From Flaviaesturariibacter aridisoli (GTDB taxonomy: Bacteria; Bacteroidota; Bacteroidia; Chitinophagales; Chitinophagaceae): a stretch of DNA of 64,000 nucleotides. Position 1 is the stretch's first letter, and the number at the start of each line of letters is the position of its first letter. The notes beneath the pieces were generated by a model. It made no database searches. It saw only the letters and a program-made list of their open reading frames with translations, and was not told the origin of the DNA. The translations under genes were made by a program, and so were the position numbers. Positions 1 through 64,000 of the stretch are shown piece after piece. The DNA lies in contig NZ_SKFH01000004.1 in the NCBI RefSeq assembly GCF_004343705.1, positions 124,001-188,000 on the forward strand, read 5' to 3'.

Positions 1-2
1 GC

Positions 3-200
3 GACGACCTGCCCGACCTGCCCGCTCTGGCGGTGGCCGGCCTGCCTTGCTGCCCCGCCGACGCGGTGCCTGAAGTGCTGGCGGCCAGCCGCTACATCGC
101 CACACGCAAGGGTGGTGATGGCTGCGTGCGCGAAGTGATTGAGAAAGTGCTGCGCCAGAACGGACACTGGCACTACGAAGCCGGATTGACCTCCAAATAA
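3..200 (+). CDS. kdsC: 3-deoxy-D-manno-octulosonate 8-phosphate phosphatase, C-terminal part
   Basis: Only the last 65 residues are in the window; the 5' part lies upstream. The visible part begins DDLPDLPAL and continues through GLPCCPADA to GGDGCVREVIEKVL and a TAA stop. This is the C-terminal signature of KdsC-type HAD phosphatases, where the first Asp pair belongs to HAD motif IV and binds Mg2+. KdsC removes phosphate from KDO-8-phosphate in the cytoplasm, a step in making the KDO of lipopolysaccharide. The stop is 5 bases before the next start, so it probably heads an operon with the prenyltransferase and maf. Family assignment is firm; catalytic motif I cannot be checked here. Confidence 0.85.
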   Translation, partial: DDLPDLPALAVAGLPCCPADAVPEVLAASRYIATRKGGDGCVREVIEKVLRQNGHWHYEAGLTSK

Positions 201-205
201 ACTGC

Positions 206-1129
206 ATGAGATCCATCGCTGCGTTCTTCAAGCTGGTGCGCTGGCAAAACCTGCTCTTCATTGTGCTGACGCAGCTGCTTTTCTATTTCTGCGTCTTCGT
301 GCCGCTGTACAAGCCCACGGTGGCACCGGTGCGCCTCGCCTGGCTCATCCTCGCGTCGGTCTTTATTGCCGCTGCCGGTTACGTCATCAACGACTACTTC
401 GACCTCAACATCGACCAGGTCAACAAGCCGAACAAAAACGTGATCAACCGGATCATCCCGCGGCGCTGGGCCATCTTCTGGCACGGCTTCCTCAGCCTGC
501 TGGGACTCCTCGCTACCGTGTATGCCGTGGGCTTTCACAAAAGCTACCTGATCCTGGCCAACGCGGTGGTGATCGTGCTGCTTTGGTTTTATTCCACCTC
601 GCTCAAGAAAAAAATGCTGATCGGCAACATCCTCATCTCGGCACTCACGGCCTGGACGATCCTGATCCTCTTTTTTGCGCAGGTGTCGTTCCGTGCTGCC
701 TTCGGCGTGGTGCAGGATGCGGTCACGACCAAGTTCTTCCGCGTTGCGTTTCTCTATGCCGGTTTCGCCTTCGTGCTTTCGCTGATACGCGAGGCCGTAA
801 AAGACGTGGAAGATATGGAAGGCGACCGCCGCTACGGCTGCCGTACACTTCCCATCGTGTCGGGGCTGGTGGCCACCAAGGTATATACCACGGTTTGGAT
901 CGTGGTGCTGCTCGGTGCGCTCATCGTGCTGCAGTTGTACATACTGCAATTCCGCTGGTGGGCCGCGGTGATTTACTCCGTTTCCTGCGTGATTTTTCCC
1001 CTGATTATCCTGTTCTTTTCCCATCTCAAAGCCCGCAGCACTTCCGACTTTAGCAGCCTGAGCCGCCTGGCGAAATGGATCATGCTGGCGGGGATCGGAT
1101 CGATGCTGTTCTTCCGTCTGTATTTTTGA
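206..1129 (+). CDS. UbiA-family polyprenyl transferase
   Basis: A 307-residue integral membrane protein with about eight or nine hydrophobic helices. Both Asp-rich motifs of UbiA enzymes are present: NDYFDLNIDQ followed by NKP from residue 62, and DVEDMEGD at about 200-207. These bind Mg2+ and the prenyl diphosphate. UbiA enzymes transfer an isoprenoid chain to an aromatic or polar acceptor. In Bacteroidota such genes are often labelled geranylgeranylglycerol-phosphate geranylgeranyltransferase, but the acceptor cannot be read from sequence. It lies 5 bases after kdsC and 4 before maf, so the three are probably co-transcribed. It might instead act in menaquinone synthesis (MenA). Confidence 0.85.
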   Translation: MRSIAAFFKLVRWQNLLFIVLTQLLFYFCVFVPLYKPTVAPVRLAWLILASVFIAAAGYVINDYFDLNIDQVNKPNKNVINRIIPRRWAIFWHGFLSLLGLLATVYAVGFHKSYLILANAVVIVLLWFYSTSLKKKMLIGNILISALTAWTILILFFAQVSFRAAFGVVQDAVTTKFFRVAFLYAGFAFVLSLIREAVKDVEDMEGDRRYGCRTLPIVSGLVATKVYTTVWIVVLLGALIVLQLYILQFRWWAAVIYSVSCVIFPLIILFFSHLKARSTSDFSSLSRLAKWIMLAGIGSMLFFRLYF

Positions 1130-1133
1130 GCCC

Positions 1134-1694
1134 ATGACGGAACGCTACATCCTGGCCTCGCAAAGCCCCCGCCGCAAGCAGTTGCTGGAATGGGCCGAGA
1201 TCCCCTTCGACATCCGCGTGGCCAATACCGACGAAAGCTATCCCGCGGGTCTCACGCCCGGGCAGGTGGCCGAACACATCGCCCGCGAAAAGGCCGCCGC
1301 CGTGGCGCCGCTGGAGCCCGGGCGCACGGTGATCGCCGCCGACACCATCGTGGTGCTCGACGACGACATCATCGGCAAACCCGCCGGCCGCGACGAAGCC
1401 GTAGCCACGCTGCTGCGCCTCAGTGGGCGCACACACCGCGTAATCACGGCCGTGGCCCTGCGCCGCGACGGCAAAGAGATGCTGTTTCACGACGTGACCG
1501 AGGTGGAGTTTCACCCGCTGACCGGGGAAATGGCGACGTTCTATGTAGATAAGTACCAGCCTTACGACAAGGCCGGCGCCTATGCCATCCAGGAATGGAT
1601 CGGCGTGGTGGGCATCCGGTCAATCCGGGGCGACTTCTACAACGTGATGGGATTGCCGGTAAGCCGCGTGGTGCAGGCGCTCAGTTCGTTCTGA
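1134..1694 (+). CDS. maf: Maf-like nucleoside triphosphate pyrophosphatase
   Basis: A 186-residue protein of normal Maf length. The N-terminal SQSPRRKQLL is the family's phosphate-binding signature, followed by TDESYP, the acidic DTIVVLDDDIIGKP segment that carries the metal-binding Asp, and PYDKAGAYAIQE near the C-terminus. Maf proteins are house-cleaning enzymes that hydrolyse non-canonical or modified nucleoside triphosphates to monophosphates in the cytoplasm; some inhibit septum formation when overproduced. It starts 4 bases after the prenyltransferase stop. The DUF2851 gene follows 19 bases after its stop, so all four genes look like one transcription unit. Exact nucleotide preference is unknown. 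Confidence 0.9.
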   Translation: MTERYILASQSPRRKQLLEWAEIPFDIRVANTDESYPAGLTPGQVAEHIAREKAAAVAPLEPGRTVIAADTIVVLDDDIIGKPAGRDEAVATLLRLSGRTHRVITAVALRRDGKEMLFHDVTEVEFHPLTGEMATFYVDKYQPYDKAGAYAIQEWIGVVGIRSIRGDFYNVMGLPVSRVVQALSSF

Positions 1695-1713
1695 GCACCC
1701 AAGCACCCCACAT

Positions 1714-3000
1714 ATGACCGAACGACTCTTCCACTTCCTGTGGCAATTCGGCTACTTCAGCCACAACGAGCTGCGCAGCGCCGGCGGCGAGCTTATTCAG
1801 ATCGTTGACCGTGGCCGCTACAACAGCAACGAAGGCCCCGACTTCCTCGACGCCCGCATACGCATCGGCCCCGCGCTGTTGGCCGGCTCCGTGGAGCTGC
1901 ACCTGCGCACTTCCGATTGGGACCGCCACCGGCACAGCGGCGACCCCAATTACCGCAACGTGATTCTGCACGTAGTTTATGTGCACGATCGGCCAACCGA
2001 GGAGCGACACCTGCCCGTGCTCGAACTGCAGCCACACGTATCGACCATCCTGCTCGACCGCTACGCGGAGCTGCTGGCGCAGGAAGGATTCATTCCCTGC
2101 GAGAAAGAAGCGCTGCTGGTGCCCGACCTGCTGTGGACCTCCTGGAAAGACCGGCTGCTGGCCGAACGGATGCTCGAAAAAACCAGTCGCATCGCCGCCC
2201 TGCTGCAGGAGGCCCGCAATGATTGGGAGGAAGTATTCTGGTGGCTGCTGGCCCGCAATTTCGGGATGACGGTGAATACGGATGCCTTCGAAGCCGTTGC
2301 GCGGAGCCTGCAGTTGCCGCTGTTGTGGCGCCACCGGGGGAGCATTCACCAGCTGGAGGCACTGTTGTTGGGTCAGGCAAACCTGCTGCACGGCCGCTTC
2401 AGCGAAGACTACCCGCAACTGCTCCAGCGCGAGTATCGCTACCTGCAGAAGCTGCACCCGCTGCAACCGGTGCACCGGGCCGTGCACTTTCTGCGGATGC
2501 GGCCACCGGCCTTTCCCACGGTTCGCCTGGCGCAGCTGGCGGCCCTGTTGAAAGGGGAGGAGCACCTGTTTTCACGGGTGCTGGAAGCAAAAGAGCTGGC
2601 CGATGTACAGCAGCCGTTCGCCGTAACGGCCAATGATTACTGGCATTACCACTACCGTTTTGACGAAGAATCGGCCTATGCGCCCAAAAAAGTGGGCGCG
2701 GTGCTGCTTAACAGTTTGCTGACGAATACGCTGGCGCCGGTGGTCTTCGCCTACGGACACCTGCAGGCTCGCCCCGAGCTCAAAGAGCGGGCGCTGGGCT
2801 GGTTGCGCACCCTGCCGGCCGAGGACAATAAAGTGCTTCGCCGCTTTGCCGCTGCGGGCATCCGCGCCGAAGGCGCGGCCGACGGACAGGCGCTGCTCTA
2901 CCTCGAAAAGACGTATTGCCGGGAAAAGCGATGCCTTGATTGTGCGATCGGTTGTGCGTTACTGAAACGGGAATGGGCACCCATCGCCGGAAAGAAATAA
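1714..3000 (+). CDS. DUF2851 family protein
   Basis: A 428-residue soluble protein. Its opening (FLWQFGYF, then a GRYNSNEGPDFLDARI stretch and GSVELHLRTSDW) matches the DUF2851 family, which is common in Bacteroidota and has no established biochemical function. A cluster of cysteines near the end (CREKRCLDCAIGC) looks able to bind metal or form disulfides. There is no signal peptide, so it is likely cytoplasmic. It ends the kdsC-ubiA-maf transcription unit and converges on osmC, whose stop lies 17 bases beyond. The family call rests on remembered sequence features; no role is proposed. Confidence 0.8.
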   Translation: MTERLFHFLWQFGYFSHNELRSAGGELIQIVDRGRYNSNEGPDFLDARIRIGPALLAGSVELHLRTSDWDRHRHSGDPNYRNVILHVVYVHDRPTEERHLPVLELQPHVSTILLDRYAELLAQEGFIPCEKEALLVPDLLWTSWKDRLLAERMLEKTSRIAALLQEARNDWEEVFWWLLARNFGMTVNTDAFEAVARSLQLPLLWRHRGSIHQLEALLLGQANLLHGRFSEDYPQLLQREYRYLQKLHPLQPVHRAVHFLRMRPPAFPTVRLAQLAALLKGEEHLFSRVLEAKELADVQQPFAVTANDYWHYHYRFDEESAYAPKKVGAVLLNSLLTNTLAPVVFAYGHLQARPELKERALGWLRTLPAEDNKVLRRFAAAGIRAEGAADGQALLYLEKTYCREKRCLDCAIGCALLKREWAPIAGKK

Positions 3001-3017
3001 GACGACCGATCCAGCCA

Positions 3018-3431
3018 TCAGGACCAGGCGCCCCAATCCACCTGCACTTCGATGTCGGGGTGCAAGCTCTGGGCAACGGGGCAGGTGTTGCCGGTCTGGA
3101 TCAGGATGGCCTTCGACCGGGCGTCGAGGTCGCGGAGGGCATCGGGAATGTGAAAGGTGAGCCGGATGCCGCCAACGCGCCGGGGCTCCGCCTTCATGAT
3201 CTTCTCAGTGTCTACGGAAAGGCCATCCAGGTCGAATCCCATACTGCGGGCTTTGATGCCCATCACGGTGGCCATGCAGGTGGCGAGCGAGGTGGCGAGC
3301 AGGTCGGTGGGCGAGAAACGCTCGCCGAGACCGTTGTTGTCGACCGGTGCATCGGTCTCAAACGAAGAGCCCGATTGGAGGTGGGTACAAGTTGTGCGCA
3401 ATGCTCCATCGTAGCGAACCGTAGACGTCAT
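3018..3431 (-). CDS. OsmC family protein
   Basis: A 137-residue OsmC/Ohr-fold protein. FSPTDLLATSLATCMAT carries the first conserved Cys and TGNTCPVAQSL the second, the redox pair that reduces organic hydroperoxides in characterised Ohr/OsmC proteins. It is expected to be a cytoplasmic peroxide-detoxifying enzyme or relative. It is divergent from the exported protein starting at 3478, and the 46-base gap holds a palindromic TAAATTTA that could serve both genes. A second OsmC paralogue, of a different subgroup, lies at 32223-32630. Substrate is unknown. Confidence 0.88.
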   Translation of the reverse strand: MTSTVRYDGALRTTCTHLQSGSSFETDAPVDNNGLGERFSPTDLLATSLATCMATVMGIKARSMGFDLDGLSVDTEKIMKAEPRRVGGIRLTFHIPDALRDLDARSKAILIQTGNTCPVAQSLHPDIEVQVDWGAWS

Positions 3432-3453
3432 GGTTTTTTACTTGATTTGTGCA

Positions 3454-3461
3454 TAAATTTA
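3454..3461. promoter_or_regulatory. Palindromic TAAATTTA -7 element, possibly bidirectional
   Basis: TAAATTTA matches the Bacteroidota -7 consensus TAnnTTTG at 7 of 8 positions and is identical on both strands. It lies 16 bases before the plus-strand ATG at 3478 and 22 bases before the minus-strand osmC ATG. No clear -33 TTG at normal spacing was seen for either direction. Confidence 0.4.
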
Positions 3462-3477
3462 CGCTTACAACCGTTTG

Positions 3478-4281
3478 ATGCTCGTGAAAAAACTCATTCC
3501 CGTCCTTTGCCTGATCCTGCTCAGCGCCGGCGCTTTCGCGCAGAAAGAGCAGCGTAAAGAGAAACGCACCGAGAAGACCAAAAAGATCGACGCCCTCATC
3601 AGGCAGGAGGAGGAAGGCGTGCTGGTATACCGCAAGCAAACCGCCTTCGGTCTGCAGCTCCGCTCCAACGGGTACGGAGTCTTCCTGGAGATCGGTCGCC
3701 GCAAAACGCCGCGCTGGACGAACGTTTATGCCGCCGAGCTCACCGAGATCAAGCATGGTAAGGAAGAAAAAGGCAGCAATACCAACGGTACATTCAACAG
3801 CTCGTATATCTACGGGAAGATCAACAACTTTTACCAGTTCAAGCTGGGCTTTGGCCGCGAATACATCCTGGGCCAGAAAGGCAACAAGAACGGTGTGGCG
3901 GTGATTGCCTTCGGGCAGGGCGGCCTGTCGCTGGGCCTCCTGCGTCCCTATTACATCGATGTGCAGGAAGGCGCCGACAAGCGCGCCATCAAATACGAAA
4001 GCGCCGACAGCCTCAAGTTCCTCGGCCTCGGCCCGGCCACCATCCTCGGCTCGTCGGGTATCGGCAAGGGCTGGAACGAGCTCCAGGTGCGTCCGGGCGC
4101 CTACGTTAAAATGGGCCTCCGGTTCGATTTCAACCGCTATAACGAACGGATGCAGGCCGTCCAGATCGGCTTCAGCCTCGAAGGCTATGGCAAGGGCATC
4201 GAGCAACTCGTATACAACGACCCCAAGAAACTGTTCTTCCAGCTCCACCTGGCCTACGTGTTTGGAGGCAGGAAAGGCTAG
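3478..4281 (+). CDS. Exported hypothetical protein, probably outer-membrane associated
   Basis: A 267-residue protein with a clear signal peptide (MLVKKLIPVLCLILLSAGAFAQ; cleavage expected after AFA). The ATG at 3478 was chosen over the in-frame TTG at 3475. A very Lys/Arg/Glu-rich stretch follows (KEQRKEKRTEKTKK), then alternating hydrophobic and polar segments with many aromatic residues, and the last residues are LAYVFGGRKG. This fits a small periplasmic or outer-membrane beta protein. No family with known function was recognised. It is divergent from osmC, and a hairpin terminator follows at 4360-4392. Confidence 0.7.
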   Translation: MLVKKLIPVLCLILLSAGAFAQKEQRKEKRTEKTKKIDALIRQEEEGVLVYRKQTAFGLQLRSNGYGVFLEIGRRKTPRWTNVYAAELTEIKHGKEEKGSNTNGTFNSSYIYGKINNFYQFKLGFGREYILGQKGNKNGVAVIAFGQGGLSLGLLRPYYIDVQEGADKRAIKYESADSLKFLGLGPATILGSSGIGKGWNELQVRPGAYVKMGLRFDFNRYNERMQAVQIGFSLEGYGKGIEQLVYNDPKKLFFQLHLAYVFGGRKG

Positions 4282-4359
4282 GCCCCGCCCCGGTCCCCGA
4301 AGGGGGCAACCACAGGACGCCTCCGTACCATTTGCGGCCTCCATTCAAAGGACAGGTGA

Positions 4360-4392
4360 AAGCCCGGAACGCGATGCGATCCGGGCTTTTCT
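4360..4392 (+). terminator. Intrinsic terminator after the exported protein
   Basis: AAAGCCCGGA (4360-4369) pairs with TCCGGGCTTT (4381-4390) around an 11-base loop, followed by T and CTAAC. The stem is perfect over 10 bp with a modest U tract. It lies about 80 bases after the stop at 4281. Confidence 0.7.
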
Positions 4393-4478
4393 AACATAGG
4401 CAACTAAGAAAAGTCACCTTCCTGTAAAAATGTCCCGCCTACCTGCCCCCTTTGGGGCCAACCAAGCTAAAGCGAAGG

Positions 4479-4508
4479 TTGCGCGCAAAGCGCTGGGGCT
4501 TAACTTTG
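4479..4508 (+). promoter_or_regulatory. lipA promoter, TTG-N19-TAACTTTG
   Basis: TTG at 4479-4481 and TAACTTTG at 4501-4508 are separated by 19 bases, matching the Bacteroidota -33/-7 pattern (TTG, 17-23 bases, TAnnTTTG). The -7 element ends 5 bases before the ATG at 4514, so transcription should begin at or very near that ATG. Confidence 0.65.
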
Positions 4509-4513
4509 CACCC

Positions 4514-5446
4514 ATGTCGTGTAATTCGGTCAGTGATCAACCCGTGAAAAGAAACAAGCCCGACTGGCTGCGCGTGAAGCTGCCCATCGGCGAGAGCTAC
4601 AAGCATGTGCGCAGCCTCGTGGACACCCACAAGCTGCACACGATCTGCGAAAGCGGTAATTGTCCCAACATGGGCGAATGCTGGGGCGCCGGCACCGCCA
4701 CGTTCATGATCCTGGGCAACGTGTGCACCCGGAGCTGCGGCTTTTGCGCCGTGGCCACCGGCCGTCCCCCGGAGCTTGACTGGGATGAGCCTCAGCGCGT
4801 GGCCGAGGCCATACACCTGATGAAGGTGAAGCACGCCGTGATCACTTCGGTGGACCGCGACGAGCTCAAGGACGGCGGCTCCACGATCTGGTACAATACC
4901 ATCAAAGCCGTTAAATCGCTCAACCCCGGCACCACACTGGAGACCCTGATCCCCGACTTCAAAGGAAAAAAAGAAGACATCCAGCGCGTGATCGACGCGG
5001 CGCCGGAAGTGGTGTCGCACAATATTGAAACCGTGGAGCGCCTCACCCGGCAGGTGCGCATCCAGGCCAAGTACTGGCGCTCGATGGACGTCATCCGCAC
5101 CCTGAAAGAAGGTGGCATGCGCACCAAAAGCGGCATCATGCTCGGCCTCGGCGAAACGAAGGAAGAAGTGCTCCAGACGATGCAGAACCTCAAAGAAGCC
5201 GGTTGCGACGTAGTGACCATCGGCCAGTACCTGCAGCCCACCAAAAAGCACCTGCCCGTGCAGCGCTTCGTGCACCCCGACGAGTTTGCCGAGTACCGCT
5301 CCGCCGGCTACGAAATGGGCCTCGACTACGTGGAGAGCGGTCCCCTGGTACGCTCTTCTTACCACAGCGAACGGCACGTATTCCCAGGCCTTGGCCGGAA
5401 AGAGTGGGAGATGAGCAAGGCGAACGCGACGTTGGAAAGTTTATAG
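4514..5446 (+). CDS. lipA: Lipoyl synthase
   Basis: A radical SAM enzyme that inserts two sulfur atoms into protein-bound octanoyl groups, making lipoyl-H protein and 2-oxoacid dehydrogenase E2 subunits. Both cysteine sets are present: CESGNC...GEC from residue 45 (auxiliary 4Fe-4S cluster) and CTRSCGFC at 71-78 (radical SAM CxxxCxxC). The C-terminal RSSYHSE supplies the conserved serine. The reading frame is open back to 4430, but the promoter at 4479-4508 makes ATG 4514 or GTG 4544 the likely start; 4514 is used here (310 aa). The stop codon lies inside a heptamer repeat. It converges on the ROK gene. Confidence 0.95.
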
Positions 5447-5455
5447 TTTACAGGT
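5435..5455 (+). repeat. Heptamer repeat TnnAGTT overlapping the lipA stop codon
   Basis: Three consecutive 7-base units, GAAAGTT, TATAGTT and TACAGGT. The TAG stop of lipA lies within the second unit. The same family is found at the 3' ends of the ROK gene and the DinB gene, in the same orientation relative to each gene. Confidence 0.7.
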
Positions 5456-5473
5456 AAAGGAAAAAGTAGAATA

Positions 5474-5504
5474 AAAGAAGGCCGCTCCTAGAGCGGCCTT
5501 CTTT
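5474..5504. terminator. Bidirectional terminator between lipA and the ROK gene
   Basis: AAAGAAGGCCGCTC (5474-5487) pairs perfectly with GAGCGGCCTTCTTT (5491-5504) around loop CTA. The A/T arms give U tracts in both directions, as expected between convergent genes. Heptamer repeats in opposite orientation flank it. Confidence 0.9.
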
Positions 5505-5524
5505 ATTATGCGTTGGCGCCAGCC

Positions 5525-5559
5525 AACTGTAAACTGGAAACTATAAACTCCAAACTATT
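5525..5559 (-). repeat. Five TnnAGTT heptamers at the 3' end of the ROK gene
   Basis: On the plus strand the units read AACTGTA, AACTGGA, AACTATA, AACTCCA, AACTATT. In the sense of the ROK gene they are nnnAGTT units, and the TAG stop (5555-5557) lies in the first one. Confidence 0.75.
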
Positions 5560-6523
5560 CTTTGATCTCCCACACTAACGCCGATGCTCCCAAAATGGCG
5601 GCATCCGCTTCTTTGAGCTCGCTGAACACCAGCTTTACCTTGTCGCGGAAAATAGGCAGCAGGTTGGCCTCCATATGCTCGCGGGTAGGGTTCATCAGCA
5701 AGTCGCCGGCTTTGATGACGCCGCCAAAGAGGATGATGGCTTCCGGGGAGGAGAACATGACAAAGTTGGCCAGCGCTTCGCCGAGCACCTGGCCCGTAAA
5801 GCGGTAGGTTTCCAGGGCAATCGCATCGCCCTGCTGCGCCAGCTCGAACACTTTTTTCGAATCCAGCGTCTCGTCGTCGATGCCGCGCAGGGCGCTGCTT
5901 TCCGAAGACTGCTCCAGCAGTTCCTTTGCCGTCAGCACGATGCCGGTGGCGGAGCAATAGGTTTCCAGTGAGCCGCGTAGGCCGGTGCCCCAGTGCAGGC
6001 GGCCGCCGGGGCGGATGCAGGTATGTCCGAGCTCGCCGGCAAAGCCGTCGTGACCGAGAATGAGCTGGCCGTTGGCGACGATGCCGCTGCCCACGCCCGT
6101 GCCGAGGGTGATCATGATGAAATCTTTCATACCGCGCGCCGCGCCGTACATCATTTCGCCCACGGCCGCCGCATTGGCGTCGTTGGTGAGCAGGCACGGA
6201 AAGCCGAACTTGTCGGTCATCAACTTTGTCATCGGTATGATGCCCCGCCAGTGCAGGTTCGGGGCATACTCAATGGTGCCCTTGTAAAAGTTGCCGTTCG
6301 GAGCGCCAATGCCCATGCCCTTGATCACCTTGCCGTCGCCGACCTCGTCGATGATGGGCTGGAGGGTATCGTACAGCGCCTGGATAAAATCGTTGACGTC
6401 TTCATGGGCATCGGTACGCAGCTCGCCCTTTCGAACAATCTCGCCGCGGTGATTAACAAGGCCCCATTTCGTATTCGTGCCGCCGATGTCGACACCGATG
6501 GCTAGTTCGTGTGAAAGATCCAT
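5555..6523 (-). CDS. ROK family sugar kinase, probable glucokinase
   Basis: A 322-residue ROK protein. The phosphate-binding motif IGVDIGGTNTKWG is at residues 10-21 and the second glycine-rich motif (TLGTGVGSGIV) is in the middle. ROK kinases phosphorylate hexoses at C6 in the cytoplasm. The sugar permease 18 bases upstream in the same direction suggests glucose or a similar hexose. The usual zinc motif CxCGxxGCxE after GH is here GRLHWGTGLRGSLE, so three zinc cysteines appear to be missing. ATG 6523 was preferred to the in-frame TTG at 6535. N-acetylglucosamine or another hexose kinase is possible. Confidence 0.85.
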   Translation of the reverse strand: MDLSHELAIGVDIGGTNTKWGLVNHRGEIVRKGELRTDAHEDVNDFIQALYDTLQPIIDEVGDGKVIKGMGIGAPNGNFYKGTIEYAPNLHWRGIIPMTKLMTDKFGFPCLLTNDANAAAVGEMMYGAARGMKDFIMITLGTGVGSGIVANGQLILGHDGFAGELGHTCIRPGGRLHWGTGLRGSLETYCSATGIVLTAKELLEQSSESSALRGIDDETLDSKKVFELAQQGDAIALETYRFTGQVLGEALANFVMFSSPEAIILFGGVIKAGDLLMNPTREHMEANLLPIFRDKVKLVFSELKEADAAILGASALVWEIKE

Positions 6524-6541
6524 ATCGTGAAGCAAAAAAGT

Positions 6542-8047
6542 TTAGTGTCCGCCGGATTGGGTTACATCGTAGTCGATGCCCTGGCCTTTCAGAATGGCCT
6601 TGGCACGGACCGCATAGAAGGCAAGATACGCGAAGCAGGCTACGCCCACCAGATAAGATAGTTGGATGCCCAGGTGCTCGGAGCCTGCCAGCCAGCCCTG
6701 GAGGCCGGCTACGAGGCCGCCGCCCATGATCATCATGATCAGGAAGCTCGAACCTTTGTTGGTATGACGCCCCAGGCCGGCGATGGCCAGCGTGAAGATG
6801 CAGGGCCACAGCGTCGAGCAGAAAAGACCTACCGAGATAAAGGCATACACCGATACCATCCCGTCGGCCAGCATGCCGATGATGAGGGCGGTGATACCGA
6901 GCAGCGAGAAGATCAGCAGCTGCCGCGCGGGGTTACCGCGGCTCAAAAGGTCGCCGATGATGAGCGCGAGGATCACGACGGCATACACATAGAAAGGAGT
7001 GATGTCGTGGTTGGCGATCTTGTTGACCAACAGGAAAACGCCGAAGGCGAGGTAGGGCATGATAAAGCGGAGTATCGATTTGGCGCCGGCACCAACGCCG
7101 AAGGCGCCTACCGATGCCGTCCAGCGGCCCATCATGAGCGAGGCCCAGAACAGGGAAACAAAAGGCGCAATCCGCTCGGTGGGGAAGGGGCGTCCGTCGG
7201 TGCCGGCCACGTGCTGCTTCATGAACTCAGGCAGGTTGGAAGCGGTGGAAACTTCCACGCCTACATACAGGAAGATGGCCACCATGCCCAGTGCGAGCTG
7301 GCCGTAGCTGAGCGCGCTGCGGCGTCCCGAAAGCGCGGCCGGCTGTGCAATATCGGTGGGTGTAGCCACGCGGCTGTCCGCCAGGTCCACATCGCTTTTC
7401 GTTTCCGTATCGAGGTCGATCTTGTTGGGCACCGACGACACCTTAAAGATGATGGCCACCATAATGAACAGGGCACCGAGAATGAGGTACGGCGTTTTTA
7501 CCGCGCTGATGTCGGCCACGCCGGAAGAAGCCGTCACCGAACCGAAGATGGCGAAGCTCACCAGCAATGGGCCGATGGTGGTGCCGAAATTGTTGACGCC
7601 GCCCGCCATGCTGAGTCGCTGCGAACCGGTCCGTGGATCGCCCATAACGATGGCAAGCGGGTTGGCCGCCGTTTGCTGCAGCGAAAAGCCGAGACCTACA
7701 ATGAACAGGCCCGAGAGCATGAGGCCGAAGGAGGCGTTGTTGGCCGCCGGGTAAAAGAGGAGTGTGCCCAGCGCCGAGATCACCAGGCCGAGCGCAATGC
7801 CGTTCTTGTAACCGATGCGGTTGAGCAGGTCGCCGCCAAAGAGGCTGCTGACGCCGTTGTAAATCAGCGCCCCGACCGTGTAGGCCACGTAAAAAGCGAC
7901 CGCTACCAGCTGTGACTGTCCCTGCGTGAGGTTGAGCTTTTCTTTGAATACGGGAATGAGAATGTCGTTACTGGCAGCCACAAAGCCCCAGAAGAAGAAC
8001 ACGGAAACGAGCACGCCGAACTGAGACCATCGGGTTTGCTGATTCAT
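6542..8047 (-). CDS. FHS-family sugar MFS transporter (FucP/GluP type)
   Basis: A 501-residue, 12-helix major facilitator of the FHS subgroup (fucose, glucose and galactose proton symporters). The FFFWGFVAASNDILIP segment in the first helix and LQQTAANPLA in the fifth helix area are hallmarks of this subgroup. A hydrophilic insert of roughly 50 residues between helices 6 and 7 (around LDTETKSDVDLADSRV) is the central loop. It acts in the inner membrane. It is upstream of the ROK kinase on the same strand with an 18-base gap, so uptake and phosphorylation are probably co-expressed. It is divergent from glgA. The sugar is not defined by sequence. Confidence 0.88.
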   Translation of the reverse strand: MNQQTRWSQFGVLVSVFFFWGFVAASNDILIPVFKEKLNLTQGQSQLVAVAFYVAYTVGALIYNGVSSLFGGDLLNRIGYKNGIALGLVISALGTLLFYPAANNASFGLMLSGLFIVGLGFSLQQTAANPLAIVMGDPRTGSQRLSMAGGVNNFGTTIGPLLVSFAIFGSVTASSGVADISAVKTPYLILGALFIMVAIIFKVSSVPNKIDLDTETKSDVDLADSRVATPTDIAQPAALSGRRSALSYGQLALGMVAIFLYVGVEVSTASNLPEFMKQHVAGTDGRPFPTERIAPFVSLFWASLMMGRWTASVGAFGVGAGAKSILRFIMPYLAFGVFLLVNKIANHDITPFYVYAVVILALIIGDLLSRGNPARQLLIFSLLGITALIIGMLADGMVSVYAFISVGLFCSTLWPCIFTLAIAGLGRHTNKGSSFLIMMIMGGGLVAGLQGWLAGSEHLGIQLSYLVGVACFAYLAFYAVRAKAILKGQGIDYDVTQSGGH

Positions 8048-8186
8048 AAGATTGGTTTCGGTTTTTAAAGGGCTGAAAATAGGACTTATTTGCTTACGCG
8101 ATCCGAACGTGGGAACGTTGTTGAAAAACGGTTGTTCCTTCAGGTGGCACTTGTTTTTCCCCTAATTTCAAACCGCATTTGAAGCT

Positions 8187-9608
8187 ATGGAGATAATACA
8201 TGTATCGGCGGAATGTTACCCCGTGGCCAAGGCCGGCGGGCTCGGCGACGTTGTGGGCGCCCTGCCCAAGTACCAGGCAGGCCTCGGGCAGGTGGCCAAG
8301 GTGGTGATGCCGATGTACCGCACGAAGTTTTTATATGCCAACGAATTCGAGCTCGTACACGAAGGCGGGCAACTCCTCGGCGAGCACTATTTCAACTACG
8401 CCGTCATCAAGGAAAAGACCAACACGCTCGGCTTCGATCTCTACCTCGTAGACATCAACGGGCTGCTGGACCGGGAGAAGGTGTATGGCTACGACGACGA
8501 TACCGAACGTTTCCTGGCCTTCCAGATCGCCGTGTGCGACTGGATGAGCAAATGGGAACACCAGCCCGACATCATCCACTGCCACGACCACCACACGGGA
8601 CTTATCCCGTTCATGCTCCAGAATTGCTACGCCTTTCAGCGCCTTGCCAATATCCCCAGCATTTTTACCATCCACAATGCCCAGTACCAAGGCTGGATCG
8701 GCTGGGAGCGGAGCAACTTGCTGCCGGCTTACGACAGCTGGAAATGGGGCATGCTTGACTGGAAGGACACGATCAACCCGCTGGCCTCCGCGGTGCGCTG
8801 CGCCTGGCGCGTGACCACCGTTAGCCCGACGTATATGGAAGAATTGCGTCAATCCGCAGCCGGCCTGGAAGACCTCATGAATTATGAACGCGGCAAATGT
8901 GTGGGGATCCTCAACGGCATCGATACGGAGGTGTGGGATCCGCAGACCGACCCGATGCTGGTAAAAAATTACAACGACAGCACGGCGCGCGAGGGCAAGC
9001 GGAAGAACAAAAAAGAAATTTGCGAGCGCTTCGGCCTCGATAAAAACAAGCCGCTCTTCGTGTTCATCGGGCGCCTGGTCGGTGAAAAAGCCGCCGACGT
9101 GCTGCCGGAGGCCATCCGGCAATCGATTTACCAATACCATGGGGCTGCCCAGTTTATGGTGCTCGGCTCGGGCGAAACGGCTGTGGAAAACACGCTGGAA
9201 ACGATCAAGTACCAGTTCCAGGGTTATGTGAACACCTTCATCGGCTACAACGAAGCGCTGAGCCACCTCATGTATGCCGGGGCCGACTTCCTGCTCATGC
9301 CCAGCCGCGTGGAGCCCTGCGGGTTGAACCAGCTCTACGCACTGCGCTACGGCACTGTGCCGATGGTACGCAATACCGGTGGCCTCCACGATACGGTGCG
9401 CGATTTTGGCGACTGGCAGGGCTACGGCATCCGCTTCGACCAGGCCAGCGCCGGCGACATCGTGTATTCCGTGGGACGGGCGCTGCGGTTGTACAACGAC
9501 CAGACCGAGCTGCTGCACTGGATGCAGAGCTATATGATGCGGCTCGATTTTTCATGGAATTCGTCCGCCCGCGCCTATTTGGAGCTCTACGAATCGGCAC
9601 GGGGCTGA
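8187..9608 (+). CDS. glgA: Glycogen synthase (GT5, ADP-glucose)
   Basis: A 473-residue GT5 glucosyltransferase that extends alpha-1,4-glucan from ADP-glucose. KAGGLGDV at residues 15-22 is the donor-binding motif. The GT-B C-domain signature is visible as FIGRLVGEK and, later, LLMPSRVEPCGLNQLYALRYGTVP, which includes the catalytic glutamate region. Length is typical of bacterial GlgA. It is followed 40 bases later by glgC, an expected synthase/pyrophosphorylase pair. The 139-base gap to the divergent sugar permease should hold both promoters; TTTG followed by 5 bases and ATG (8178-8187) is seen, but the upstream half of the -7 motif is poor. Confidence 0.95.
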   Translation: MEIIHVSAECYPVAKAGGLGDVVGALPKYQAGLGQVAKVVMPMYRTKFLYANEFELVHEGGQLLGEHYFNYAVIKEKTNTLGFDLYLVDINGLLDREKVYGYDDDTERFLAFQIAVCDWMSKWEHQPDIIHCHDHHTGLIPFMLQNCYAFQRLANIPSIFTIHNAQYQGWIGWERSNLLPAYDSWKWGMLDWKDTINPLASAVRCAWRVTTVSPTYMEELRQSAAGLEDLMNYERGKCVGILNGIDTEVWDPQTDPMLVKNYNDSTAREGKRKNKKEICERFGLDKNKPLFVFIGRLVGEKAADVLPEAIRQSIYQYHGAAQFMVLGSGETAVENTLETIKYQFQGYVNTFIGYNEALSHLMYAGADFLLMPSRVEPCGLNQLYALRYGTVPMVRNTGGLHDTVRDFGDWQGYGIRFDQASAGDIVYSVGRALRLYNDQTELLHWMQSYMMRLDFSWNSSARAYLELYESARG

Positions 9609-9648
9609 ACCCTTATTATTCAAACCATAAACGATCTAAAGACAGGCT

Positions 9649-10920
9649 ATGAAAGAAATGCTCTCTGTGATTTTGGGTGGCGGCGCCGGAACCCGGTTGT
9701 ATCCGCTCACTGCCACGCGTTCGAAGCCCGCCGTACCCATCGCCGGTAAATACCGGCTCGTCGACATCCCCATCTCCAACTGCCTCAACTCCGGCATCAG
9801 CCGCATGTTCGTACTCACGATGTACAACTCGGCATCGCTCAACCGTCACATCAAGAACACGTATCACTTCAGCGCCTTCAGCAGCGCCTTCGTGGACATC
9901 CTGGCGGCCGAGCAAACGCCCGACAACTTCACCTGGTTCCAGGGCACTGCCGACGCCGTGCGCCAGAGCCTGCGCCACATCCGGCCTTTCCCGGCCGAGT
10001 ACGTGCTGATCCTCTCCGGCGACCAGCTGTACCAGCTCGATTTCGTACGGATGCTCGAAGAGCACAAGCAAAAAGGCGCCGATATCACCGTGGCCACGAT
10101 CCCGGTGACGGGCCGGGAAGCGTCGGAGTTCGGCATCCTGAAAACGCAGGAAGGCATGATCAGCTCTTTCATCGAAAAGCCGAAGAGCGGTCTCGAAGAC
10201 TGGGTGAGCGATACCGGCGACGAAATGCGCGCTTCCGGCCGTGAATACCTGGCCTCGATGGGCATCTACATTTTCAACCGCAACCTCCTTTTCGACATGC
10301 TCGAAAAGGAATACGCGGAGTCGACCGACTTCGGCAAAAACATCATTCCCGATTCGATCAACAAATACAAGGTGGCCTCGTTCCAGTACGAAGGCTACTG
10401 GGAGGATATCGGCAACATCCGGGCGTTCTACGAAGCCAACCTGGCGCTGACGGACGACCTGCCGGCCTTCAACCTGTTCGATAACTCGAAGGCCATCTAC
10501 ACCCGCGCACGCATGTTGCCCCCAGCCAAGATCTCCGGCACCCAGCTCGATAAAACCCTGATCGCCGAAGGCTCGATCATCAGCGCGAAGCATATCGAAA
10601 ACTCCATCGTGGGCATCCGCTCGCGCATCGGCGAAGGCAGCACCATTATCGGCTCGTACCTGATGGGCAACGACTACTTCGAAACCCTCGAAGACATCGC
10701 GCACGACCAGCAGCACGGTCTGCCCGTGCTCGGCATCGGCGCCCGCTGCCATATCCAGAATGCGATCATCGACAAGGATTGCCGCATCGGCGACGACGTG
10801 CGCATCACCGGCGGCACCCACCTCGAGGACGGCGACCACCCGCTCTATACCATCAAGGACGGCATCGTTGTGATCAAGAAAGGATCCGTGCTGCCCAACG
10901 GGTTCACACTGGGCGCGTAG
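9649..10920 (+). CDS. glgC: Glucose-1-phosphate adenylyltransferase
   Basis: A 423-residue ADP-glucose pyrophosphorylase, the committing step of glycogen synthesis (ATP plus glucose-1-phosphate gives ADP-glucose plus PPi). The nucleotide-binding GGGAGTRLYPLT begins at residue 10, followed by SKPAVPIAGKYRLVDIP. The C-terminal third has the hexapeptide repeats of a left-handed beta-helix (for example IGEGSTIIGS). In studied bacteria the enzyme is an allosterically regulated tetramer; effectors cannot be inferred here. Three nonamer repeats follow the stop, then a strong terminator, so glgA-glgC ends here. Confidence 0.95.
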   Translation: MKEMLSVILGGGAGTRLYPLTATRSKPAVPIAGKYRLVDIPISNCLNSGISRMFVLTMYNSASLNRHIKNTYHFSAFSSAFVDILAAEQTPDNFTWFQGTADAVRQSLRHIRPFPAEYVLILSGDQLYQLDFVRMLEEHKQKGADITVATIPVTGREASEFGILKTQEGMISSFIEKPKSGLEDWVSDTGDEMRASGREYLASMGIYIFNRNLLFDMLEKEYAESTDFGKNIIPDSINKYKVASFQYEGYWEDIGNIRAFYEANLALTDDLPAFNLFDNSKAIYTRARMLPPAKISGTQLDKTLIAEGSIISAKHIENSIVGIRSRIGEGSTIIGSYLMGNDYFETLEDIAHDQQHGLPVLGIGARCHIQNAIIDKDCRIGDDVRITGGTHLEDGDHPLYTIKDGIVVIKKGSVLPNGFTLGA

Positions 10921-10947
10921 CACGCAGATAGCGCGGTTAGCGCAGAT
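10921..10947 (+). repeat. Three nonamer repeats after the glgC stop
   Basis: CACGCAGAT, AGCGCGGTT and AGCGCAGAT follow the stop codon directly and precede the terminator. A matching set of three follows the amylase gene at 14353-14379. Confidence 0.65.
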
Positions 10948-10962
10948 CAACAAATTCGCTAC

Positions 10963-10993
10963 AAAAAAACCATCGCTTTGCGGTGGTTTTTTT
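10963..10993 (+). terminator. Intrinsic terminator of glgA-glgC
   Basis: AACCATCGC pairs with GCGGTGGTT (one T-G wobble) around loop TTT, flanked by an A run before and a run of seven T after. Loop and stem closely resemble those of the terminator after the amylase gene. Confidence 0.9.
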
Positions 10994-11068
10994 ATCCGCG
11001 TTTTCTGCGCGATCCGTATGCCGAATCAGAATTGTGTCTTGAAAACACAATAGTTACCAATTACTTGC

Positions 11069-11076
11069 TAACTTTC
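11069..11076 (+). promoter_or_regulatory. Possible -7 element for the sugar transporter-amylase unit
   Basis: TAACTTTC matches TAnnTTTG at 7 of 8 positions and lies 22 bases before ATG 11099. No good -33 TTG at the usual distance was found. Confidence 0.4.
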
Positions 11077-11098
11077 GGCAATCAAGAATTGATTGCTT

Positions 11099-12493
11099 AT
11101 GGCTGCCAACACACCGCTTGCTACCGGGACGCAGAAACCGCGTTTGTCCCTTTCCCAGATCATAAACATGAGCGTCGGCTTTTTCGGGATCCAGTTTGGC
11201 TGGGACCTGCAGCGGGCCAATATGGGCCCTATTTATAAAGTGCTCGGGGCGAATGCCGACGACATTCCCTTACTGTTTCTCGCCGCCCCGCTCACCGGCC
11301 TGCTGGTGCAGCCGATCATCGGCTACCTGAGCGACCGGACCTGGCACCCGCGTTGGGGCCGCCGCCGACCCTACTTCCTCATCGGCGCGATCCTGAGCTC
11401 CATCGCCCTCATCCTCATGCCCCATAGCGCCACGCTCTGGATGGCCGCCGGCCTGCTGTGGGTGATGGATGTGTTCGGCAACGTGGCCATGGAACCCTTC
11501 CGCGCTTTTGTGGCCGACAAGCTACCCGACAGCCAGCTGAACCGGGGCTTCGTAATGCAAAGCCTTATGATCGGGCTTGGGGGCAGTGTCGCCTCCTCGC
11601 TGCCCTGGGTGCTGCGCAACTGGTTTGGCCAGGCCAATACCGCGGAAGCCGGAATCATCGCCGACAACGTCAAGTACTCGTTTTACATCGGCGCTTTCTT
11701 CTTCCTGGCGGCCGTATTGTGGACCGTGTTTACTACGAAAGAATACCCGCCATCCGATGTGGCCTATAAAGACAAGGTTCAGGAAAGCAACAAAGGATTT
11801 GGGGGCGGCCTGGGTGAGATCATCGATGCAATCCGCAACATGCCATCGCGGATGCGCGCGGTTTCGCTGGTCCAGTTTTTTACCTGGCCGGGACTCTTCC
11901 TCATGTGGTTTTATTACTCGCTGGCCGTAGCCTACCACGTTTTCGGCGCCAAGTCGGAAACGGATCCTGCGTTCGGCAACGGCAAGGACTTCGCCGGGTT
12001 GACCCTGGCGTTTTATAACGTTGTCACATTTCTCTTTGCCTTTATTCTCCCTTCGATTGCCGACCGCCTTGGTCGCAAAACGACCCACGCGCTCTGCCTG
12101 TTGGCGGGTGCCGCGGGCCTGATCAGCGTAGCCTTTGTGACCAACAAATACATGCTCTATGTGTGCATGACCGGTGTGGGTATCGCCTGGGCGAGCATCC
12201 TTTCGATGCCCTACGCCATGCTTGGCGGTGTGCTGCCGCCGAAGAAAATCGGTATCTACATGGGTATCTTCAACTTCTTCATTGTGCTCCCCGAGATCAT
12301 GGCTTCGCTGGGCTTCAAGTGGCTCATGAACAATGTGCTGCACAACGACATGCTGCTCGCCGTGCAGCTTGGTGGCGGGCTGATGATCCTGGCAGCGGCC
12401 ATCTGTTTCTTTATGATCAAGGAAACAAAAGGCGGCTCGGTGGAAGACCCCGAAGTAGCCGAAATGGAAATACTCGAACAACGCTCTGTTTAA
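11099..12493 (+). CDS. MFS sugar transporter, SLC45/GPH-like (probable maltose or glucan-oligosaccharide uptake)
   Basis: A 464-residue, 12-helix major facilitator. The first helices carry FFGIQFGWDLQ and the loop between helices 2 and 3 reads RWGRRRPY, both typical of SLC45-type sucrose/maltose symporters and of the inner-membrane maltose transporter group of Bacteroidota. ATG 11099 (MAANTPLATGT) was chosen over the upstream in-frame TTG at 11093. The secreted GH13 amylase starts 1 base after its stop, so transport and hydrolysis are almost certainly coupled; this is the main support for a maltodextrin substrate. Sucrose or another alpha-glucoside is possible. Confidence 0.82.
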   Translation: MAANTPLATGTQKPRLSLSQIINMSVGFFGIQFGWDLQRANMGPIYKVLGANADDIPLLFLAAPLTGLLVQPIIGYLSDRTWHPRWGRRRPYFLIGAILSSIALILMPHSATLWMAAGLLWVMDVFGNVAMEPFRAFVADKLPDSQLNRGFVMQSLMIGLGGSVASSLPWVLRNWFGQANTAEAGIIADNVKYSFYIGAFFFLAAVLWTVFTTKEYPPSDVAYKDKVQESNKGFGGGLGEIIDAIRNMPSRMRAVSLVQFFTWPGLFLMWFYYSLAVAYHVFGAKSETDPAFGNGKDFAGLTLAFYNVVTFLFAFILPSIADRLGRKTTHALCLLAGAAGLISVAFVTNKYMLYVCMTGVGIAWASILSMPYAMLGGVLPPKKIGIYMGIFNFFIVLPEIMASLGFKWLMNNVLHNDMLLAVQLGGGLMILAAAICFFMIKETKGGSVEDPEVAEMEILEQRSV

Positions 12494-12494
12494 T

Positions 12495-14354
12495 ATGAAC
12501 AAGAACCTGCTATTAGGATGCGCGCTGCTCTTTTCGGGCAGCGCTGCTTTTGCCCAGAAGCTGCAACTCGACGGCGTTTACCCGACCAACTGGTGGGTGA
12601 ACATGAAAAACCCCAGGCTCCAGCTGCTGCTGCGCGGTAAAGACGCCGCGAAGTATACGTACAGCATCAGCGACCCGCGGGTGCAGCTGCAAAAAGCAAC
12701 CCCTGCCGAAAATGCCAACTACGCTTTCCTCGACCTCGTGGTAAAGCCGGGTGCGAAGCCGGGCATTGTGAAGGTGAACTGGAAAAAAGGCCCGGAAAAG
12801 GGCTCCTTCGACTACGAGCTCAAAGCCCGCCGCGGCGGCAAGGGTACCCGCTACGCGCAAGGCGTCCGCTCCGAGGATTTTATCTATTTCCTGATGCCCG
12901 ACCGGTTTTCGAACGGTGATTACAGCAACGACCGCGTGGCGCATTACAAAGACCAGACGCTCAACCGCGACTCGATGTATCACCGCCACGGCGGCGACCT
13001 GCAGGGGGTGATGAATCACCTCGACTACATCCAGGACCTGGGCGCTACCACGGTATGGCTCACGCCGGTGCTGGAAAACGACATGCCCAACCGTACCGAG
13101 CATGGATACGCCATCACCAACCACTACCAGGTGGACGAACGCTATGGCGGCAACGCTGCCTACCTGCGCCTCAGCGATGCCATTCACCAGCGGGGCATGA
13201 AACTGATCCAGGACGCCGTGCCCAACCACAGCGGCCTCTGGAACTGGTTTGTGCAGGACGCGCCCATGAAGGATTGGCTGCACCAGTGGCCTTCCTACCA
13301 GCAAACGAACTATAAGGACCAGACGCTGATGGATCCCTATGCCGCCCCGAAAGAGGCGCGGATCATGGAGAAAGGCTGGTTTACCCACCAGATGCCCGAT
13401 ATGAACGAGGGCAATCCCTACGTGGCCAACTTCCTCATCCAGCACGCCCTCTGGAGCGTGGAGGCGTTCGGCGTGGACGGATGGCGCGTGGATACGTATA
13501 TCTACAACGACCTGAATTTCATGAACCGCTGGAACGCCGCCCTGTACCAGGAGTACCCGAAAATGACCATCTTCGGCGAAACCTGGGTGCACGGCGTGGC
13601 CAACCAGGCTTATTTCGTAAAGAACAACATCAGCAACATTCCCATCAAGAGCAACCTGCTGGGTGCTACCGACTTCCAGCTGCTGTTTTATGGCATCCAG
13701 CCGGCGCTGAACCAGGCCTTCGGCTGGACCGAAGGCGTGAACAAGCTCTACTCCACGCTGGCCAACGACTTCCTGTACCAGGATCCGATGAACAACGTGG
13801 TGTTTCTCGACAACCACGACATGACCCGCGCGCTTTCCAGCTTCGGCGAAGACGTGGACAAGCTCAAAGTGGGACTGGGCTGGCTGCTCACCACGCGCGG
13901 CATCCCGCAGCTGTATTACGGTACGGAAGTATTGATGAAAGGTGTGTCTAATCCTGATGGCCTCGTGCGCGGCGATTTCCCCGGCGGCTGGAAGGGCGAC
14001 TCCCTCAATAAGTTTACCGCTGCCGGCCGCATTGGGCGTGAAGCCGAAGTGCACAACTGGGTTAAGACCATCGCCAACTACCGCAAAGCTTCCACCGCTC
14101 TCAAGACGGGCGCCTTCATGCAATACCTGCCGCAGGATTGGGTGTACACCTATTTCCGCTACGACAAGAACAGCACGGTGATGGTGATCATGAATACGAG
14201 CACCGACGAAAAAACGGTCGATCCGCACTACTTTACGGAGCGCGTCGCCGGGTTCAACTCCGCCAGGAGTATCACGGGCAATGGGTCGATGAGCCTTACC
14301 GAAAAATGGAAAGTTCCGGGCAAGTCGATCTGGATCCTCGAACTGGGGAAATAG
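12495..14354 (+). CDS. Secreted GH13 alpha-amylase family enzyme (cyclomaltodextrinase/neopullulanase-like)
   Basis: A 619-residue protein with signal peptide MNKNLLLGCALLFSGSAAFAQ. An N-terminal beta domain of about 120 residues, resembling the cyclomaltodextrinase N-terminal domain, precedes the catalytic barrel. GH13 residues seen: nucleophile D333 in GWRVDTY, acid/base E362 in FGETW, transition-state stabiliser D442 in DNHDMTR. It should cut alpha-1,4-glucans or cyclodextrins in the periplasm or at the surface, feeding the co-transcribed sugar transporter. It resembles SusA-type neopullulanases in layout, but no SusC/SusD pair is nearby. Its 3' end has nonamer repeats and a strong terminator. 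Confidence 0.92.
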   Translation: MNKNLLLGCALLFSGSAAFAQKLQLDGVYPTNWWVNMKNPRLQLLLRGKDAAKYTYSISDPRVQLQKATPAENANYAFLDLVVKPGAKPGIVKVNWKKGPEKGSFDYELKARRGGKGTRYAQGVRSEDFIYFLMPDRFSNGDYSNDRVAHYKDQTLNRDSMYHRHGGDLQGVMNHLDYIQDLGATTVWLTPVLENDMPNRTEHGYAITNHYQVDERYGGNAAYLRLSDAIHQRGMKLIQDAVPNHSGLWNWFVQDAPMKDWLHQWPSYQQTNYKDQTLMDPYAAPKEARIMEKGWFTHQMPDMNEGNPYVANFLIQHALWSVEAFGVDGWRVDTYIYNDLNFMNRWNAALYQEYPKMTIFGETWVHGVANQAYFVKNNISNIPIKSNLLGATDFQLLFYGIQPALNQAFGWTEGVNKLYSTLANDFLYQDPMNNVVFLDNHDMTRALSSFGEDVDKLKVGLGWLLTTRGIPQLYYGTEVLMKGVSNPDGLVRGDFPGGWKGDSLNKFTAAGRIGREAEVHNWVKTIANYRKASTALKTGAFMQYLPQDWVYTYFRYDKNSTVMVIMNTSTDEKTVDPHYFTERVAGFNSARSITGNGSMSLTEKWKVPGKSIWILELGK

Positions 14355-14379
14355 CACAGCTAACGCGGATTGCACAGAT
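14353..14379 (+). repeat. Three nonamer repeats at the amylase stop
   Basis: AGCACAGCT, AACGCGGAT and TGCACAGAT; the first unit overlaps the TAG stop. It parallels the array after glgC and again sits just before a terminator. Confidence 0.65.
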
Positions 14380-14393
14380 CAATTGAATCCATG

Positions 14394-14425
14394 AAAACGC
14401 CCATCGCTTTGCGATGGGCGTTTTT
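14394..14425 (+). terminator. Intrinsic terminator of the transporter-amylase unit
   Basis: AAAACGCCCATCGC (14394-14407) pairs perfectly with GCGATGGGCGTTTT (14411-14424) around loop TTT. Because both arms end in A/T it may also stop minus-strand transcription from the GLPGLI gene. Confidence 0.92.
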
Positions 14426-14444
14426 ATATCGTTCCAGGCGTTCG

Positions 14445-15179
14445 CTAGATGGTGAAGTTGACGACCATCTTAGAACCGTAAGTACCCCATTCGCGGAGGA
14501 TGTCTCCGAGCTGCTTCATCAGCGCTGCACGGGTCATTTTTTTGCCCTTTGTGGCGGGCTTTACCTGGCTCATTGGGATGTCGAACACGTCTACCTTGGT
14601 GGCGAACCAGGTGGTGTGGAGGCGTGGAATGCCCATGCCCAGGATCATACCCGGCAGGCCATGTACTCCCTCCGGTCCGCCCGGGATCATGATCTCGTCG
14701 GTATAAAAGGCGAAGATCGCCACGCTGTCGTCGAGGATGCCCACGGCCTTGCGGCACTCGAAGCCGGCAATGACGCGCGTGTCGGAGGTGATCTTCCAGT
14801 TAATCTTCGAGAGCGAGTCTTCCACCAGGAAGGTTTCGTCGTACACGGGCTTTTGCGACACGGTATGCTGCGCTGCAAAGTCGGTATACACCACGTTCTT
14901 ATCGGCTACGGGACGGTAGAACATGCGTGGGTCGAGGCTCGCTTCCTTGCCCGGGCGAAACAGCGAGCGCGTGCTGTCGCCGATGAATTCATGATACGTA
15001 GTCACCGATTGCGGGAGGCGGTCCTTGATGCGATCGAACCATTCGGCGTTGAGTTCCTTGTAATAGGCGGGCACGTTGACCGTGCGCTCGTATTCGATCT
15101 TGACCTGGCCGAAAAAGCGGGTCTGTGCGCCGGCGCTCAGCGCCGCAAAGAAGGAGAGGATAAAAAGTAGTTTTCTCAT
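14445..15179 (-). CDS. GLPGLI family protein
   Basis: A 244-residue exported protein (signal peptide MRKLLFILSFFAALSAGAQ). The segment GVHGLPGMILGMGIP contains the motif that names the GLPGLI family, a Bacteroidota-specific group of unknown function. The preceding IAGFECRKAVG, with one cysteine, is also typical. GLPGLI genes commonly lie beside TonB-dependent or TonB-like outer-membrane barrels, and here the large barrel gene ends 9 bases upstream on the same strand, so the two are probably one operon and may form a complex. No enzymatic activity is proposed. Confidence 0.88.
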   Translation of the reverse strand: MRKLLFILSFFAALSAGAQTRFFGQVKIEYERTVNVPAYYKELNAEWFDRIKDRLPQSVTTYHEFIGDSTRSLFRPGKEASLDPRMFYRPVADKNVVYTDFAAQHTVSQKPVYDETFLVEDSLSKINWKITSDTRVIAGFECRKAVGILDDSVAIFAFYTDEIMIPGGPEGVHGLPGMILGMGIPRLHTTWFATKVDVFDIPMSQVKPATKGKKMTRAALMKQLGDILREWGTYGSKMVVNFTI

Positions 15180-15188
15180 GGTATGCAG

Positions 15189-17945
15189 TTATTTGGCAGC
15201 GCCGGCGCCGGTTTTGTTGAACTGCCATTCGAGGCGCAGCATGAAATAGCGGGCGATGCGGTTGTAGCGCTGCTCGTTGATGAAGTTGCTGTCGAAGTTG
15301 CGGTCGAAGCCCACGTTCTGGTTGAACAGGTCGTTCACCGTGAGCTTCAGCTGCAGGGATTTGTCCTTCATGAACTTGCGGGCCAGGTAGCCGTTCACCA
15401 GGTAGTTGTTGGGGGTGTTGGAGAAACCGGCCACTTGCTGGCGGATGTCGATGCGGGCGTTCACGTTCAGCTGCACTTTCCAGGGCAGTTCCACAGTGGC
15501 CCCGAGATCGCCGCCATAGGTGAAGTAATTGACATGCGGCAAACTGGTCGACTTCGAAATGTTGTAGGACACTTCGGGGCCGGCCGATACCTCGAAATGT
15601 TCGTCCCAGCGGTAGCTCACATTGGGGTTAACATTCGTGCCGTAGCTGTTCGTTACGTTCTCCAGGCCATTGACGAAGTTGACGCGCCGGCCGCCGTTGC
15701 TGCTCAACTGCACGCCGTAGCTCAGTTTTTTGTTACCGCGGTCGCGGCTCCAGTTGCCCCAGAACCACAGGTTGCGGTTGCCGTTGACGTTCACCGGCTG
15801 GCGCGTTTGCTTGCCCGTGGCGGTGTCGAGCGTGGTGAGGAAAGCAATGTCGTTGCTGATGATGTTGTAGCTCAGGCTGGCATACATCCACACATTCTTC
15901 AATGGCTTCGCTTTGTTGAAGCCCACGTTGATGCTGTGGTTGAAGCCGACCTTCAGATCGGGGTTGCCCAGGAACACGTTGAGGGGATCGTTGTTGTCGC
16001 GGATCGGTTGCAACTGGTCGATGGTCGGTTGCTTCGTATTGCCCCGGTAGCTGAGGTTGATGCCCGTTTGCGGCTTCGGACTGAAGTTGATGCCCGCCTG
16101 CGGGGTCAGGTTGAGAAAGCGATAGTCGGTCACGCGGCCGGAAAAAAGATCGTTGAGTCGCAGGCGAACGCCCGACACGCCCGAGCCGATAGCGGCACGC
16201 CACTTTTTGTACACATATTTCATCGTGGCCGAACCGTTGTTCGAAAAGGCATCCAGTTCAAAGTTGTTGCTGAACACCGTGTCTAGGTTCTCGTACTTGC
16301 CGTTGTTGGTTTTGTTGTAGGTGTTGCGGTACGACTCCGACGTGTTCTTGTTGTAGCCGTACTCCAGCACCAGGTTCCACCGCTTGTTCAGTGGCTCCAG
16401 GTAGCTGAATTTGAAGCCGAAGCTGCGCGAAGCACCGTCGATCTTCCGCATCTGGTCAATAACGGCCATCGAATCAACGGCATTACGGAAAAAGTGGTTG
16501 TCGGAGCGGGTGAGGCCGCGCTGTTCGTCCTGCACAAGCCCGTGGCGGAAGGTGCCGATGAGCAGGCGCCCTTTCTTTTTAAAGGCCCGGCGCAATACGA
16601 GTTGCTGATCAAGCTGGTAGCGGGTGGTGGTGTTCGTCCGGTCCTGGTTGCTGTAGTTGATGGTGTCGCCGGCGTCGTTGAGGAAGTGGCTGTAGGTGTT
16701 CGAGCCGGTCTCCGAAGCCTTGAAGGTGCCTCCGACGCTGTATTTGAGGGTAGTAAGCGAATCGAGTTTCCATTCGTATTTCGCGTTTACAACGTGCTGG
16801 CGGGTAACTCCGCGCGTGTCGGTGTTGATGTACCGCGAACTACGGCTGCCCTGGAGGCGGTTTTGCGTGGTCGTGACCGAGTTGTTGACGTTGCCCAGCT
16901 GGTTGTAGCGGTAGGAGAGGTTTACGTTTTGCTTTTCCTTATCCCACCTGTTGCTGAACTGCGCACCGCCGGCCCAGGCGTCGGGGTAGCCGCGCAGGCT
17001 CCAGTCGTTGAACACATCGTCGTTGTCGCCGAAGTACATGTAAAAGCCCGTGAGCTCATCGTATTCCGTGTTGTTGTCCAGCCCCAGCTTCTGCCGCGCG
17101 TTCCAATCGAGCGAGCCCGTATTGACGTTGCTGCGGTTGGCATAAACCGATACCTTTCGCTTGCCCGTAAACCGGTTGAGCATGGTGCGGGCTTCCAGGA
17201 AGCGGTTGAAGTCGGTGCCCACCTGTACGTTGCCGAAGCCGCCGCGCTTCTTATCTTCCTTCAGCTTGATGTTGAGCGTCTTTCCTTCATTGCCGCTGCT
17301 GCCTACGCTTTTAAGGTTGTCCTGCTCGGTACGGGTGTCGAACACCTGCACTTTGTCCACGATCTTGGCGGAGAGGTTTTGCGTGGCCATCGTCGGATCG
17401 TCGCCGAAGAATTCTTCGCCGTCCACGAGCACTTTGTCTACGCGCTTGCCCTGCGTGGTGATCTCGCCCTTGGCGTTCACCGAGAAGCCGGGCAGGCGCT
17501 TCAGCAGGTCTTCCACTGTTGCCCCTTCCTTTACGTGGAAGGAGTCGGCGGCAAACTCGGTGGTGTCGCCCTTGATACGGATGGCCGCAGCCGTGCGGAT
17601 GATCACTTCCTGCAGAAGCCGGCTCTTCGGCGTGAGCGCCAGCTGACCCATGTCGACGTCGCTGTCTTTCACGTCGACGTTCTCGGCCAGGTCGGCAAAC
17701 TTGGGATAAGTAATCAACAGTACATAGGAGCCGGGGGCCACGCTGCGGGTGCGGAACTTCCCGTTGGCATCGCTGCGGGTGAACGTGACCAGCGAACTAT
17801 CTTTTTTGTTCAGGAGGGTTACCGTTGCGTTGGCCGGGTTGTTGCGGGCGGTAGTGTCGCGCAGGGAGCCCGTTACCCGGTACTGGGCCTGTCCGGCCAT
17901 CGCCGCCAGGCAAAGCAGTAGCAGGCCAAGGATTCTTTTTCTCAT
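15189..17945 (-). CDS. Outer-membrane beta-barrel protein with carboxypeptidase-regulatory-like and plug domains
   Basis: A 918-residue outer-membrane protein. ATG 17945 gives signal peptide MRKRILGLLLLCLAAMAGQAQ; the reading frame extends five codons further up. A beta-sandwich of about 80 residues (YRVTGSLRD to VAPGSYVLLI) is followed by a TonB-plug-like domain (ATVEDLLKRLPGF, LVDGEEFFGDD), then a long barrel rich in Asn, Tyr and Arg. This order matches the Bacteroidota outer-membrane barrel family that resembles TonB-dependent receptors. The C-terminus reads RLEWQFNKTGAGAAK. It probably imports or exports a ligand with its GLPGLI partner; the ligand is unknown. No SusD-like lipoprotein is adjacent. 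Confidence 0.87.
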   Translation of the reverse strand: MRKRILGLLLLCLAAMAGQAQYRVTGSLRDTTARNNPANATVTLLNKKDSSLVTFTRSDANGKFRTRSVAPGSYVLLITYPKFADLAENVDVKDSDVDMGQLALTPKSRLLQEVIIRTAAAIRIKGDTTEFAADSFHVKEGATVEDLLKRLPGFSVNAKGEITTQGKRVDKVLVDGEEFFGDDPTMATQNLSAKIVDKVQVFDTRTEQDNLKSVGSSGNEGKTLNIKLKEDKKRGGFGNVQVGTDFNRFLEARTMLNRFTGKRKVSVYANRSNVNTGSLDWNARQKLGLDNNTEYDELTGFYMYFGDNDDVFNDWSLRGYPDAWAGGAQFSNRWDKEKQNVNLSYRYNQLGNVNNSVTTTQNRLQGSRSSRYINTDTRGVTRQHVVNAKYEWKLDSLTTLKYSVGGTFKASETGSNTYSHFLNDAGDTINYSNQDRTNTTTRYQLDQQLVLRRAFKKKGRLLIGTFRHGLVQDEQRGLTRSDNHFFRNAVDSMAVIDQMRKIDGASRSFGFKFSYLEPLNKRWNLVLEYGYNKNTSESYRNTYNKTNNGKYENLDTVFSNNFELDAFSNNGSATMKYVYKKWRAAIGSGVSGVRLRLNDLFSGRVTDYRFLNLTPQAGINFSPKPQTGINLSYRGNTKQPTIDQLQPIRDNNDPLNVFLGNPDLKVGFNHSINVGFNKAKPLKNVWMYASLSYNIISNDIAFLTTLDTATGKQTRQPVNVNGNRNLWFWGNWSRDRGNKKLSYGVQLSSNGGRRVNFVNGLENVTNSYGTNVNPNVSYRWDEHFEVSAGPEVSYNISKSTSLPHVNYFTYGGDLGATVELPWKVQLNVNARIDIRQQVAGFSNTPNNYLVNGYLARKFMKDKSLQLKLTVNDLFNQNVGFDRNFDSNFINEQRYNRIARYFMLRLEWQFNKTGAGAAK

Positions 17946-18083
17946 GCAGTAAGTTTTCAACAGTGTGTGTTACCGTCGGTTTGGTTGGAAGCGTTAAGGT
18001 AACTTTACCCGTATCGCCAGCTACCCGGCCCGCCCTGTTTTGGTATTAATTTAACAATTACGAAAAGCTTCGCACAAGGTATC

Positions 18084-20099
18084 ATGGAAACCAGACCCGT
18101 CAAAGCCGCTCATCAAAAAACCACTGCACCCGGGGGCGATCCGGCGGACGCCGCGCCGGTGCAGCGTTATGAAGACGCCAATTTCGTGGATACGGAGAAT
18201 TCCGTCTGGAACTATTCGGTTCTTTACGACAACGACGTGCAGACCTTCGGCGCCGGCACCCACTACACCTTGTACGAAAAGTTCGGCTCCCGGGCGATGG
18301 AAGTGCTGGGACGCGCCGGCTTCTATTTTGCCGTCTGGGCGCCCAACGCCACGGCGGTATCCGTGGTCGGAAATTTCAACGACTGGCAGGAGCGGGCGCA
18401 CCCGCTCTACCCGCGCCTGGACCGCAGCGGCATCTGGGAAGGATTTATCCCCGACATCGGCAAGGGTGAATTGTATAAATACCATATCACCGGCTACCAG
18501 GGCCGCGTGACCGTCAAGGGCGACCCCTTTGCGAATTACTGGGAAAAACGCCCCGCCACTTCGTCCATCACCTGGAGCTTCGATTATGCCTGGCAGGACG
18601 AAGAGTGGATGCGCAACCGCGAAAAGCACAACGCCCTCGATGCTCCGTGGAGTGTGTACGAAGTGCACCTGGCCAGCTGGATGCGTCCCGACCCTTCGGA
18701 TGAAGAAAGCTATAACGACTACTGGATGATCGCCGACCGCCTCGTACCCTACGTGCAGGACCTGGGCTTCACGCACGTGGAGCTGATGCCGGTGATGGAG
18801 CATCCCTTCGACGGCAGCTGGGGCTACCAGTGCACCGGCTTTTTTGCGCCGACCTCGCGCTTCGGCACGCCCGAGGGGCTGATGTACCTCGTGGACAAGC
18901 TGCACGCCGCGGGTATCGGCGTCATCCTCGACTGGGTGCCCTCGCATTTTCCCTACGACGCGCACGGCCTCTTCCTGTTCGACGGCACACATACGTATGA
19001 GTATGCCGACATGCGCAAGGGTTTTCACCCCGACTGGAATTCGTACATCTTCAACTATAAGCGCGGCGAGGTGAAGTCGTTCCTGATCAGCAGCGCCCAC
19101 TTCTGGTTCAGATACTTTCACATCGACGGCATTCGCGTGGACGCCGTTTCCTCGATGCTGAAGCTCGATTACTCACGCGGCCAGGGCCAATGGGAACCCA
19201 ATGAATTCGGTGGCAACGGCAACCTGGAGGCCATTGCCTTCATCAAGGATCTGAACGAAACGATCTTCCGCGACTTCCCCGACGTGCAAACGATCGCCGA
19301 GGAGGCTACGGACTGGCCGGGCGTATCGAAGCCGACTTTCGCCGGCGGCCTGGGTTTCGGCATGAAGTGGATGATGGGCTGGATGCACGACACGCTCGAC
19401 TACTTCAAGTTCGACCCGATCTACCGCAAGCACCACCAGGACAAGTTCACCTTCAGCATGATGTACTTCTTCGACGAGAACTTCATGCTTCCGCTGAGCC
19501 ACGACGAGGTGGTGCACGGCAAAAGCCCGATGCTGTACAAGATGCCCGGCGACGAGTGGCAGAAGTTTGCGAACCTGCGTACGCTCTATACGTATATGTG
19601 GACGCATCCCGGTGCGCGGCTCCTGTTTATGGGCAACGAGTTCGGACAAACCTCGGAATGGAACTACAAGTCGGAGCTGGATTGGAGACTACTCGAGTTT
19701 GCCCCGCACAAGGGGCTGCAGCTGTGCGTGCGCGACCTGAACCGGATCCTGAAGGCCGCGCCGCCTCTGTTTTGCAACCAGTATCGCGCGGAAGGCTTTG
19801 AATGGATCGACCTGAACCACCGGGACGAATGCGTGGTGGCCTACCGGCGCAAGGGAAAGAAAAAGGGCGACGAGCTGCTCGTTTTACTGAACCTGAGCCC
19901 GGAGCCGCGCTGGAACTGGTCTGTGGATGTGCCTGGCAAATACTTTAGCAAAGAGCTCTTCAATTCAGATGCACCGCACTACGGCGGGGCGGGCGACGTT
20001 TTCAACGAAAAGATCCCGCGAAAGCTCATCGATAAAGAGACGAATACCTGGCGACTGACCCTGCATTTGCCCCCGTTAGCCGGACTCATCCTTAAATAA
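18084..20099 (+). CDS. glgB: 1,4-alpha-glucan branching enzyme
   Basis: A 671-residue GH13 branching enzyme that cuts alpha-1,4 chains and rejoins them through alpha-1,6 bonds. An N-terminal CBM48-like domain (FAVWAPNATAVSVVGNFNDW) precedes the barrel. Catalytic residues: nucleophile D353 in IRVDAV, acid/base E406 in IAEEATDW, stabiliser D474 in LSHDEVVHG; the last motif is specific for branching enzymes. It completes glycogen synthesis with GlgA and GlgC at 8187-10920, but is separated from them by the amylase and outer-membrane genes and has its own upstream region. The first 35 residues are Pro/Ala-rich and probably disordered. Confidence 0.95.
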   Translation: METRPVKAAHQKTTAPGGDPADAAPVQRYEDANFVDTENSVWNYSVLYDNDVQTFGAGTHYTLYEKFGSRAMEVLGRAGFYFAVWAPNATAVSVVGNFNDWQERAHPLYPRLDRSGIWEGFIPDIGKGELYKYHITGYQGRVTVKGDPFANYWEKRPATSSITWSFDYAWQDEEWMRNREKHNALDAPWSVYEVHLASWMRPDPSDEESYNDYWMIADRLVPYVQDLGFTHVELMPVMEHPFDGSWGYQCTGFFAPTSRFGTPEGLMYLVDKLHAAGIGVILDWVPSHFPYDAHGLFLFDGTHTYEYADMRKGFHPDWNSYIFNYKRGEVKSFLISSAHFWFRYFHIDGIRVDAVSSMLKLDYSRGQGQWEPNEFGGNGNLEAIAFIKDLNETIFRDFPDVQTIAEEATDWPGVSKPTFAGGLGFGMKWMMGWMHDTLDYFKFDPIYRKHHQDKFTFSMMYFFDENFMLPLSHDEVVHGKSPMLYKMPGDEWQKFANLRTLYTYMWTHPGARLLFMGNEFGQTSEWNYKSELDWRLLEFAPHKGLQLCVRDLNRILKAAPPLFCNQYRAEGFEWIDLNHRDECVVAYRRKGKKKGDELLVLLNLSPEPRWNWSVDVPGKYFSKELFNSDAPHYGGAGDVFNEKIPRKLIDKETNTWRLTLHLPPLAGLILK

Positions 20100-20226
20100 A
20101 CCACTTCAGCCGACAGAATGGCTGACCGGTCGTTTTTTAACAGGAAAAAGAAAACGGGATTTTCTAATTTAGTGCGACCCTATGAGTTTAACCCGTTCCG
20201 ACGTAAAAAAACGAAGCATACCGCCC

Positions 20227-21252
20227 ATGCGTAAACTGTTCCTGACCGCCCTGACCGGCCTCTTTTGCGCCACTACTTTTGCCCAGACCGACAGCGCCGC
20301 GTATTACAGCGACAAGGGCGCCCAGGAATGGCTGAAAGGCCGTGTTTTGGTGGCTTACAAGCTGTTCGACTCCGCCTACAGCTATAATAAAACGGATAAA
20401 AAGGTCGTTGGCGACCTGGCCAAAGCGCTCATGGCGCTGCGCCGCTACCCCGAAGCACGCCTGCGCTACCTGGAGCTCGAAAAGCTCGGCGACCAGTCGG
20501 CCGATACCTACAACCAGCTGATGACCCTTTCATTTAACATGCGGCAGTTCCCGGAGGCGGTGAAGTATGCGCAGTTGCTCAAGGGCGTCGATCCCAGCGT
20601 TAAGGTGGCCTACTATATCGGCAAGGCCCAGTACGACGATGAGAACTACGGCGAAGCGATCAAATACCTCAATGAAGCCGCCAAGGAAGACCCGTCGAAC
20701 GCCCAGGTGCCGTACCTCGTGGCCCGCGCGTATGCCGACATGAACAACAACAAGCTTGCGATTCCTTATTTTATCAAGGCCCTCGAGCTCGAGCCCAAGA
20801 ATACCCGCTGGATGTACGAAACGGCGCTCATCTACTACGCGATGAACGATGACAAGAACTCGCTGAAGTATTTCGAGCTGGCCATTGACAACGGTATCCG
20901 CCAGGACAATGAATTCAAGGAGAACCTGGCCATCGCTTACCTCAACAACAAGCAGGTCGACAAAGGCCTCGCCATCCTCGAGGAAATGGTCCAGCGACGC
21001 CCGGCCGACCTCACCCTGCTCAATATGATCGCAGAGGCCAACTATGATGCGAAGCGCTACGAAGCGGCCATCGACTACTGGGATAAAATGCTGGAGTTGG
21101 ACAAGACCAATGCACCGGCCCTGTATATGATCGGCATGAGCTACCAGAAGAAAGGGGAGAAGGCCAAAGGGCAGGCCCTTTGCGACAAAGCCATTGAAAT
21201 GGACCCCCAGCTCGCCCGCAACCGGCAGAAAATGGAAATGCCGGGCATGTAA
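20227..21252 (+). CDS. Exported tetratricopeptide repeat protein
   Basis: A 341-residue protein. Signal peptide MRKLFLTALTGLFCATTFAQ supports ATG 20227; an earlier in-frame ATG at 20182 would add 15 charged residues before it. The rest is a series of about seven TPR-type helix pairs, for example YGEAIKYLNEAAKEDPSNAQVPYLVARAY broken by typical Ala/Gly/Pro positions, and near the end YEAAIDYWDKMLELDKTNAPALY. It is likely a periplasmic scaffold. No partner is adjacent on the same strand. A candidate -7 element (TAATTTAG, 20165-20172) lies upstream, with a strong terminator downstream. Confidence 0.85.
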   Translation: MRKLFLTALTGLFCATTFAQTDSAAYYSDKGAQEWLKGRVLVAYKLFDSAYSYNKTDKKVVGDLAKALMALRRYPEARLRYLELEKLGDQSADTYNQLMTLSFNMRQFPEAVKYAQLLKGVDPSVKVAYYIGKAQYDDENYGEAIKYLNEAAKEDPSNAQVPYLVARAYADMNNNKLAIPYFIKALELEPKNTRWMYETALIYYAMNDDKNSLKYFELAIDNGIRQDNEFKENLAIAYLNNKQVDKGLAILEEMVQRRPADLTLLNMIAEANYDAKRYEAAIDYWDKMLELDKTNAPALYMIGMSYQKKGEKAKGQALCDKAIEMDPQLARNRQKMEMPGM

Positions 21253-21291
21253 ACGCACACAGCGTACCCCGAACTCACAAAAACAGATTAA

Positions 21292-21322
21292 ACAAAAGGC
21301 TCGCCGTGCGAGCCTTTTGTTA
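21292..21322. terminator. Intrinsic terminator between the TPR gene and GH20 gene
   Basis: ACAAAAGGCTCGC (21292-21304) pairs perfectly with GCGAGCCTTTTGT (21308-21320) around loop CGT. The A/T-rich stem ends make it usable from both strands, which fits the convergent genes on either side. Confidence 0.9.
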
Positions 21323-21365
21323 TTGAAGATGCAAGGATGAAAACCTGTCGATACCTATCGATACT

Positions 21366-23831
21366 TTAGTCGATCCGGATCTCGTCCGCAAAAATCCAGG
21401 CCTTCGTACCGGCGCCGGGCTGGCCTTCGGGGATGATGCCGTAGTTGCGGGCGAACACCCGCACGTAGCGTGCAGCTGTGGGCGGGAAGCCAACGGTGAT
21501 CCAGCCCTGCGTCAGGTTGGGATCGTCTTTGACAAAGGTTTGCCCGGTGCCCACGGTGCGGAAGTTCTGACCGTCATCAGACACCTGTATTTCTACGGAT
21601 TGCGGCAGGTAGATCCAGGACCCGTTCTGGTCGAGCGTGTGCAGCGCGACGGTGCTGATCGATTGGGTACGATCCAGGTCGATGGTGGCGTCGATGTCGC
21701 CGCCGAGAAATCCGAGCCAGTCGGTGCTGGCCAGCCCTTTGGCCGACTTGATGCCGTTGACCAGGCTCAGTGCGCCCAGTCCCGGGTAATTGCGGCTGGG
21801 CGAGCCTACAAGGGTCGCTTTGTGGGCCGTGGCCTTATTGAATTGAAAGTTGAAAGCGAGGCGATGCACCTGTTTCCTGTCGGGTGTCAGCAGGGCAACC
21901 GTAATCGAGTCGCTTTGGCGCACCAGGATGCCATCGCGGTAGGTCTGCAGGGGCACCGTATTCTGGTTAACCGCGTTCCGCGTATACACAATGGTCGGGT
22001 TGGCAAGCCGGGTACGAAAGCGGAGCATAAGTCCGCCGTTCATCGAATCGCGCTGCAGGTCGGGCTGCAGGTTGTAGTAGGCCCGGCTGGCGGTCCAATG
22101 CATCCGGTCGTACCGGGCAAAGAGCCTTGGCAGGCGCTGCTCGAACGAGGGCCAGTTGCGTTTTTCCTTCGGGGTCCACAACACTTCACTCAGCGCCGCG
22201 AGGCGCGGCAGGATCATGTATTCCACCTTGGCGGGGTTGGTCATGTATTCGGTCCACACGTTGGCTTGCCCGCCCAGGATATAGCGGTGAAAGGCGCTGT
22301 CCAATGTCCGCGGGACCGGCTCGAACGCATACACCGAATCGACCGGGTTATAGCCGCCCCATACCAGTGAATCATCGGGCTTTGCCTGGGCATAGTCGAA
22401 GTACACCGGTTGCGTCGGCGACATCACGACGCCATGCCGCTGCTTCGCCGCTTCGGCGCCCCCGCGCTGGCCCTGCCAGCTCATAACAATGGCGTTCGGC
22501 GATAGTCCTCCTTCCAGGATCTCGTCCCAGCCGATGATCTGCTTTCCCTTGCTGCTGACGTAATTGTCGATACGCCGGATGAAATAGCTCTGCAGCTCGT
22601 GTTCGTCCTTGAGTCCCTCTGCCTTCATACGCGCCTGGCAATGCGGGCAGCGCTTCCAGTTCGACTTTGGCGCTTCATCGCCGCCGATGTGCACATAGCG
22701 GTCGGGAAAGAGGGACAGCACCTCGTCGAGCACAGCTTCGAGGAATTGAAACGTAGAATCTTTACCGGCACACATGATATCGTAAATAACACCCCAGGTT
22801 TCCTGCACCTGCTTCGGTTTGCCGGCGGCCTGTGCGCGCTTGCTACCCTCGGAAGGCCAGGAGGCGATCTGCGTCGGCTCCGCCGGGAAACAGCTCAGGT
22901 AGGGGTACGCTGCAATCGCCGCGGAGGCATGCCCGGGCATTTCGATCTCCGGGATCACCGAAATGTATCGCTCCCGCGCATAACGGATTACTTCCCGTAC
23001 TTCCTCCTGCGAATAGTAACCGCCGTAGCGGAGATTGTCGTTGCCCGTACCGGGATAGCGCCCCACAATGGTGCCGTGCCTCCAGGCTCCGGTGGCCGTC
23101 AGCTCCGGAAACTTCCGTATCTCGATGCGCCAGCCCTGGTCGTCGGTGAGGTGCCAGTGAAAGGTATTCATCTTGTGCGCCGCCAGGATATCGATATACG
23201 TTTTGATAAACGATACCGGGAAGAAGTGCCGGCACACGTCGAGATGCATCCCGCGGTAGGCAAAGCGGGGATAGTCGGCAATGGAAAGCTGTGGCAGGGA
23301 AAGTTTGGAATTGGCAGGTTGGAGTTTATAGTTGGCGGTAACGCCGGTGGCCTTGGTCTTCGACTTGCCCGGCTTTTCCTTCACCTTGACTTCTTTGGCG
23401 CCTGCCGTTTGGGCAGCCGCAGCTGGCGAAGCGGCAGGGGCGGGGAGTAGCTGGATCAGCGTCTGCAGTCCGTAAAAAAGCCCGGGGTAGGTGTCGCCTT
23501 CCACGCGGACACCCTGTCCGTCGATCAACAGCCCATACCCATCCTTGTCGGGCGCTTTGATAAAACGGCGGGTTACGAAACGGACCGCCGGACTGCTTGC
23601 CTCTTTGGCCGTTTTCAGGCGGAAACCGTAATACCGCTGCAGGTAATCATTGAACAGCGCGGCGATACGGGCTTCTTCGGCATCGCGCGCCACCAGCATA
23701 GTGGCCGGCGACAACGTAAAGGTGCCGCGGCCCATCCGTAGATCTACGGGTTGCGGCACGAGGGCAGGCGTTTGCGCAAGAAGCGCGCTTGAAAGCAGGA
23801 GGCTGAATGCGGCCAGCAGGCATCGTATCAT
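21366..23831 (-). CDS. Exported beta-N-acetylhexosaminidase (GH20)
   Basis: An 821-residue protein with signal peptide MIRCLLAAFSLLLSSALLAQ. A GH20b N-terminal domain is followed by the catalytic barrel; the D385-E386 pair in HIGGDEAPKSNW is the substrate-assisted catalytic pair. The C-terminal 140 residues resemble an F5/8 type C (discoidin) carbohydrate-binding domain, ending in AWIFADEIRID. It releases terminal GlcNAc or GalNAc from glycans or chitin fragments in the periplasm or outside the cell. Between the GH20b domain and barrel is a low-complexity Ala/Lys-rich insert of about 50 residues; its last part is encoded by five heptamer repeats (23299-23333). It may work with the GH92 mannosidase and asparaginase nearby. 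Confidence 0.92.
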   Translation of the reverse strand: MIRCLLAAFSLLLSSALLAQTPALVPQPVDLRMGRGTFTLSPATMLVARDAEEARIAALFNDYLQRYYGFRLKTAKEASSPAVRFVTRRFIKAPDKDGYGLLIDGQGVRVEGDTYPGLFYGLQTLIQLLPAPAASPAAAAQTAGAKEVKVKEKPGKSKTKATGVTANYKLQPANSKLSLPQLSIADYPRFAYRGMHLDVCRHFFPVSFIKTYIDILAAHKMNTFHWHLTDDQGWRIEIRKFPELTATGAWRHGTIVGRYPGTGNDNLRYGGYYSQEEVREVIRYARERYISVIPEIEMPGHASAAIAAYPYLSCFPAEPTQIASWPSEGSKRAQAAGKPKQVQETWGVIYDIMCAGKDSTFQFLEAVLDEVLSLFPDRYVHIGGDEAPKSNWKRCPHCQARMKAEGLKDEHELQSYFIRRIDNYVSSKGKQIIGWDEILEGGLSPNAIVMSWQGQRGGAEAAKQRHGVVMSPTQPVYFDYAQAKPDDSLVWGGYNPVDSVYAFEPVPRTLDSAFHRYILGGQANVWTEYMTNPAKVEYMILPRLAALSEVLWTPKEKRNWPSFEQRLPRLFARYDRMHWTASRAYYNLQPDLQRDSMNGGLMLRFRTRLANPTIVYTRNAVNQNTVPLQTYRDGILVRQSDSITVALLTPDRKQVHRLAFNFQFNKATAHKATLVGSPSRNYPGLGALSLVNGIKSAKGLASTDWLGFLGGDIDATIDLDRTQSISTVALHTLDQNGSWIYLPQSVEIQVSDDGQNFRTVGTGQTFVKDDPNLTQGWITVGFPPTAARYVRVFARNYGIIPEGQPGAGTKAWIFADEIRID
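23299..23333 (+). repeat. Five TnnAGTT heptamers inside the GH20 coding sequence
   Basis: Plus-strand units are GAAAGTT, TGGAATT, GGCAGGT, TGGAGTT and TATAGTT. They match the intergenic family at 5435-5455 and 5525-5559. In the GH20 sense they encode NYKLQPANSKLS without disturbing the reading frame. Confidence 0.7.
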
Positions 23832-23859
23832 GGTTCCGGGTTTGATGCCCGGAAATTAG

Positions 23860-24573
23860 CTATTTCTGGTTCACCGGCGTCTCGATGAGCACGAACTCTC
23901 CGGCGTCCAGGACATTAATATCGATGCGGTCCGTGTTCCAGATCCCGAGCGCATCCCGCGCCGGCACTTCGTGGCCGGACAGGTCGTATCGGCCGCTGAT
24001 CGCAAAAAAGAACAGGCATTTGTTGGCCGGGTTGAATGTATGGGGCACCCTGGAGCCTGCGTCGAAGAGCCCGAGGCGGAGCGTTGCATTCTGGTTGATC
24101 CAGCAATGCGCGGCGCCTTCTTCCGGCGACACGATCGTAGTGAGCGTATTCCTGCGGCGCTCTTTAGGAAAATGCCGGAACTGGTAGCGTGGGTCGATGT
24201 TCTGCTGCTTCGGCTGGATCCAGATCTGCAGGAAATTTACCGGGCCCTCGCCCACATTGTATTCCTCGTGGCGCAGGCCGCTGCCCGCGCTCATGATCTG
24301 CACCCAGTCTTCCTGCACGGTGTTGCTGTAGCCCAGCGAGTCTTTGTGATTCATGCTTCCCTGCAGCATCACCGAAACGATCTCCATGTTCTTGTGCGGG
24401 TGCAGGCCGAAACCCTTGCCCGTCTCTACGAAATCGTCGTTAAAGGCCAGCAGCGTTCCAAAGGCCGATCGCGTGGGGTCGGCAAAGTCGCTGAAGCTGA
24501 AAAAGAAGTTACTGCGCAGCCAGCCGATGTCTTTAACGCCGCGCTGTGCGGCCGGTAAGGGGTGTACGTTCAT
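23860..24573 (-). CDS. Pirin family protein C
   Basis: A 237-residue pirin-type bicupin. The iron-binding set typical of pirins is visible: HPHKNMEIVS with two His, then GSGLRHEE with His and Glu further on. ATG 24573 (MNVHPLPAAQRG) was chosen; the frame is open further up but that part overlaps the preceding gene. Bacterial pirins of the YhaK/YhhW type bind Fe, and some act as quercetin 2,3-dioxygenases. It is last in a minus-strand series of three pirins, a coiled-coil protein and an FMN reductase. Identity to pirin A is moderate by eye, so they are paralogues rather than recent copies. Confidence 0.88.
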   Translation of the reverse strand: MNVHPLPAAQRGVKDIGWLRSNFFFSFSDFADPTRSAFGTLLAFNDDFVETGKGFGLHPHKNMEIVSVMLQGSMNHKDSLGYSNTVQEDWVQIMSAGSGLRHEEYNVGEGPVNFLQIWIQPKQQNIDPRYQFRHFPKERRRNTLTTIVSPEEGAAHCWINQNATLRLGLFDAGSRVPHTFNPANKCLFFFAISGRYDLSGHEVPARDALGIWNTDRIDINVLDAGEFVLIETPVNQK

Positions 24574-24629
24574 AGTCGCGTGTTGATGCCCTGTTTTCTC
24601 ATCACCGGCGGAACGGGCAACGCCGCCGG

Positions 24630-25004
24630 TTATTTCCATTCCGCTTCAGCACGTCGGAATTCGTTCTTTAACCCGGCATACTGCACGCGCAGCTGTTCCA
24701 GCTCACCGCGCAGCCCGGTGTGGTTGTCCATCCGCACGCTGTCGAGGCCCATCCCAGACATAGCGCGGGCGAAATCAGCCAGTTGCTCCTCGCTGCCCCG
24801 CAGTCCGAGCTTCAGCAAGCGGATCGCTGCGCGGTGCCGGGAAAATCGTTGCCGGAATGGTTCGGATTGCACCCGAGCGGGATCATGGGCATACCGGTCG
24901 AGGTGCTTTTCGAAAATACAGAGCTCCTGCTCGTGAAAGTGAAGTTCATTCATCCATTGCTGGTATTCCCGGTGTAGGTCGGTGACGGTTGTGGAAGGAT
25001 ACAT
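24630..25004 (-). CDS. Hypothetical coiled-coil protein
   Basis: A 124-residue soluble protein rich in Glu, Gln, Arg and Leu, predicted almost entirely helical. Segments such as HFHEQELCIFEKHLDRY and ELEQLRVQYAGLKNEF show coiled-coil heptads. There is no signal peptide or known motif. It lies between pirin B and pirin C on the same strand with gaps of 56 and 81 bases, so it is probably co-transcribed with them. No homologous family was recognised. One Cys and several His could bind metal, but there is no recognisable motif. Confidence 0.6.
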   Translation of the reverse strand: MYPSTTVTDLHREYQQWMNELHFHEQELCIFEKHLDRYAHDPARVQSEPFRQRFSRHRAAIRLLKLGLRGSEEQLADFARAMSGMGLDSVRMDNHTGLRGELEQLRVQYAGLKNEFRRAEAEWK

Positions 25005-25085
25005 AACGCGCAGTTTTGTGGTCCAAAGAGCCGCAAATCCGCGCGAACTTTCCCTGACACAGCTACCGCCGGCGCCTGATTCCCG

Positions 25086-25943
25086 TCAACTCTCTAGAAC
25101 GCCCATGCGGCCGGACTCGTAGTCGAGGATCGCCTGCTTGATCTCGCCGGGATAATTCATCACAAAGGGCCCGTAGGAAACCATCGGCTCATCGATCGGC
25201 GCGCCGGCCAGGAGCAGCAGGTAGCCTTCCGATTGCGCTTCGAGCAGCACGGTGTCGCCATCGTGGCGAAAAACAGCCGTCTGCCGGTCCGTCACATCTG
25301 TCCCGCCGGCCCGCACAGCGCCTTTCAGCACGTAAGCCAACGCGTTCCATCCTTGTGGCACGGGCACTTCGATCTTTCCGGCACCATCAAAATGCACCAT
25401 GAGCGCAAGGATGGGCGTGAAGGTGGATGCCGGCCCGGTATTGCCCTCAAACGTACCGGCTACTACCTGCATCCGGAAGCCGTCGCGCTCTACCACGGGT
25501 ATCGAGGCACGCTTGATGTCCTGGTATTTCGGCGGGGTCATCTTTTCGGCGCGGGGCAGGTTCACCCACAGCTGCACCAGTTCCATGCGGCCGCCTTCTT
25601 CGGCGAATGCCGCGGAGGGCCCCTCGCTGTGAATGATCCCCGAGCCGGCGGTCATCCACTGTACGTCACCGCTTTCGAGGTAACCCTCGGCGCCGGTACT
25701 GTCCTTGTGGTGCAGCTTGCCGCTAAACAGGAACGTGACCGGCTCGAAACCGCGGTGCGGGTGCGGGCTGAGACGTGCCTGCAAGGCGCCGGGCGCGTGC
25801 TGTTGCGGGCCCGCATGGTGGAGCAGGATGAACGGGCTGATTGCTTCCAGTCCGTTGGTGGGAAACGGTTGCGCTACTTTGAAAGCCGGCCCCACATTCA
25901 TGTGCACCAGCTCTGTATGTTTTTGGGCAGTACGTATGTTCAT
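25086..25943 (-). CDS. Pirin family protein B
   Basis: A 285-residue pirin, longer than its two neighbours and of the classical Pirin plus Pirin-C-domain layout. LSPHPHRGFEPVTFLFSG holds the first His pair of the iron site, and GSGIIHSEGP gives the further His and Glu. The C-terminal cupin (EGYLLLLAGAPIDEPMVSYGPFVMN) is typical of the full-length family. Pirins are cytoplasmic iron proteins with quercetinase activity or a redox-sensing and regulatory role. It lies 47 bases after pirin A on the same strand. Function in this cluster is inferred only from neighbours. Confidence 0.9.
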   Translation of the reverse strand: MNIRTAQKHTELVHMNVGPAFKVAQPFPTNGLEAISPFILLHHAGPQQHAPGALQARLSPHPHRGFEPVTFLFSGKLHHKDSTGAEGYLESGDVQWMTAGSGIIHSEGPSAAFAEEGGRMELVQLWVNLPRAEKMTPPKYQDIKRASIPVVERDGFRMQVVAGTFEGNTGPASTFTPILALMVHFDGAGKIEVPVPQGWNALAYVLKGAVRAGGTDVTDRQTAVFRHDGDTVLLEAQSEGYLLLLAGAPIDEPMVSYGPFVMNYPGEIKQAILDYESGRMGVLES

Positions 25944-25990
25944 GATGATTGTTTTTATTGGGGTTCCGTTTTGCGCGGCACACCGTAAGA

Positions 25991-26704
25991 TCAGTTCATC
26001 GGGACTTCCATCAGCAGTATCTCCGCATCGCTGTCGGCTTGCAGCGTTAGCGTGGCGGCGCCGGTAATGCCCAGGCCATCGCGGCGGTTGAGCAATACTT
26101 CATTGACCACAACGTCACCGGAAAGCACGAAAGCATACACGCCATGGGCAGGGTCTTTCAGGTCGTAGGTCAGTGCGGTGCCCTTTTCGAGGCGGCCGAG
26201 GTGAAACCAGGCATCCTGGTGGATCTGCACGCCGCCGCCATCGCTTCCCAGCGGTGAAAGCACGGTCTGGAGGCTGTTCCGGCGGTCTTCCGAAGCAAAT
26301 GATTTCTGGTCATAACGCGGCTGCACGTCGCGTTTATTGGGGAAAACCCAGATCTGTAAAAACTTGACGGGGTTGCTGCTGCTGGCGTTCTTTTCCGAGT
26401 GCACCACGCCGGTGCCGGCGCTCATTACCTGCACGTCGCCCTGTCGGATGACGGTGCTGTTACCCATATTGTCGCCGTGCTCGAGGTCGCCCTCCAGCGG
26501 GATGGAAATGATCTCCATGTTGTCGTGCGGATGCTTACCGAAGCCCATGCCGGCCGCAACGCTGTCGTCGTTGAGCACGCGGAGCACACCAAAGTGCACG
26601 CGCTCGGGATCGTGGTAGCCGGCAAAGCTGAAGGTATGCCAGGAGTCGAGCCAACCGTGGTTGGCATGGCCGCGGGTAGCGGCTTTATGCAAGATGGTCG
26701 TCAT
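25991..26704 (-). CDS. Pirin family protein A (YhhW/quercetinase type)
   Basis: A 237-residue bicupin close in layout to E. coli YhhW. HTFSFAGYHDPERVHFG at the start, HPHDNMEIISIPLEG and GTGVVHSEKN carry the iron-site His and Glu residues. YhhW oxidises quercetin in vitro; the natural substrate is unknown. The start codon is preceded by five octamer repeats (26708-26747) ending 3 bases before ATG. The FMN reductase stops 112 bases upstream on the same strand, with a heptamer array in between. Its closest relative in the window is pirin C. Confidence 0.9.
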   Translation of the reverse strand: MTTILHKAATRGHANHGWLDSWHTFSFAGYHDPERVHFGVLRVLNDDSVAAGMGFGKHPHDNMEIISIPLEGDLEHGDNMGNSTVIRQGDVQVMSAGTGVVHSEKNASSSNPVKFLQIWVFPNKRDVQPRYDQKSFASEDRRNSLQTVLSPLGSDGGGVQIHQDAWFHLGRLEKGTALTYDLKDPAHGVYAFVLSGDVVVNEVLLNRRDGLGITGAATLTLQADSDAEILLMEVPMN

Positions 26705-26707
26705 TGT

Positions 26708-26747
26708 TAAGTAGTTTATTCGTCTAATGGTCTATTGGTCTATTGGT
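26708..26747 (-). repeat. Five octamer repeats directly upstream of pirin A
   Basis: In the gene's sense the units are ACCAATAG, ACCAATAG, ACCATTAG, ACGAATAA, ACTACTTA, followed by ACA and the ATG. The same octamer family precedes the starts at 42314 and 58577. Confidence 0.75.
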
Positions 26748-26768
26748 AACTTGTACGGCGCAAAGCCT

Positions 26769-26817
26769 ACTCATTACTCATTACTCATTACTCATTACTC
26801 ATTACTCATTACTGCTT
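26769..26817. repeat. Six perfect ACTCATT heptamers plus one degenerate copy
   Basis: ACTCATT is repeated exactly six times (26769-26810), followed by ACTGCTT, whose last base is part of the FMN reductase stop codon. In the gene's sense the unit is AATGAGT. This is the only perfect microsatellite in the window. Confidence 0.95.
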
Positions 26818-27374
26818 CAGGCTTCCACTTTCGCTTCCACCACTTTCTCGGCCAGCCAGAGGAATTCGTTGAGGAAGAGGTCCACGCTCTTCTCGAAGGC
26901 CGGGTCGATCAGGTTGCCTTCGGCGTCGAACTTCTTATCCACCTGCGGCGTAACAAGCATATAGGGTGAGGGGATGCCGAAGAGCGCCATCACGAATTGC
27001 TGCAGCTGCATGGCGGCGCGGATGCCACCGAGGGCGCCAGGAGAGGCCGTGGCCAGGCCGAACACCTTGCGCTGCTGCTTCGGGAAGTGGTCGAACAGGT
27101 TCTGCATGGCCGGCGAGTAGGAGCCGTTGTATTCGGGCGTGACGATGATGAACGCGTCGGCGGCGAATATCCGGCGGGCTACCGGGCGCAGGGCTTCGGG
27201 AGCGGCATCGGGGCTTGTAAATACGGAGTCGAGGATCGGGAATACGTTTTCCTTCAGGTTGATAATACCCACCTCGTGCTCGCTGCGGCTCTCAATGGCG
27301 CCTTTCAGGTGCAGGGCCACACGATGCGTTACGCTATTTTGACGGGGACTTCCAGATACGATTTCGATTTTCAT
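26817..27374 (-). CDS. NAD(P)H-dependent FMN reductase/quinone reductase family protein
   Basis: A 185-residue flavodoxin-fold protein. SGSPRQNSVT at residues 8-17 is the FMN phosphate-binding loop and TPEYNGSYSP in the middle is the family's second flavin-contact motif. Such enzymes reduce FMN, quinones, azo dyes or chromate with NAD(P)H in the cytoplasm. It is first in a minus-strand series that continues into three pirins. The promoter region is striking: TAAATTTG ends 4 bases before ATG, TTTG lies 22 bases further up, and a perfect 14-bp palindrome lies between them. This suggests repression by a dimeric regulator responding to electrophiles or redox stress. Confidence 0.88.
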   Translation of the reverse strand: MKIEIVSGSPRQNSVTHRVALHLKGAIESRSEHEVGIINLKENVFPILDSVFTSPDAAPEALRPVARRIFAADAFIIVTPEYNGSYSPAMQNLFDHFPKQQRKVFGLATASPGALGGIRAAMQLQQFVMALFGIPSPYMLVTPQVDKKFDAEGNLIDPAFEKSVDLFLNEFLWLAEKVVEAKVEA

Positions 27375-27378
27375 AATT

Positions 27379-27412
27379 CAAATTTAAGCATTTTCGATGT
27401 TTAAACATCAAA
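27379..27412 (-). promoter_or_regulatory. Promoter of the FMN reductase-pirin series
   Basis: On the minus strand TTTG (27412-27409) and TAAATTTG (27386-27379) are 22 bases apart, close to the Bacteroidota -33/-7 arrangement. The -7 element ends 4 bases before the ATG at 27374, predicting a leaderless transcript. A second TAAATTTG copy (27416-27409) overlaps the -33 element. Confidence 0.65.
27396..27409. promoter_or_regulatory. Candidate operator, perfect 14-bp palindrome
   Basis: GATGTTTAAACATC is a perfect inverted repeat placed between the -33 and -7 elements of the FMN reductase promoter, where a bound dimer would block RNA polymerase. No regulator gene of the MarR, HxlR or TetR type is visible nearby. 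Confidence 0.55.
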
Positions 27413-27452
27413 TTTAATTCCAAGGTCTTTTAGCTGAAAAAATGGCAGACGG

Positions 27453-27460
27453 TATCTTTA
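27453..27460 (+). promoter_or_regulatory. -7 element for the asparaginase gene
   Basis: TATCTTTA matches TAnnTTTG at 7 of 8 positions and ends 15 bases before ATG 27476, giving a predicted leader of about 10 A-rich bases. Confidence 0.45.
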
Positions 27461-27475
27461 GCCCAAACAAAAAGA

Positions 27476-28492
27476 ATGCTTGATCGCCGCCGGTTCCTGC
27501 AAAACTCTGTGCTGACCAGTTTGGGTTTACTCTTTCGTCCAACAACCTGGGCCGCACCTGGTTCACTGCCGGCAGGAAAGCCCATCGTGGTCTCAACCTG
27601 GGCGCCTAACGTGAAAGCCAATGCGGAAGCCTGGAAGGTGCTTGGCCGTGGCGGTCGGGCGCTGGATGCCGTCGAAGCCGGCGTGCAGGTACCGGAGGCC
27701 GACCCGGCCGACCAGAGCGTGGGCTACGGCGGTCTGCCCGACCGCGACGGCAAGGTGACGCTCGACGCCTGCATCATGGATGAGGCCGGCAACATCGGCG
27801 CGGTGATGGCCCTCGAAGGGATCATGCACCCCATCAAGGTAGCCCGGCTCGTCATGGAGAAATCGCCGCACGTGCAGTTGGTGGGCGAAGGCGCCCTGCA
27901 GTTTGCCCTGTCGCAGGGCTTCAAGATCGAAAACCTGCTCACCCCGCAAGCCGAGGCGGCCTGGAAGCGCTGGCTCGAAAAGGCGCAATACGACCCGATG
28001 ACCATCCCGAAGCTGTTGGAGCAGAAAAGTGTCAAAGATGGCAATGGCCAGCAGCACAACCACGATACGATCGGTATGCTGGCCCTGGATGCGGCCGGGA
28101 ACCTCAGCGGCGCCTGCACCACCAGCGGGATGGCTTTCAAGCTGCGGGGCCGCGTGGGCGACAGCCCGATCATCGGCGCCGGCTTGTTTGTAGACAACGA
28201 GGTAGGCGCCGCCACCAGCAGCGGGGTAGGAGAAGAGGTGGTGCGCGGTTGCGGCTCACACACCGTCGTGGAATACATGCGCCATGGATCGTCGCCCGAC
28301 GAAGCCTGTCGCAAAACGGTGGAGCGGATGCTGCGCCAGCGCGGCAACAAGCTGAAAGACCTGCAGGTGGGCTTCGTGGCCGTCAACCGCAAAGGCGTCG
28401 TCGGCGCTTTTGCGTTGCAGAAAGGATTCAGCGTTGCGGTGCACAGCACCGAAGGGGTGCGCACCTTCGTGGCCCCAAGTCTCTTCCCGTAA
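27476..28492 (+). CDS. N4-(beta-N-acetylglucosaminyl)-L-asparaginase (aspartylglucosaminidase family)
   Basis: A 338-residue N-terminal-nucleophile hydrolase. The precursor is expected to cleave itself before Thr198 in HNHDTIGML, exposing the catalytic Thr. GGLPDRDGKVTLDACIMD and VGDSPIIGAGLFVDNEVG are characteristic of glycosylasparaginases and place it there rather than with plain isoaspartyl peptidases. The N-terminus DRRRFLQNS, followed by a hydrophobic run, looks like a Tat signal. The enzyme releases GlcNAc from Asn in N-glycans. Together with GH92 mannosidase (29256) and GH20 hexosaminidase (21366) it suggests breakdown of eukaryotic N-glycoproteins. cutC follows in the same direction. 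Confidence 0.9.
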   Translation: MLDRRRFLQNSVLTSLGLLFRPTTWAAPGSLPAGKPIVVSTWAPNVKANAEAWKVLGRGGRALDAVEAGVQVPEADPADQSVGYGGLPDRDGKVTLDACIMDEAGNIGAVMALEGIMHPIKVARLVMEKSPHVQLVGEGALQFALSQGFKIENLLTPQAEAAWKRWLEKAQYDPMTIPKLLEQKSVKDGNGQQHNHDTIGMLALDAAGNLSGACTTSGMAFKLRGRVGDSPIIGAGLFVDNEVGAATSSGVGEEVVRGCGSHTVVEYMRHGSSPDEACRKTVERMLRQRGNKLKDLQVGFVAVNRKGVVGAFALQKGFSVAVHSTEGVRTFVAPSLFP

Positions 28493-28533
28493 TTCTACAG
28501 GTCAACCCCGAACCCACACTTTAAACTACCGCT

Positions 28534-29259
28534 TTGTCTTACCTAATTGAAATCGCCACGACCGACTTTGAAACCACCAGCGCCGCCGTCGAAGGCGGCG
28601 CCGATCGCATCGAGTTGTGCAGTGCGCTGTCGGAGGGCGGCCTGACGCCGTCCTTCGGCCTTATCCGGCAATGCCGCGCCGCGTTCAGTGTGCCGCTTTT
28701 CCCCATCCTGCGCCCCCGTGGCGGCGACTTTCGGTACAGCGACGATGAGCTCGCGATCCTGGAAGCCGACCTGCGCGCCTGCAAAGACCTGGGTTGCGAC
28801 GGTGTGGTGCTGGGCCTGTTGAAAAAAGACGGCACCCTGCCCCTGAAAAAACTCGCGCGGCTGCAAGAACTGGCCTACCCTATGGAGGTGACCTTTCACC
28901 GGGCCTTCGACCGTTGCCGCGATCCCTTTGAAGCGCTGGAAGCATTGATCCAACTAGGCTATCAACGCATCCTGACCTCCGGTCAAAAGCCCAGCGCGCC
29001 GGAAGGAGCGCGGCTGATCGCGCAACTCGTAGCGGCGGCCGACGGTCGCATCAGCATCATGCCCGGCGCCGGTGTTCGTCCCGACAACATCAAAGCGCTG
29101 GCAGCAGCTACCGGTGCCACCGAGTTCCATTCGGCTATGCGCAGCCGCCGCGATTCTACCATGGAGTTCCGCCACCCGTCATTCCCTGCTACCGACTTCC
29201 AGCTCGATGCCATCGATCCCGCACAGGTGCGCCACCTGCGCAAAAACCTCGAATCATGA
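28534..29259 (+). CDS. cutC: CutC family protein
   Basis: A 241-residue TIM-barrel protein. Near the N-terminus, GGADRIELCSALSEGGLTPS is the CutC signature, and TFHRAFDRCRDP and LTSGQKPSAPEGA are further conserved segments. The start is TTG at 28534: it encodes the usual beginning (SYLIEIATTDF), and an in-frame TAA lies 12 bases upstream with no ATG between. CutC was linked to copper tolerance in E. coli, but that role is disputed and the enzymatic activity is unknown. Its stop overlaps the GH92 ATG (ATGA), indicating translational coupling. The neighbourhood hints at a carbohydrate-related role, which is only an inference. Confidence 0.9.
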   Translation: MSYLIEIATTDFETTSAAVEGGADRIELCSALSEGGLTPSFGLIRQCRAAFSVPLFPILRPRGGDFRYSDDELAILEADLRACKDLGCDGVVLGLLKKDGTLPLKKLARLQELAYPMEVTFHRAFDRCRDPFEALEALIQLGYQRILTSGQKPSAPEGARLIAQLVAAADGRISIMPGAGVRPDNIKALAAATGATEFHSAMRSRRDSTMEFRHPSFPATDFQLDAIDPAQVRHLRKNLES

Positions 29260-32174
29260 GACCGCTTCTTTCCCTCTTCGCCTTCTTACTTCTAACGACT
29301 GACCTGGTTGCGCAGAAAGACTACACCCAGCTGGTAAACCCGTTCATCGGCACCGGTGGTCACGGCCATACCTGGCCCGGCGCTTCAATGCCCTTCGGTA
29401 TGATGCAGCTGAGCCCCGACACGCGTATGGACGACTGGGACGGCTCCGGTGGCTACCATTATTCCGATTCGGTGATCTACGGCTTTTCCCACACGCACCT
29501 GAGCGGCACCGGCATCCCCGACTACTGCGACCTGCTGCTGATGCCGTTCACCGGTGCCGTCAAATGGGCCAACAGCGATTACCGCAGTCCCTTCGCACAC
29601 AGCAGCGAGAAGGCTTCGCCGGGTTATTACGAAGTGCGGCTGAAGAAAGGAAACATCCTGGCGCAGCTGACCACAGCCGTGCGCAGCGGGATGCACCAGT
29701 ACACGTTCCCGGCAGGAACTACAAACGGCGGGTTGCTGATCGACCTGGTGCACCGCGACCAGGTGCTGGACGCCGCGCTGGAAAAGGTGGATGCGTATAC
29801 GCTCCGCGGATACCGCCGCAGCAAGAGCTGGGCGAGCGACCAGGTACTGTATTTCTATATCCGCTTCGACAGCCCGATCCGTAGTTATGCGGTGCGGCAT
29901 GGCGGGCGTGAGGACAGTGCTGCCGCAATCCAGGGGAAAGACCTGCAAGCCGCACTGCGTTTCGGTCTGGCCGCCGGCGGACAGCTGCGCTGCCGCGTAG
30001 GGATTTCGGGTGTCAGCATGGACGGCGCCCAGGCAAACCTCGACGGGGAGGTTGGTCGGAAGCCGTTTGCGCAGGTGCGGGCCGAAGCCAAAGCCGCCTG
30101 GAACAAGGAGCTTTCAAAGATCGACATCGCCGGTGGCTCACACGACCAGCAGGTAGCATTTTACACAGCGCTGTACCATACGAACCTGGTGCCGAACATT
30201 TACCAGGACCGCAACGGCGACTACCGTGGCACCGATGGCAAGGTGCACAACGCAAGACGCTTTCAATACTACAGTGTGTTCTCCCTGTGGGACACGTACC
30301 GGGCCTATCATCCGCTGATGACCATCCTCAACCCGGAACGCACCGGCGACTGGATCAACACGTTCCTGGCACAATACGAAGACGGCGGCATGCTACCCGT
30401 GTGGGAGCTGTCGGGCAATGAAACCTTTTGCATGATCGGCTACCATTCGGTGCCGGTGATCGTTGATGCCTGGCAGAAAGGCATCCGCAACTTCGACGCA
30501 CAGCTGGCGCTCAAAGCCGCGCGCAGTTATGCTGAAAGCGACCGCTTTGGTCTCGCGTACTACCGGCGCCAGGGCTATATCGCCAACAACCAGGAACACG
30601 AGTCGGTATCGAAAACGCTGGAATACGCCTACGATGATTGGTGCATCGCGCAGCTGGCCCGTGGTTTGGGACAAGACTCGCTATACCGCCGCTACATTCG
30701 CCGTGCGCAACATTACCGGAACCTGTTTGACCCGGGCACGGGCCACATGCGCGGCAAGCTCGACGCGCGCTGGCACAGCCCCTTCGATCCGCGTGAGATC
30801 AACAACTTCTTCACCGAAGGCAACTCCTGGCACTACAGCTTCGCCGTGCCGCAGGACATTGAAGGCCTCATCCGCCTGCACGGCGGCCGCGCCGCCTTCG
30901 GCCGCCAGCTTGACGAGCTTTTCGCCACCTCCTCGCAAACCACCGGGCGCGAACAGCCCGATGTGACGGGGCTGATCGGTCAATACGCGCAAGGCAACGA
31001 GCCCAGTCACCACATGGCGTACCTGTATAACTACATCGGACGGCCTTCAAGAACGCAGGAGCTGGTGCACCGTATTTGTACGGAATTCTATCGCAACCGC
31101 CCCGACGGCCTTATCGGCAACGAAGACTGCGGGCAAATGAGCGCCTGGTACGTACTCAGCGCGCTGGGCATGTACCCCGTTTGCCCGGGCAACAACGATT
31201 ACGTGTTCGGCACGCCGCTGTTTGACAAGGCGACGATCCGGTTGGAAAACGGCAAGACCTTTACCATCAGCGCGCAACGGGCGGCGCCCGGCGACTTTTA
31301 CGTGCAGTCAGCCCGGCTCAACGGCAAACCGTATTCCTACAGCTACCTCCTTCACCAGCTGATCGCTGCCGGCGGTACGCTCGATTTTGTGCTGGGCACG
31401 AAGCCGGGGAAGCTGGGTACAGGCAGTGGGGAAGGACCGATCTCCCGTATCACCGACCTCCAAACGACGGCCGTCCCTTACTTCGTTAATGAAACCAACC
31501 GGTTCCGCGACTCCGTGCTCGTGCGCGTGGCGCAGCAGGACAGCAGCCGGCCTGTCTATTACCGTGTGGTGGAAAAGGGCAACGAAGACGCGCGCAGCCG
31601 GCGCTATACAGGACCGTTCTGGTTGCGGCAGACAGCCACTGTTTTCCTGGAAGAAACCTATAGCAAAGAGCAGAACCTGGTGCAGGGCCAGACGTTTTAC
31701 AAGATCCCGACCGACCGGACCGTCACCGTGCAAAGCAAGGTGCACCCGTTGTACACCGCCGGGGGGGATGAGGCCCTGGTGGACAGCGTTTTCGGAACCA
31801 CCAACTGGCGCGCCGGCGACTGGCAAAGCTATTTCGGGAACGACTTTGAAGCTACGGTCGACCTGAAGTCCGTGCGCCCCGTGTCGTACGCGGGCGTGCA
31901 CGTGCTGCAGGATCCTGAGCCGTGGATCCTGTTTCCAAGGGAAGTGATCATCTCCGTGTCGGAAGACGGGAAAACCTTCCGCGAAGCTGCGCGTGTAGCC
32001 AATACGATCGGGCCAGGTGCAGAGTACGCGCAGCTGCAAACACTGGGAAGCCCCCTCCGGGTGCAGGCGCGGTACATACGGTTAAAAGCTGTTAACGGCG
32101 GCCCGCTGCCGCCGGGGCACCGTAGTGCGGGCCAGCCCGCACACCTGTTTGTAGACGAAGTGTTGGTCCGTTAA
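29256..32174 (+). CDS. Exported GH92 family alpha-mannosidase
   Basis: A 972-residue protein with signal peptide MRPLLSLFAFLLLTTDLVAQ. It opens with the GH92 signature (VNPFIGTGGHGHTWPGA) and contains GNEDCGQMSAWYVLSALG at about residues 621-638, where the family has its conserved catalytic-site segment. GH92 enzymes are Ca2+-dependent, inverting exo-alpha-mannosidases, mostly alpha-1,2, acting on N-glycans or yeast mannan. The last 150 residues (YAGVHVLQDPEPWILFPREV and onward) resemble the C-terminal discoidin-like domain also seen in the GH20 protein. It is translationally coupled to cutC. The exact linkage specificity cannot be read from sequence. Confidence 0.93.
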   Translation: MRPLLSLFAFLLLTTDLVAQKDYTQLVNPFIGTGGHGHTWPGASMPFGMMQLSPDTRMDDWDGSGGYHYSDSVIYGFSHTHLSGTGIPDYCDLLLMPFTGAVKWANSDYRSPFAHSSEKASPGYYEVRLKKGNILAQLTTAVRSGMHQYTFPAGTTNGGLLIDLVHRDQVLDAALEKVDAYTLRGYRRSKSWASDQVLYFYIRFDSPIRSYAVRHGGREDSAAAIQGKDLQAALRFGLAAGGQLRCRVGISGVSMDGAQANLDGEVGRKPFAQVRAEAKAAWNKELSKIDIAGGSHDQQVAFYTALYHTNLVPNIYQDRNGDYRGTDGKVHNARRFQYYSVFSLWDTYRAYHPLMTILNPERTGDWINTFLAQYEDGGMLPVWELSGNETFCMIGYHSVPVIVDAWQKGIRNFDAQLALKAARSYAESDRFGLAYYRRQGYIANNQEHESVSKTLEYAYDDWCIAQLARGLGQDSLYRRYIRRAQHYRNLFDPGTGHMRGKLDARWHSPFDPREINNFFTEGNSWHYSFAVPQDIEGLIRLHGGRAAFGRQLDELFATSSQTTGREQPDVTGLIGQYAQGNEPSHHMAYLYNYIGRPSRTQELVHRICTEFYRNRPDGLIGNEDCGQMSAWYVLSALGMYPVCPGNNDYVFGTPLFDKATIRLENGKTFTISAQRAAPGDFYVQSARLNGKPYSYSYLLHQLIAAGGTLDFVLGTKPGKLGTGSGEGPISRITDLQTTAVPYFVNETNRFRDSVLVRVAQQDSSRPVYYRVVEKGNEDARSRRYTGPFWLRQTATVFLEETYSKEQNLVQGQTFYKIPTDRTVTVQSKVHPLYTAGGDEALVDSVFGTTNWRAGDWQSYFGNDFEATVDLKSVRPVSYAGVHVLQDPEPWILFPREVIISVSEDGKTFREAARVANTIGPGAEYAQLQTLGSPLRVQARYIRLKAVNGGPLPPGHRSAGQPAHLFVDEVLVR

Positions 32175-32190
32175 CGTTAGCGGACGCACA

Positions 32191-32218
32191 TTGATTTCCG
32201 TTTTGCGCAGTAAATTTC
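32191..32218 (+). promoter_or_regulatory. Promoter of the second OsmC gene
   Basis: TTG (32191-32193), 17 bases, then TAAATTTC (32211-32218), 7 of 8 positions matching the -7 consensus. It ends 4 bases before ATG 32223. Confidence 0.5.
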
Positions 32219-32222
32219 CCCC

Positions 32223-32630
32223 ATGCTGAAACAGCTTACGGTTCTTCTTGGAAAAGTCGACTACCAATGCCGGGTAACCGATGGCAGCCATACCTGGCTC
32301 ATCGACGAGCCGTCGGAAAAAGGGGGCGGCGATACGGCGCACGATCCCATTGCAGCTTTACTGTCCAGCCTCGGGTCCTGTTCGGCGATCACCCTCCGGA
32401 TGTACGCCGAGCGCAAGGGCTGGCCGGTTGAAGAAATTGCTGTGTCCGTGCAGTGGGAGCAGCAGGAAGTGGAGGGTCAGAAGGTCAGCCGGTTTACCCG
32501 CGATGTGACCCTCACCGGGCCGATCGACGAGGCGCAGCGCCAGCGCCTGCAGCAGATCGTACAGGCCTGTCCGGTAAGCCGCATCCTGGAAGGACGCAGC
32601 GTCATCGACACAATGATCCGGAACAGTTGA
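32223..32630 (+). CDS. OsmC family protein (second copy)
   Basis: A 135-residue OsmC-fold protein. It belongs to a different branch from the copy at 3018: it has DPIAALLSSLGSCSAITLRMYAERK with a single Cys before the long helix and VQACPVSRILEG with the second Cys. This form is related to the YhfA/OsmC-like group whose redox role is less certain. It probably acts on small hydroperoxides in the cytoplasm. The gene converges on the coiled-coil gene with only 3 bases between stops, without a terminator. Its promoter suggests a leaderless mRNA. Confidence 0.85.
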   Translation: MLKQLTVLLGKVDYQCRVTDGSHTWLIDEPSEKGGGDTAHDPIAALLSSLGSCSAITLRMYAERKGWPVEEIAVSVQWEQQEVEGQKVSRFTRDVTLTGPIDEAQRQRLQQIVQACPVSRILEGRSVIDTMIRNS

Positions 32631-32633
32631 ACC

Positions 32634-33911
32634 TTACTTCCGCCGGCTTACTTCCTCGATCTTCTGCTGCATCTCGGCAATGCCTTCGCCGATCTTCGCC
32701 ACCTTGGCGCTGATCTCCGAAATATCTTTTTCATTGGTATCGATACGTTGCTGTACGCTTTTCATGTCGGCTTCCACTTCGGCGATCCGGGCCCGCTTGC
32801 TTTCCAGGGCTACCTCGAACCGTTCGCGCATGTCGAAGTTGCGGGCGCCGTTGTGCCTGGCCTGCAACTCATCAAGGTCGTCGTATAGCTTGTTGAGGTA
32901 ATCCTGCTGGTTGAGGAGCCGCTGCTCGAGCTTCGGGGCGAAGGCCCGCTTCGCCTCGATGACCTTCTCCAGGTTGATTTGGTCGGAGCGACGCTTCTGC
33001 AGCTTTTCGCCGAGCATGTCCACAAACGCTTTTTGCTTCTCCTTCCACTCGTCGGTCTTTTTCTGACGCTCATCTTTATAAGCCGCCCAGGCGGCGTCCA
33101 TCTCTTTTTGAACCGTGCTGATGAGCGCATAGGTCGCGCCTGCGTCTTCCTTGTTGAATTGTGCGCGCTGCTCCGTAAAGAGACGCCGCAGCTCACGCAA
33201 CGTATCGCTCTTCAATTTCAGCGGCGCCCTGGAAGCCGAGCCTTCCTGCAGGGCTTTTTGTAAAAAATCCAGCCCGGCCAGCGGAAGACTGCGGGTGCTG
33301 AATAATTCCTGTAATTGTCCGAAAGCCGGGCCCAGCGCCCCCGCGGTGGCATCGGGCTTCAGGGCTTCGAGCAGGGCGCGGAAGGGGGCGGCTATTGCGG
33401 CCGATCGTTCCTGCCGCTCGCCGATGGCCGTGCGGACGCGGGCAAAGAGGGCATCTTCCAGCGCTTTAATGCGGTCGCGGGTGGCGCTGAAGCGGTCCCA
33501 CACGGCGGTGCGGCGTTCCCGCGCCGGCCAGCGGTTCTGGCGCATGAAATCAAACACTTCGTTGGCACCGGCGCGCAGTTCGGCCAGCTCTTCACGGGTC
33601 CATTCGTGCTCCGGGTCGGCGCCATCGAGCACGCGTTGCAGCAGTTCTACCTTTTCCTCGGCTTCCGTGGCAAACGCTTCGTTCTCCACCTGGAGCAGGG
33701 CTGCCTTTTGCCGGAGCATGTCCATGCCGTCCTGCAGGCGCTGCCAGGCATCCTTGCGTTCGCCCGGGTCGGCAAATTCCACCGAGCGAAAATCTTCCAC
33801 GATCTCCGCCCGCAGGTCCCAGATTTCTTTAGCGGTGAACTTGCTCACTCCGTAGGCCGCCAGCGCCGCCTCGAAGGCGTCCAGCCTGGCGGAAAGCTCG
33901 TTTTTTGTCAT
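32634..33911 (-). CDS. Large coiled-coil protein of unknown function (DUF349-like spacing)
   Basis: A 425-residue soluble protein dominated by long charged helices. W-containing segments repeat at intervals (KEIWDLRAEIVEDF, DAWQRLQDGMD, TAVWDRFSATRDRIK, AAWAAYKDERQKKTDEWKEK), reminiscent of DUF349-type helical repeats. The C-terminal 90 residues (RIAEVEADMKSVQQRIDTNEKDIS and onward, here shown only in part) form a strong coiled coil. ATG 33911 was chosen; the frame stays open upstream but crosses heptamer repeats. It is divergent from glgX. No function can be assigned; a structural or nucleic-acid-associated role is possible. Confidence 0.7.
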   Translation of the reverse strand: MTKNELSARLDAFEAALAAYGVSKFTAKEIWDLRAEIVEDFRSVEFADPGERKDAWQRLQDGMDMLRQKAALLQVENEAFATEAEEKVELLQRVLDGADPEHEWTREELAELRAGANEVFDFMRQNRWPARERRTAVWDRFSATRDRIKALEDALFARVRTAIGERQERSAAIAAPFRALLEALKPDATAGALGPAFGQLQELFSTRSLPLAGLDFLQKALQEGSASRAPLKLKSDTLRELRRLFTEQRAQFNKEDAGATYALISTVQKEMDAAWAAYKDERQKKTDEWKEKQKAFVDMLGEKLQKRRSDQINLEKVIEAKRAFAPKLEQRLLNQQDYLNKLYDDLDELQARHNGARNFDMRERFEVALESKRARIAEVEADMKSVQQRIDTNEKDISEISAKVAKIGEGIAEMQQKIEEVSRRK

Positions 33912-33927
33912 CGGCGCTAAGTTACGT

Positions 33928-33955
33928 GAATCAGCAATCGGCAATCGGGAATGGG
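33928..33955 (-). repeat. Four heptamer repeats upstream of the coiled-coil gene
   Basis: Plus-strand units are GAATCAG, CAATCGG, CAATCGG and GAATGGG. They lie 17-44 bases before the minus-strand ATG at 33911, between it and divergent glgX. Confidence 0.6.
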
Positions 33956-34026
33956 AGCAGCCTGCTTCGTTCCGTGGCCTGACTTTTTCATTATCCCGGT
34001 CACCAACGAATACCAATAACGAGTGC

Positions 34027-36174
34027 ATGGAATATCGAGTAATCCCGGGGCGGCCATACCCCCTGGGCGCCAACTGGGACGGGAACGGTGTGAATTTCGC
34101 CCTACACGCCGAACACGCTACTGCGGTGGAGCTCTGCCTTTTTGAATCGGGCCCCAAGCGCACCCGTGAAGTGGCACGGTTGCGCCTCCGGGAACGTTCC
34201 CACCACGTGTGGCACGGCTATATCGCCGGCCTCAAACCCGGACAGCAATACGGTTACCGCGTTCACGGGCCTTACGAGCCCGGCAACGGCCATCGCTTCA
34301 ACCCCCATAAGCTGCTCATCGACCCATACGCCAAAGCCATTTCCGGCACCATCCAGTGGCACGATTCCCTCTTTGGCTACAGGGTGGGACATAAAGACAG
34401 CGACCTCAGCTTCAGCAGGACCGACAGCGCCAGCTACATTCCCAAATCCGTGGTCATCGATGCCGGCTTCGATTGGGAGGACGACCGACCCCTGCGCATT
34501 CCTTACCACAAGAGCATCATTTACGAAGCACATGTAAAGGGACTCACGTACCGGCACCCGGGCATCCCCGAAAATATCCGGGGCACCTATGCCGCACTTG
34601 CGCACCCGGTAATGATCCAGTACCTGCAGGACCTCGGCATTTCAGCCATCGAGCTGATGCCGGTACACCAGTTCGTCAGGGACCGCGTTCTTTTTGACCG
34701 GGGGCTTACCAATTACTGGGGCTACAACACCATCGGCTACTTTGCCCCCGATGTCCGCTACAGCTCATCAGGCCGCCGCGGCGAGCAGGTGCGCGAGTTC
34801 AAAGAGATGGTAAAAGCCCTGCACAAAGCCGGTATCGAGGTGATCCTCGACGTGGTATACAACCACACGGCCGAAGGCAATCAACTGGGTGCGACGCTCT
34901 GCTTCCGTGGTGTAGACAACCTCGATTACTACCGGCTAACGGAAGACAAGCGCTACTACATGGATTATACCGGCACCGGCAACACGCTCAACGTTATGTC
35001 GCCGAACACGCTGCGCCTTATCATGGACAGCCTGCGTTACTGGATCCTCGAGATGCATGTCGATGGCTTCCGCTTCGACCTCGCCTCGGCACTTGCCCGC
35101 GAGCTCCACGACGTGGACCGGCTCGGATCGTTTTTCGACATCATCCACCAGGATCCGGTGATCTCGCAGGTAAAACTTATCGCCGAACCCTGGGACATCG
35201 GGGAAGGCGGCTACCAGGTGGGAAAGTTCCCGCCGGGCTGGGCCGAATGGAACGGCAAATACCGCGATACCATGCGCGACTACTGGCGCGGCGCCGACTC
35301 GGTGCTCGGCGAATTCGCCCTGCGCCTTACCGGTTCGCCCGACCTTTATTTCAAAGACTACCGGCATCCCTTTTCTTCCATCAATTTCGTAACGGCCCAC
35401 GACGGGTTCACCCTGCACGACCTCGTATCGTACAATGAAAAGCACAACGAGGCCAACGGCGAAAACAACAACGATGGAGAAAGCCACAACCGATCCTGGA
35501 ACTGCGGTACCGAAGGCCCTACGGACGACCCGGAAATACAAAAGCTACGGGCCCGGCAGAAGCGCAACTTCATGACCACCCTGTTTCTCAGCCAGGGAGT
35601 ACCGATGATCGTAGCCGGCGACGAGCTGGGCCGCACACAGGTCGGTAACAACAACGCTTATTGCCAGGACAACGAAATATCCTGGATCAACTGGGAAACG
35701 CACGATGCGGGCCTGCTGGCTTTCATGCAGAAGATGATCCACTTTCACCGGCGCCATCCCGTGTTCTCGCGCAAGCGCTGGTTCAAGGGACAGCCCATCA
35801 AGGGCAGCGAGCTAAAAGACATCAATTGGTTCCAGCCGAGTGGTGCTGAAATGACCGAGGACAACTGGAACAACGACTTTGCCAAATCGCTCGGCGTATT
35901 TCTGAACGGCACAGCATTGCGATCGGTCGACGAGCAGGGAAATCCCATTCACGACGATAGCTTCTACCTGATCTTCAACGCCCATTTCGATGGACTCGAC
36001 TTCCAGCTTCCCGAACGCTACGGCGATGGGTGGGCGAAGGTCATCGACACCTCCGATGATTTTGTTTCCGAAGAAGGGATCCCGATCACAAAGGGGGAGC
36101 CGATTCACGCGTTTGGCCACACCCTGATCGTACTGCGTCAGATCTGGCGACTACCCAATGAGACCCTGGAATGA
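34027..36174 (+). CDS. glgX: Glycogen debranching enzyme (isoamylase type)
   Basis: A 715-residue GH13 enzyme that hydrolyses alpha-1,6 branch points of glycogen. It has an N-terminal CBM48-like domain (GRPYPLGANWDGNGVNFAL) and the barrel with D351 in GFRFDLA, E387 in IAEPWDIG and D459 in VTAHDGF. Length and motifs fit GlgX/TreX. It is followed 21 bases later by treZ and then treY-malQ, the arrangement of trehalose operons where debranching supplies linear glucan to TreY; the name treX would also be defensible. No clear promoter motif was seen upstream, only the divergent coiled-coil gene and its heptamers. Confidence 0.94.
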   Translation: MEYRVIPGRPYPLGANWDGNGVNFALHAEHATAVELCLFESGPKRTREVARLRLRERSHHVWHGYIAGLKPGQQYGYRVHGPYEPGNGHRFNPHKLLIDPYAKAISGTIQWHDSLFGYRVGHKDSDLSFSRTDSASYIPKSVVIDAGFDWEDDRPLRIPYHKSIIYEAHVKGLTYRHPGIPENIRGTYAALAHPVMIQYLQDLGISAIELMPVHQFVRDRVLFDRGLTNYWGYNTIGYFAPDVRYSSSGRRGEQVREFKEMVKALHKAGIEVILDVVYNHTAEGNQLGATLCFRGVDNLDYYRLTEDKRYYMDYTGTGNTLNVMSPNTLRLIMDSLRYWILEMHVDGFRFDLASALARELHDVDRLGSFFDIIHQDPVISQVKLIAEPWDIGEGGYQVGKFPPGWAEWNGKYRDTMRDYWRGADSVLGEFALRLTGSPDLYFKDYRHPFSSINFVTAHDGFTLHDLVSYNEKHNEANGENNNDGESHNRSWNCGTEGPTDDPEIQKLRARQKRNFMTTLFLSQGVPMIVAGDELGRTQVGNNNAYCQDNEISWINWETHDAGLLAFMQKMIHFHRRHPVFSRKRWFKGQPIKGSELKDINWFQPSGAEMTEDNWNNDFAKSLGVFLNGTALRSVDEQGNPIHDDSFYLIFNAHFDGLDFQLPERYGDGWAKVIDTSDDFVSEEGIPITKGEPIHAFGHTLIVLRQIWRLPNETLE

Positions 36175-36195
36175 AGCTCCTCTAAATGAAACCAG

Positions 36196-38037
36196 ATGCA
36201 ATCAATTAATATCAGCCACCGAACGTTGGGTGCAACCGTGCTGAAGGATGGATCGGTAGAAATACGGGTGTGGGCACCGGTGAAACATTCCGTCGAGCTC
36301 GATACGGGCGGCCGCAGGCTGCCGCTGTATGCGGAGGAGGGCGGTTACTGGACGCTGCGCAGCACGGATCTGAGGCCCGGCGATCGCTACCAGCTCCGCG
36401 TGGAAGGCGGCGATGCGCTCCCGGATCCTGCTTCGCTGGCGCAGCCCGACGGCGTGCACGGCCCTTCGGAGATCGTCGACACAGCGCGCTTTGCCTGGAG
36501 CGACAGTCATTGGGAAAACCCCGAACTCGACCGCTACCTTATGTATGAGTTGCATACAGGCACCTTTTCGCCCGAGGGCACCTTCGCGGGGATTGAATCC
36601 AGGCTTGATCACCTGGTTGCACTGGGCGTGACGGCCATAGAGCTGATGCCTGTGGCACAATTTCCCGGCGGCCGCAACTGGGGCTACGATGCGGTGTTTC
36701 CATTCGCGGTGCAACAGAGCTATGGCGGTGCCGAAGGCCTGCAGCGGCTGGTGGACACCTGCCACCGGCGCGGGCTCGCTGTGGTGCTCGACGTCGTGTA
36801 CAACCACCTGGGGCCAGAAGGCAACTACCTGGGCGCTTATGGGCCCTATTTTACGAGCAAATACCAAACGCCCTGGGGTGGCGCGCTGAACTTCGATGAC
36901 GCCTGGAGTGACGGCGTGCGCCGCTATTTTATCGAGAACGCGCTGATGTGGCTGCGCGATTTTCATATCGACGCCCTGCGCCTGGATGCCGTGCACGCCA
37001 TCAAGGATTTCGGCGCCAGTCACTTTCTCCGCGACCTGCGCCTTTGTGTAGACCAACTGCAATCGGAGACCGGCCGCCGGCATTACCTCATTGTGGAGTG
37101 CGACCTCAACGACCCGCGCTTCATCGATCCTATAGAAGAAAAAGGCTTCGGGATGCACAGCCAGTGGATCGACGAGTTTCACCACGCCCTCCGCGTGACC
37201 GCCACTGGCGAGCGAAGCGGCTATTACGCGGACTTCAGCAGCATCAGCCAGCTGGCGAAAGCTTACCGCGATGCGTATGTGTACGACGGTCAATGGTCGG
37301 AGCACCGGAAGAAACACTTCGGGCAACCAGCGACAAATAACACGGGCCGGCAGTTTATCGTGTTTTCCCAAAACCACGACCAGGTGGGCAACCGGATGCT
37401 CGGCGAGCGGTGCAGTGCGCTTGTATCGTTTGAAATGCTGAAGCTGATGGCGGGCGCGGTGCTCACAGCACCCTTTCTGCCGATGCTGTGGATGGGCGAG
37501 GAGTGGGGCGAGCAGAATCCGTTTCTCTACTTTGTCAGCCATTCCGACCCAGAACTGGCCACTGCCGTGCGCGAAGGCCGCAAGAAAGAGTTCGCCGCCT
37601 TTCACGCGCAGGGCGAGGCGCCCGACCCGGTGTCGGAAGAGACCTTTCTTCGCTCGAAGCTCCAATGGAATTTGTTGGAAGAAGACCGGCATAACAGCCT
37701 GCTGCGTTTCTACCGCGCATTGATCCGGTTGCGCCAAAACGAGCCTGCGCTCTATACCCTCGACCGGAGCACCGTATCGGCGAAGGCTTCGGAAAGCGAG
37801 GGCACGCTCGTGCTGCAGCGCAGTGGCGGCGGCCAGTCGCTGCTTTGCCTGATGAACTTCTCCCAAAAAGCCGCCACGCTGACCTTGCCGGTTGCAGACA
37901 GCAGCTGGGAGCTGCGGCTGTATTCCGCCGCCGAAGAGTGGGGCGCCACCGCTTCCGCACCCGGTGACGGCCTCAGCGGCGAATCCGTAGAACTACAACC
38001 CGAGTCCTTCATCCTGTATACCCACCCCGATGTATAA
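36196..38037 (+). CDS. treZ: Malto-oligosyltrehalose trehalohydrolase
   Basis: A 613-residue GH13 enzyme that releases trehalose from the maltooligosyl-trehalose made by TreY. An N-terminal CBM48-like domain (VWAPVKHSVEL) precedes the barrel with D264 in LRLDAVHAI, E301 in IVECDLN and D395 in QNHDQVGNR. FPGGRNWGYD is typical of TreZ and separates it from branching enzymes. Its stop overlaps the treY start by 8 bases, a strong sign of coupled translation. The enzyme acts in the cytoplasm; trehalose serves as osmoprotectant and carbon reserve. Confidence 0.94.
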   Translation: MQSINISHRTLGATVLKDGSVEIRVWAPVKHSVELDTGGRRLPLYAEEGGYWTLRSTDLRPGDRYQLRVEGGDALPDPASLAQPDGVHGPSEIVDTARFAWSDSHWENPELDRYLMYELHTGTFSPEGTFAGIESRLDHLVALGVTAIELMPVAQFPGGRNWGYDAVFPFAVQQSYGGAEGLQRLVDTCHRRGLAVVLDVVYNHLGPEGNYLGAYGPYFTSKYQTPWGGALNFDDAWSDGVRRYFIENALMWLRDFHIDALRLDAVHAIKDFGASHFLRDLRLCVDQLQSETGRRHYLIVECDLNDPRFIDPIEEKGFGMHSQWIDEFHHALRVTATGERSGYYADFSSISQLAKAYRDAYVYDGQWSEHRKKHFGQPATNNTGRQFIVFSQNHDQVGNRMLGERCSALVSFEMLKLMAGAVLTAPFLPMLWMGEEWGEQNPFLYFVSHSDPELATAVREGRKKEFAAFHAQGEAPDPVSEETFLRSKLQWNLLEEDRHNSLLRFYRALIRLRQNEPALYTLDRSTVSAKASESEGTLVLQRSGGGQSLLCLMNFSQKAATLTLPVADSSWELRLYSAAEEWGATASAPGDGLSGESVELQPESFILYTHPDV

Positions 38038-41000
38038 CCCGATCTCCACCTACCGCATCCAGTTTCATAAAGACTTCACCTTTGCCGACTTCGAGCGGCA
38101 CCTTGATTACTTTATCGGCCTCGGCGTGAAAACGATCTACGCTTCGCCGATCTTCACCGCCACGCCCGGCAGCACCCACGGTTATGATGCCCTTAACCCG
38201 CACGAGATCAACCCGGAGATCGGAACGCTGGAACAACTGCGCTCCATCAGCGCGCGGCTGCGGAAAGCGGGGATCGGCTGGCTGCAGGACATTGTGCCCA
38301 ACCATATGGCCTACGACACCCGCAACCACTGGCTGCACGATGTGCTCGAAAAAGGCCGGCAATCGGTGTATGCAACTTTCTTTGATGTAACCTGGAACGA
38401 CGCCGTGGCGGCCGGCCACATCATGGCACCCTTTCTCGGTAAGCCGCTCGAAAGCGCTGTGCGCGACGGCGAGCTCGTGTTGATTGCATCCGAAGGCAGG
38501 TTGCACCTGGAGTACTTCGGAGCGCGCTATCCGCTGCGCCTTGGTTCTTACCAAACCGTGCTGCACCGGGCAGAGGGCACCGAAGCAGTAAAGCAGTGGA
38601 TTCAGCAGGCCTCGGAGCTGCAGGCAACCGAAGACGCCACGCAATTTGCCACCCGTTTTGAAGAACTGATGCAGCAGCTCGCCGGCCTGCTCAAGAACGT
38701 GGTCGTACGCAATGACCTTGAAGCTTCCGTTGCAGCGGTCAATGAAAACAAAGATGCGCTGCTCGCTATTGCCAACGACCAGGTATACCGCCTTTGCCAC
38801 TGGCAGGAAACCGACGGCAACATCAACTACCGGCGCTTCTTTACGGTCAACGGCCTCATTTGCCTAAACATGCAGGACGAGCAGGTGTTTACCGCCTTCC
38901 ACGGACACATCCGCCAATTGGTGAAGGAGGGCGTTTTCCAGGGCGTGCGGGTAGACCACGTGGATGGCCTTTACGATCCGACTACCTACCTGGAACGCTT
39001 GCGGACGCTGTTGGGCCCTGAATGCTACATCGTGGTGGAAAAGATCCTGGAGCTGCACGAGGAGCTGCCGCAGGGCTGGCCCATTGAAGGCACTACGGGA
39101 TACGAATTCCTGGCGCAAGTAAACCAGTTGCTCACCGACCCCGCGAGCGAAGAAGCCTTCACCCGGTATTACTATAGCCTCGTGCCCGACCACCGAACGG
39201 TTGCGCAGCAGGTGCGCGATAAAAAAGCGCATATACTTTACCAGCACATGGGCGGCGAGCTTGAAAACCTCTACCAGTTGCTGATGCAGTTGCTGCTCCC
39301 GGCAGACTACGCGCAGATGCGTACCGAGGACCTGAAAACAGCGGTGGCGGAATTCCTGATTCATATGCCGGTGTACCGCTATTACGGCAACCGCCAGCCC
39401 TTTGACGAGGCCGAGACGCGCCACTTGCACGAAGCCTTTGAGCAGGCCCGCGCGAGCCGTCCCGACCTCGCGCCCGCGCTCGGCTTGCTCGAGCACACCC
39501 TGCTGCATCCCGAAGTCGACGAAGTACGGGCGGGGAAGATCGGGCACCTGTACAAACGGCTGATGCAACTGAGCGGGCCGCTGATGGCCAAGGGAGTGGA
39601 AGACACGCTGATGTACACGTTCTTCCGGTTCATCGGGCACAACGAAGTGGGCGACGCGCCGGCCCAATTCGGCTGGAAACCCGCCGAACTGCATGCGGTA
39701 CTCCGGGAACGCCAGGCTGAATGGCCCTTCGCGCTCAATGCTAGTTCTACACACGACACGAAGCGGGGTGAGGACGTGCGGGCGCGCCTGCAGGCGCTGT
39801 CGGCGCTTCCCGACCAGTGGATCGCGCTCGCCCGGAAATGGTTCGCCGGCTACCGCGATGAATCACCGGACGCGAATGACGCCTACCTGCTGCTTCAAAC
39901 GCTGATCGGCTCGTTTCCGGCAGATCCCACTGAAGAGCCAGGCTATGCGGACCGACTGGAAGCATACTTCGAAAAAGCGCTCCGTGAAAGCAAGCGCAGA
40001 TCCGACTGGGCAAGGCCCGACAGTGCCTATGAAGCGGCTGCCAAACAGTTGGCGCGTACGCTTTCGGCGCCGGACAGTAGCTTTTGGAAGGAAGCAAAAG
40101 TCTTGCGGGAACGGGTAACCGAATTCGGAATCGTCAACTCGCTCGCCCAGCTCCTGCTTAAATGCACGGCGCCGGGCACACCGGATATTTACCAAGGTTG
40201 CGAGGGTTGGGACCTCAGTCTCGTTGACCCCGACAACCGGCGCCCGGTGAATTATGAGCTGCGCAAACAATGGCTCCGGCAGCTCCCGGAAGGAGCGGAG
40301 GAGCGCATACAACTCTGGCAGCAGCGCCGCGATGGCCGCTTCAAATTCTGGCTCACGCAGCACCTGCTGCAGCAGCGTGCCCGCCACAGCGACTTGTTTG
40401 CCCGCGGGGCGTATATCCCACTCAAAACGGAGGGTAAACGAAAGGACCACGTTTTTGCTTTTGCCCGCAGGTATGCCGGCGAAGTGTTGCTGGTGGCATT
40501 GCCGCTCTACACCGCGGCCCTGGCAGAAACTCCGGATGCAGTCGATTGGCAGGACACCCGCGTCCTGTTGCCACAGGGGTTCGGCGATGTATGGACCAGC
40601 ACTTTGACGAACGAAACATGCCGGGGTAAAAAAGTATTGGATATCGCCACACTTTTCGCGAAGCTTCCTTTCGCATTATTGGAGGGAAAGGCGAAGGAAA
40701 CGCGTGGGCGCTCAGCCGGCCTCTTGCTGCATATCAGCTCGTTGCCTTCTGCATTCGCCATCGGCGACCTCGGCCCCGAAGCATACCGCTTTGCCGACTT
40801 CCTGGAAAAATCGCGGCAGCAATACTGGCAACTGCTCCCGCTCAATCCAACGGAGGCCGGACAGGCACATTCGCCCTACAGCAGCATCTCCGCCGACGCG
40901 GGCAACCGGCTGCTGATCAGTCCCGAGGGTTTGCTGGCGGAAGGCTGGCTCACTCAGCAGGAAATGCAAGGCCAGTACCGCCCGCCGGAAGAAAAGACCG

Positions 41001-42196
41001 ATTATGCCGCTGCTGAAAGCGTCCGGGAGCATATGCTTGGGCTTGCCTACCGGCGATTCAAAGAACAAGGTGGCTCTGTTGAATTTGACACTTTCGGCGC
41101 CCGCGAGCAGTGCTGGCTCGAAGACTTTGCCCGCTACACGGTGCTGAAGCGCCGCCACGAGGGAAAGCCCTGGCATGAATGGGACGAGCCGTTCCGGCTG
41201 CGCGACTCGGCTGCGCTGGCAAAAGTAGACCGGGAAGAGGCAGAGGCCCTACAGCAGGTGCGGTGGGAACAATTTGTATTTGAACGGCAGTGGAAGGCCC
41301 TGAAGCTTTATTGCAACGAGCGCGGCATCCGCCTCATCGGCGACCTGCCCTTTTATGTCAGCTACGATTCAGTGGATGTGTGGGCGCATCGCGGGCTGTT
41401 CCGGCTCGATGCGGAAGGCAAGCGGCTAGGTCTTGCGGGCGTGCCGCCGGATGCGTTCAGTGCCGACGGCCAGTTGTGGGGCATGCCGGTGTATGATTGG
41501 AAGGCGATGCGGGAGCAGGACTACGCATGGTGGGTAGCGCGCTTGCGGCGCAACAGCGAGCTATTCGACCTTGTGCGCCTCGACCACTTCCGGGCCTTCG
41601 CTGCTTATTGGGAGGTGCCGGCGTACGAGGATACGGCCCGCAACGGCCAATGGATCGAAGGACCGGGCGCCACTTTCTTTGAAGCAGTACATGCGCAGCT
41701 GGGCAGCCTGCCCTTTGTGGCCGAGGACCTGGGCGACATCGACGAGGCCGTACTGGAATTGCGCGACCAGTTTCAACTTCCGGGTATGAAGGTCCTTCAG
41801 TTCGCGTTCGGCGACGATGCGCCGGAATCACCCCACATCCCGCACAACTTCACCCGCCGCTTCCTGGCCTACCCGGGCACCCACGACAACAATACCTCCC
41901 GCGGCTGGTACCGCCACGACATCGACGAGGCCACCCGGCACCGCCTATGGGCCTATGCCGGTCGCGAGCTGACCGAAATCGAAGTGCCGACCTACCTGTG
42001 TCGTCTCGCCTTATCTTCCGTGGCCGAAACGGCCATCCTGCCCATGCAGGACCTGCTGGGTCTCGACGAACTCGGACGGATGAACACACCGGCTTCGGGG
42101 GAGAACAACTGGGGCTGGCGCCTGCTTCCCGGGCAGCTGAACAAAGAAGTCCGCCGCCGCCTCCGGCAGTGGACGGAGTGGTTCAACAGGTGCTGA
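38030..42196 (+). CDS. Malto-oligosyltrehalose synthase fused to 4-alpha-glucanotransferase
   Basis: One 1388-residue reading frame with two complete enzymes. Residues 1 to about 885 are TreY (GH13): STYRIQFHKDFTF at the start, D309 in RVDHVDG, E337 in IVVEKIL, D576 in STHDTKRGED; TreY turns the reducing-end linkage of glucans into trehalose. Residues 894-1388 are MalQ (GH77): LLHISSLPS, D1185 in RLDHFRAF, E1232 in VAEDLGDID, D1286 in GTHDNNTSRGWY; MalQ transfers glucan segments between chains. Both catalytic sets are intact and no stop or frameshift is seen at the junction. The fusion would let short leftovers from TreY/TreZ be rebuilt into substrates. Confidence 0.93.
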   Translation: MYNPISTYRIQFHKDFTFADFERHLDYFIGLGVKTIYASPIFTATPGSTHGYDALNPHEINPEIGTLEQLRSISARLRKAGIGWLQDIVPNHMAYDTRNHWLHDVLEKGRQSVYATFFDVTWNDAVAAGHIMAPFLGKPLESAVRDGELVLIASEGRLHLEYFGARYPLRLGSYQTVLHRAEGTEAVKQWIQQASELQATEDATQFATRFEELMQQLAGLLKNVVVRNDLEASVAAVNENKDALLAIANDQVYRLCHWQETDGNINYRRFFTVNGLICLNMQDEQVFTAFHGHIRQLVKEGVFQGVRVDHVDGLYDPTTYLERLRTLLGPECYIVVEKILELHEELPQGWPIEGTTGYEFLAQVNQLLTDPASEEAFTRYYYSLVPDHRTVAQQVRDKKAHILYQHMGGELENLYQLLMQLLLPADYAQMRTEDLKTAVAEFLIHMPVYRYYGNRQPFDEAETRHLHEAFEQARASRPDLAPALGLLEHTLLHPEVDEVRAGKIGHLYKRLMQLSGPLMAKGVEDTLMYTFFRFIGHNEVGDAPAQFGWKPAELHAVLRERQAEWPFALNASSTHDTKRGEDVRARLQALSALPDQWIALARKWFAGYRDESPDANDAYLLLQTLIGSFPADPTEEPGYADRLEAYFEKALRESKRRSDWARPDSAYEAAAKQLARTLSAPDSSFWKEAKVLRERVTEFGIVNSLAQLLLKCTAPGTPDIYQGCEGWDLSLVDPDNRRPVNYELRKQWLRQLPEGAEERIQLWQQRRDGRFKFWLTQHLLQQRARHSDLFARGAYIPLKTEGKRKDHVFAFARRYAGEVLLVALPLYTAALAETPDAVDWQDTRVLLPQGFGDVWTSTLTNETCRGKKVLDIATLFAKLPFALLEGKAKETRGRSAGLLLHISSLPSAFAIGDLGPEAYRFADFLEKSRQQYWQLLPLNPTEAGQAHSPYSSISADAGNRLLISPEGLLAEGWLTQQEMQGQYRPPEEKTDYAAAESVREHMLGLAYRRFKEQGGSVEFDTFGAREQCWLEDFARYTVLKRRHEGKPWHEWDEPFRLRDSAALAKVDREEAEALQQVRWEQFVFERQWKALKLYCNERGIRLIGDLPFYVSYDSVDVWAHRGLFRLDAEGKRLGLAGVPPDAFSADGQLWGMPVYDWKAMREQDYAWWVARLRRNSELFDLVRLDHFRAFAAYWEVPAYEDTARNGQWIEGPGATFFEAVHAQLGSLPFVAEDLGDIDEAVLELRDQFQLPGMKVLQFAFGDDAPESPHIPHNFTRRFLAYPGTHDNNTSRGWYRHDIDEATRHRLWAYAGRELTEIEVPTYLCRLALSSVAETAILPMQDLLGLDELGRMNTPASGENNWGWRLLPGQLNKEVRRRLRQWTEWFNRC

Positions 42197-42272
42197 ACGG
42201 ACATTGGGCCGATGAGTTATCGGTGAGGAGCAGGGAAGTAAAGAGCCGGTAACAAGTTGGGAAGCTCTTGTA

Positions 42273-42312
42273 ACCAATAAACCAACAGACTATCAGAACA
42301 CTAGACCTTTTC
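42273..42312 (+). repeat. Octamer repeats upstream of the esterase gene
   Basis: Units ACCAATAA, ACCAACAG, ACTATCAG, AACACTAG and a weak ACCTTTTC, ending 1 base before ATG 42314. It is the same family as at 26708-26747 and 58526-58573. Confidence 0.7.
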
Positions 42313-42313
42313 C

Positions 42314-43093
42314 ATGGAAGATCGCAATAGCCAGCTGGCACCGAATGTATATATACTGGATACGGCTTTTTATATGCCGCAGCTGGGCCGCTACCGCCGT
42401 ATCTGGTTGTACCTGCCGCCCGACTATCACCAAAGTGAAAAGCATTTCCCGGTGCTGTATATGCACGACGGCCAAAACCTGTTTGAGGAGTGGAGTGCCT
42501 TCGGCGAAGAATGGCAGGTGGATGAAACAATCGACGAGGCGGAACGCAAATGCATCGTGGTGGGTATCGACAACGGCGGCGAGCACCGCCTCCGCGAATA
42601 CAAGCTGCACGACGATGAAGAGTTCGGCAAAGGGGAGGGACGTCCCTACCTGGCCTTTCTCACCGAAACGCTAAAACCCTTTATCGACAAGCATTATCGA
42701 ACGAAGAGCGGCCGAGAGCACACCTGGATCGCCGGATCTTCGATGGGAGGCCTGATCTCCTATTATGCAGCCCTGCTGCACCCGGAAGTATACGGCAAAG
42801 CGGGAATTTTTTCACCGTCCTTCTGGCTCCAGAACGATCTCGAGCAGCAGACCCGCGCACTGGCGGACCGAAGCCAGGCCAGCATGCAACTGTATTTCTA
42901 CGCGGGTGAAAAAGAAGGCGCTCAGATGGCGGAACGCGTCCGGCACATCACCGCGTTGCTTCGGCGATACCCGCGTTTTCACCTCCATGAAATAGTCAAT
43001 CCGGAAGGCGAGCACAGCGAAGCGGCCTGGCGCGATTCGTTTCGCGATTTTTATCACTGGCTCTGGAAGCGCCCGGAACGGATTATTCTTTAG
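42314..43093 (+). CDS. Alpha/beta-hydrolase, putative esterase
   Basis: A 259-residue protein of the putative esterase (esterase D-like) family. LPPDYHQSEKHFPVLYMHDGQN is the typical oxyanion-side start, and GSSMGG places the nucleophile at about Ser143. The C-terminal HSEAAW gives the likely catalytic His, with an Asp/Glu between. There is no signal peptide, so it is cytoplasmic. It lies 117 bases after treY-malQ in the same direction, a gap filled partly by octamer repeats, so co-transcription is possible but not certain. The substrate is unknown; relatives cleave feruloyl, acetyl or siderophore esters. Confidence 0.82.
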   Translation: MEDRNSQLAPNVYILDTAFYMPQLGRYRRIWLYLPPDYHQSEKHFPVLYMHDGQNLFEEWSAFGEEWQVDETIDEAERKCIVVGIDNGGEHRLREYKLHDDEEFGKGEGRPYLAFLTETLKPFIDKHYRTKSGREHTWIAGSSMGGLISYYAALLHPEVYGKAGIFSPSFWLQNDLEQQTRALADRSQASMQLYFYAGEKEGAQMAERVRHITALLRRYPRFHLHEIVNPEGEHSEAAWRDSFRDFYHWLWKRPERIIL

Positions 43094-43303
43094 TTTAGGG
43101 GCAGCTGGGTTCACGGAATTCCGACCGCCACCAACCGCATGCGTGCATTTTCCCGGCACCTGGTCAGGCAGACTTCTCGCACAGACCTCCGGCATTGCTG
43201 TTTCCTGCGATACGTTTACCAAAAGCGTACGGGTGGTATTCTTCGATGCTGGTGCGCTATTTCCGCGTGAAGTAACAACACGCGCCATACCTGCACGCGA
43301 GGA
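43094..43303. other. Gene gap with no recognised feature
   Basis: 210 bases between the convergent esterase and small conserved-protein genes. No convincing hairpin terminator, promoter or short gene was found; the frames crossing it have no recognisable protein features. Confidence 0.5.
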
Positions 43304-43648
43304 TCAGGACCCTACTTCTTCCACCACGGAGGTGCCGCTGCTTCCGTCTCCACTCGTCCAGCGCCAGCTTTCGTGCAGGCGCAGCCGGCCATCGGGCAGC
43401 AGTTCCGGTACCGAGCGGCATTCACCCGTCAAGAGCTCGCCCGCGGTGTTGACGTGGTGATAGCGCATATCAAGCACCCCCGATTCATCGGCCGTAGCCA
43501 GCAAGTGCCCGATCAGGATCGGGCCGCCCGAATAGATGGCAGTGACGATGTTGCCCGACTGCCGGTACTGGAATTCCGTATCGCCGCTCACCTCGCCGTT
43601 TTCTGTATTGCTGACTCCGCGAAACCGCCGGCCGTTGTAATCGATCAT
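43304..43648 (-). CDS. Small conserved protein, often labelled N-acetylglutamate synthase-like
   Basis: A 114-residue soluble protein starting MIDYNGRRFRGVSNTENGEV; ATG 43648 was chosen over an upstream extension that crosses the pyk terminator. It is built of short beta strands (VTAIYSGGPILIGHL, LDMRYHHVNTAGEL, HESWRWTSGDGS). As far as I recall, close Bacteroidota proteins of this length carry the label n-acetylglutamate synthase, but no GNAT acetyltransferase motif or acetyl-CoA loop is visible, so the label should not be trusted. It lies downstream of pyk on the same strand, beyond the pyk terminator. Function unknown. Confidence 0.7.
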   Translation of the reverse strand: MIDYNGRRFRGVSNTENGEVSGDTEFQYRQSGNIVTAIYSGGPILIGHLLATADESGVLDMRYHHVNTAGELLTGECRSVPELLPDGRLRLHESWRWTSGDGSSGTSVVEEVGS

Positions 43649-43678
43649 GGTACAAAGTAAGGCATCGCCCAAAATGAA

Positions 43679-43705
43679 GTAAGGGCCGCATAATGCGCCC
43701 CTTAC
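43679..43705 (-). terminator. Terminator of pyk
   Basis: GTAAGGGCCGC (43679-43689) pairs with GCGCCCCTTAC with one mismatch around a 5-base loop. In the minus direction it is followed by TTCATTTT. It lies 25 bases beyond the pyk stop. Confidence 0.7.
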
Positions 43706-43729
43706 CAATAATCTAAAAAACCAGAAAGC

Positions 43730-45220
43730 TTAATCCACCTTCGTGATCTTGACCACGTTGGTCGGAAGGTGCAGGTGCACCGGCGTGGAGCCGGTATTCA
43801 CCACCACATCACCGCTCTTCAGGAAACCGCGCTCCTTCAGGATGTCGATCTGGTCGTTGATGATATCGTCGAGGCTGTCCTCTTCGTCGTAGAAGAAGGC
43901 ACGCACGCCCCAGCTGAGGCTCAGCTGGTTTACCAGCGAGCGTTCCTTGGTAAATACGTACAGCGGCGACTTGGGCCGGTACGAGCTGAGCATGAAGCCC
44001 GTGTAGCCGCTTTGCGTCATCCCGATCAGGGCATCGGCGTTCACGTCGGAAGCCAGCTTACAGGCGTTGTAGCAGATGGCGTCGCTCTGGAACGAAGGGG
44101 AGTGGGGCTGCGGCGTCAGCGATTCTTCGCGGTCGTAGCGGTACTCAGTACGCTCCACCTCCATAATGATCTTGCGCATCGTTTCCACCACGAGCTTGGG
44201 GTGGTTGCCCGTAGCCGTTTCGCCCGAAAGCATAACAGCGTCGGCGCCCTCGAGTACGGCGTTGGCGACGTCGGTGATCTCGGAGCGGTTGGGCTTGCTG
44301 CGGTCGATCATCGATTCCATCATCTGCGTGGCCACGATCACCGGCTTGGCACGGTGCAGGCACTTGCGGATCAGCTGGCGCTGGATCAGCGGGATCTGCT
44401 CTACGGGCAGCTCCACGCCGAGGTCGCCGCGGGCGATCATGATGGCGTCCGACTCCACGATGATGTCGCGGATATTGTTCAGCGCCTCGGGCTTTTCGAT
44501 CTTGGCGATGATCTTCGTTTTACTCTTGCGTTCCTGGAGCTTGTTGCGCAGGATGATGATGTCCTTTACGCTACGTACGAAGGAAAGCGCCACCCAGTCG
44601 AGCTCCTGGTCGATGATGAACTCGAGGTCCACGAGGTCTTTGTCGGTGATAGCCGGCAGGGAGATCTTCGTATCGGGCAGGTTAACACCCTTCTTGCTCG
44701 AAAGGTATCCACCCAACACCACTTCCACCTGCACGTCGTTGTTGCGCAGGATGTTGGCAACCTTCACCTCGATCTTGCCATCATCGATCATGATGGTGTT
44801 GCCCACCTTCACGTCGGCGTGCAGGTTGGGGTACGATACGTAGATGCGCTCCTTGTTGCCCACCAGCTTTTCGTTGGTAAACGTGAGGATGTCGCCGGGA
44901 CGCACGTCCATACCGCCGTTTTCCATCTCACCCACACGCAGCTTCGGTCCCTGCAGGTCGCCGAGAATAGCGATGTTGTAGGGCTCGGTCTTATTGATCT
45001 GGCGGATGAACTCGATGATCTTGGCTTTGTCTTCGTGGGTGCCGTGCGAGAAGTTGAGGCGGAACACGTTCACGCCGCACTTGATCAGCTCCAGCAGCTT
45101 GTCGTAGGTATCGCAGGCGGGGCCAACGGTAGCAACGATCTTCGTGCGATGGTAGGTATGCTCGATACCCGCGGTGCGGTCCATCGACTTGTGGTAATAT
45201 TTTCCGACGTTCTTGCTCAT
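43730..45220 (-). CDS. pyk: Pyruvate kinase
   Basis: A 496-residue pyruvate kinase, converting phosphoenolpyruvate and ADP to pyruvate and ATP. RTKIVATVGPAC opens the A domain; MIARGDLGVELP and VIVATQMMESMI carry the metal and substrate sites; the C-terminal domain includes ADALIGMTQSGYTG and ends in a short strand. The enzyme acts in the cytoplasm as a tetramer in relatives. pfkA lies 80 bases upstream on the same strand; the gap consists almost entirely of two heptamer arrays, so the two glycolytic kinases are probably co-transcribed. The first 15 residues (MSKNVGKYYHKSMDR) are a small extension compared with many relatives. Confidence 0.96.
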   Translation of the reverse strand: MSKNVGKYYHKSMDRTAGIEHTYHRTKIVATVGPACDTYDKLLELIKCGVNVFRLNFSHGTHEDKAKIIEFIRQINKTEPYNIAILGDLQGPKLRVGEMENGGMDVRPGDILTFTNEKLVGNKERIYVSYPNLHADVKVGNTIMIDDGKIEVKVANILRNNDVQVEVVLGGYLSSKKGVNLPDTKISLPAITDKDLVDLEFIIDQELDWVALSFVRSVKDIIILRNKLQERKSKTKIIAKIEKPEALNNIRDIIVESDAIMIARGDLGVELPVEQIPLIQRQLIRKCLHRAKPVIVATQMMESMIDRSKPNRSEITDVANAVLEGADAVMLSGETATGNHPKLVVETMRKIIMEVERTEYRYDREESLTPQPHSPSFQSDAICYNACKLASDVNADALIGMTQSGYTGFMLSSYRPKSPLYVFTKERSLVNQLSLSWGVRAFFYDEEDSLDDIINDQIDILKERGFLKSGDVVVNTGSTPVHLHLPTNVVKITKVD

Positions 45221-45230
45221 AATATCTTTT

Positions 45231-45298
45231 TGATGTCTGATCTCTGATGTCGGATGTCTGATTTAGAATACGTCAGCCATCCTACATCCTACATCAGC
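45231..45298. repeat. Two heptamer arrays between pfkA and pyk
   Basis: 45231-45265 holds TGATGTC, TGATCTC, TGATGTC, GGATGTC, TGATTTA. 45278-45298 holds CATCCTA, CATCCTA, CATCAGC. On the transcript the second array directly follows the pfkA stop and the first precedes the pyk start by 10 bases. The two are partly complementary, so they could pair in the mRNA. Confidence 0.75.
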
Positions 45299-45300
45299 GA

Positions 45301-46284
45301 TTAGGAAGCGAGTATTTTAACGATTTTCATCCATTCCTGGCTGATGGTACCTTTTTTCTTGCCCACCTGGTCCAGCGGCACATAGTTCATCCGGTTGTTC
45401 TGGATGCCGACGAACACATTGTGACGGCCTTCGATGAGGCATTCCACGGCATGGTACCCCATGCGGCTCGCAATGAGGCGGTCCATCGAAGATGGGGCGC
45501 CGCCGCGCTGGATATGTCCCAGGATGCACACGCGGGTCTCCGCGTTGGGCAACTCCTGTTTGATGACCTCGGCCACTTTGTTGGCGCCGCCAAATTCGTC
45601 GCCTTCCGCCACCACGATGATGTTCACCAGCTTCTTGCGGCGTTCCTTTTCCTTCAGGGAAGCCACCACGGCGTTGATGTCGGTCTTTTGCTCGGGCACC
45701 AGGATGTGCTCGGCGCCGGTGCCAATGCCGCTATGTAATGCGATATAGCCTGCGTCGCGGCCCATTACTTCCACAATAAAAAGGCGGTCGTGGGCATCGG
45801 CAGTGTCGCGGATCTTGTCGATGGCCTCAATGGCGGTGTTCACGGCCGTATCGAAGCCGATGGTGAAGTCGGTGCCGAAGATGTCTTTATCAATGGTGCC
45901 GGCGATGCCGATGCAGGGGATGTCGAACTCGGCGCTGAACTTGACGGCGCCGCGGAAGGAGCCGTCGCCACCTATGATCACGAGGCCGTCGATGCCGTGG
46001 CTCTTGGCCACTTCGTAAGCCTTCTGACGGCCTTCGGCTTCGTAAAAGGATTTGCAGCGCGCGGTCTTGAGGATCGTTCCGCCGCGCTGGATGATGTTGG
46101 CCACGGACCGGCTGTCCATGCGCACGATGTCGTTCTCGATGAGCCCCTGGTATCCGCGCATGATGCCGAATACATCGAGGCCATAATAGTTACCGGTACG
46201 CACCACCGCACGGATCGCTGCATTCATCCCCGGCGAGTCGCCTCCGGATGTCAGCACGCCAATGCGGGAAACTTTTTTTTCCAT
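45301..46284 (-). CDS. pfkA: 6-phosphofructokinase, ATP-dependent
   Basis: A 327-residue phosphofructokinase committing fructose-6-phosphate to glycolysis. GVLTSGGDSPGMNAAIR near the start and VIIGGDGSF are the ATP-binding motifs; the Gly pattern fits ATP rather than PPi use. The active-site loop reads GTIDKDIFGTD: the catalytic Asp is kept but the usual Asn (GTIDND) is Lys. EVMGRDAGYIAL binds the sugar phosphate. It heads a transcription unit with pyk. A -7 element (minus-strand TAATTTTG, 46345-46338) lies 53 bases upstream. Confidence 0.95.
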   Translation of the reverse strand: MEKKVSRIGVLTSGGDSPGMNAAIRAVVRTGNYYGLDVFGIMRGYQGLIENDIVRMDSRSVANIIQRGGTILKTARCKSFYEAEGRQKAYEVAKSHGIDGLVIIGGDGSFRGAVKFSAEFDIPCIGIAGTIDKDIFGTDFTIGFDTAVNTAIEAIDKIRDTADAHDRLFIVEVMGRDAGYIALHSGIGTGAEHILVPEQKTDINAVVASLKEKERRKKLVNIIVVAEGDEFGGANKVAEVIKQELPNAETRVCILGHIQRGGAPSSMDRLIASRMGYHAVECLIEGRHNVFVGIQNNRMNYVPLDQVGKKKGTISQEWMKIVKILAS

Positions 46285-46337
46285 TCCAGATAATCGTTTC
46301 AGTTCGTTTTAGCGCAAGCAGTCGTTACGGTCGGGCC

Positions 46338-46345
46338 CAAAATTA
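46338..46345 (-). promoter_or_regulatory. -7 element of pfkA
   Basis: The minus strand reads TAATTTTG, a perfect match to TAnnTTTG. It predicts a leader of about 50 bases, unlike the leaderless genes in this window. No -33 TTG at proper spacing was seen. Confidence 0.5.
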
Positions 46346-46487
46346 AGGTTTTGCCGTCATTGTGTCCTTTCCACACAGTAAATCGGTCCAAACCCTTAGG
46401 CCGCGGAAGGTAATTTGTTTTAGCGAGTCTGCATCATGGCATGAATTGTGATTTTTTAACAAAAGCTAACCTCAAAAACACTCCTAA

Positions 46488-47108
46488 ATGAAACGGGTAC
46501 TTTTTACCACACTCAGCCTCGTGCTGCTGGCTTCCGCCTGCCGTAAGGCAGATGTTGCCGCCCCCAACGATGCCATCAGCATCGATACCACGCAGTTCCC
46601 CGCGACGCCGCCACCGGCACATCCCGAGCGCGGACTGCTCAACAACATCAACAGCAGCAACGTGATCGTTACCGACTGGGAGCCCGCCAACGGCTGGAAC
46701 CGCAGCGCCGGCGACAACAGCACCGTGCGGTACAAAACATCCCGGTCTTTCCACGCCATCACCCAGGCGCTGATGGACAACGGCGCGGTGCTGGTATTCA
46801 GCAAAGGCTACAACTTTGCCGACACGAGCGCCATGCGACCGATGGGAATGCCCTTCTCGTTTTACCTGCCCATTGAGCGGATGAATTTCCCGGTATACTG
46901 GGAATACCTCAAAAAGATCGGAGGCGTGGATGTGAACCTGCAGATGAAGGAAGATGCCGCATCGGTCTTCAACAGCGGCCAGGGCAACATCCGCCTGCGT
47001 TATTTCGTGCTCTCGCAGCAGGAGCTGCAGCGCCGCGGCTGGACGCCCAACAGCGCCCGCACGCTCAGCTACGATCAACTGACGTCGATGTACGGACTGG
47101 TGCCGTAA
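46488..47108 (+). CDS. Hypothetical lipoprotein
   Basis: A 206-residue protein with a lipoprotein signal peptide: MKRVLFTTLSLVLLASAC, lipidated on Cys18. A short Pro/Ala-rich linker (ATPPPAHPERG) follows, then a compact domain with several aromatic residues and one repeated pattern ending in QLTSMYGLVP. No Asp follows the Cys (it is CRKAD), so it may go to the outer membrane. No known family was recognised. It is divergent from pfkA across 203 bases and is followed 18 bases later by an epimerase with its own promoter element, so it is probably expressed separately. Confidence 0.7.
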   Translation: MKRVLFTTLSLVLLASACRKADVAAPNDAISIDTTQFPATPPPAHPERGLLNNINSSNVIVTDWEPANGWNRSAGDNSTVRYKTSRSFHAITQALMDNGAVLVFSKGYNFADTSAMRPMGMPFSFYLPIERMNFPVYWEYLKKIGGVDVNLQMKEDAASVFNSGQGNIRLRYFVLSQQELQRRGWTPNSARTLSYDQLTSMYGLVP

Positions 47109-47114
47109 GGCTTC

Positions 47115-47122
47115 TATATTTG
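47115..47122 (+). promoter_or_regulatory. -7 element of the epimerase/reductase gene
   Basis: TATATTTG is a perfect TAnnTTTG match ending 4 bases before ATG 47127. The predicted transcript would be leaderless. No -33 element was found. Confidence 0.5.
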
Positions 47123-47126
47123 GCCC

Positions 47127-48014
47127 ATGCAAACGGTACTGATCACCGGGGCCAACGGATTTGTCGGCAATTATCTCTGCGAGCGGTTGGCACCCCACTT
47201 CCGGGTGCTGGCCAGCGGGCGGGGTGATTGCCGGCTTTCGTTTTCACACCCTTCGCTTACCTACGAAGCACTTGATATCACCGACGGGCCAGCCGTACAA
47301 CAAATGCTGAAGCGGGTGCGGCCCGATGTCATCGTTCATGGTGCCGCTATTTCCCAGCCCGATCGCTGCGAGCAGGACCACGCAGAGGCCGATGCCATCA
47401 ATGTCGGGGGCACGCGGCACCTGCTGGAAGGCGCCGGGGGCGCGCAATTTGTGTACCTGTCCACCGACTTTGTGTTCAGCGGTGACCAAGGTTTTTACAA
47501 AGAGGACGACCCGCAGGGGCCGGTAAATTATTACGGCGAAACAAAACAGCGGGCGGAGGAATGGGTCCGTAGTTATACGGGGCCATGGTCCATTGTGCGC
47601 ACAGTGCTGGTGTATGGCGCCCCCCGCGCCGGCCGCGGCAACCTGCTGACGATGGTGGCCGACAACCTGCGCGCCGGTAAACCGCTGCGGATCTTCAACG
47701 ACCAACTGCGCACCCCAACCTATGTGGGCGATTTAGTGGAAGCCCTTGCCCGGATCGTGCAGGAGCGGCGCCTGGGCACCTGGCATATCTCCGGCGCCGA
47801 CCCGCGCACGCCCTATGAAATTGCCGTGGCCGTAGCACGGCACCTGGGTCTGGACGAAAGCCTCATTACACCGGAAACGGAACAAACCTTCGCCCAGCCG
47901 GCGCGACGGCCTCCGAAAACGGGTTTTGATATCAGTAAGGCAAGAATGGAATTGGGTTATGAGCCCACACCCTTCGTAGCAGGCTTGTGTAAGACCTTGG
48001 GCATTCCGGGTTAG
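47127..48014 (+). CDS. NAD(P)-dependent SDR, dTDP-4-dehydrorhamnose reductase-like
   Basis: A 295-residue extended short-chain dehydrogenase. The Rossmann motif TGANGFVGNYL is at residues 7-17, YYGETKQRAE carries the YxxxK catalytic pair, and LSTDFVFSG the catalytic Thr/Ser region. The RmlD-like subgroup is suggested by STDFVFSGDQGFYKEDD and by the late HISGADPRTPYEIA. It could reduce dTDP-4-keto-rhamnose or be a methionine adenosyltransferase-beta-like reductase; no other rhamnose genes are adjacent, so the substrate is open. It converges on the arginase gene. Confidence 0.82.
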   Translation: MQTVLITGANGFVGNYLCERLAPHFRVLASGRGDCRLSFSHPSLTYEALDITDGPAVQQMLKRVRPDVIVHGAAISQPDRCEQDHAEADAINVGGTRHLLEGAGGAQFVYLSTDFVFSGDQGFYKEDDPQGPVNYYGETKQRAEEWVRSYTGPWSIVRTVLVYGAPRAGRGNLLTMVADNLRAGKPLRIFNDQLRTPTYVGDLVEALARIVQERRLGTWHISGADPRTPYEIAVAVARHLGLDESLITPETEQTFAQPARRPPKTGFDISKARMELGYEPTPFVAGLCKTLGIPG

Positions 48015-48041
48015 CGAAAGAACGCAGGTGCTGTATGCTTC

Positions 48042-48989
48042 TTATGAGTACATCAGCACATTCACGCTCCGCTGCAAAATGTTGAATGCGATCTCGGCCA
48101 TCAGGTTTTCCTTATCCAGGGTTGGGTTCACTTCCGTCAGCTCAAAGCAGCACACCTTGCGGTTCTGCATGAATTTACTCACCAGGTCTTCCGCCTCGCG
48201 CTCACGCAGGCCGTTGTTCACGGGTGTACCGGTGCCTTTGCTGATGGAGGAGTCGAGCGAGTCGACGTCGAAGGACACGTAGATATCGGTGCAGTCGGAC
48301 AAGTAGCGCGTTACAGCCCGGACGATGTTCTCCGGGCCTTTGCTGCGCACTTCTTTGGTGGTGATTACCTTGATGCCGTACTTGTCGATGAGTGCTTTTT
48401 CCTCCTTTTCAAAATCGCGGAGAGCGATGAACACGATGTCTTCGGGGAGCACCTTGGGCGCGATCTTGCCCAGGTTCTTCAGGCCGTTCCACATTTTGGC
48501 GGTCTCGGGGTCGAGCTCGTGCACGGCGCTTTCGATATTGTCTTCGTTGATGGAAAGGGAGAGGGGCATGCCGTGCATATTGCCCGACGGCGTAGTATAG
48601 GGTGTGTGCAGGTCCGCGTGCGCGTCGATCCAGATGACACCCAGCTTGCTTTTAGGCTTGGCGATCTTGATACCGGCAATGGTGGCGCCGGCGATGCTGT
48701 GGTCGCCACTCAATACAACGGGAAAGAAATTCGATTTCATCGTTTCGCTGACCGACTTGCTCACCTTGTCGTACATGGAGGCGATGCCTTTGATCCGCTT
48801 TGCATACGGCGATTCGATGGGCTCGTACAGCAGCTTATTCTCCACCGGGATCCGGTCGGAGGGAAAATGAATGAAGAAGTTGCTCATGAAGTCGAGGGCG
48901 GCGATCTTGATCGCTTCAATGCCCAGCGACGCGCCGCGGGTGCCGGCACCTATCTCGGACGGCACTTCGATCAGCTTGATATTTTTCAT
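48042..48989 (-). CDS. Arginase family protein
   Basis: A 315-residue ureohydrolase. The three Mn-binding motifs are present: VVLSGDHSIAG, IWIDAHADLHT and SFDVDSLDSS. These enzymes hydrolyse arginine to ornithine and urea, or agmatine or formiminoglutamate in relatives; the GNMHGMPLS stretch after the second motif favours arginase. ATG 48989 (MKNIKLIEVPSE) was chosen; the frame is open 13 codons further up. It is cytoplasmic and convergent with the epimerase gene. No other arginine genes are near. Confidence 0.9.
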   Translation of the reverse strand: MKNIKLIEVPSEIGAGTRGASLGIEAIKIAALDFMSNFFIHFPSDRIPVENKLLYEPIESPYAKRIKGIASMYDKVSKSVSETMKSNFFPVVLSGDHSIAGATIAGIKIAKPKSKLGVIWIDAHADLHTPYTTPSGNMHGMPLSLSINEDNIESAVHELDPETAKMWNGLKNLGKIAPKVLPEDIVFIALRDFEKEEKALIDKYGIKVITTKEVRSKGPENIVRAVTRYLSDCTDIYVSFDVDSLDSSISKGTGTPVNNGLREREAEDLVSKFMQNRKVCCFELTEVNPTLDKENLMAEIAFNILQRSVNVLMYS

Positions 48990-49132
48990 GCAATCGTTTT
49001 GATTCAGCGGAACACGGGTCCAATCCACACTTGGGCGAAAATAAGGAATTGACCAATGCCGCCGTTACCCGGCAGGGACGGCGCTGCCGGGCATGCGGTA
49101 CGTTGCATGAATTACCGACTCCGTTCGTTCGG

Positions 49133-49885
49133 TTAATCGTGTGCAGCCAATACCGGGATGGGGCTGTTCATCACGAGGCTAACCGTGTGGTGCTCGCGGA
49201 ACAGGTCGGCCACAAAGCCGTGGTGGTGCGGGATCGTGATCAGCAGGTCGATTTGTTTTTCCTCCACAAACAAGCGGATCGACTCCTGGTAATCGTACAT
49301 CGACAGGAAGTCGAACTCGGGGTCGTAGTCGCGGAACAACTCGGCCAGCTTTTGCCGCTCTTTTTCATACTGCTCGCTGAGCGTGATGTAAAAGTCGCTG
49401 TTCACGTTCACAATGTGCAGTTCGGGGTGAAACAGATCCAGCACCGGGCGGATAGCCTCCACCGGCGTATCGCGTTCCACGTGATGGAAGTCGGAAGCAA
49501 TGGCCACCGTGCGGATCTCCCGGAACCCGATGTTCGACGGGATGATCATGATCGGACAGGGATTGTTTTCGACGAGCTTCAGCGTTTTGCGCGAGAGACA
49601 GGTGACGATCATCACCGCTTCGATGCGTTTTGAAAATGCGCAGATCGAGGTCGGGAAATCCTCGCCCTCTTCAGCGTAGGTCTCGATGCGGTCGAGGTAA
49701 TCGGGCGACAGTCCGAACCGGACGCTCTCAAAAGCGCGGTAGGCACTCTCCCCGTTTTCGGGGGAATGATACAGGTAGTACAGGACGAGCCGTACGTCCG
49801 GATGGTTCTCAAACATTCGCAGGCTGTATCGCGCCATTTCCAGCGAGCACTCCGAAAAGTCGATCGGCAGAATAACGTTTTTCAT
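49133..49885 (-). CDS. Universal stress protein, tandem UspA domains
   Basis: A 250-residue protein with two UspA-like halves. The first starts MKNVILPIDFSECS, the second at about residue 140 (IRTVAIASDFHHVE). Both open with the family's strand and Asp that contacts ATP in binding members. The ATP loop Gx2Gx9G(S/T) is not clear in either half, so it may be a non-nucleotide-binding type. The chosen start at 49885 ignores a 64-codon upstream extension of non-coding character. It is probably cytoplasmic and stress-induced, by analogy only. It is divergent from smc. Confidence 0.82.
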   Translation of the reverse strand: MKNVILPIDFSECSLEMARYSLRMFENHPDVRLVLYYLYHSPENGESAYRAFESVRFGLSPDYLDRIETYAEEGEDFPTSICAFSKRIEAVMIVTCLSRKTLKLVENNPCPIMIIPSNIGFREIRTVAIASDFHHVERDTPVEAIRPVLDLFHPELHIVNVNSDFYITLSEQYEKERQKLAELFRDYDPEFDFLSMYDYQESIRLFVEEKQIDLLITIPHHHGFVADLFREHHTVSLVMNSPIPVLAAHD

Positions 49886-50082
49886 ATAATGCGATTTAAT
49901 AATGTAAGGTACCCTTATTAGCGAGCATCCGAAAGCTTTTTTTAAAGGCTGAGAAGGGGGTAAGGACAAACGGCAAGCCCTGCCGCGGCGCGCCCCCTGC
50001 CGTACGGCATCCGGCCTACAGGAACGGTCGCCGGTCGCCTGCCCGGGACGGGCCCCATCCCGGCCGTTTGGCCCCATTACGT

Positions 50083-50090
50083 TATATTTG
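50083..50090 (+). promoter_or_regulatory. -7 element of smc
   Basis: TATATTTG is a perfect TAnnTTTG match, 20 bases before the GTG start. The preceding 150 bases are very GC-rich and include an imperfect inverted repeat (CCGGGACGG...CCATCCCGG, about 50043-50063). Confidence 0.5.
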
Positions 50091-50110
50091 TCGACCTAAT
50101 AAGCTGAAGA

Positions 50111-53100
50111 GTGCGACTAAAATCCCTGGAAATCAAAGGTTTTAAATCCTTCGCGGATAAGACCATTGTCAACTTCGACGAAAACATCACCGGCATTGTC
50201 GGGCCCAACGGCTGCGGCAAAAGCAATATCGTGGACTCGATCCGCTGGGTGATCGGCGAGCAGAAGATCTCGCATCTTCGCTCCGAAAACCTGGAGGCCC
50301 TCGTGTTCAACGGCTCCAAGACGCGCTCCGCCTCCGGCCTCGCCGAGGTCAGCCTCACCTTCGAAAACACGAAGAACCTCCTGCCCACCGAGTTCAACAC
50401 GGTGACCATCACGCGGAAATTCTACAAGAACGGCGATTCCGAATACCGCCTTAATGACGTACAGTGCCGACTGAAGGATATCCAGAACCTCTTTATGGAT
50501 ACGGGCGTTTCCACCGACTCATATGCCATCATCGAGCTGGGTATGGTGGACGATCTTATCAAGGACAAAGACAATTCGCGCCGGCGTATGCTGGAGCAGG
50601 CTGCCGGTATTTCCATCTACAAAACCCGTAAGAAGGAAGCCAAATCGAAGCTGGACGCTACCGAGCAGGACCTGAACCGCATCGAAGACCTCCTGTTCGA
50701 AATCAACAACCAGCTGAAGTCGCTGGAAAACCAGGCGAAAAAGGCCGAGAAATACTACGAGATCAAGAAAGACTACCGCGAAATCTCCGTGGAGCTGGCC
50801 AAGGCCGCCCTCGAAGGCTTCAACCTGGCCTTCCGCGACCTCAACGAAAAGCACGACGCCGAAACCGACAAGCGCATTGCCCTCGAAGCCGAGATCGCCA
50901 CCCGCGAAGCCGGCCTGGAGCAGGAACGCGTGGACTTCATCGAACGCGAGCGCGAACTCCACGCCCTGCAGCAGGAATTCAACGAGCTCGTGCAGCAGGT
51001 ACGCACGAAGGAGAACGAAAAAAACCTGTCCAGCCAGCGCCTCGAATACCTGCGCGAGCGGGCAACCGGCCTGCAGGACTTCCTGCAACGCGCCGGCGGG
51101 CAGATCTCGGGAATCGAGGAAAGCATCCAGTTCACCACGCAACAGATCGGCGACGAAGAGGAAGCCCTGCAAGGCCTGACCGAGCAGCTCGAATCGTTCC
51201 GCTCCAGCGTGGACGCCAGCCGCGGTATTCTCGACGAAAAGCGGAACGCCCTCAATAGCCTGCGCACTGCTTACCAGCAGGTACAGCGCTCGCAGTTCGA
51301 CGCCGAGAAAAAAGTAGCCATCGCCGATACTTCGATCCAGAACCTGCAGCGCGCCATCTACCAGCTGGAAGAGGAGCGCGCGCAGCGGGAGGAGCAGATC
51401 GCCGGCCTGGAGGTAGAAAAAGAAAAACGTCAGCAGGAGCTCGACCAGCGCAAGGTGGACCTCGAGCAGCTGCAGCAGCACCATAACAATACGAAGGAGC
51501 AGATCCTCAAAACCCAGCAGGTGCTCGAAGGCCTGCGCGGGCAGCTCGCCGACGAGCAGCGGATCCTCGATTCAAAAAAGAACGAGCACGCGCTCCTAAA
51601 GAGCCTCATCGATTCAATGGAAGGCTACCCGGAAAGCATCAAGTTCCTGCACAAGAACCCGAACTGGAACCACAGCGCGCCCATCCTTTCCGATATCATT
51701 TACGTGAAGGAAGAATACCGGGCCGCCGTGGAGAATGTGCTGGAGCCTTACCTGAACTATTACGTGGTGAACGACCTGCAGGAAGGCCTGCAGGCGGTGC
51801 ACCTGCTCGACGAAAACAAGAAGGGCAAAGCCAACTTCTTCCTGCTCGACCGTGTAAATGAAAGCAGCAACGGCAGCCACGCGGCGCCCGGCGGCACCAT
51901 TCCGGCCATGGACGTGATCGAGGTGGACCCGCAATACCGCGCCCTCGCCGGTCACCTGCTGGGCAACGTGTTCATTGCTTCCGATGAATCGGCGCTGGAG
52001 CACAGCAACGGCTCGGTGATCCTCGAAAAAACCGGCAAGTACGTTAAAGGCAAATACACCCTTACCGGCGGCTCCGTAGGGCTGTTTGAAGGCAAAAAGA
52101 TCGGACGTGCCAAGAACCTGGAGAAACTGGCCAAGGACATCGTAAAGCAGCAGGTGGTCGTGGACGAACTGCGCACGCAGATCCAGGCCCGCCAGAATGA
52201 AGTGGTGGCCTTCAACGCCGACCTGCGCGAGAACGCGATCCGCGAAACGGAGCGCGAGATCCAGCAGCTGACCAATGGCGCTTTCGCCGTGCAGAACCGC
52301 CTCGAGAACACGCAGCACGCCCAGGCCCAGAGCCGCGTGCGCCTCGAAGACCTGCAGGGCCAGCTGGATACTACGCACCAGTCGGTGGACGGCGTGCGCC
52401 TGGAGCTGACGCAGCTCAACGAGCACATCGCCGACTACGCCAACCAGCTCCAGGAAGCCGAGACCGCTTACCGCGACATCGAGAACGAATACAACAACGT
52501 CAATACCCAGTACAACAACGCCAACCTGAACCTGACGCGCCAGCAAAGCAAGATCTCGGCGCTGAAGCAGGAGCTTACCTTCAAGAGCAACCAGCTGCAG
52601 GACCTGCACACGCAAGTGCAGAACAGCACGAAGCAACTCGGCGAAACCAGCGAGCAGCTGGAGCAGCTCGAAAGCAGCCTGAAGGACACGGAAGAAAGCC
52701 TGTACGAGCTGATGCGCCGCCGGGAGACGGAGGAGCAGACACTCAACGAGCGGGACCAGGCCTATTACAACATCCGCAATCAGCTCTCCGCCAAAGAAAG
52801 CGAGCTGCGCGGCCTGACAAAGGAAAAGGAGCAGGTGGAGCAACTGCTGAACAGCATGCGCGACAAGCTGACCGACGTGAAGCTGCAGCTCGCCGGTATG
52901 AAGGAACGCCTCAACGTGGAGTTCCGCATCAATATTGAAGACATTATCGACGAGCCGCGCAAAGGCGAGGTGCCCGCTGAAGAATTGCAGGAAAAAGCCG
53001 AGCGCATGAAGAAGCGCCTGGAAAACCTGGGGGAAGTAAATCCAACGGCTATCGAGGCCTTCGACGAAATGAAGAAACGCTACGATTTTATCGTGGAGCA

Positions 53101-53644
53101 GAAAGACGACCTCGTGAGCGCCAAGGAAAGCCTGTTGCAAACCATCGCCGAGGTGGAAACGACGGCCAACCAGAAGTTTCTCGAAACCTTCACTACCGTG
53201 CGCGAGCACTTTATCCGTGTGTTTAAAACGCTCTTTACCGAAGACGACCAGTGCGACCTTATCCTGGAAAACCCGGACAACCTGGCGGAAACCGGCATTG
53301 ACATCATGGCCAAGCCGAAGGGCAAGCGGCCCAGTTCCATCGGCCAGCTGTCGGGAGGTGAACGAACGCTGACGGCCACCGCGTTGCTCTTCGCTATCTA
53401 CCTCATCAAACCGGCACCGTTCTGTATCCTCGATGAGGTGGACGCCCCGCTCGACGATGCCAACGTGGGCAAGTTCACCAACATGATCCGCGAATTCTCC
53501 AACAACTCGCAGTTCATCATCGTTACCCATAACAAGACCACCATGAGCACGGTAGATGTGATCTATGGCGTTACGATGCAGGAGCCGGGCGTGAGCAAGC
53601 TCGTTCCGGTGGACTTCCGCAACCTCGCAACGGCAACCAACTAA
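50111..53644 (+). CDS. smc: Chromosome segregation ATPase SMC
   Basis: An 1177-residue SMC protein of normal length. Head: Walker A GPNGCGKSNI at about residues 32-41. Coiled coil to about 510, hinge at about 515-680 (around KNPNWNHSAPILSDII), second coiled coil, then ABC signature QLSGGERTLTA at about 1078 and Walker B with D-loop CILDEVDAPLDDANV. SMC dimers with ScpA/ScpB organise the chromosome by loop extrusion. The start is GTG 50111, which gives the conserved MRLKSLEIKGFKSF beginning. A terminator follows. scpA and scpB are not in the window. Confidence 0.97.
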   Translation: MRLKSLEIKGFKSFADKTIVNFDENITGIVGPNGCGKSNIVDSIRWVIGEQKISHLRSENLEALVFNGSKTRSASGLAEVSLTFENTKNLLPTEFNTVTITRKFYKNGDSEYRLNDVQCRLKDIQNLFMDTGVSTDSYAIIELGMVDDLIKDKDNSRRRMLEQAAGISIYKTRKKEAKSKLDATEQDLNRIEDLLFEINNQLKSLENQAKKAEKYYEIKKDYREISVELAKAALEGFNLAFRDLNEKHDAETDKRIALEAEIATREAGLEQERVDFIERERELHALQQEFNELVQQVRTKENEKNLSSQRLEYLRERATGLQDFLQRAGGQISGIEESIQFTTQQIGDEEEALQGLTEQLESFRSSVDASRGILDEKRNALNSLRTAYQQVQRSQFDAEKKVAIADTSIQNLQRAIYQLEEERAQREEQIAGLEVEKEKRQQELDQRKVDLEQLQQHHNNTKEQILKTQQVLEGLRGQLADEQRILDSKKNEHALLKSLIDSMEGYPESIKFLHKNPNWNHSAPILSDIIYVKEEYRAAVENVLEPYLNYYVVNDLQEGLQAVHLLDENKKGKANFFLLDRVNESSNGSHAAPGGTIPAMDVIEVDPQYRALAGHLLGNVFIASDESALEHSNGSVILEKTGKYVKGKYTLTGGSVGLFEGKKIGRAKNLEKLAKDIVKQQVVVDELRTQIQARQNEVVAFNADLRENAIRETEREIQQLTNGAFAVQNRLENTQHAQAQSRVRLEDLQGQLDTTHQSVDGVRLELTQLNEHIADYANQLQEAETAYRDIENEYNNVNTQYNNANLNLTRQQSKISALKQELTFKSNQLQDLHTQVQNSTKQLGETSEQLEQLESSLKDTEESLYELMRRRETEEQTLNERDQAYYNIRNQLSAKESELRGLTKEKEQVEQLLNSMRDKLTDVKLQLAGMKERLNVEFRINIEDIIDEPRKGEVPAEELQEKAERMKKRLENLGEVNPTAIEAFDEMKKRYDFIVEQKDDLVSAKESLLQTIAEVETTANQKFLETFTTVREHFIRVFKTLFTEDDQCDLILENPDNLAETGIDIMAKPKGKRPSSIGQLSGGERTLTATALLFAIYLIKPAPFCILDEVDAPLDDANVGKFTNMIREFSNNSQFIIVTHNKTTMSTVDVIYGVTMQEPGVSKLVPVDFRNLATATN

Positions 53645-53677
53645 AAAGGCTGTCTATTCTTTCCCCAAACTCTTAAG

Positions 53678-53710
53678 CAGGGTCCTTAGAAAGGGCCCTG
53701 TTTCATTTTA
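53678..53710 (+). terminator. Intrinsic terminator of smc
   Basis: CAGGGTCC (53678-53685) pairs with GGGCCCTG (53693-53700) with one wobble, 7-base loop, followed by TTTCATTTTA. Confidence 0.75.
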
Positions 53711-53761
53711 GCCCGGAAGAAGGGTGCTGCATGGAAAGTGGTGAAGCAATAATTTCGCGGC

Positions 53762-54091
53762 ATGCGCACCATCATTCTCCTGGTCTTCTCGAACATCTTC
53801 ATGACTTTCGCGTGGTACTACCACCTCAAAGACAGGGGTATGGCGTTGTGGAAGGCGATCCTGATCAGCTGGGGGATCGCTTTTTTCGAATACTGCCTCA
53901 CCGTGCCAGCGAACAGGGCAGGAGCGGGAGAGGGGATCAACCTGTTTCAGCTGAAAATGATCCAGGAAGTGATCACGCTCGTGATCTTTTGCCTCTTCGC
54001 CGTTTTCGTAATGAAGCAACCCTTCCACTGGCGCTACATCGCTTCCTTCGGCTGCCTGCTGGGTGCCGCCTGGTTCATGTTTCAGAAGTAA
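53762..54091 (+). CDS. DMT-like small membrane protein (DUF486)
   Basis: A 109-residue inner-membrane protein with four hydrophobic helices. Its opening MRTIILLVFSNIFMTFAWYYHL and QEVITLVIFCLFAVF match the DUF486 family of the drug/metabolite transporter superfamily. Function is unknown; small four-helix DMT proteins act as dimers in studied cases. It lies 117 bases after smc, past the smc terminator, and 110 bases before the redoxin gene. A longer overlapping frame in this region is rejected because this protein has the family signature. Confidence 0.85.
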   Translation: MRTIILLVFSNIFMTFAWYYHLKDRGMALWKAILISWGIAFFEYCLTVPANRAGAGEGINLFQLKMIQEVITLVIFCLFAVFVMKQPFHWRYIASFGCLLGAAWFMFQK

Positions 54092-54188
54092 GTGCACGCG
54101 GGCTGACATCGGGTTGCCCGGTCACCCTATGCCCAGTAGGAGGATGCAACGCTTTGTTAAGGGCGGCAGTCTATTTCGCGAAGCCGCT

Positions 54189-54196
54189 TAAATTTG
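54189..54196 (+). promoter_or_regulatory. -7 element of the redoxin gene
   Basis: TAAATTTG is a perfect TAnnTTTG match ending 5 bases before ATG 54202, predicting a leaderless transcript. No well-spaced -33 TTG was found. Confidence 0.5.
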
Positions 54197-54201
54197 ACGC
54201 T

Positions 54202-54789
54202 ATGAAAGCCCTCTTCCTGACCCTGTTCACCGCGCTGAGCCTCGCCGTGTCGGCACAAGACAAGCCCGAAGGCTTGTTCATCAACTCCAAGGCGCCTGAA
54301 TTCAACCTGAAAGACCAGAATGGGAAATCCGTCAGCCTGAAGGACCTGCGTAAAAAAGGACCGGTGCTGATCGTGTTTTACCGCGGCAACTGGTGCCCCT
54401 ATTGCAATAAGGAGCTCAAGGGGCTGCAGGATTCGCTGCAGCTACTAACGGAAAAATCGGCACAGGTGGTGGCCATTACGCCCGAAGCGCCGGAAGGTGT
54501 TCAGGAGACTGTGAAGAAAACGGGGGCAAGCTTCCCGATCCTTTATGACGCGGATGCCAAGCTGGCCAAGGCCTACGCCGTCGCCTACCAGGTGGATGCC
54601 CGGACGATCAGCCGGATGAAGGCCGGCGACATCGACCTGCTGAAAACCAACAACCAGAAAGAGACCGCCTGGCTGCCCGTGCCGGCCGTGTACATCGTCA
54701 ATCGCGACGGCACCATTACCTACCGGTATTTCAATGAGAATTTCCGGCAGCGCCCGAGTGTAGCGGAATTGCTGAAACAGGTCCAATAA
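54202..54789 (+). CDS. Exported peroxiredoxin-like (AhpC/TSA) protein
   Basis: A 195-residue thioredoxin-fold protein with signal peptide MKALFLTLFTALSLAVSAQ. After APEFNLKDQNGKSVSL comes FYRGNWCPYCNKEL, with the CxxC active site used by AhpC/TSA-like redoxins. It probably reduces disulfides or peroxides in the periplasm. An upstream extension of the frame (to 53731) overlaps the DUF486 gene and lacks any signal, so ATG 54202 is used; the promoter element at 54189 supports it. It is followed 17 bases later by a PH-domain-like membrane protein, probably in the same unit. Confidence 0.87.
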   Translation: MKALFLTLFTALSLAVSAQDKPEGLFINSKAPEFNLKDQNGKSVSLKDLRKKGPVLIVFYRGNWCPYCNKELKGLQDSLQLLTEKSAQVVAITPEAPEGVQETVKKTGASFPILYDADAKLAKAYAVAYQVDARTISRMKAGDIDLLKTNNQKETAWLPVPAVYIVNRDGTITYRYFNENFRQRPSVAELLKQVQ

Positions 54790-54806
54790 ATCGTATCGAT
54801 ACCGCT

Positions 54807-55319
54807 ATGCGTTTCAACAGCAGCATGGACCGCAGCGCCCGCGCCGTGACCATTTTCGTATTTGCGCTGTTTGCGCTTGTATTGACCGTGCAGGTACACC
54901 TGGCAGTGGAGTTTCCCAGGCAAGGGCTGCCAATTGCCATTACGATCTCGCTCCTTTTTTCGATCATCGTCATTTGCCTGGGCTTCCGCGTAACCGCGCT
55001 GACGTTGACCGAAAATGCACTTTTGATCCATCGCCCGTGGCGGACGAAAACCATCCTGTTTTCGGACATTCAGAAGGCAGAAGCCCTGGATCGTGAGGAC
55101 CTGAGCTGGTCGCTGCGCATCTTCGGGATCGGTGGCGTTTTCGGATATTACGGCCGCTTCGCCAACCGGAAGCTTGGTGCGATGACCTGGTACCTCACCC
55201 GCCGCGACCGGACTGTATTACTACGGATGAAGAACGGTAATAAGATCGTGATCAGCCCCGATGACTGCGACGGGTTCCTGGAGGCGATACAGGCCCGACA
55301 CGGCCTTGTGTCGCGTTAA
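54807..55319 (+). CDS. Membrane protein with bacterial PH-like domain
   Basis: A 170-residue protein with two N-terminal transmembrane helices (about residues 13-32 and 40-60) and a C-terminal beta domain resembling bacterial PH domains: ALLIHRPWRTKTILFSDIQKAE and LRMKNGNKIVISPDDCDGFLE. Such proteins are inner-membrane, with the beta domain in the cytoplasm; function is unknown. Its TAA stop shares the bases TTAA with the stop of the convergent BNR-like gene (overlap 55316-55319), leaving no room for a terminator. Confidence 0.72.
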   Translation: MRFNSSMDRSARAVTIFVFALFALVLTVQVHLAVEFPRQGLPIAITISLLFSIIVICLGFRVTALTLTENALLIHRPWRTKTILFSDIQKAEALDREDLSWSLRIFGIGGVFGYYGRFANRKLGAMTWYLTRRDRTVLLRMKNGNKIVISPDDCDGFLEAIQARHGLVSR

Positions 55320-56344
55320 TGTACCTTCAGCTTGCCCACCTTTCCATTTCCTCCGGCAAAGAACAAGGCTGTTCCCTTCTTCGCTTTCCGGCACACTTGG
55401 AAACCTTCCTTCGAGATCCAGGTCCAGCTGCGGCCGCCGTCATAGGAAATATCAACACCATTGAGGCCGCAGGCGACGGCGCTCTTCTTCGACAGGTATT
55501 CAACACAACTGCGGTAACCATGCGGCGGCACATCCGGCGCCACCCAACTGCGGCCACGGTTGTTGCTGTAAAAACAGTTGAGCGAATCCTGCGCGGCCTT
55601 CGTAAAGTCACCGCCCACCACGATCATATGCTTTCCGCCCTTACGGGTACGAAAGTCCTGCACGGCAATGGAATTGGCACCTGTGCTTTCCAGCCCCTGC
55701 ACCAGTGGTAATACAATAGCTTCATGGCGCACCAACGCGCGCGAGCGGCGCCCGCCGGTAATGAGCACGGCCTCATCGCGATCGAGCACACGAACGTTGG
55801 TACCGGAAGAAGCGAACATCGCTTCGCCGCTGTCTACTGCCGGGCGGTGGTCGAAAGGCACTTCCTGCCAGGTTTCGCCTTCGTCGAACGTGCGCAGGAT
55901 GAAGAGGCGCCCACCGATGGGATCGCCCACCACGATGCCGGCCTGCTCGTTCCAGAACTCCATTGCATCGAGAAACATCCCTGGCGTGTGGTTCGCGTAT
56001 ACCTGCTTCCAGGTTTCTCCCCCGTCGATGGTCTTGAGGATGTAAGCCGGTGAATCCACTGCGATGATGATCGCTTTCGTGGGGCTGAACGCCTCGATGT
56101 CGCGGAAGTCGCGCTTCTCGAATCCTTTCACCACGGTCCACTTCCAGGTGGCGCCGCCGTCGGTGCTGCGGCCGATGGTGCCGCCGGAGCCGCTCACCCA
56201 GGCCACGTTGTCGTCTACCACGCTCAGGCCGCGCAGGCTCGTCCTGGTGCCCTTCGACAACACCTCCACGGAAGGTTCCTTTCTTTGGGCGTGGGCGGCG
56301 GTGAAAACGGCACCGAGAAGCAGGGCCAGCAACAGTTTTTTCAT
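55316..56344 (-). CDS. Exported BNR/YCF48-like beta-propeller protein
   Basis: A 342-residue exported protein (signal peptide [20 protein letters not shown]). At least four repeats of the BNR/Asp-box or YCF48 type are visible: [51 protein letters not shown] and [13 protein letters not shown]. This predicts a six- or seven-bladed propeller in the periplasm or outside the cell. Bacteroidota often label such proteins oxidoreductase or glycosyl hydrolase; no catalytic sialidase Arg triad was identified, so a scaffold or binding role is more likely. It is divergent from fbp. Confidence 0.82.
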
Positions 56345-56444
56345 ACGGTTCTTGTTGTGCGCCAAGATACGGAAACCGCGCCACCCGCGGCTTTGGTGTA
56401 CGGAGTACATATTGCACGGGCGCGGCTGCTAAGCCCGGAGCCCG

Positions 56445-56452
56445 TACATTTG
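56445..56452 (+). promoter_or_regulatory. -7 element of fbp
   Basis: TACATTTG is a perfect TAnnTTTG match 23 bases before ATG 56476, giving a leader of about 18 bases. Confidence 0.5.
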
Positions 56453-56475
56453 CCGCGAACCCAAACAGCTTACGT

Positions 56476-57507
56476 ATGGCTCCTGTGAACCGGAATATTC
56501 TCACGCTCGACGAATTCACGCTCCAATCGATCCGCACCTTGCCCAACGCCACAGGCGAGCTGTCGACCCTGCTCCGCGACATCGGCCTGGCGGCCAAGCG
56601 CGTTAATGTGGAAGTGAACAAAGCCGGTCTTGTAGACATTCTCGGCGACTACGGTACCACCAACGTTCAGGGCGAGGAAGTAAAGAAGCTGGACATCTAT
56701 GCCAACAACCAGTTCTGGGGCGTGCTCCAGCGCGGTGTTTCCTGCGCCGGCTTTGCCTCCGAGGAGCTCGACGACTTCGTGGCCTTCGAAGACGAAGTGA
56801 GCATGAACTCCAAGTATGTTTGCCTGTTCGACCCGCTCGACGGCTCGGGCAATATCGATGTCAACGTGTCGATCGGTACCATCTTCAGCATTTACAAGCG
56901 CCTTTCGCCGAAAGGAACGCCCGTGGTGCTCGAAGACTTCCTGCAGCCCGGGGCCAAGCAGGTGGCGGCCGGCTACGTAGTTTACGGATCTTCCACAATG
57001 CTGGTGTACGCCACGCGCCGCGGTGTGAACGGCTTCACGCTCGATCCTTCGATCGGAGAGTTCTGCCTCAGTCACCCCGACATCAAGTGCCCCGAGCTGG
57101 GCAAGATCTACTCGGTGAACCATGGAAACTTCTTCCAGTACGACGAGTGCGTGCGCAAATACATCAACCTATGCCAGAATAAAACGAAAGACAGCGGCGG
57201 TCCCTATACCCAGCGCTACATCGGGTCGATGGTGGCCGACGTGCACCGCAACCTGATCAAGGGCGGCATCTTTATGTACCCCGGCACCACCGATAAGCCC
57301 AAAGGCAAGCTGCGCCTGCTGTATGAGTGCAATCCTTTCGCCTTTATCACCGAAGTGGCCGGCGGCAAGGCTACCAATGGCAAGCAACGCATCCTCGACG
57401 TCGTTCCCACCGAGCTGCACCAGCGCTCGCCCTTTTTTGTGGGCAGCAAGGGTATGATGGCCGAGCTGGACGAGTGCCTGGAGCCCTCGCAAGAGAAAGT
57501 TGGCTAA
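56476..57507 (+). CDS. fbp: Fructose-1,6-bisphosphatase class I
   Basis: A 343-residue class I FBPase, removing the 1-phosphate of fructose-1,6-bisphosphate in gluconeogenesis. [20 protein letters not shown] is the metal- and phosphate-binding signature, preceded by acidic SEELDDF. Near the C-terminus, [15 protein letters not shown] continues the active site. It counters PfkA encoded 10 kb upstream; opposite allosteric control of the two is usual but not visible here. A GC-rich hairpin follows. Confidence 0.96.
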
Positions 57508-57569
57508 GCTGATAAGGCTCGTAACCGCTGAGAAAAATAGCGAATAAGCGTTTCGCGAAGAGATACAGG

Positions 57570-57596
57570 AACAGCCCCGCCAGTGGCGGGGCTGTT
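57570..57596. terminator. Hairpin after fbp, probable terminator
   Basis: AACAGCCCCGCC pairs perfectly with GGCGGGGCTGTT around loop AGT. The following sequence is CGTAACCC, so the U tract is weak; it may rather stabilise the transcript end. Confidence 0.7.
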
Positions 57597-57686
57597 CGTA
57601 ACCCGTCATTTTCCCGTCCGCCGAAGCTTTAGCGCAGGCGGATTTTCTTTTTTTCTTCGCGGTTCCAATCGCTTCTTCCCCTTTTC

Positions 57687-57694
57687 TACCTTTA
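57687..57694 (+). promoter_or_regulatory. -7 element of the ABC ATPase gene
   Basis: TACCTTTA matches TAnnTTTG at 7 of 8 positions and ends 5 bases before ATG 57700, consistent with a leaderless transcript. Confidence 0.4.
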
Positions 57695-57699
57695 CCTCC

Positions 57700-58455
57700 A
57701 TGAACCACATCATCGAAGTGCGCAACCTCGTGAAGAACTACGGTTCTTTCCAGGCAGTAAAAGGCCTCAGCTTCGACGTGCAGGAAGGCGAAATCTTCGG
57801 GCTGCTCGGGCCCAACGGCGCGGGGAAGAGCACGACGCTGGAGATCATTGAAACGCTGCGCGAGAAGACCTCGGGAACCGTCACGGTGAGCGGCTTCGAC
57901 CTCGATCGCGACCCCAACGAGATCAAGAAGATCATCGGCGTGCAATTGCAAACGAGCGGATTTTATCCCAACCTCAACCTGGTGCAGCTGGTCGAGCTGT
58001 TTGCCGGTTTGTATAACCGCGATGTCAGCCCCATGGAACTGCTGGGCCAGGTGCAGCTGCGCGACAAGGCAAAGGCGAAATTCAAGGAGCTCAGCGGCGG
58101 ACAAAAGCAACGCTTTTCGATCGCTACCACACTGATCAACGACCCGAAGATCATCTTCCTCGACGAGCCCACCACGGGCCTCGACCCGCAGGCCCGCCGC
58201 AATCTCTGGGACCTTGTGAAAGGCATCCGTGAGCGCGGCACCACGGTGATCATCACCACCCACTATATGGACGAAGCCGAGTACCTGTGCGACCGCGTGG
58301 CCATCATGGAAGCCGGCAAGATCGCAGCCCTGGCCTCGCCCGACGCGCTCATCGACCAGCTCGTAGCCACCGGCTTCGAACGCGAAAAACAGGTGAAGCT
58401 CGCCAACCTCGAAGACGTATTCATTCATCTTACCGGCCATTCCCTACGCGAGTAG
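57700..58455 (+). CDS. ABC transporter ATP-binding protein
   Basis: A 251-residue ABC ATPase of the ABC-2/drug export type. Walker A GPNGAGKST, Q-loop in IGVQLQTSG, signature LSGGQKQRFS, Walker B IIFLDEPTTGLD and H-loop TTHYMDEAE are all intact. ATG 57700 is used: the upstream extension is non-coding in character and overlaps the fbp hairpin. The partner permease normally encoded next door is absent; the next gene is an FKBP isomerase. It may work with a permease elsewhere. Confidence 0.92.
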   Translation: MNHIIEVRNLVKNYGSFQAVKGLSFDVQEGEIFGLLGPNGAGKSTTLEIIETLREKTSGTVTVSGFDLDRDPNEIKKIIGVQLQTSGFYPNLNLVQLVELFAGLYNRDVSPMELLGQVQLRDKAKAKFKELSGGQKQRFSIATTLINDPKIIFLDEPTTGLDPQARRNLWDLVKGIRERGTTVIITTHYMDEAEYLCDRVAIMEAGKIAALASPDALIDQLVATGFEREKQVKLANLEDVFIHLTGHSLRE

Positions 58456-58525
58456 AGCGCAGGATCAATAATGAGGAATTAATCAGAACATTTTTTAGGA
58501 TACGTTGTCGGTAGGTTCAGCACTT

Positions 58526-58573
58526 ACCAATCAACTAATAAACCAATAGACGAATTAACCTTTTAACCCTTTT
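58526..58573 (+). repeat. Six octamer repeats running up to the FKBP start codon
   Basis: Units ACCAATCA, ACTAATAA, ACCAATAG, ACGAATTA, ACCTTTTA, ACCCTTTT, then ACC and the GTG start at 58577. It is the longest of the three octamer arrays. Confidence 0.75.
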
Positions 58574-58576
58574 ACC

Positions 58577-59011
58577 GTGAGCTTATTCGATCGCCTGCAA
58601 GGCGCCAAGCAAGACAAGATCAACGAACAGAAGCAGGCAGGTGCCACCTTCCTGGAAGAGAACAAGAAGAAGGAAGGCATCACCGAGCTACCCTCCGGCA
58701 TCCAGTACCAGGTGTTGCAGGAAGGCAGCGGCAACAAGCCCGCAGCCAACAGCGAGATCAAGGCCCATTACGCCGGACGCCTGCTCGACGGCAAGGAATT
58801 CGACTCTTCCTACCGCCGCAACCAGCCGTTTACGGCCCGCCTGACGCAACTGATCAAAGGCTGGCAGGAAGTGCTGCCCCTGATGCCTGAAGGCAGCAAA
58901 TGGCGCCTCTGGATCCCTTCCAACCTTGCCTATGGCGACAATGGCGTTCCCGGAATCCCTGGCGGCGCAACGCTGGAATTCGATGTGGAGCTGCTGCAGA
59001 TCCTGCGCTGA
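58577..59011 (+). CDS. FKBP-type peptidyl-prolyl isomerase
   Basis: A 144-residue FKBP with a short helical N-terminal extension (MSLFDRLQGAKQDKINEQ) and the FKBP domain from about residue 45. AHYAGRLLDGKEFDSSY and GWQEVLPLMPEGSKWRLW and IPSNLAYGD are the standard active-site segments. It speeds cis-trans isomerisation of X-Pro bonds. There is no signal peptide, so it is cytoplasmic, resembling the MIP/FklB type. The start is GTG at 58577, directly after an octamer array. Confidence 0.92.
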   Translation: MSLFDRLQGAKQDKINEQKQAGATFLEENKKKEGITELPSGIQYQVLQEGSGNKPAANSEIKAHYAGRLLDGKEFDSSYRRNQPFTARLTQLIKGWQEVLPLMPEGSKWRLWIPSNLAYGDNGVPGIPGGATLEFDVELLQILR

Positions 59012-59061
59012 GCAACGGAGTCATTAGCCAGGACCCAATAATCCATTATAAACCGATCAAA

Positions 59062-59598
59062 ATGGACGCTGCCTCCGACCTCCGTTACCCCATCGGGAAA
59101 TACGAGCCGAAGCCTTTCTCCGAAGACCAGAAGCAGGAGTGGATCGCCGACATCAAGTTTCTCCCGAACACCGTGGAGAACGCACTGCTGAACCTGGGCG
59201 AAGACCAGCTGCACAGCCCATACCGGCCCGGCGGCTGGACGGTGCACCAGCTGGTGCACCACCTGGCCGACAGCCACATGAATGCGTACATCCGCTTCAA
59301 GCTGGGGATGACCGAGGAAAACCCGGTAATCAAGCCCTACGAAGAAAAGCAGTGGGCCGAGCTCGCCGATGTTCGGGAGTTGCCCGTGAATATCTCGGTG
59401 ACCCTTTTATACGCCCTGCACCAGCGGTGGACAGTATTCCTGAAATCCATCCCCGACAGCGCCTGGGAGGAACGCACGGTATTCCACCCGGAACACAAGC
59501 GACAGATGACGCTCTGGTTCCTGCTCGGACTTTACGCCTGGCACTGCCGCCACCATGCGGCGCATATCACGGGCTTGCGGGAGCGAAGCGGTTGGTAA
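59062..59598 (+). CDS. YfiT/DinB-type putative metal-dependent hydrolase
   Basis: A 178-residue DinB-superfamily four-helix protein. The metal-binding His set is seen as HQLVHHLADSH in the middle and HCRHHAAHI near the end, matching the YfiT subgroup. Related enzymes include bacillithiol transferases; the substrate here is unknown. ATG 59062 (MDAASDLRYPIGKYEP) is used; an upstream extension overlaps the FKBP gene in another frame. It lies 50 bases after the FKBP stop. Its own stop (TAA) overlaps three TnnAGTT heptamers. Confidence 0.85.
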   Translation: MDAASDLRYPIGKYEPKPFSEDQKQEWIADIKFLPNTVENALLNLGEDQLHSPYRPGGWTVHQLVHHLADSHMNAYIRFKLGMTEENPVIKPYEEKQWAELADVRELPVNISVTLLYALHQRWTVFLKSIPDSAWEERTVFHPEHKRQMTLWFLLGLYAWHCRHHAAHITGLRERSGW

Positions 59599-59617
59599 CA
59601 GTTTATGGTTTGTAGTT
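59597..59617 (+). repeat. Three TnnAGTT heptamers at the YfiT/DinB gene stop
   Basis: Units AACAGTT, TATGGTT and TGTAGTT, starting inside the TAA stop codon. It is the third 3'-end example of this family in the window. Confidence 0.65.
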
Positions 59618-59628
59618 GAGAAAGCACT

Positions 59629-60177
59629 ATGGAAAAATGGACGATCCTCGAATCGAAATACCTGCATCGGAAAGAATGGCTCACCATCCGCGAGGATAAA
59701 TGCCGGATGGACAACGGGACGGTGATCCCGGCGTTTTACGTAAACGAATACTCCGATTGGGTCAATGCCTTTGCATTGACCAAGGAAGGCAAGGTGCTGC
59801 TTGTGCGGCAATACCGCCACGGCATCGACAGTATCGAGACCGAGCTTCCGGGCGGCGTGTCGGAGCACGGCGAGTCGATGGAAGCGGCCTGCCGGCGCGA
59901 GGTAGAGGAGGAAACGGGTTACACTTTCGAAAGCTGGAAGTGCCTCGGCAAGGTGTCCGCCAATGCCTCCACGACGAACAACTTCACCCACTTTTTCCTG
60001 GCCACCGGCGGCAGCCGCACCTCCGCGCAAAAGCTGGATGAATCCGAGGAGATCGAAGTGCTGGAACTCAGCATCGATGAAGTAAAAGCGATAGTGCGGG
60101 AAAACAGGATGATGCAAAGCCTGCACGTCAACTGCATCTTTTACGCGCTGATGGAATTGGGCGAGCTGAACCTTTAA
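59629..60177 (+). CDS. NUDIX hydrolase, ADP-ribose pyrophosphatase-like
   Basis: A 182-residue NUDIX enzyme. The Nudix box GX5EX7REUXEEXGU is intact: it begins GVSEHGES and ends REVEEETG, with the metal-binding glutamates in place. The start (WTILESKYLHRKEWLTIRED) and overall length resemble ADP-ribose or nucleotide-sugar pyrophosphatases. The natural substrate could be ADP-ribose, ADP-glucose or another nucleoside diphosphate derivative; given the glycogen genes in the window, ADP-glucose should be considered, but that is speculation. Its stop overlaps the folC stop by 4 bases (TTAA). Confidence 0.88.
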   Translation: MEKWTILESKYLHRKEWLTIREDKCRMDNGTVIPAFYVNEYSDWVNAFALTKEGKVLLVRQYRHGIDSIETELPGGVSEHGESMEAACRREVEEETGYTFESWKCLGKVSANASTTNNFTHFFLATGGSRTSAQKLDESEEIEVLELSIDEVKAIVRENRMMQSLHVNCIFYALMELGELNL

Positions 60178-61475
60178 GCAAACCGCTCGCGGTCCACTTC
60201 CGCCACCACGAATATGCTGCCGCAGACCAGCACCAGGTCCTTGGGAGCGGCCCGGTCGAGCGCCGCGGCCACTGCATCGTTTACGTGTTCATAAACCGCC
60301 CCCGTAAGCCCGGCCTGCGCGGCGGCTTCCGCCAGCTCGCCTACCGGCAGCGCGCGGAGAATGTGGGCCTGCGTGAAATAATACGCATCAGCGGCCGGAA
60401 GCAGGGGCAGGATGCTCTCCGCATCCTTGTCGCGCACCATTCCGAATACCAGGTGCAGCAGGCCGTACTTCGCCTCCCGCAACTGCCGGCGCAACTGGGC
60501 GAGACCGTCTTTATTGTGGGCCACATCGAGCACCAGCAGCGGCGTCTCGCGCAGTACCTCCCAGCGGCCCATCAGCCCCGTCAGCGCGCGCACCTGGCGC
60601 AAGCCCGCGCGGATCGCCGCTTCGGGGATCGCGTAATCGGCCTCCCGCAATTGCAGCAAGGCAGTCCAGGCCGTCCGCGCATTGTCTTCCTGGTAGGTGC
60701 CGGGCAGGTCCAGTTCCAATTCTATCGAAAACGGACCGTAGCGGTCGTAAAGCTCCACGCTGCGGCTCTGTGCGGCAACGGACAGGCTGCGGACGCCCCA
60801 GCGGTGCCCGGCCACAGTACAGGGTGCCCCCATTTCCTCCGCGCGCTTTTTCAACACTTCAGATGGTGCGCCCTGCCACTGCCCGATCACCACGGGCACA
60901 CCTGGTTTGATGATGCCCGACTTTTCAGCGGCGATCGACTCGAGGGTGTCGCCCAGCAGGTTCATATGATCCCAGCCGATATTGGTGATCACCGACAGGT
61001 CGGGCAGGATGATGTTGGTGCTGTCGAGACGCCCGCCCAATCCCACTTCGATAACGGCTACGTCTACACGCTGCTCCGCGAAATACGCGAAGGCCATCGC
61101 TACCGTGATCTCGAAAAACGAAGGCTGCACTGTTTCCATGATCGGGCGGATGCGCTCCGTGAAAGCTACTACAAACGCTTCCGTAGTCTTTTCCCCGTTG
61201 ATCCGGATGCGCTCGCGGAAATCGTATAAATGCGGGGAGGTGTACAACCCTGTTTGGTAGCCGGCCTGCTGCAGCACAGCGGCGAGCATATGGCTCACGG
61301 AGCCCTTACCGTTGGTGCCGGCCACGTGGATGGTGCGGAACTTTGTTTGCGGGTCGCCCAGGGCTGCGCAGAGCGCGCGGATATTGTCCAGCCCCTTCTT
61401 GAAGGCCGAGGCCCCGTCGCGGGTGAACATGGGAAGCTGACGGTATAAAAAATCGATCGTTTCCGCGTAAGTCAT
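60174..61475 (-). CDS. folC: Bifunctional folylpolyglutamate synthase/dihydrofolate synthase
   Basis: A 433-residue Mur-ligase-like enzyme that adds glutamate to dihydropteroate and to folates. VAGTNGKGSVSHMLAAVLQ is the ATP-binding P-loop near residue 48, followed by TSPHLYDFRERIRING, the folate loop region. VGLGGRLDSTN and VVIGQWQGAP are further family segments. ATG 61475 was used over the adjacent TTG 61478. The TonB-like gene lies 54 bases upstream on the same strand. Confidence 0.94.
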   Translation of the reverse strand: MTYAETIDFLYRQLPMFTRDGASAFKKGLDNIRALCAALGDPQTKFRTIHVAGTNGKGSVSHMLAAVLQQAGYQTGLYTSPHLYDFRERIRINGEKTTEAFVVAFTERIRPIMETVQPSFFEITVAMAFAYFAEQRVDVAVIEVGLGGRLDSTNIILPDLSVITNIGWDHMNLLGDTLESIAAEKSGIIKPGVPVVIGQWQGAPSEVLKKRAEEMGAPCTVAGHRWGVRSLSVAAQSRSVELYDRYGPFSIELELDLPGTYQEDNARTAWTALLQLREADYAIPEAAIRAGLRQVRALTGLMGRWEVLRETPLLVLDVAHNKDGLAQLRRQLREAKYGLLHLVFGMVRDKDAESILPLLPAADAYYFTQAHILRALPVGELAEAAAQAGLTGAVYEHVNDAVAAALDRAAPKDLVLVCGSIFVVAEVDRERFA

Positions 61476-61529
61476 CAACGCAAAAGTCCGCGCAAAACTT
61501 AAGAAATCATAATAATCCGGGCTCTTTCT

Positions 61530-62360
61530 CTACCCGCCCGAAGTGCGGAAGTTGAAGGTGTACACGATCACCGACTCGTGGTCGCTCTTGTTGAAGTTCA
61601 TCACCGGCAGGTACTGCTGGATGGCGTTTTTATACTTGCTCATCGAGCCGTTGACGATCCGGCGCAGCGATGCTTTTCCACTCGGGTCGATATGCAGTTC
61701 GGCTTTGACGGTGGCCGGGGGCAGGTCGCTCTGGAAATAATATTCACGCACCACCTCGCGGTCGTTGCGGTGCACGGTGCCTTTGGGATTGCCGCCGGGA
61801 GCGCCCGCGTCGCCGGGGCCGTTGCCGGGGCCTTCGCCCGTACCGGGCTTGTAGGAGTCGGCGCCATTCCCGCCGGGCCCGGTGCCGTTGGGCGTGCGGA
61901 TGCCACCAAACACCGCCTTGGGTTTCGGGGCCGGCGGGGCGGGCGGATTGTTGGAAGGCTTTACCGCGTTGTTATCGGAATTAACGGTGGTACCCTTCGG
62001 GTTCGGCGTGACCGGGTTGCGGATCGCGGGGCCGTCGGAATGGTCGTCGGTCTCCACGGTGCGGGCGTCGCTGGTGGAAGACGATGATGAGGGCGACGAC
62101 GATGCCGGTGTGGGCACGGACGACGTGGGGCCGGGCGCGGGGGCGCCGGGCACCTGGGGCTGGTCCTTACCGGAGCCCACATCGCTGTTTCCGAGGTTCA
62201 CGTCACCGAGGTCGATCTCGATGGTTTGCTCGGCTACGGGCGGCGGCACGGTGGGGATCGGCCATTTCAGCAGTATGAACAGCAGCAGCAGGGCCGCGCC
62301 CGTGGCGCCGGTAATAATCAAAGCCTGCCGCTTGCGTTGCTGATCCCAGGTGGTCGTCAT
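61530..62360 (-). CDS. TonB-like energy transducer protein
   Basis: A 276-residue protein (282 if started at 62378). One transmembrane helix (ALIITGATGAALLLLFILLK) is followed by a Pro/Ser/Gly/Asn-rich periplasmic linker of about 150 residues and a compact C-terminal domain (LPPATVKAELHIDPSGKASLRRI). This is the layout of TonB proteins coupling the proton motive force to outer-membrane receptors. A -7 element (TACTTTTG on the minus strand, 62387-62380) lies 1 base before ATG 62378, so the next Met at 62360 is preferred. The ExbB and ExbD genes that usually precede it are missing. Confidence 0.78.
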   Translation of the reverse strand: MTTTWDQQRKRQALIITGATGAALLLLFILLKWPIPTVPPPVAEQTIEIDLGDVNLGNSDVGSGKDQPQVPGAPAPGPTSSVPTPASSSPSSSSSTSDARTVETDDHSDGPAIRNPVTPNPKGTTVNSDNNAVKPSNNPPAPPAPKPKAVFGGIRTPNGTGPGGNGADSYKPGTGEGPGNGPGDAGAPGGNPKGTVHRNDREVVREYYFQSDLPPATVKAELHIDPSGKASLRRIVNGSMSKYKNAIQQYLPVMNFNKSDHESVIVYTFNFRTSGG

Positions 62361-62379
62361 GGTGCTATAATTGGCCATA

Positions 62380-62387
62380 CAAAAGTA
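62380..62387 (-). promoter_or_regulatory. -7 element of the TonB-like gene
   Basis: The minus strand reads TACTTTTG, a perfect TAnnTTTG match. Transcription would begin inside the first codons of the longer reading frame, which argues for the start at 62360. Confidence 0.5.
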
Positions 62388-62490
62388 TTGCTTCCCGCTT
62401 TTGACTGAGTAACGGTGGAAAAGTTAGGGAAATTGCCTTCGGCTGCCGGAAAGGCGGGGAAGCTTTAACAGTAAGGCAACAGGCGGGGGA

Positions 62491-62536
62491 AGGTTTTGAA
62501 AGGATTTGGAGGTTTTGGAGGTTTTAAAGGTTGATG
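62491..62536. repeat. Nonamer repeats AGGTTTTGG
   Basis: AGG trinucleotides recur at 62491, 62501, 62510, 62519 and 62528, giving units of 10, 9, 9 and 9 bases (AGGATTTGG, AGGTTTTGG, AGGTTTTAA, AGGTTGATG). It is in the largest gene gap, between the TonB-like gene and the 21-bp array. Confidence 0.65.
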
Positions 62537-62586
62537 CAGTAGAAAGCCGCAATTATGGAAAACGCCGGGGGGATCGTATCGTTCAG

Positions 62587-62880
62587 GGGGGTAGTAACGT
62601 TCGATGGGGGGGAGGCAACATTGAAAGCGCCGGTTCCAACATTCGGAACGGGAATTTCAACGTTGGAAAGGGGGCGTGCAACCTTCCAGCCGACTTTTTC
62701 AACACCGGGAATGACGAACCGAACCGCAAAGACCGCGATTGGAACGTTCCAATCGCAACAGCGCATGGCCAGGGAGGGGGGTGTACCATTCAAATCGCCG
62801 TTTCCAACGTTCAAAATGACGATTCCAACATGGAACGGGGGCCCGCAACGTTCCAAACGGGGGGGGGCAACATTCGAGGC
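62587..62880. repeat. Array of fourteen degenerate 21-bp units
   Basis: Each unit approximates GGGGGTTCCAACGTTCRAAN with one further base. Fourteen units fit with no net insertion or deletion over 294 bases. AACGTT or AACATT lies at unit positions 10-15 in units 1-4, 8, 11 and 14, with close variants in 5, 12 and 13; 6, 7, 9 and 10 diverge more. Read on the plus strand, codon 4 of each 7-codon unit is Asn in 11 of 14 units. Two plus-strand frames and one minus-strand frame are open across the array. No spacer sequences are present, so it is not a CRISPR. The gap 62379-62967 otherwise holds only the nonamers and no supported gene. Confidence 0.9.
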
Positions 62881-62967
62881 GGGATACCCGTCTTGGACGG
62901 ACCGAAACCAGTCTTGGCCGGGGGGCATTTGCCTTCGCGGCCACCGACCGGACTTCCCGGCGGGAGC

Positions 62968-63999
62968 CTAGTGCGCGAAATCCTGCAGGTAGTCGCCCTG
63001 GATCCGCTCCATCGGCGGGTTGAAGTAGCCGTATTTGAGGTGCGGGAATTCTTCCTGCAGCAGCTCCAGCAATTGCTTCATACCCATACACTCGCCCGTT
63101 TCGCCGGCACCGATCTTGCCCAGGTACCAGTCCGGGTCGATGTTGAAAGAGCGCCACTGGATCATTTTCAGCCCCGTTTCACGAATGAGCTTCCGCAGCG
63201 CTTCATATTCCGCGACGGAGTCGGTCATACCGGGAAACACGAAGTAGTTGATGGAGGTCCAGCCGCCGAATTCGGTCACTACTTTCAGGCTTTCCACGAT
63301 GTCGTTGAAGTCGTAGTTGTTGGGCCGGTAATAGGGCATATAGATCTCGCGGCGGGCCGAGTTGGTGCTGACGCGGATGGAGTCGAGGCCCACCTCGCAG
63401 AGCGCGCGTACCGCCGCCGGCTTGGAACCGTTGGTGTTGATGTTGATGGAGCCGCGCTTCGTGTGCTTTCGTATTTCTACAATCGCCTCGCGGATCGTTT
63501 CCCACATCAGCAGCGGCTCGCCTTCGCAGCCTTGTCCGAAGCTCACGATCGGGAACGGCGCCGACTCGAGGTGGGGCACCGTGTATTCCACGATCTCTTC
63601 CGCCGTCGGCTTGAAGGTGAGGCGGTCCTGCGGCGACACGATGGTCTCGTCTTCGGGCTGGAACGAGATACATCCGACGCAGTTGGCGTTGCAGGCCGGC
63701 GAAGAGGGGATGGGGCACTCCCAGCGGCCCATGAAATAGTTGCGGGCGGCGGGGCAATTATAGGTTAGGGCGCAGTTGTTGGCGAGGTGCGCCACGAGGC
63801 GGTTGTGGGGGTAGGCGGCGATGAGGTCGCTCACGCCCTGTTGCACCTTGCCGTCGTCGAAGCCGCTGCATTCCTGGCGGATGTCCTGCTCGATGCGAAC
63901 GGCGGGAACATAGAATTTTTCGTTGTGCCAGCCCACGGCCACGTAGCTGAAAAGCGGCAGGGTGGGGGCGTCGGGGCCGGTCTCAAAGGCCGCCATATA
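62968..63999 (-). CDS. Radical SAM protein, probably truncated at its N-terminus by the window end
   Basis: At least 343 residues on the minus strand. CNANCVGC at about residues 101-108 (counted from the Met at 63996) is the CxxxCxxC cluster motif; SFGQGCEGEPLL provides the SAM-binding GGE-like loop and ININTNGSKP continues the partial barrel. The frame has no stop before the window edge, and the sequence near the Met (AAFETGPDAPTLPLFSYVAVG) looks like mid-protein sequence, so the true start is probably outside. The reaction is unknown; relatives are annotated only as radical SAM enzymes. Confidence 0.85.
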   Translation of the reverse strand, partial: YMAAFETGPDAPTLPLFSYVAVGWHNEKFYVPAVRIEQDIRQECSGFDDGKVQQGVSDLIAAYPHNRLVAHLANNCALTYNCPAARNYFMGRWECPIPSSPACNANCVGCISFQPEDETIVSPQDRLTFKPTAEEIVEYTVPHLESAPFPIVSFGQGCEGEPLLMWETIREAIVEIRKHTKRGSININTNGSKPAAVRALCEVGLDSIRVSTNSARREIYMPYYRPNNYDFNDIVESLKVVTEFGGWTSINYFVFPGMTDSVAEYEALRKLIRETGLKMIQWRSFNIDPDWYLGKIGAGETGECMGMKQLLELLQEEFPHLKYGYFNPPMERIQGDYLQDFAH

Positions 64000-64000
64000 A

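Follow-up and report, generated by a model that had tools for sequence, protein, structure and literature searches.

What is an array of fourteen 21-bp units, varied in sequence but kept in period, doing between two genes of Flaviaesturariibacter aridisoli? The array lies in a 64,000-nucleotide stretch of that genome, hereafter the window, and an earlier note made from the letters of the window had offered three readings of it: a protein-binding array, a repeat-protein gene, or a minisatellite. Here we describe the array and its gap, the company it keeps in the same genome, and its counterparts in related species, and we weigh these readings and others against that evidence.

An Array of Fourteen Units and Its Setting

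The array (62587–62880; consensus GGGGGTTGCAACATTCAAAGC, core AACRTT) is degenerate, and its reality as fourteen stacked units of 21 bp is borne out, since none of 1,000 dinucleotide shuffles matched its summed score at any period from 15 to 40. Identity is 0.43, 0.47, 0.47, and 0.45 at lags of 21, 42, 63, and 84 bp, and column-wise identity is 0.47 at period 21 versus 0.24 at periods 20 and 22. Tandem Repeats Finder detects the array just as pieces of about two copies. The AACGTT-like core said to recur at the same place in most units is there in part: by a count made by eye from the unit listing, AAC is in register in 11 of the 14 units and AACGTT or AACATT in 7, but units 9 and 10 lack an in-register AAC, and one further AACGTT is displaced by 1 bp. 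Centered on the AACGTT of unit 8 is a perfect 22-bp palindrome (62735–62756), seen as a self-match on the opposite strand. The spacing, which had been called indel-free, keeps to 21 bp overall but not at units 13 and 14 (62839–62880), where the unit listing places the core of unit 13 1 bp early, giving spacings of 20 and then 22 bp before the cores are again in phase. Such a pair of spacings would thus shift a reading frame, while the helical phase returns.

As had been remarked from the gene list, the gap that holds the array (62379–62967, 589 bp) is the largest in the window and indeed the sole called gene gap of at least 300 bp there; its best period in the core-free scan described below is 42 bp, that is, twice 21. 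It is bounded by two genes on the minus strand, namely one termed tonB-like by the earlier note (61530–62378; 282 amino acids, without a Pfam match) and a radical SAM gene (62968–63996; PF04055 in Pfam). A block of 62 bp (62376–62437, minus strand), which precedes the tonB-like gene and reaches into its start, is 80.6% identical in the congeneric F. flavus, and within it the minus strand reads TACTTTTG, which resembles what we take to be the Bacteroidota promoter element, TAnnTTTG. Scans of 62300–63000 for sigma-70-type promoters and for terminators found none, the promoter model being one that does not cover Bacteroidota promoters. The interval 62560–62900 has no match in PLSDB or INPHARED, and on this ground we reject a plasmid or phage origin of the array.

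Two other repeats were seen in passing. The first is dispersed and consists of 9- to 10-bp AAAACCTTC-like runs, found at 62490–62532 of the window, at C1:170856 and C1:354360 of the same genome, and at other places; these runs adjoin three of the arrays, and overlapping matches to the pattern number 50, 16, and 21 in F. aridisoli, F. flavus, and genome G016, respectively, versus 6, 2, and 3 matches when the pattern is reversed. The second, at 26768–26813 of the window, is a perfect 7-bp repeat, TACTCAT, in 6.6 copies.

A Genome-Wide Class of Periodic Gaps

The source genome was scanned for periodic gaps without reference to any core. The scan covered C1, C2, and C4 (373, 218, and 203 kb; about 795 kb), took its gaps from a home-made hexamer gene caller, and compared the best period in each gap of at least 200 bp, within a range of 10 to 60 bp, with shuffles of the same gap. 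A significant period was found in 25 of the 140 gaps, and in 17 of the 25 it falls at 20–22 or 41–43 bp, although one of these 17 (C1:235201, period 22) is a 2,872-bp "gap" that may contain an uncalled gene. Among the significant periods of at least 16 bp, the share at 20–22 or 41–43 bp is 17 of 19. Thus, in these 17 gaps the sites stand in constant helical phase, as is looked for in a multi-site protein-binding array. All 17 belong to the 66 gaps of at least 300 bp, and they comprise 10 tandem, 4 divergent, and 3 convergent gaps out of 74, 46, and 20, respectively. A scan of this kind misses arrays beneath called genes, and two known arrays, at C1:1315536 of genome G149 and C12:265641 of genome G195, are absent from the scans of those genomes.

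The core differs from array to array. We find AACRTT, TTGCAA, GCGCAC, TCCGGA (at 43 bp), and GGAGTA/TACTCC in alternating orientation (at 42 bp), and one 41-bp array has cores GCCGTCAGTGGCGGC with AACGCGTTT. Our initial pattern searches were biased to AACRTT-type cores, and one of them to TTGCAAG, for which the reversed pattern is itself an AACGTT-type core and so provides no valid control; the core-free scans are independent of any core. Dyad symmetry of the consensus reaches p ≤ 0.03 in 8 of 17 arrays, 4 of the 8 having been found with a half-palindromic probe, and it passes the same threshold in 4 of the 6 arrays found without a probe.

Periodicities of other kinds also occur. The strongest in the scanned stretches is an array of 34-bp units, 94% matching, within a gap of 956 bp (C1:209985–210222). 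At 51361–51528 of the window there is a 21-bp periodicity within a long open frame (1,178 amino acids), which is present in the F. flavus counterpart as well; the translation of this frame resembles an SMC-like coiled coil, which would explain the period in an ordinary way, and we do not count it as a member of the class.

Coding, RNA, and Mobile-Element Readings

A gene for a protein with 7-residue repeats was one of the readings first proposed, and the open frames on which it was based do exist, the window array being stop-free in two frames of the plus strand and one of the minus strand. Of 11 arrays examined, 10 are open in one frame or more, and the gene caller places a gene over the array at C5:94421. 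However, genes are called over only 1 of 24 arrays, in a list built partly from uncalled gaps, and the periods of 22, 41, and 43 bp in the class are neither heptads nor multiples of three. Moreover, stops interrupt all six frames at C4:68326 and in 8 of the 17 arrays taken from other genomes, the ends of which were set automatically and may include flank. A check at the level of codons in the window array points the same way, given that information content in the AAC frame is 0.70, 0.47, and 0.56 bits at the first, second, and third codon positions, respectively, and the third is therefore not the most relaxed. On the periods and the six-frame stops we reject a repeat-protein gene for the class, and we regard this reading as very improbable.

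Palindromic cores might equally be expected of an array of RNA or single-strand hairpins, and some arrays fold well, such as that at C1:170549 with a z of −8.3. Yet the mean fold z is −2.80 for 50 array strands versus −3.00 for 16 control gaps, and the window array scores −1.0 and −1.2. Complementary partners within units exceed chance in none of 26 arrays, which argues against hairpin covariation, and Rfam gives no match up to E 1 in 62300–63000. With no signal from folding, covariation, or Rfam, we reject RNA hairpins and cruciforms, a reading that is hardly tenable. Within-unit complementarity is in fact below the between-unit level in several 21-bp arrays, and the lack of covariation between symmetric positions fits a site that is read as a consensus rather than as a hairpin.

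A mobile or MITE-like element carrying a minisatellite, in the manner of BrickBuilt (see below), would be in keeping with the discrete presence or absence of whole arrays between terminators and with one array (C39:31286–31579 of the source genome) that adjoins a Mutator-family transposase gene. Against this, 17 arrays compared together with 350 bp of flank share no terminal element among the best 40 BLAST rows, where matches between arrays come from the repeats proper, from paralogous genes, or from an AAAACC-type run; the units, furthermore, differ between arrays. Because no common leader, tail, or terminal inverted repeats appear in these 40 rows for the 17 arrays, a single MITE family is rejected, and we consider a mobile element of this kind unlikely. 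The window array is not a CRISPR array either, its units sharing 47% identity rather than being near-identical repeats.

Column Conservation and Decay

There is a further rival, and a serious one, in which the arrays are neutral minisatellites: tandem duplication, for instance by slippage or template switching on wrapped DNA, would mechanically favor lengths of two or four helical turns, and the units would then decay without any function in cis. We think this quite possible. To weigh it, the unevenness of columns was set against two models, namely star decay, in which identical units decay evenly, and duplication of neighboring units. Of the twelve 21-bp arrays of the source genome, 11 conserve their core columns beyond what star decay would leave (p < 0.02; 28/2000 for the window array). 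Against neighbor duplication, p < 0.05 is reached in 7 of 14 21-bp arrays; the window array is not one of them (153/1000), and for it this neutral model stands unrejected. The column test is not significant in the five 41–43-bp arrays tested, nor in the array that F. flavus has at the site of the window array. In most 21-bp arrays identity does not change with the distance between units, which speaks against neutral duplication and decay, whereas it falls with distance in the 41–43-bp arrays and in the array on C34, where adjacent units are near-identical, as such a process would leave them. The neutral account also has two things left to explain, in that the preference for 21 and 42 bp needs a cause of its own, as does the stronger conservation of cores than of spacers.

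The array on C34 (C34:3349–3684) has a partner at C13:64147–64398 of the same genome, and these two share the same consensus in the same phase and match about equally at every 21-bp shift. Thus, the consensus has survived while the identity of single units has been lost. The two arrays precede two paralogous genes of about 230 amino acids without a Pfam match, with 83% identity over 188 bases. Because units are detected by their phase, indels stay hidden, and we therefore make no use of their rarity as an argument; degenerate units without change in length, as had been suggested at the outset, would reflect age together with constraint.

Orthologous Sites in F. flavus

The earlier note had held that absence of the array from all close relatives would point to a neutral minisatellite. 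In F. flavus 17J68-12, whose proteins have a median identity of 77.9% with those of the source genome (169 reciprocal best hits), the gap between the equivalent pair of genes does contain a 21-bp array. Its core is TGCAAG, unlike the AACRTT of the window array; sequence conservation between the two species is seen in the 62-bp block at the tonB-like gene and at the radical SAM end, and the arrays themselves have no match. Two other sites are informative. The syntenic gap of C4:16579 has a 41-bp array in both species, the one in F. flavus being weaker (excess 2.3). At C2:192421 a few AACGTT units stand ahead of a 43-bp array in the source genome, and the corresponding F. flavus site is occupied by an array of 21-bp period whose core is CCAAYATTGAC. 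An AACRTT-type array in one species thus stands where the other has a 43-bp array, which suggests that core types change places between loci.

Arrays occur at shared sites more often than expected by chance, which argues against the neutral account. Among the 26 syntenic gaps that measure 200 bp or more in one species or the other, 4 have arrays in F. aridisoli and 2 in F. flavus, both of them within the 4 (chance 6/325, calculated by hand). Over all examined sites, F. flavus has an array at 4 of 10 sites with an array in F. aridisoli versus 1 of the remaining 57 gaps (p = 0.0013), and when the ruvX site, weak in both species, is left out, the shared arrays are 3 of 9 (p = 0.007). For these comparisons, 14 gene segments representing 13 arrays were queried in F. 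flavus and G016, and a usable place in F. flavus was obtained for six arrays, each with one flank checked except C1:354k; C4:24k lies outside the syntenic pairs. No place was obtained in F. flavus for C1:156k, C1:289k, C2:207k, C39, C13, and C11, and a 39-bp match for C16 was left out. The gene names given to sites were read by eye from translated ends.

The other 6 of the 10 orthologous sites have no array in F. flavus, which counts against a binding array; at the ileS, pheT, fabH, and C1:354k sites, no array with a period of 20–22 or 41–43 bp is present there. Gain or loss, as expected of neutral minisatellites, is seen at C4:68079 (537 bp), which faces 124 bp without an array in a relative, and at C4:96537 (382 bp), which faces 168 and 123 bp without an array in relatives.

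Distribution in the Chitinophagaceae

In core-free scans of other genomes, all three significant periods in 59 gaps of F. flavus are of the kind described (43, 21, and 41 bp), and so are all three in 59 gaps of G149, which belongs to another genus (42, 21, and 21 bp). No period at 20–22 or 41–43 bp was found in the 31 gaps scanned in G016, where the two significant periods are 10 and 37, or in the 91 gaps scanned in G195, where seven are significant at 10–15, 53, and 56. At the radical SAM locus across named Chitinophagaceae, a period of 21 or 41 bp is present in just 2 of 142 gaps from the best 80 loci, one of them that of F. flavus, and we therefore reject family-wide generality at this locus. 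Since G016, G195, and most of the radical SAM gaps lack these periods, the 21/42-bp signal is confined to some lineages and is not a property of the Chitinophagaceae at large.

A search with an AACRTT-type pattern matched in 26 of 394 genomes of the family, some of these by chance. Near-identical 21-bp arrays with AACRTT-type cores occur in several further Chitinophagaceae genomes, and young-looking arrays of this kind in other genera, several of them at contig ends, favor neutral duplication. Four near-identical 21-bp arrays in G374 and G284 (L304, L306, L307, and L309) extend to or near the ends of contigs, perhaps because they break short-read assembly.

A Putative Row of Binding Sites

Judging from the DNA sequence, we tentatively favor the hypothesis that the window array belongs to a genome-wide class of noncoding, helically phased arrays of putative protein-binding sites. 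Binding was the best supported of the three readings first offered, on the strength of periods of two and four turns, conserved core columns, dyad-symmetric consensuses, and an array of the same period in F. flavus, although the core in that species is a different one. Each unit would consist of a short core, dyad-symmetric in many arrays, and cores recurring every 21 bp (two turns), or in units of 41–43 bp (four turns), would place the sites on one face of the helix. There, an oligomerizing and probably dimeric DNA-binding protein might bind side by side, cooperatively along the row. A short core that meets the same face of the helix at every second turn, with spacers free to vary and no set orientation relative to genes, is most simply accounted for by a row of sites for a cooperative protein. 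Because gaps of all three types, tandem, divergent, and convergent, contain arrays, the use of such a row would probably be architectural, in the organization of the nucleoid or of domains, and the mixture of gap types disfavors an array that serves a single promoter.

Given that cores differ between arrays, one sequence-specific protein cannot read them all, and the differing cores would call for several proteins, for a weak reading of sequence, or for coevolution of binder and site. We infer that selection acts on the arrays. A more far-reaching hypothesis, possible but doubtful, is that place and helical phase are selected while cores are exchanged between loci and species, and that fast-evolving DNA-binding proteins coevolve with them to organize the nucleoid. 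In some Chitinophagaceae, tens of chromosomal arrays would then form a bacterial counterpart of satellite turnover.

Relation to Known Systems and Significance

In iterons and ParR-type arrays, sites recur at intervals of about two turns along a single face of the helix, with one core per system and a known binder. The window array and its class would resemble them in this two-turn, one-face spacing; here, however, there are many chromosomal arrays with differing cores, and the binder is putative.

Among dispersed repeats, BrickBuilt of Porphyromonas gingivalis is reported to be a minisatellite of 23-nucleotide units within a MITE that has a leader, a tail, and terminal inverted repeats (PMC4596501). 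It is similar in placing short tandem units at many intergenic positions of a Bacteroidota genome, but it has one unit, whereas the present arrays have degenerate units of 21 or 41–43 bp, a core of their own in each array, and no common ends that we could find. The Borg elements of archaea are reported to carry perfectly repeated tandem units of many lengths, some of them intergenic, with rapid turnover and with gain and loss between relatives (PMC9879509); the turnover is alike, but here the units are degenerate and fall into two length classes. In Beggiatoaceae and some Bacteroidetes, intergenic TAACTGA heptamer repeats, mostly located close before start codons, are also direct repeats proposed as binding sites, and they differ in having a single 7-bp unit, the present units being longer, degenerate, and found in all gap types (PMC4679880). 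A literature search, with most subscription journals outside its reach, found no published description of the class.

Dispersed intergenic repeats of bacteria are usually recognized as families of similar copies. What stays constant here is not the sequence but the geometry, with its two or four turns of the helix, and to some extent the position, and ordinary motif searches would therefore miss the class. That F. flavus 17J68-12 has an array in the equivalent gap makes the question testable. If no protein reads the arrays, a mutational process that writes periods of 21 and 42 bp into the gaps between genes would be worth knowing in itself. If a protein does read them, they would represent a new chromosome-organizing or regulatory layer in the Bacteroidota.
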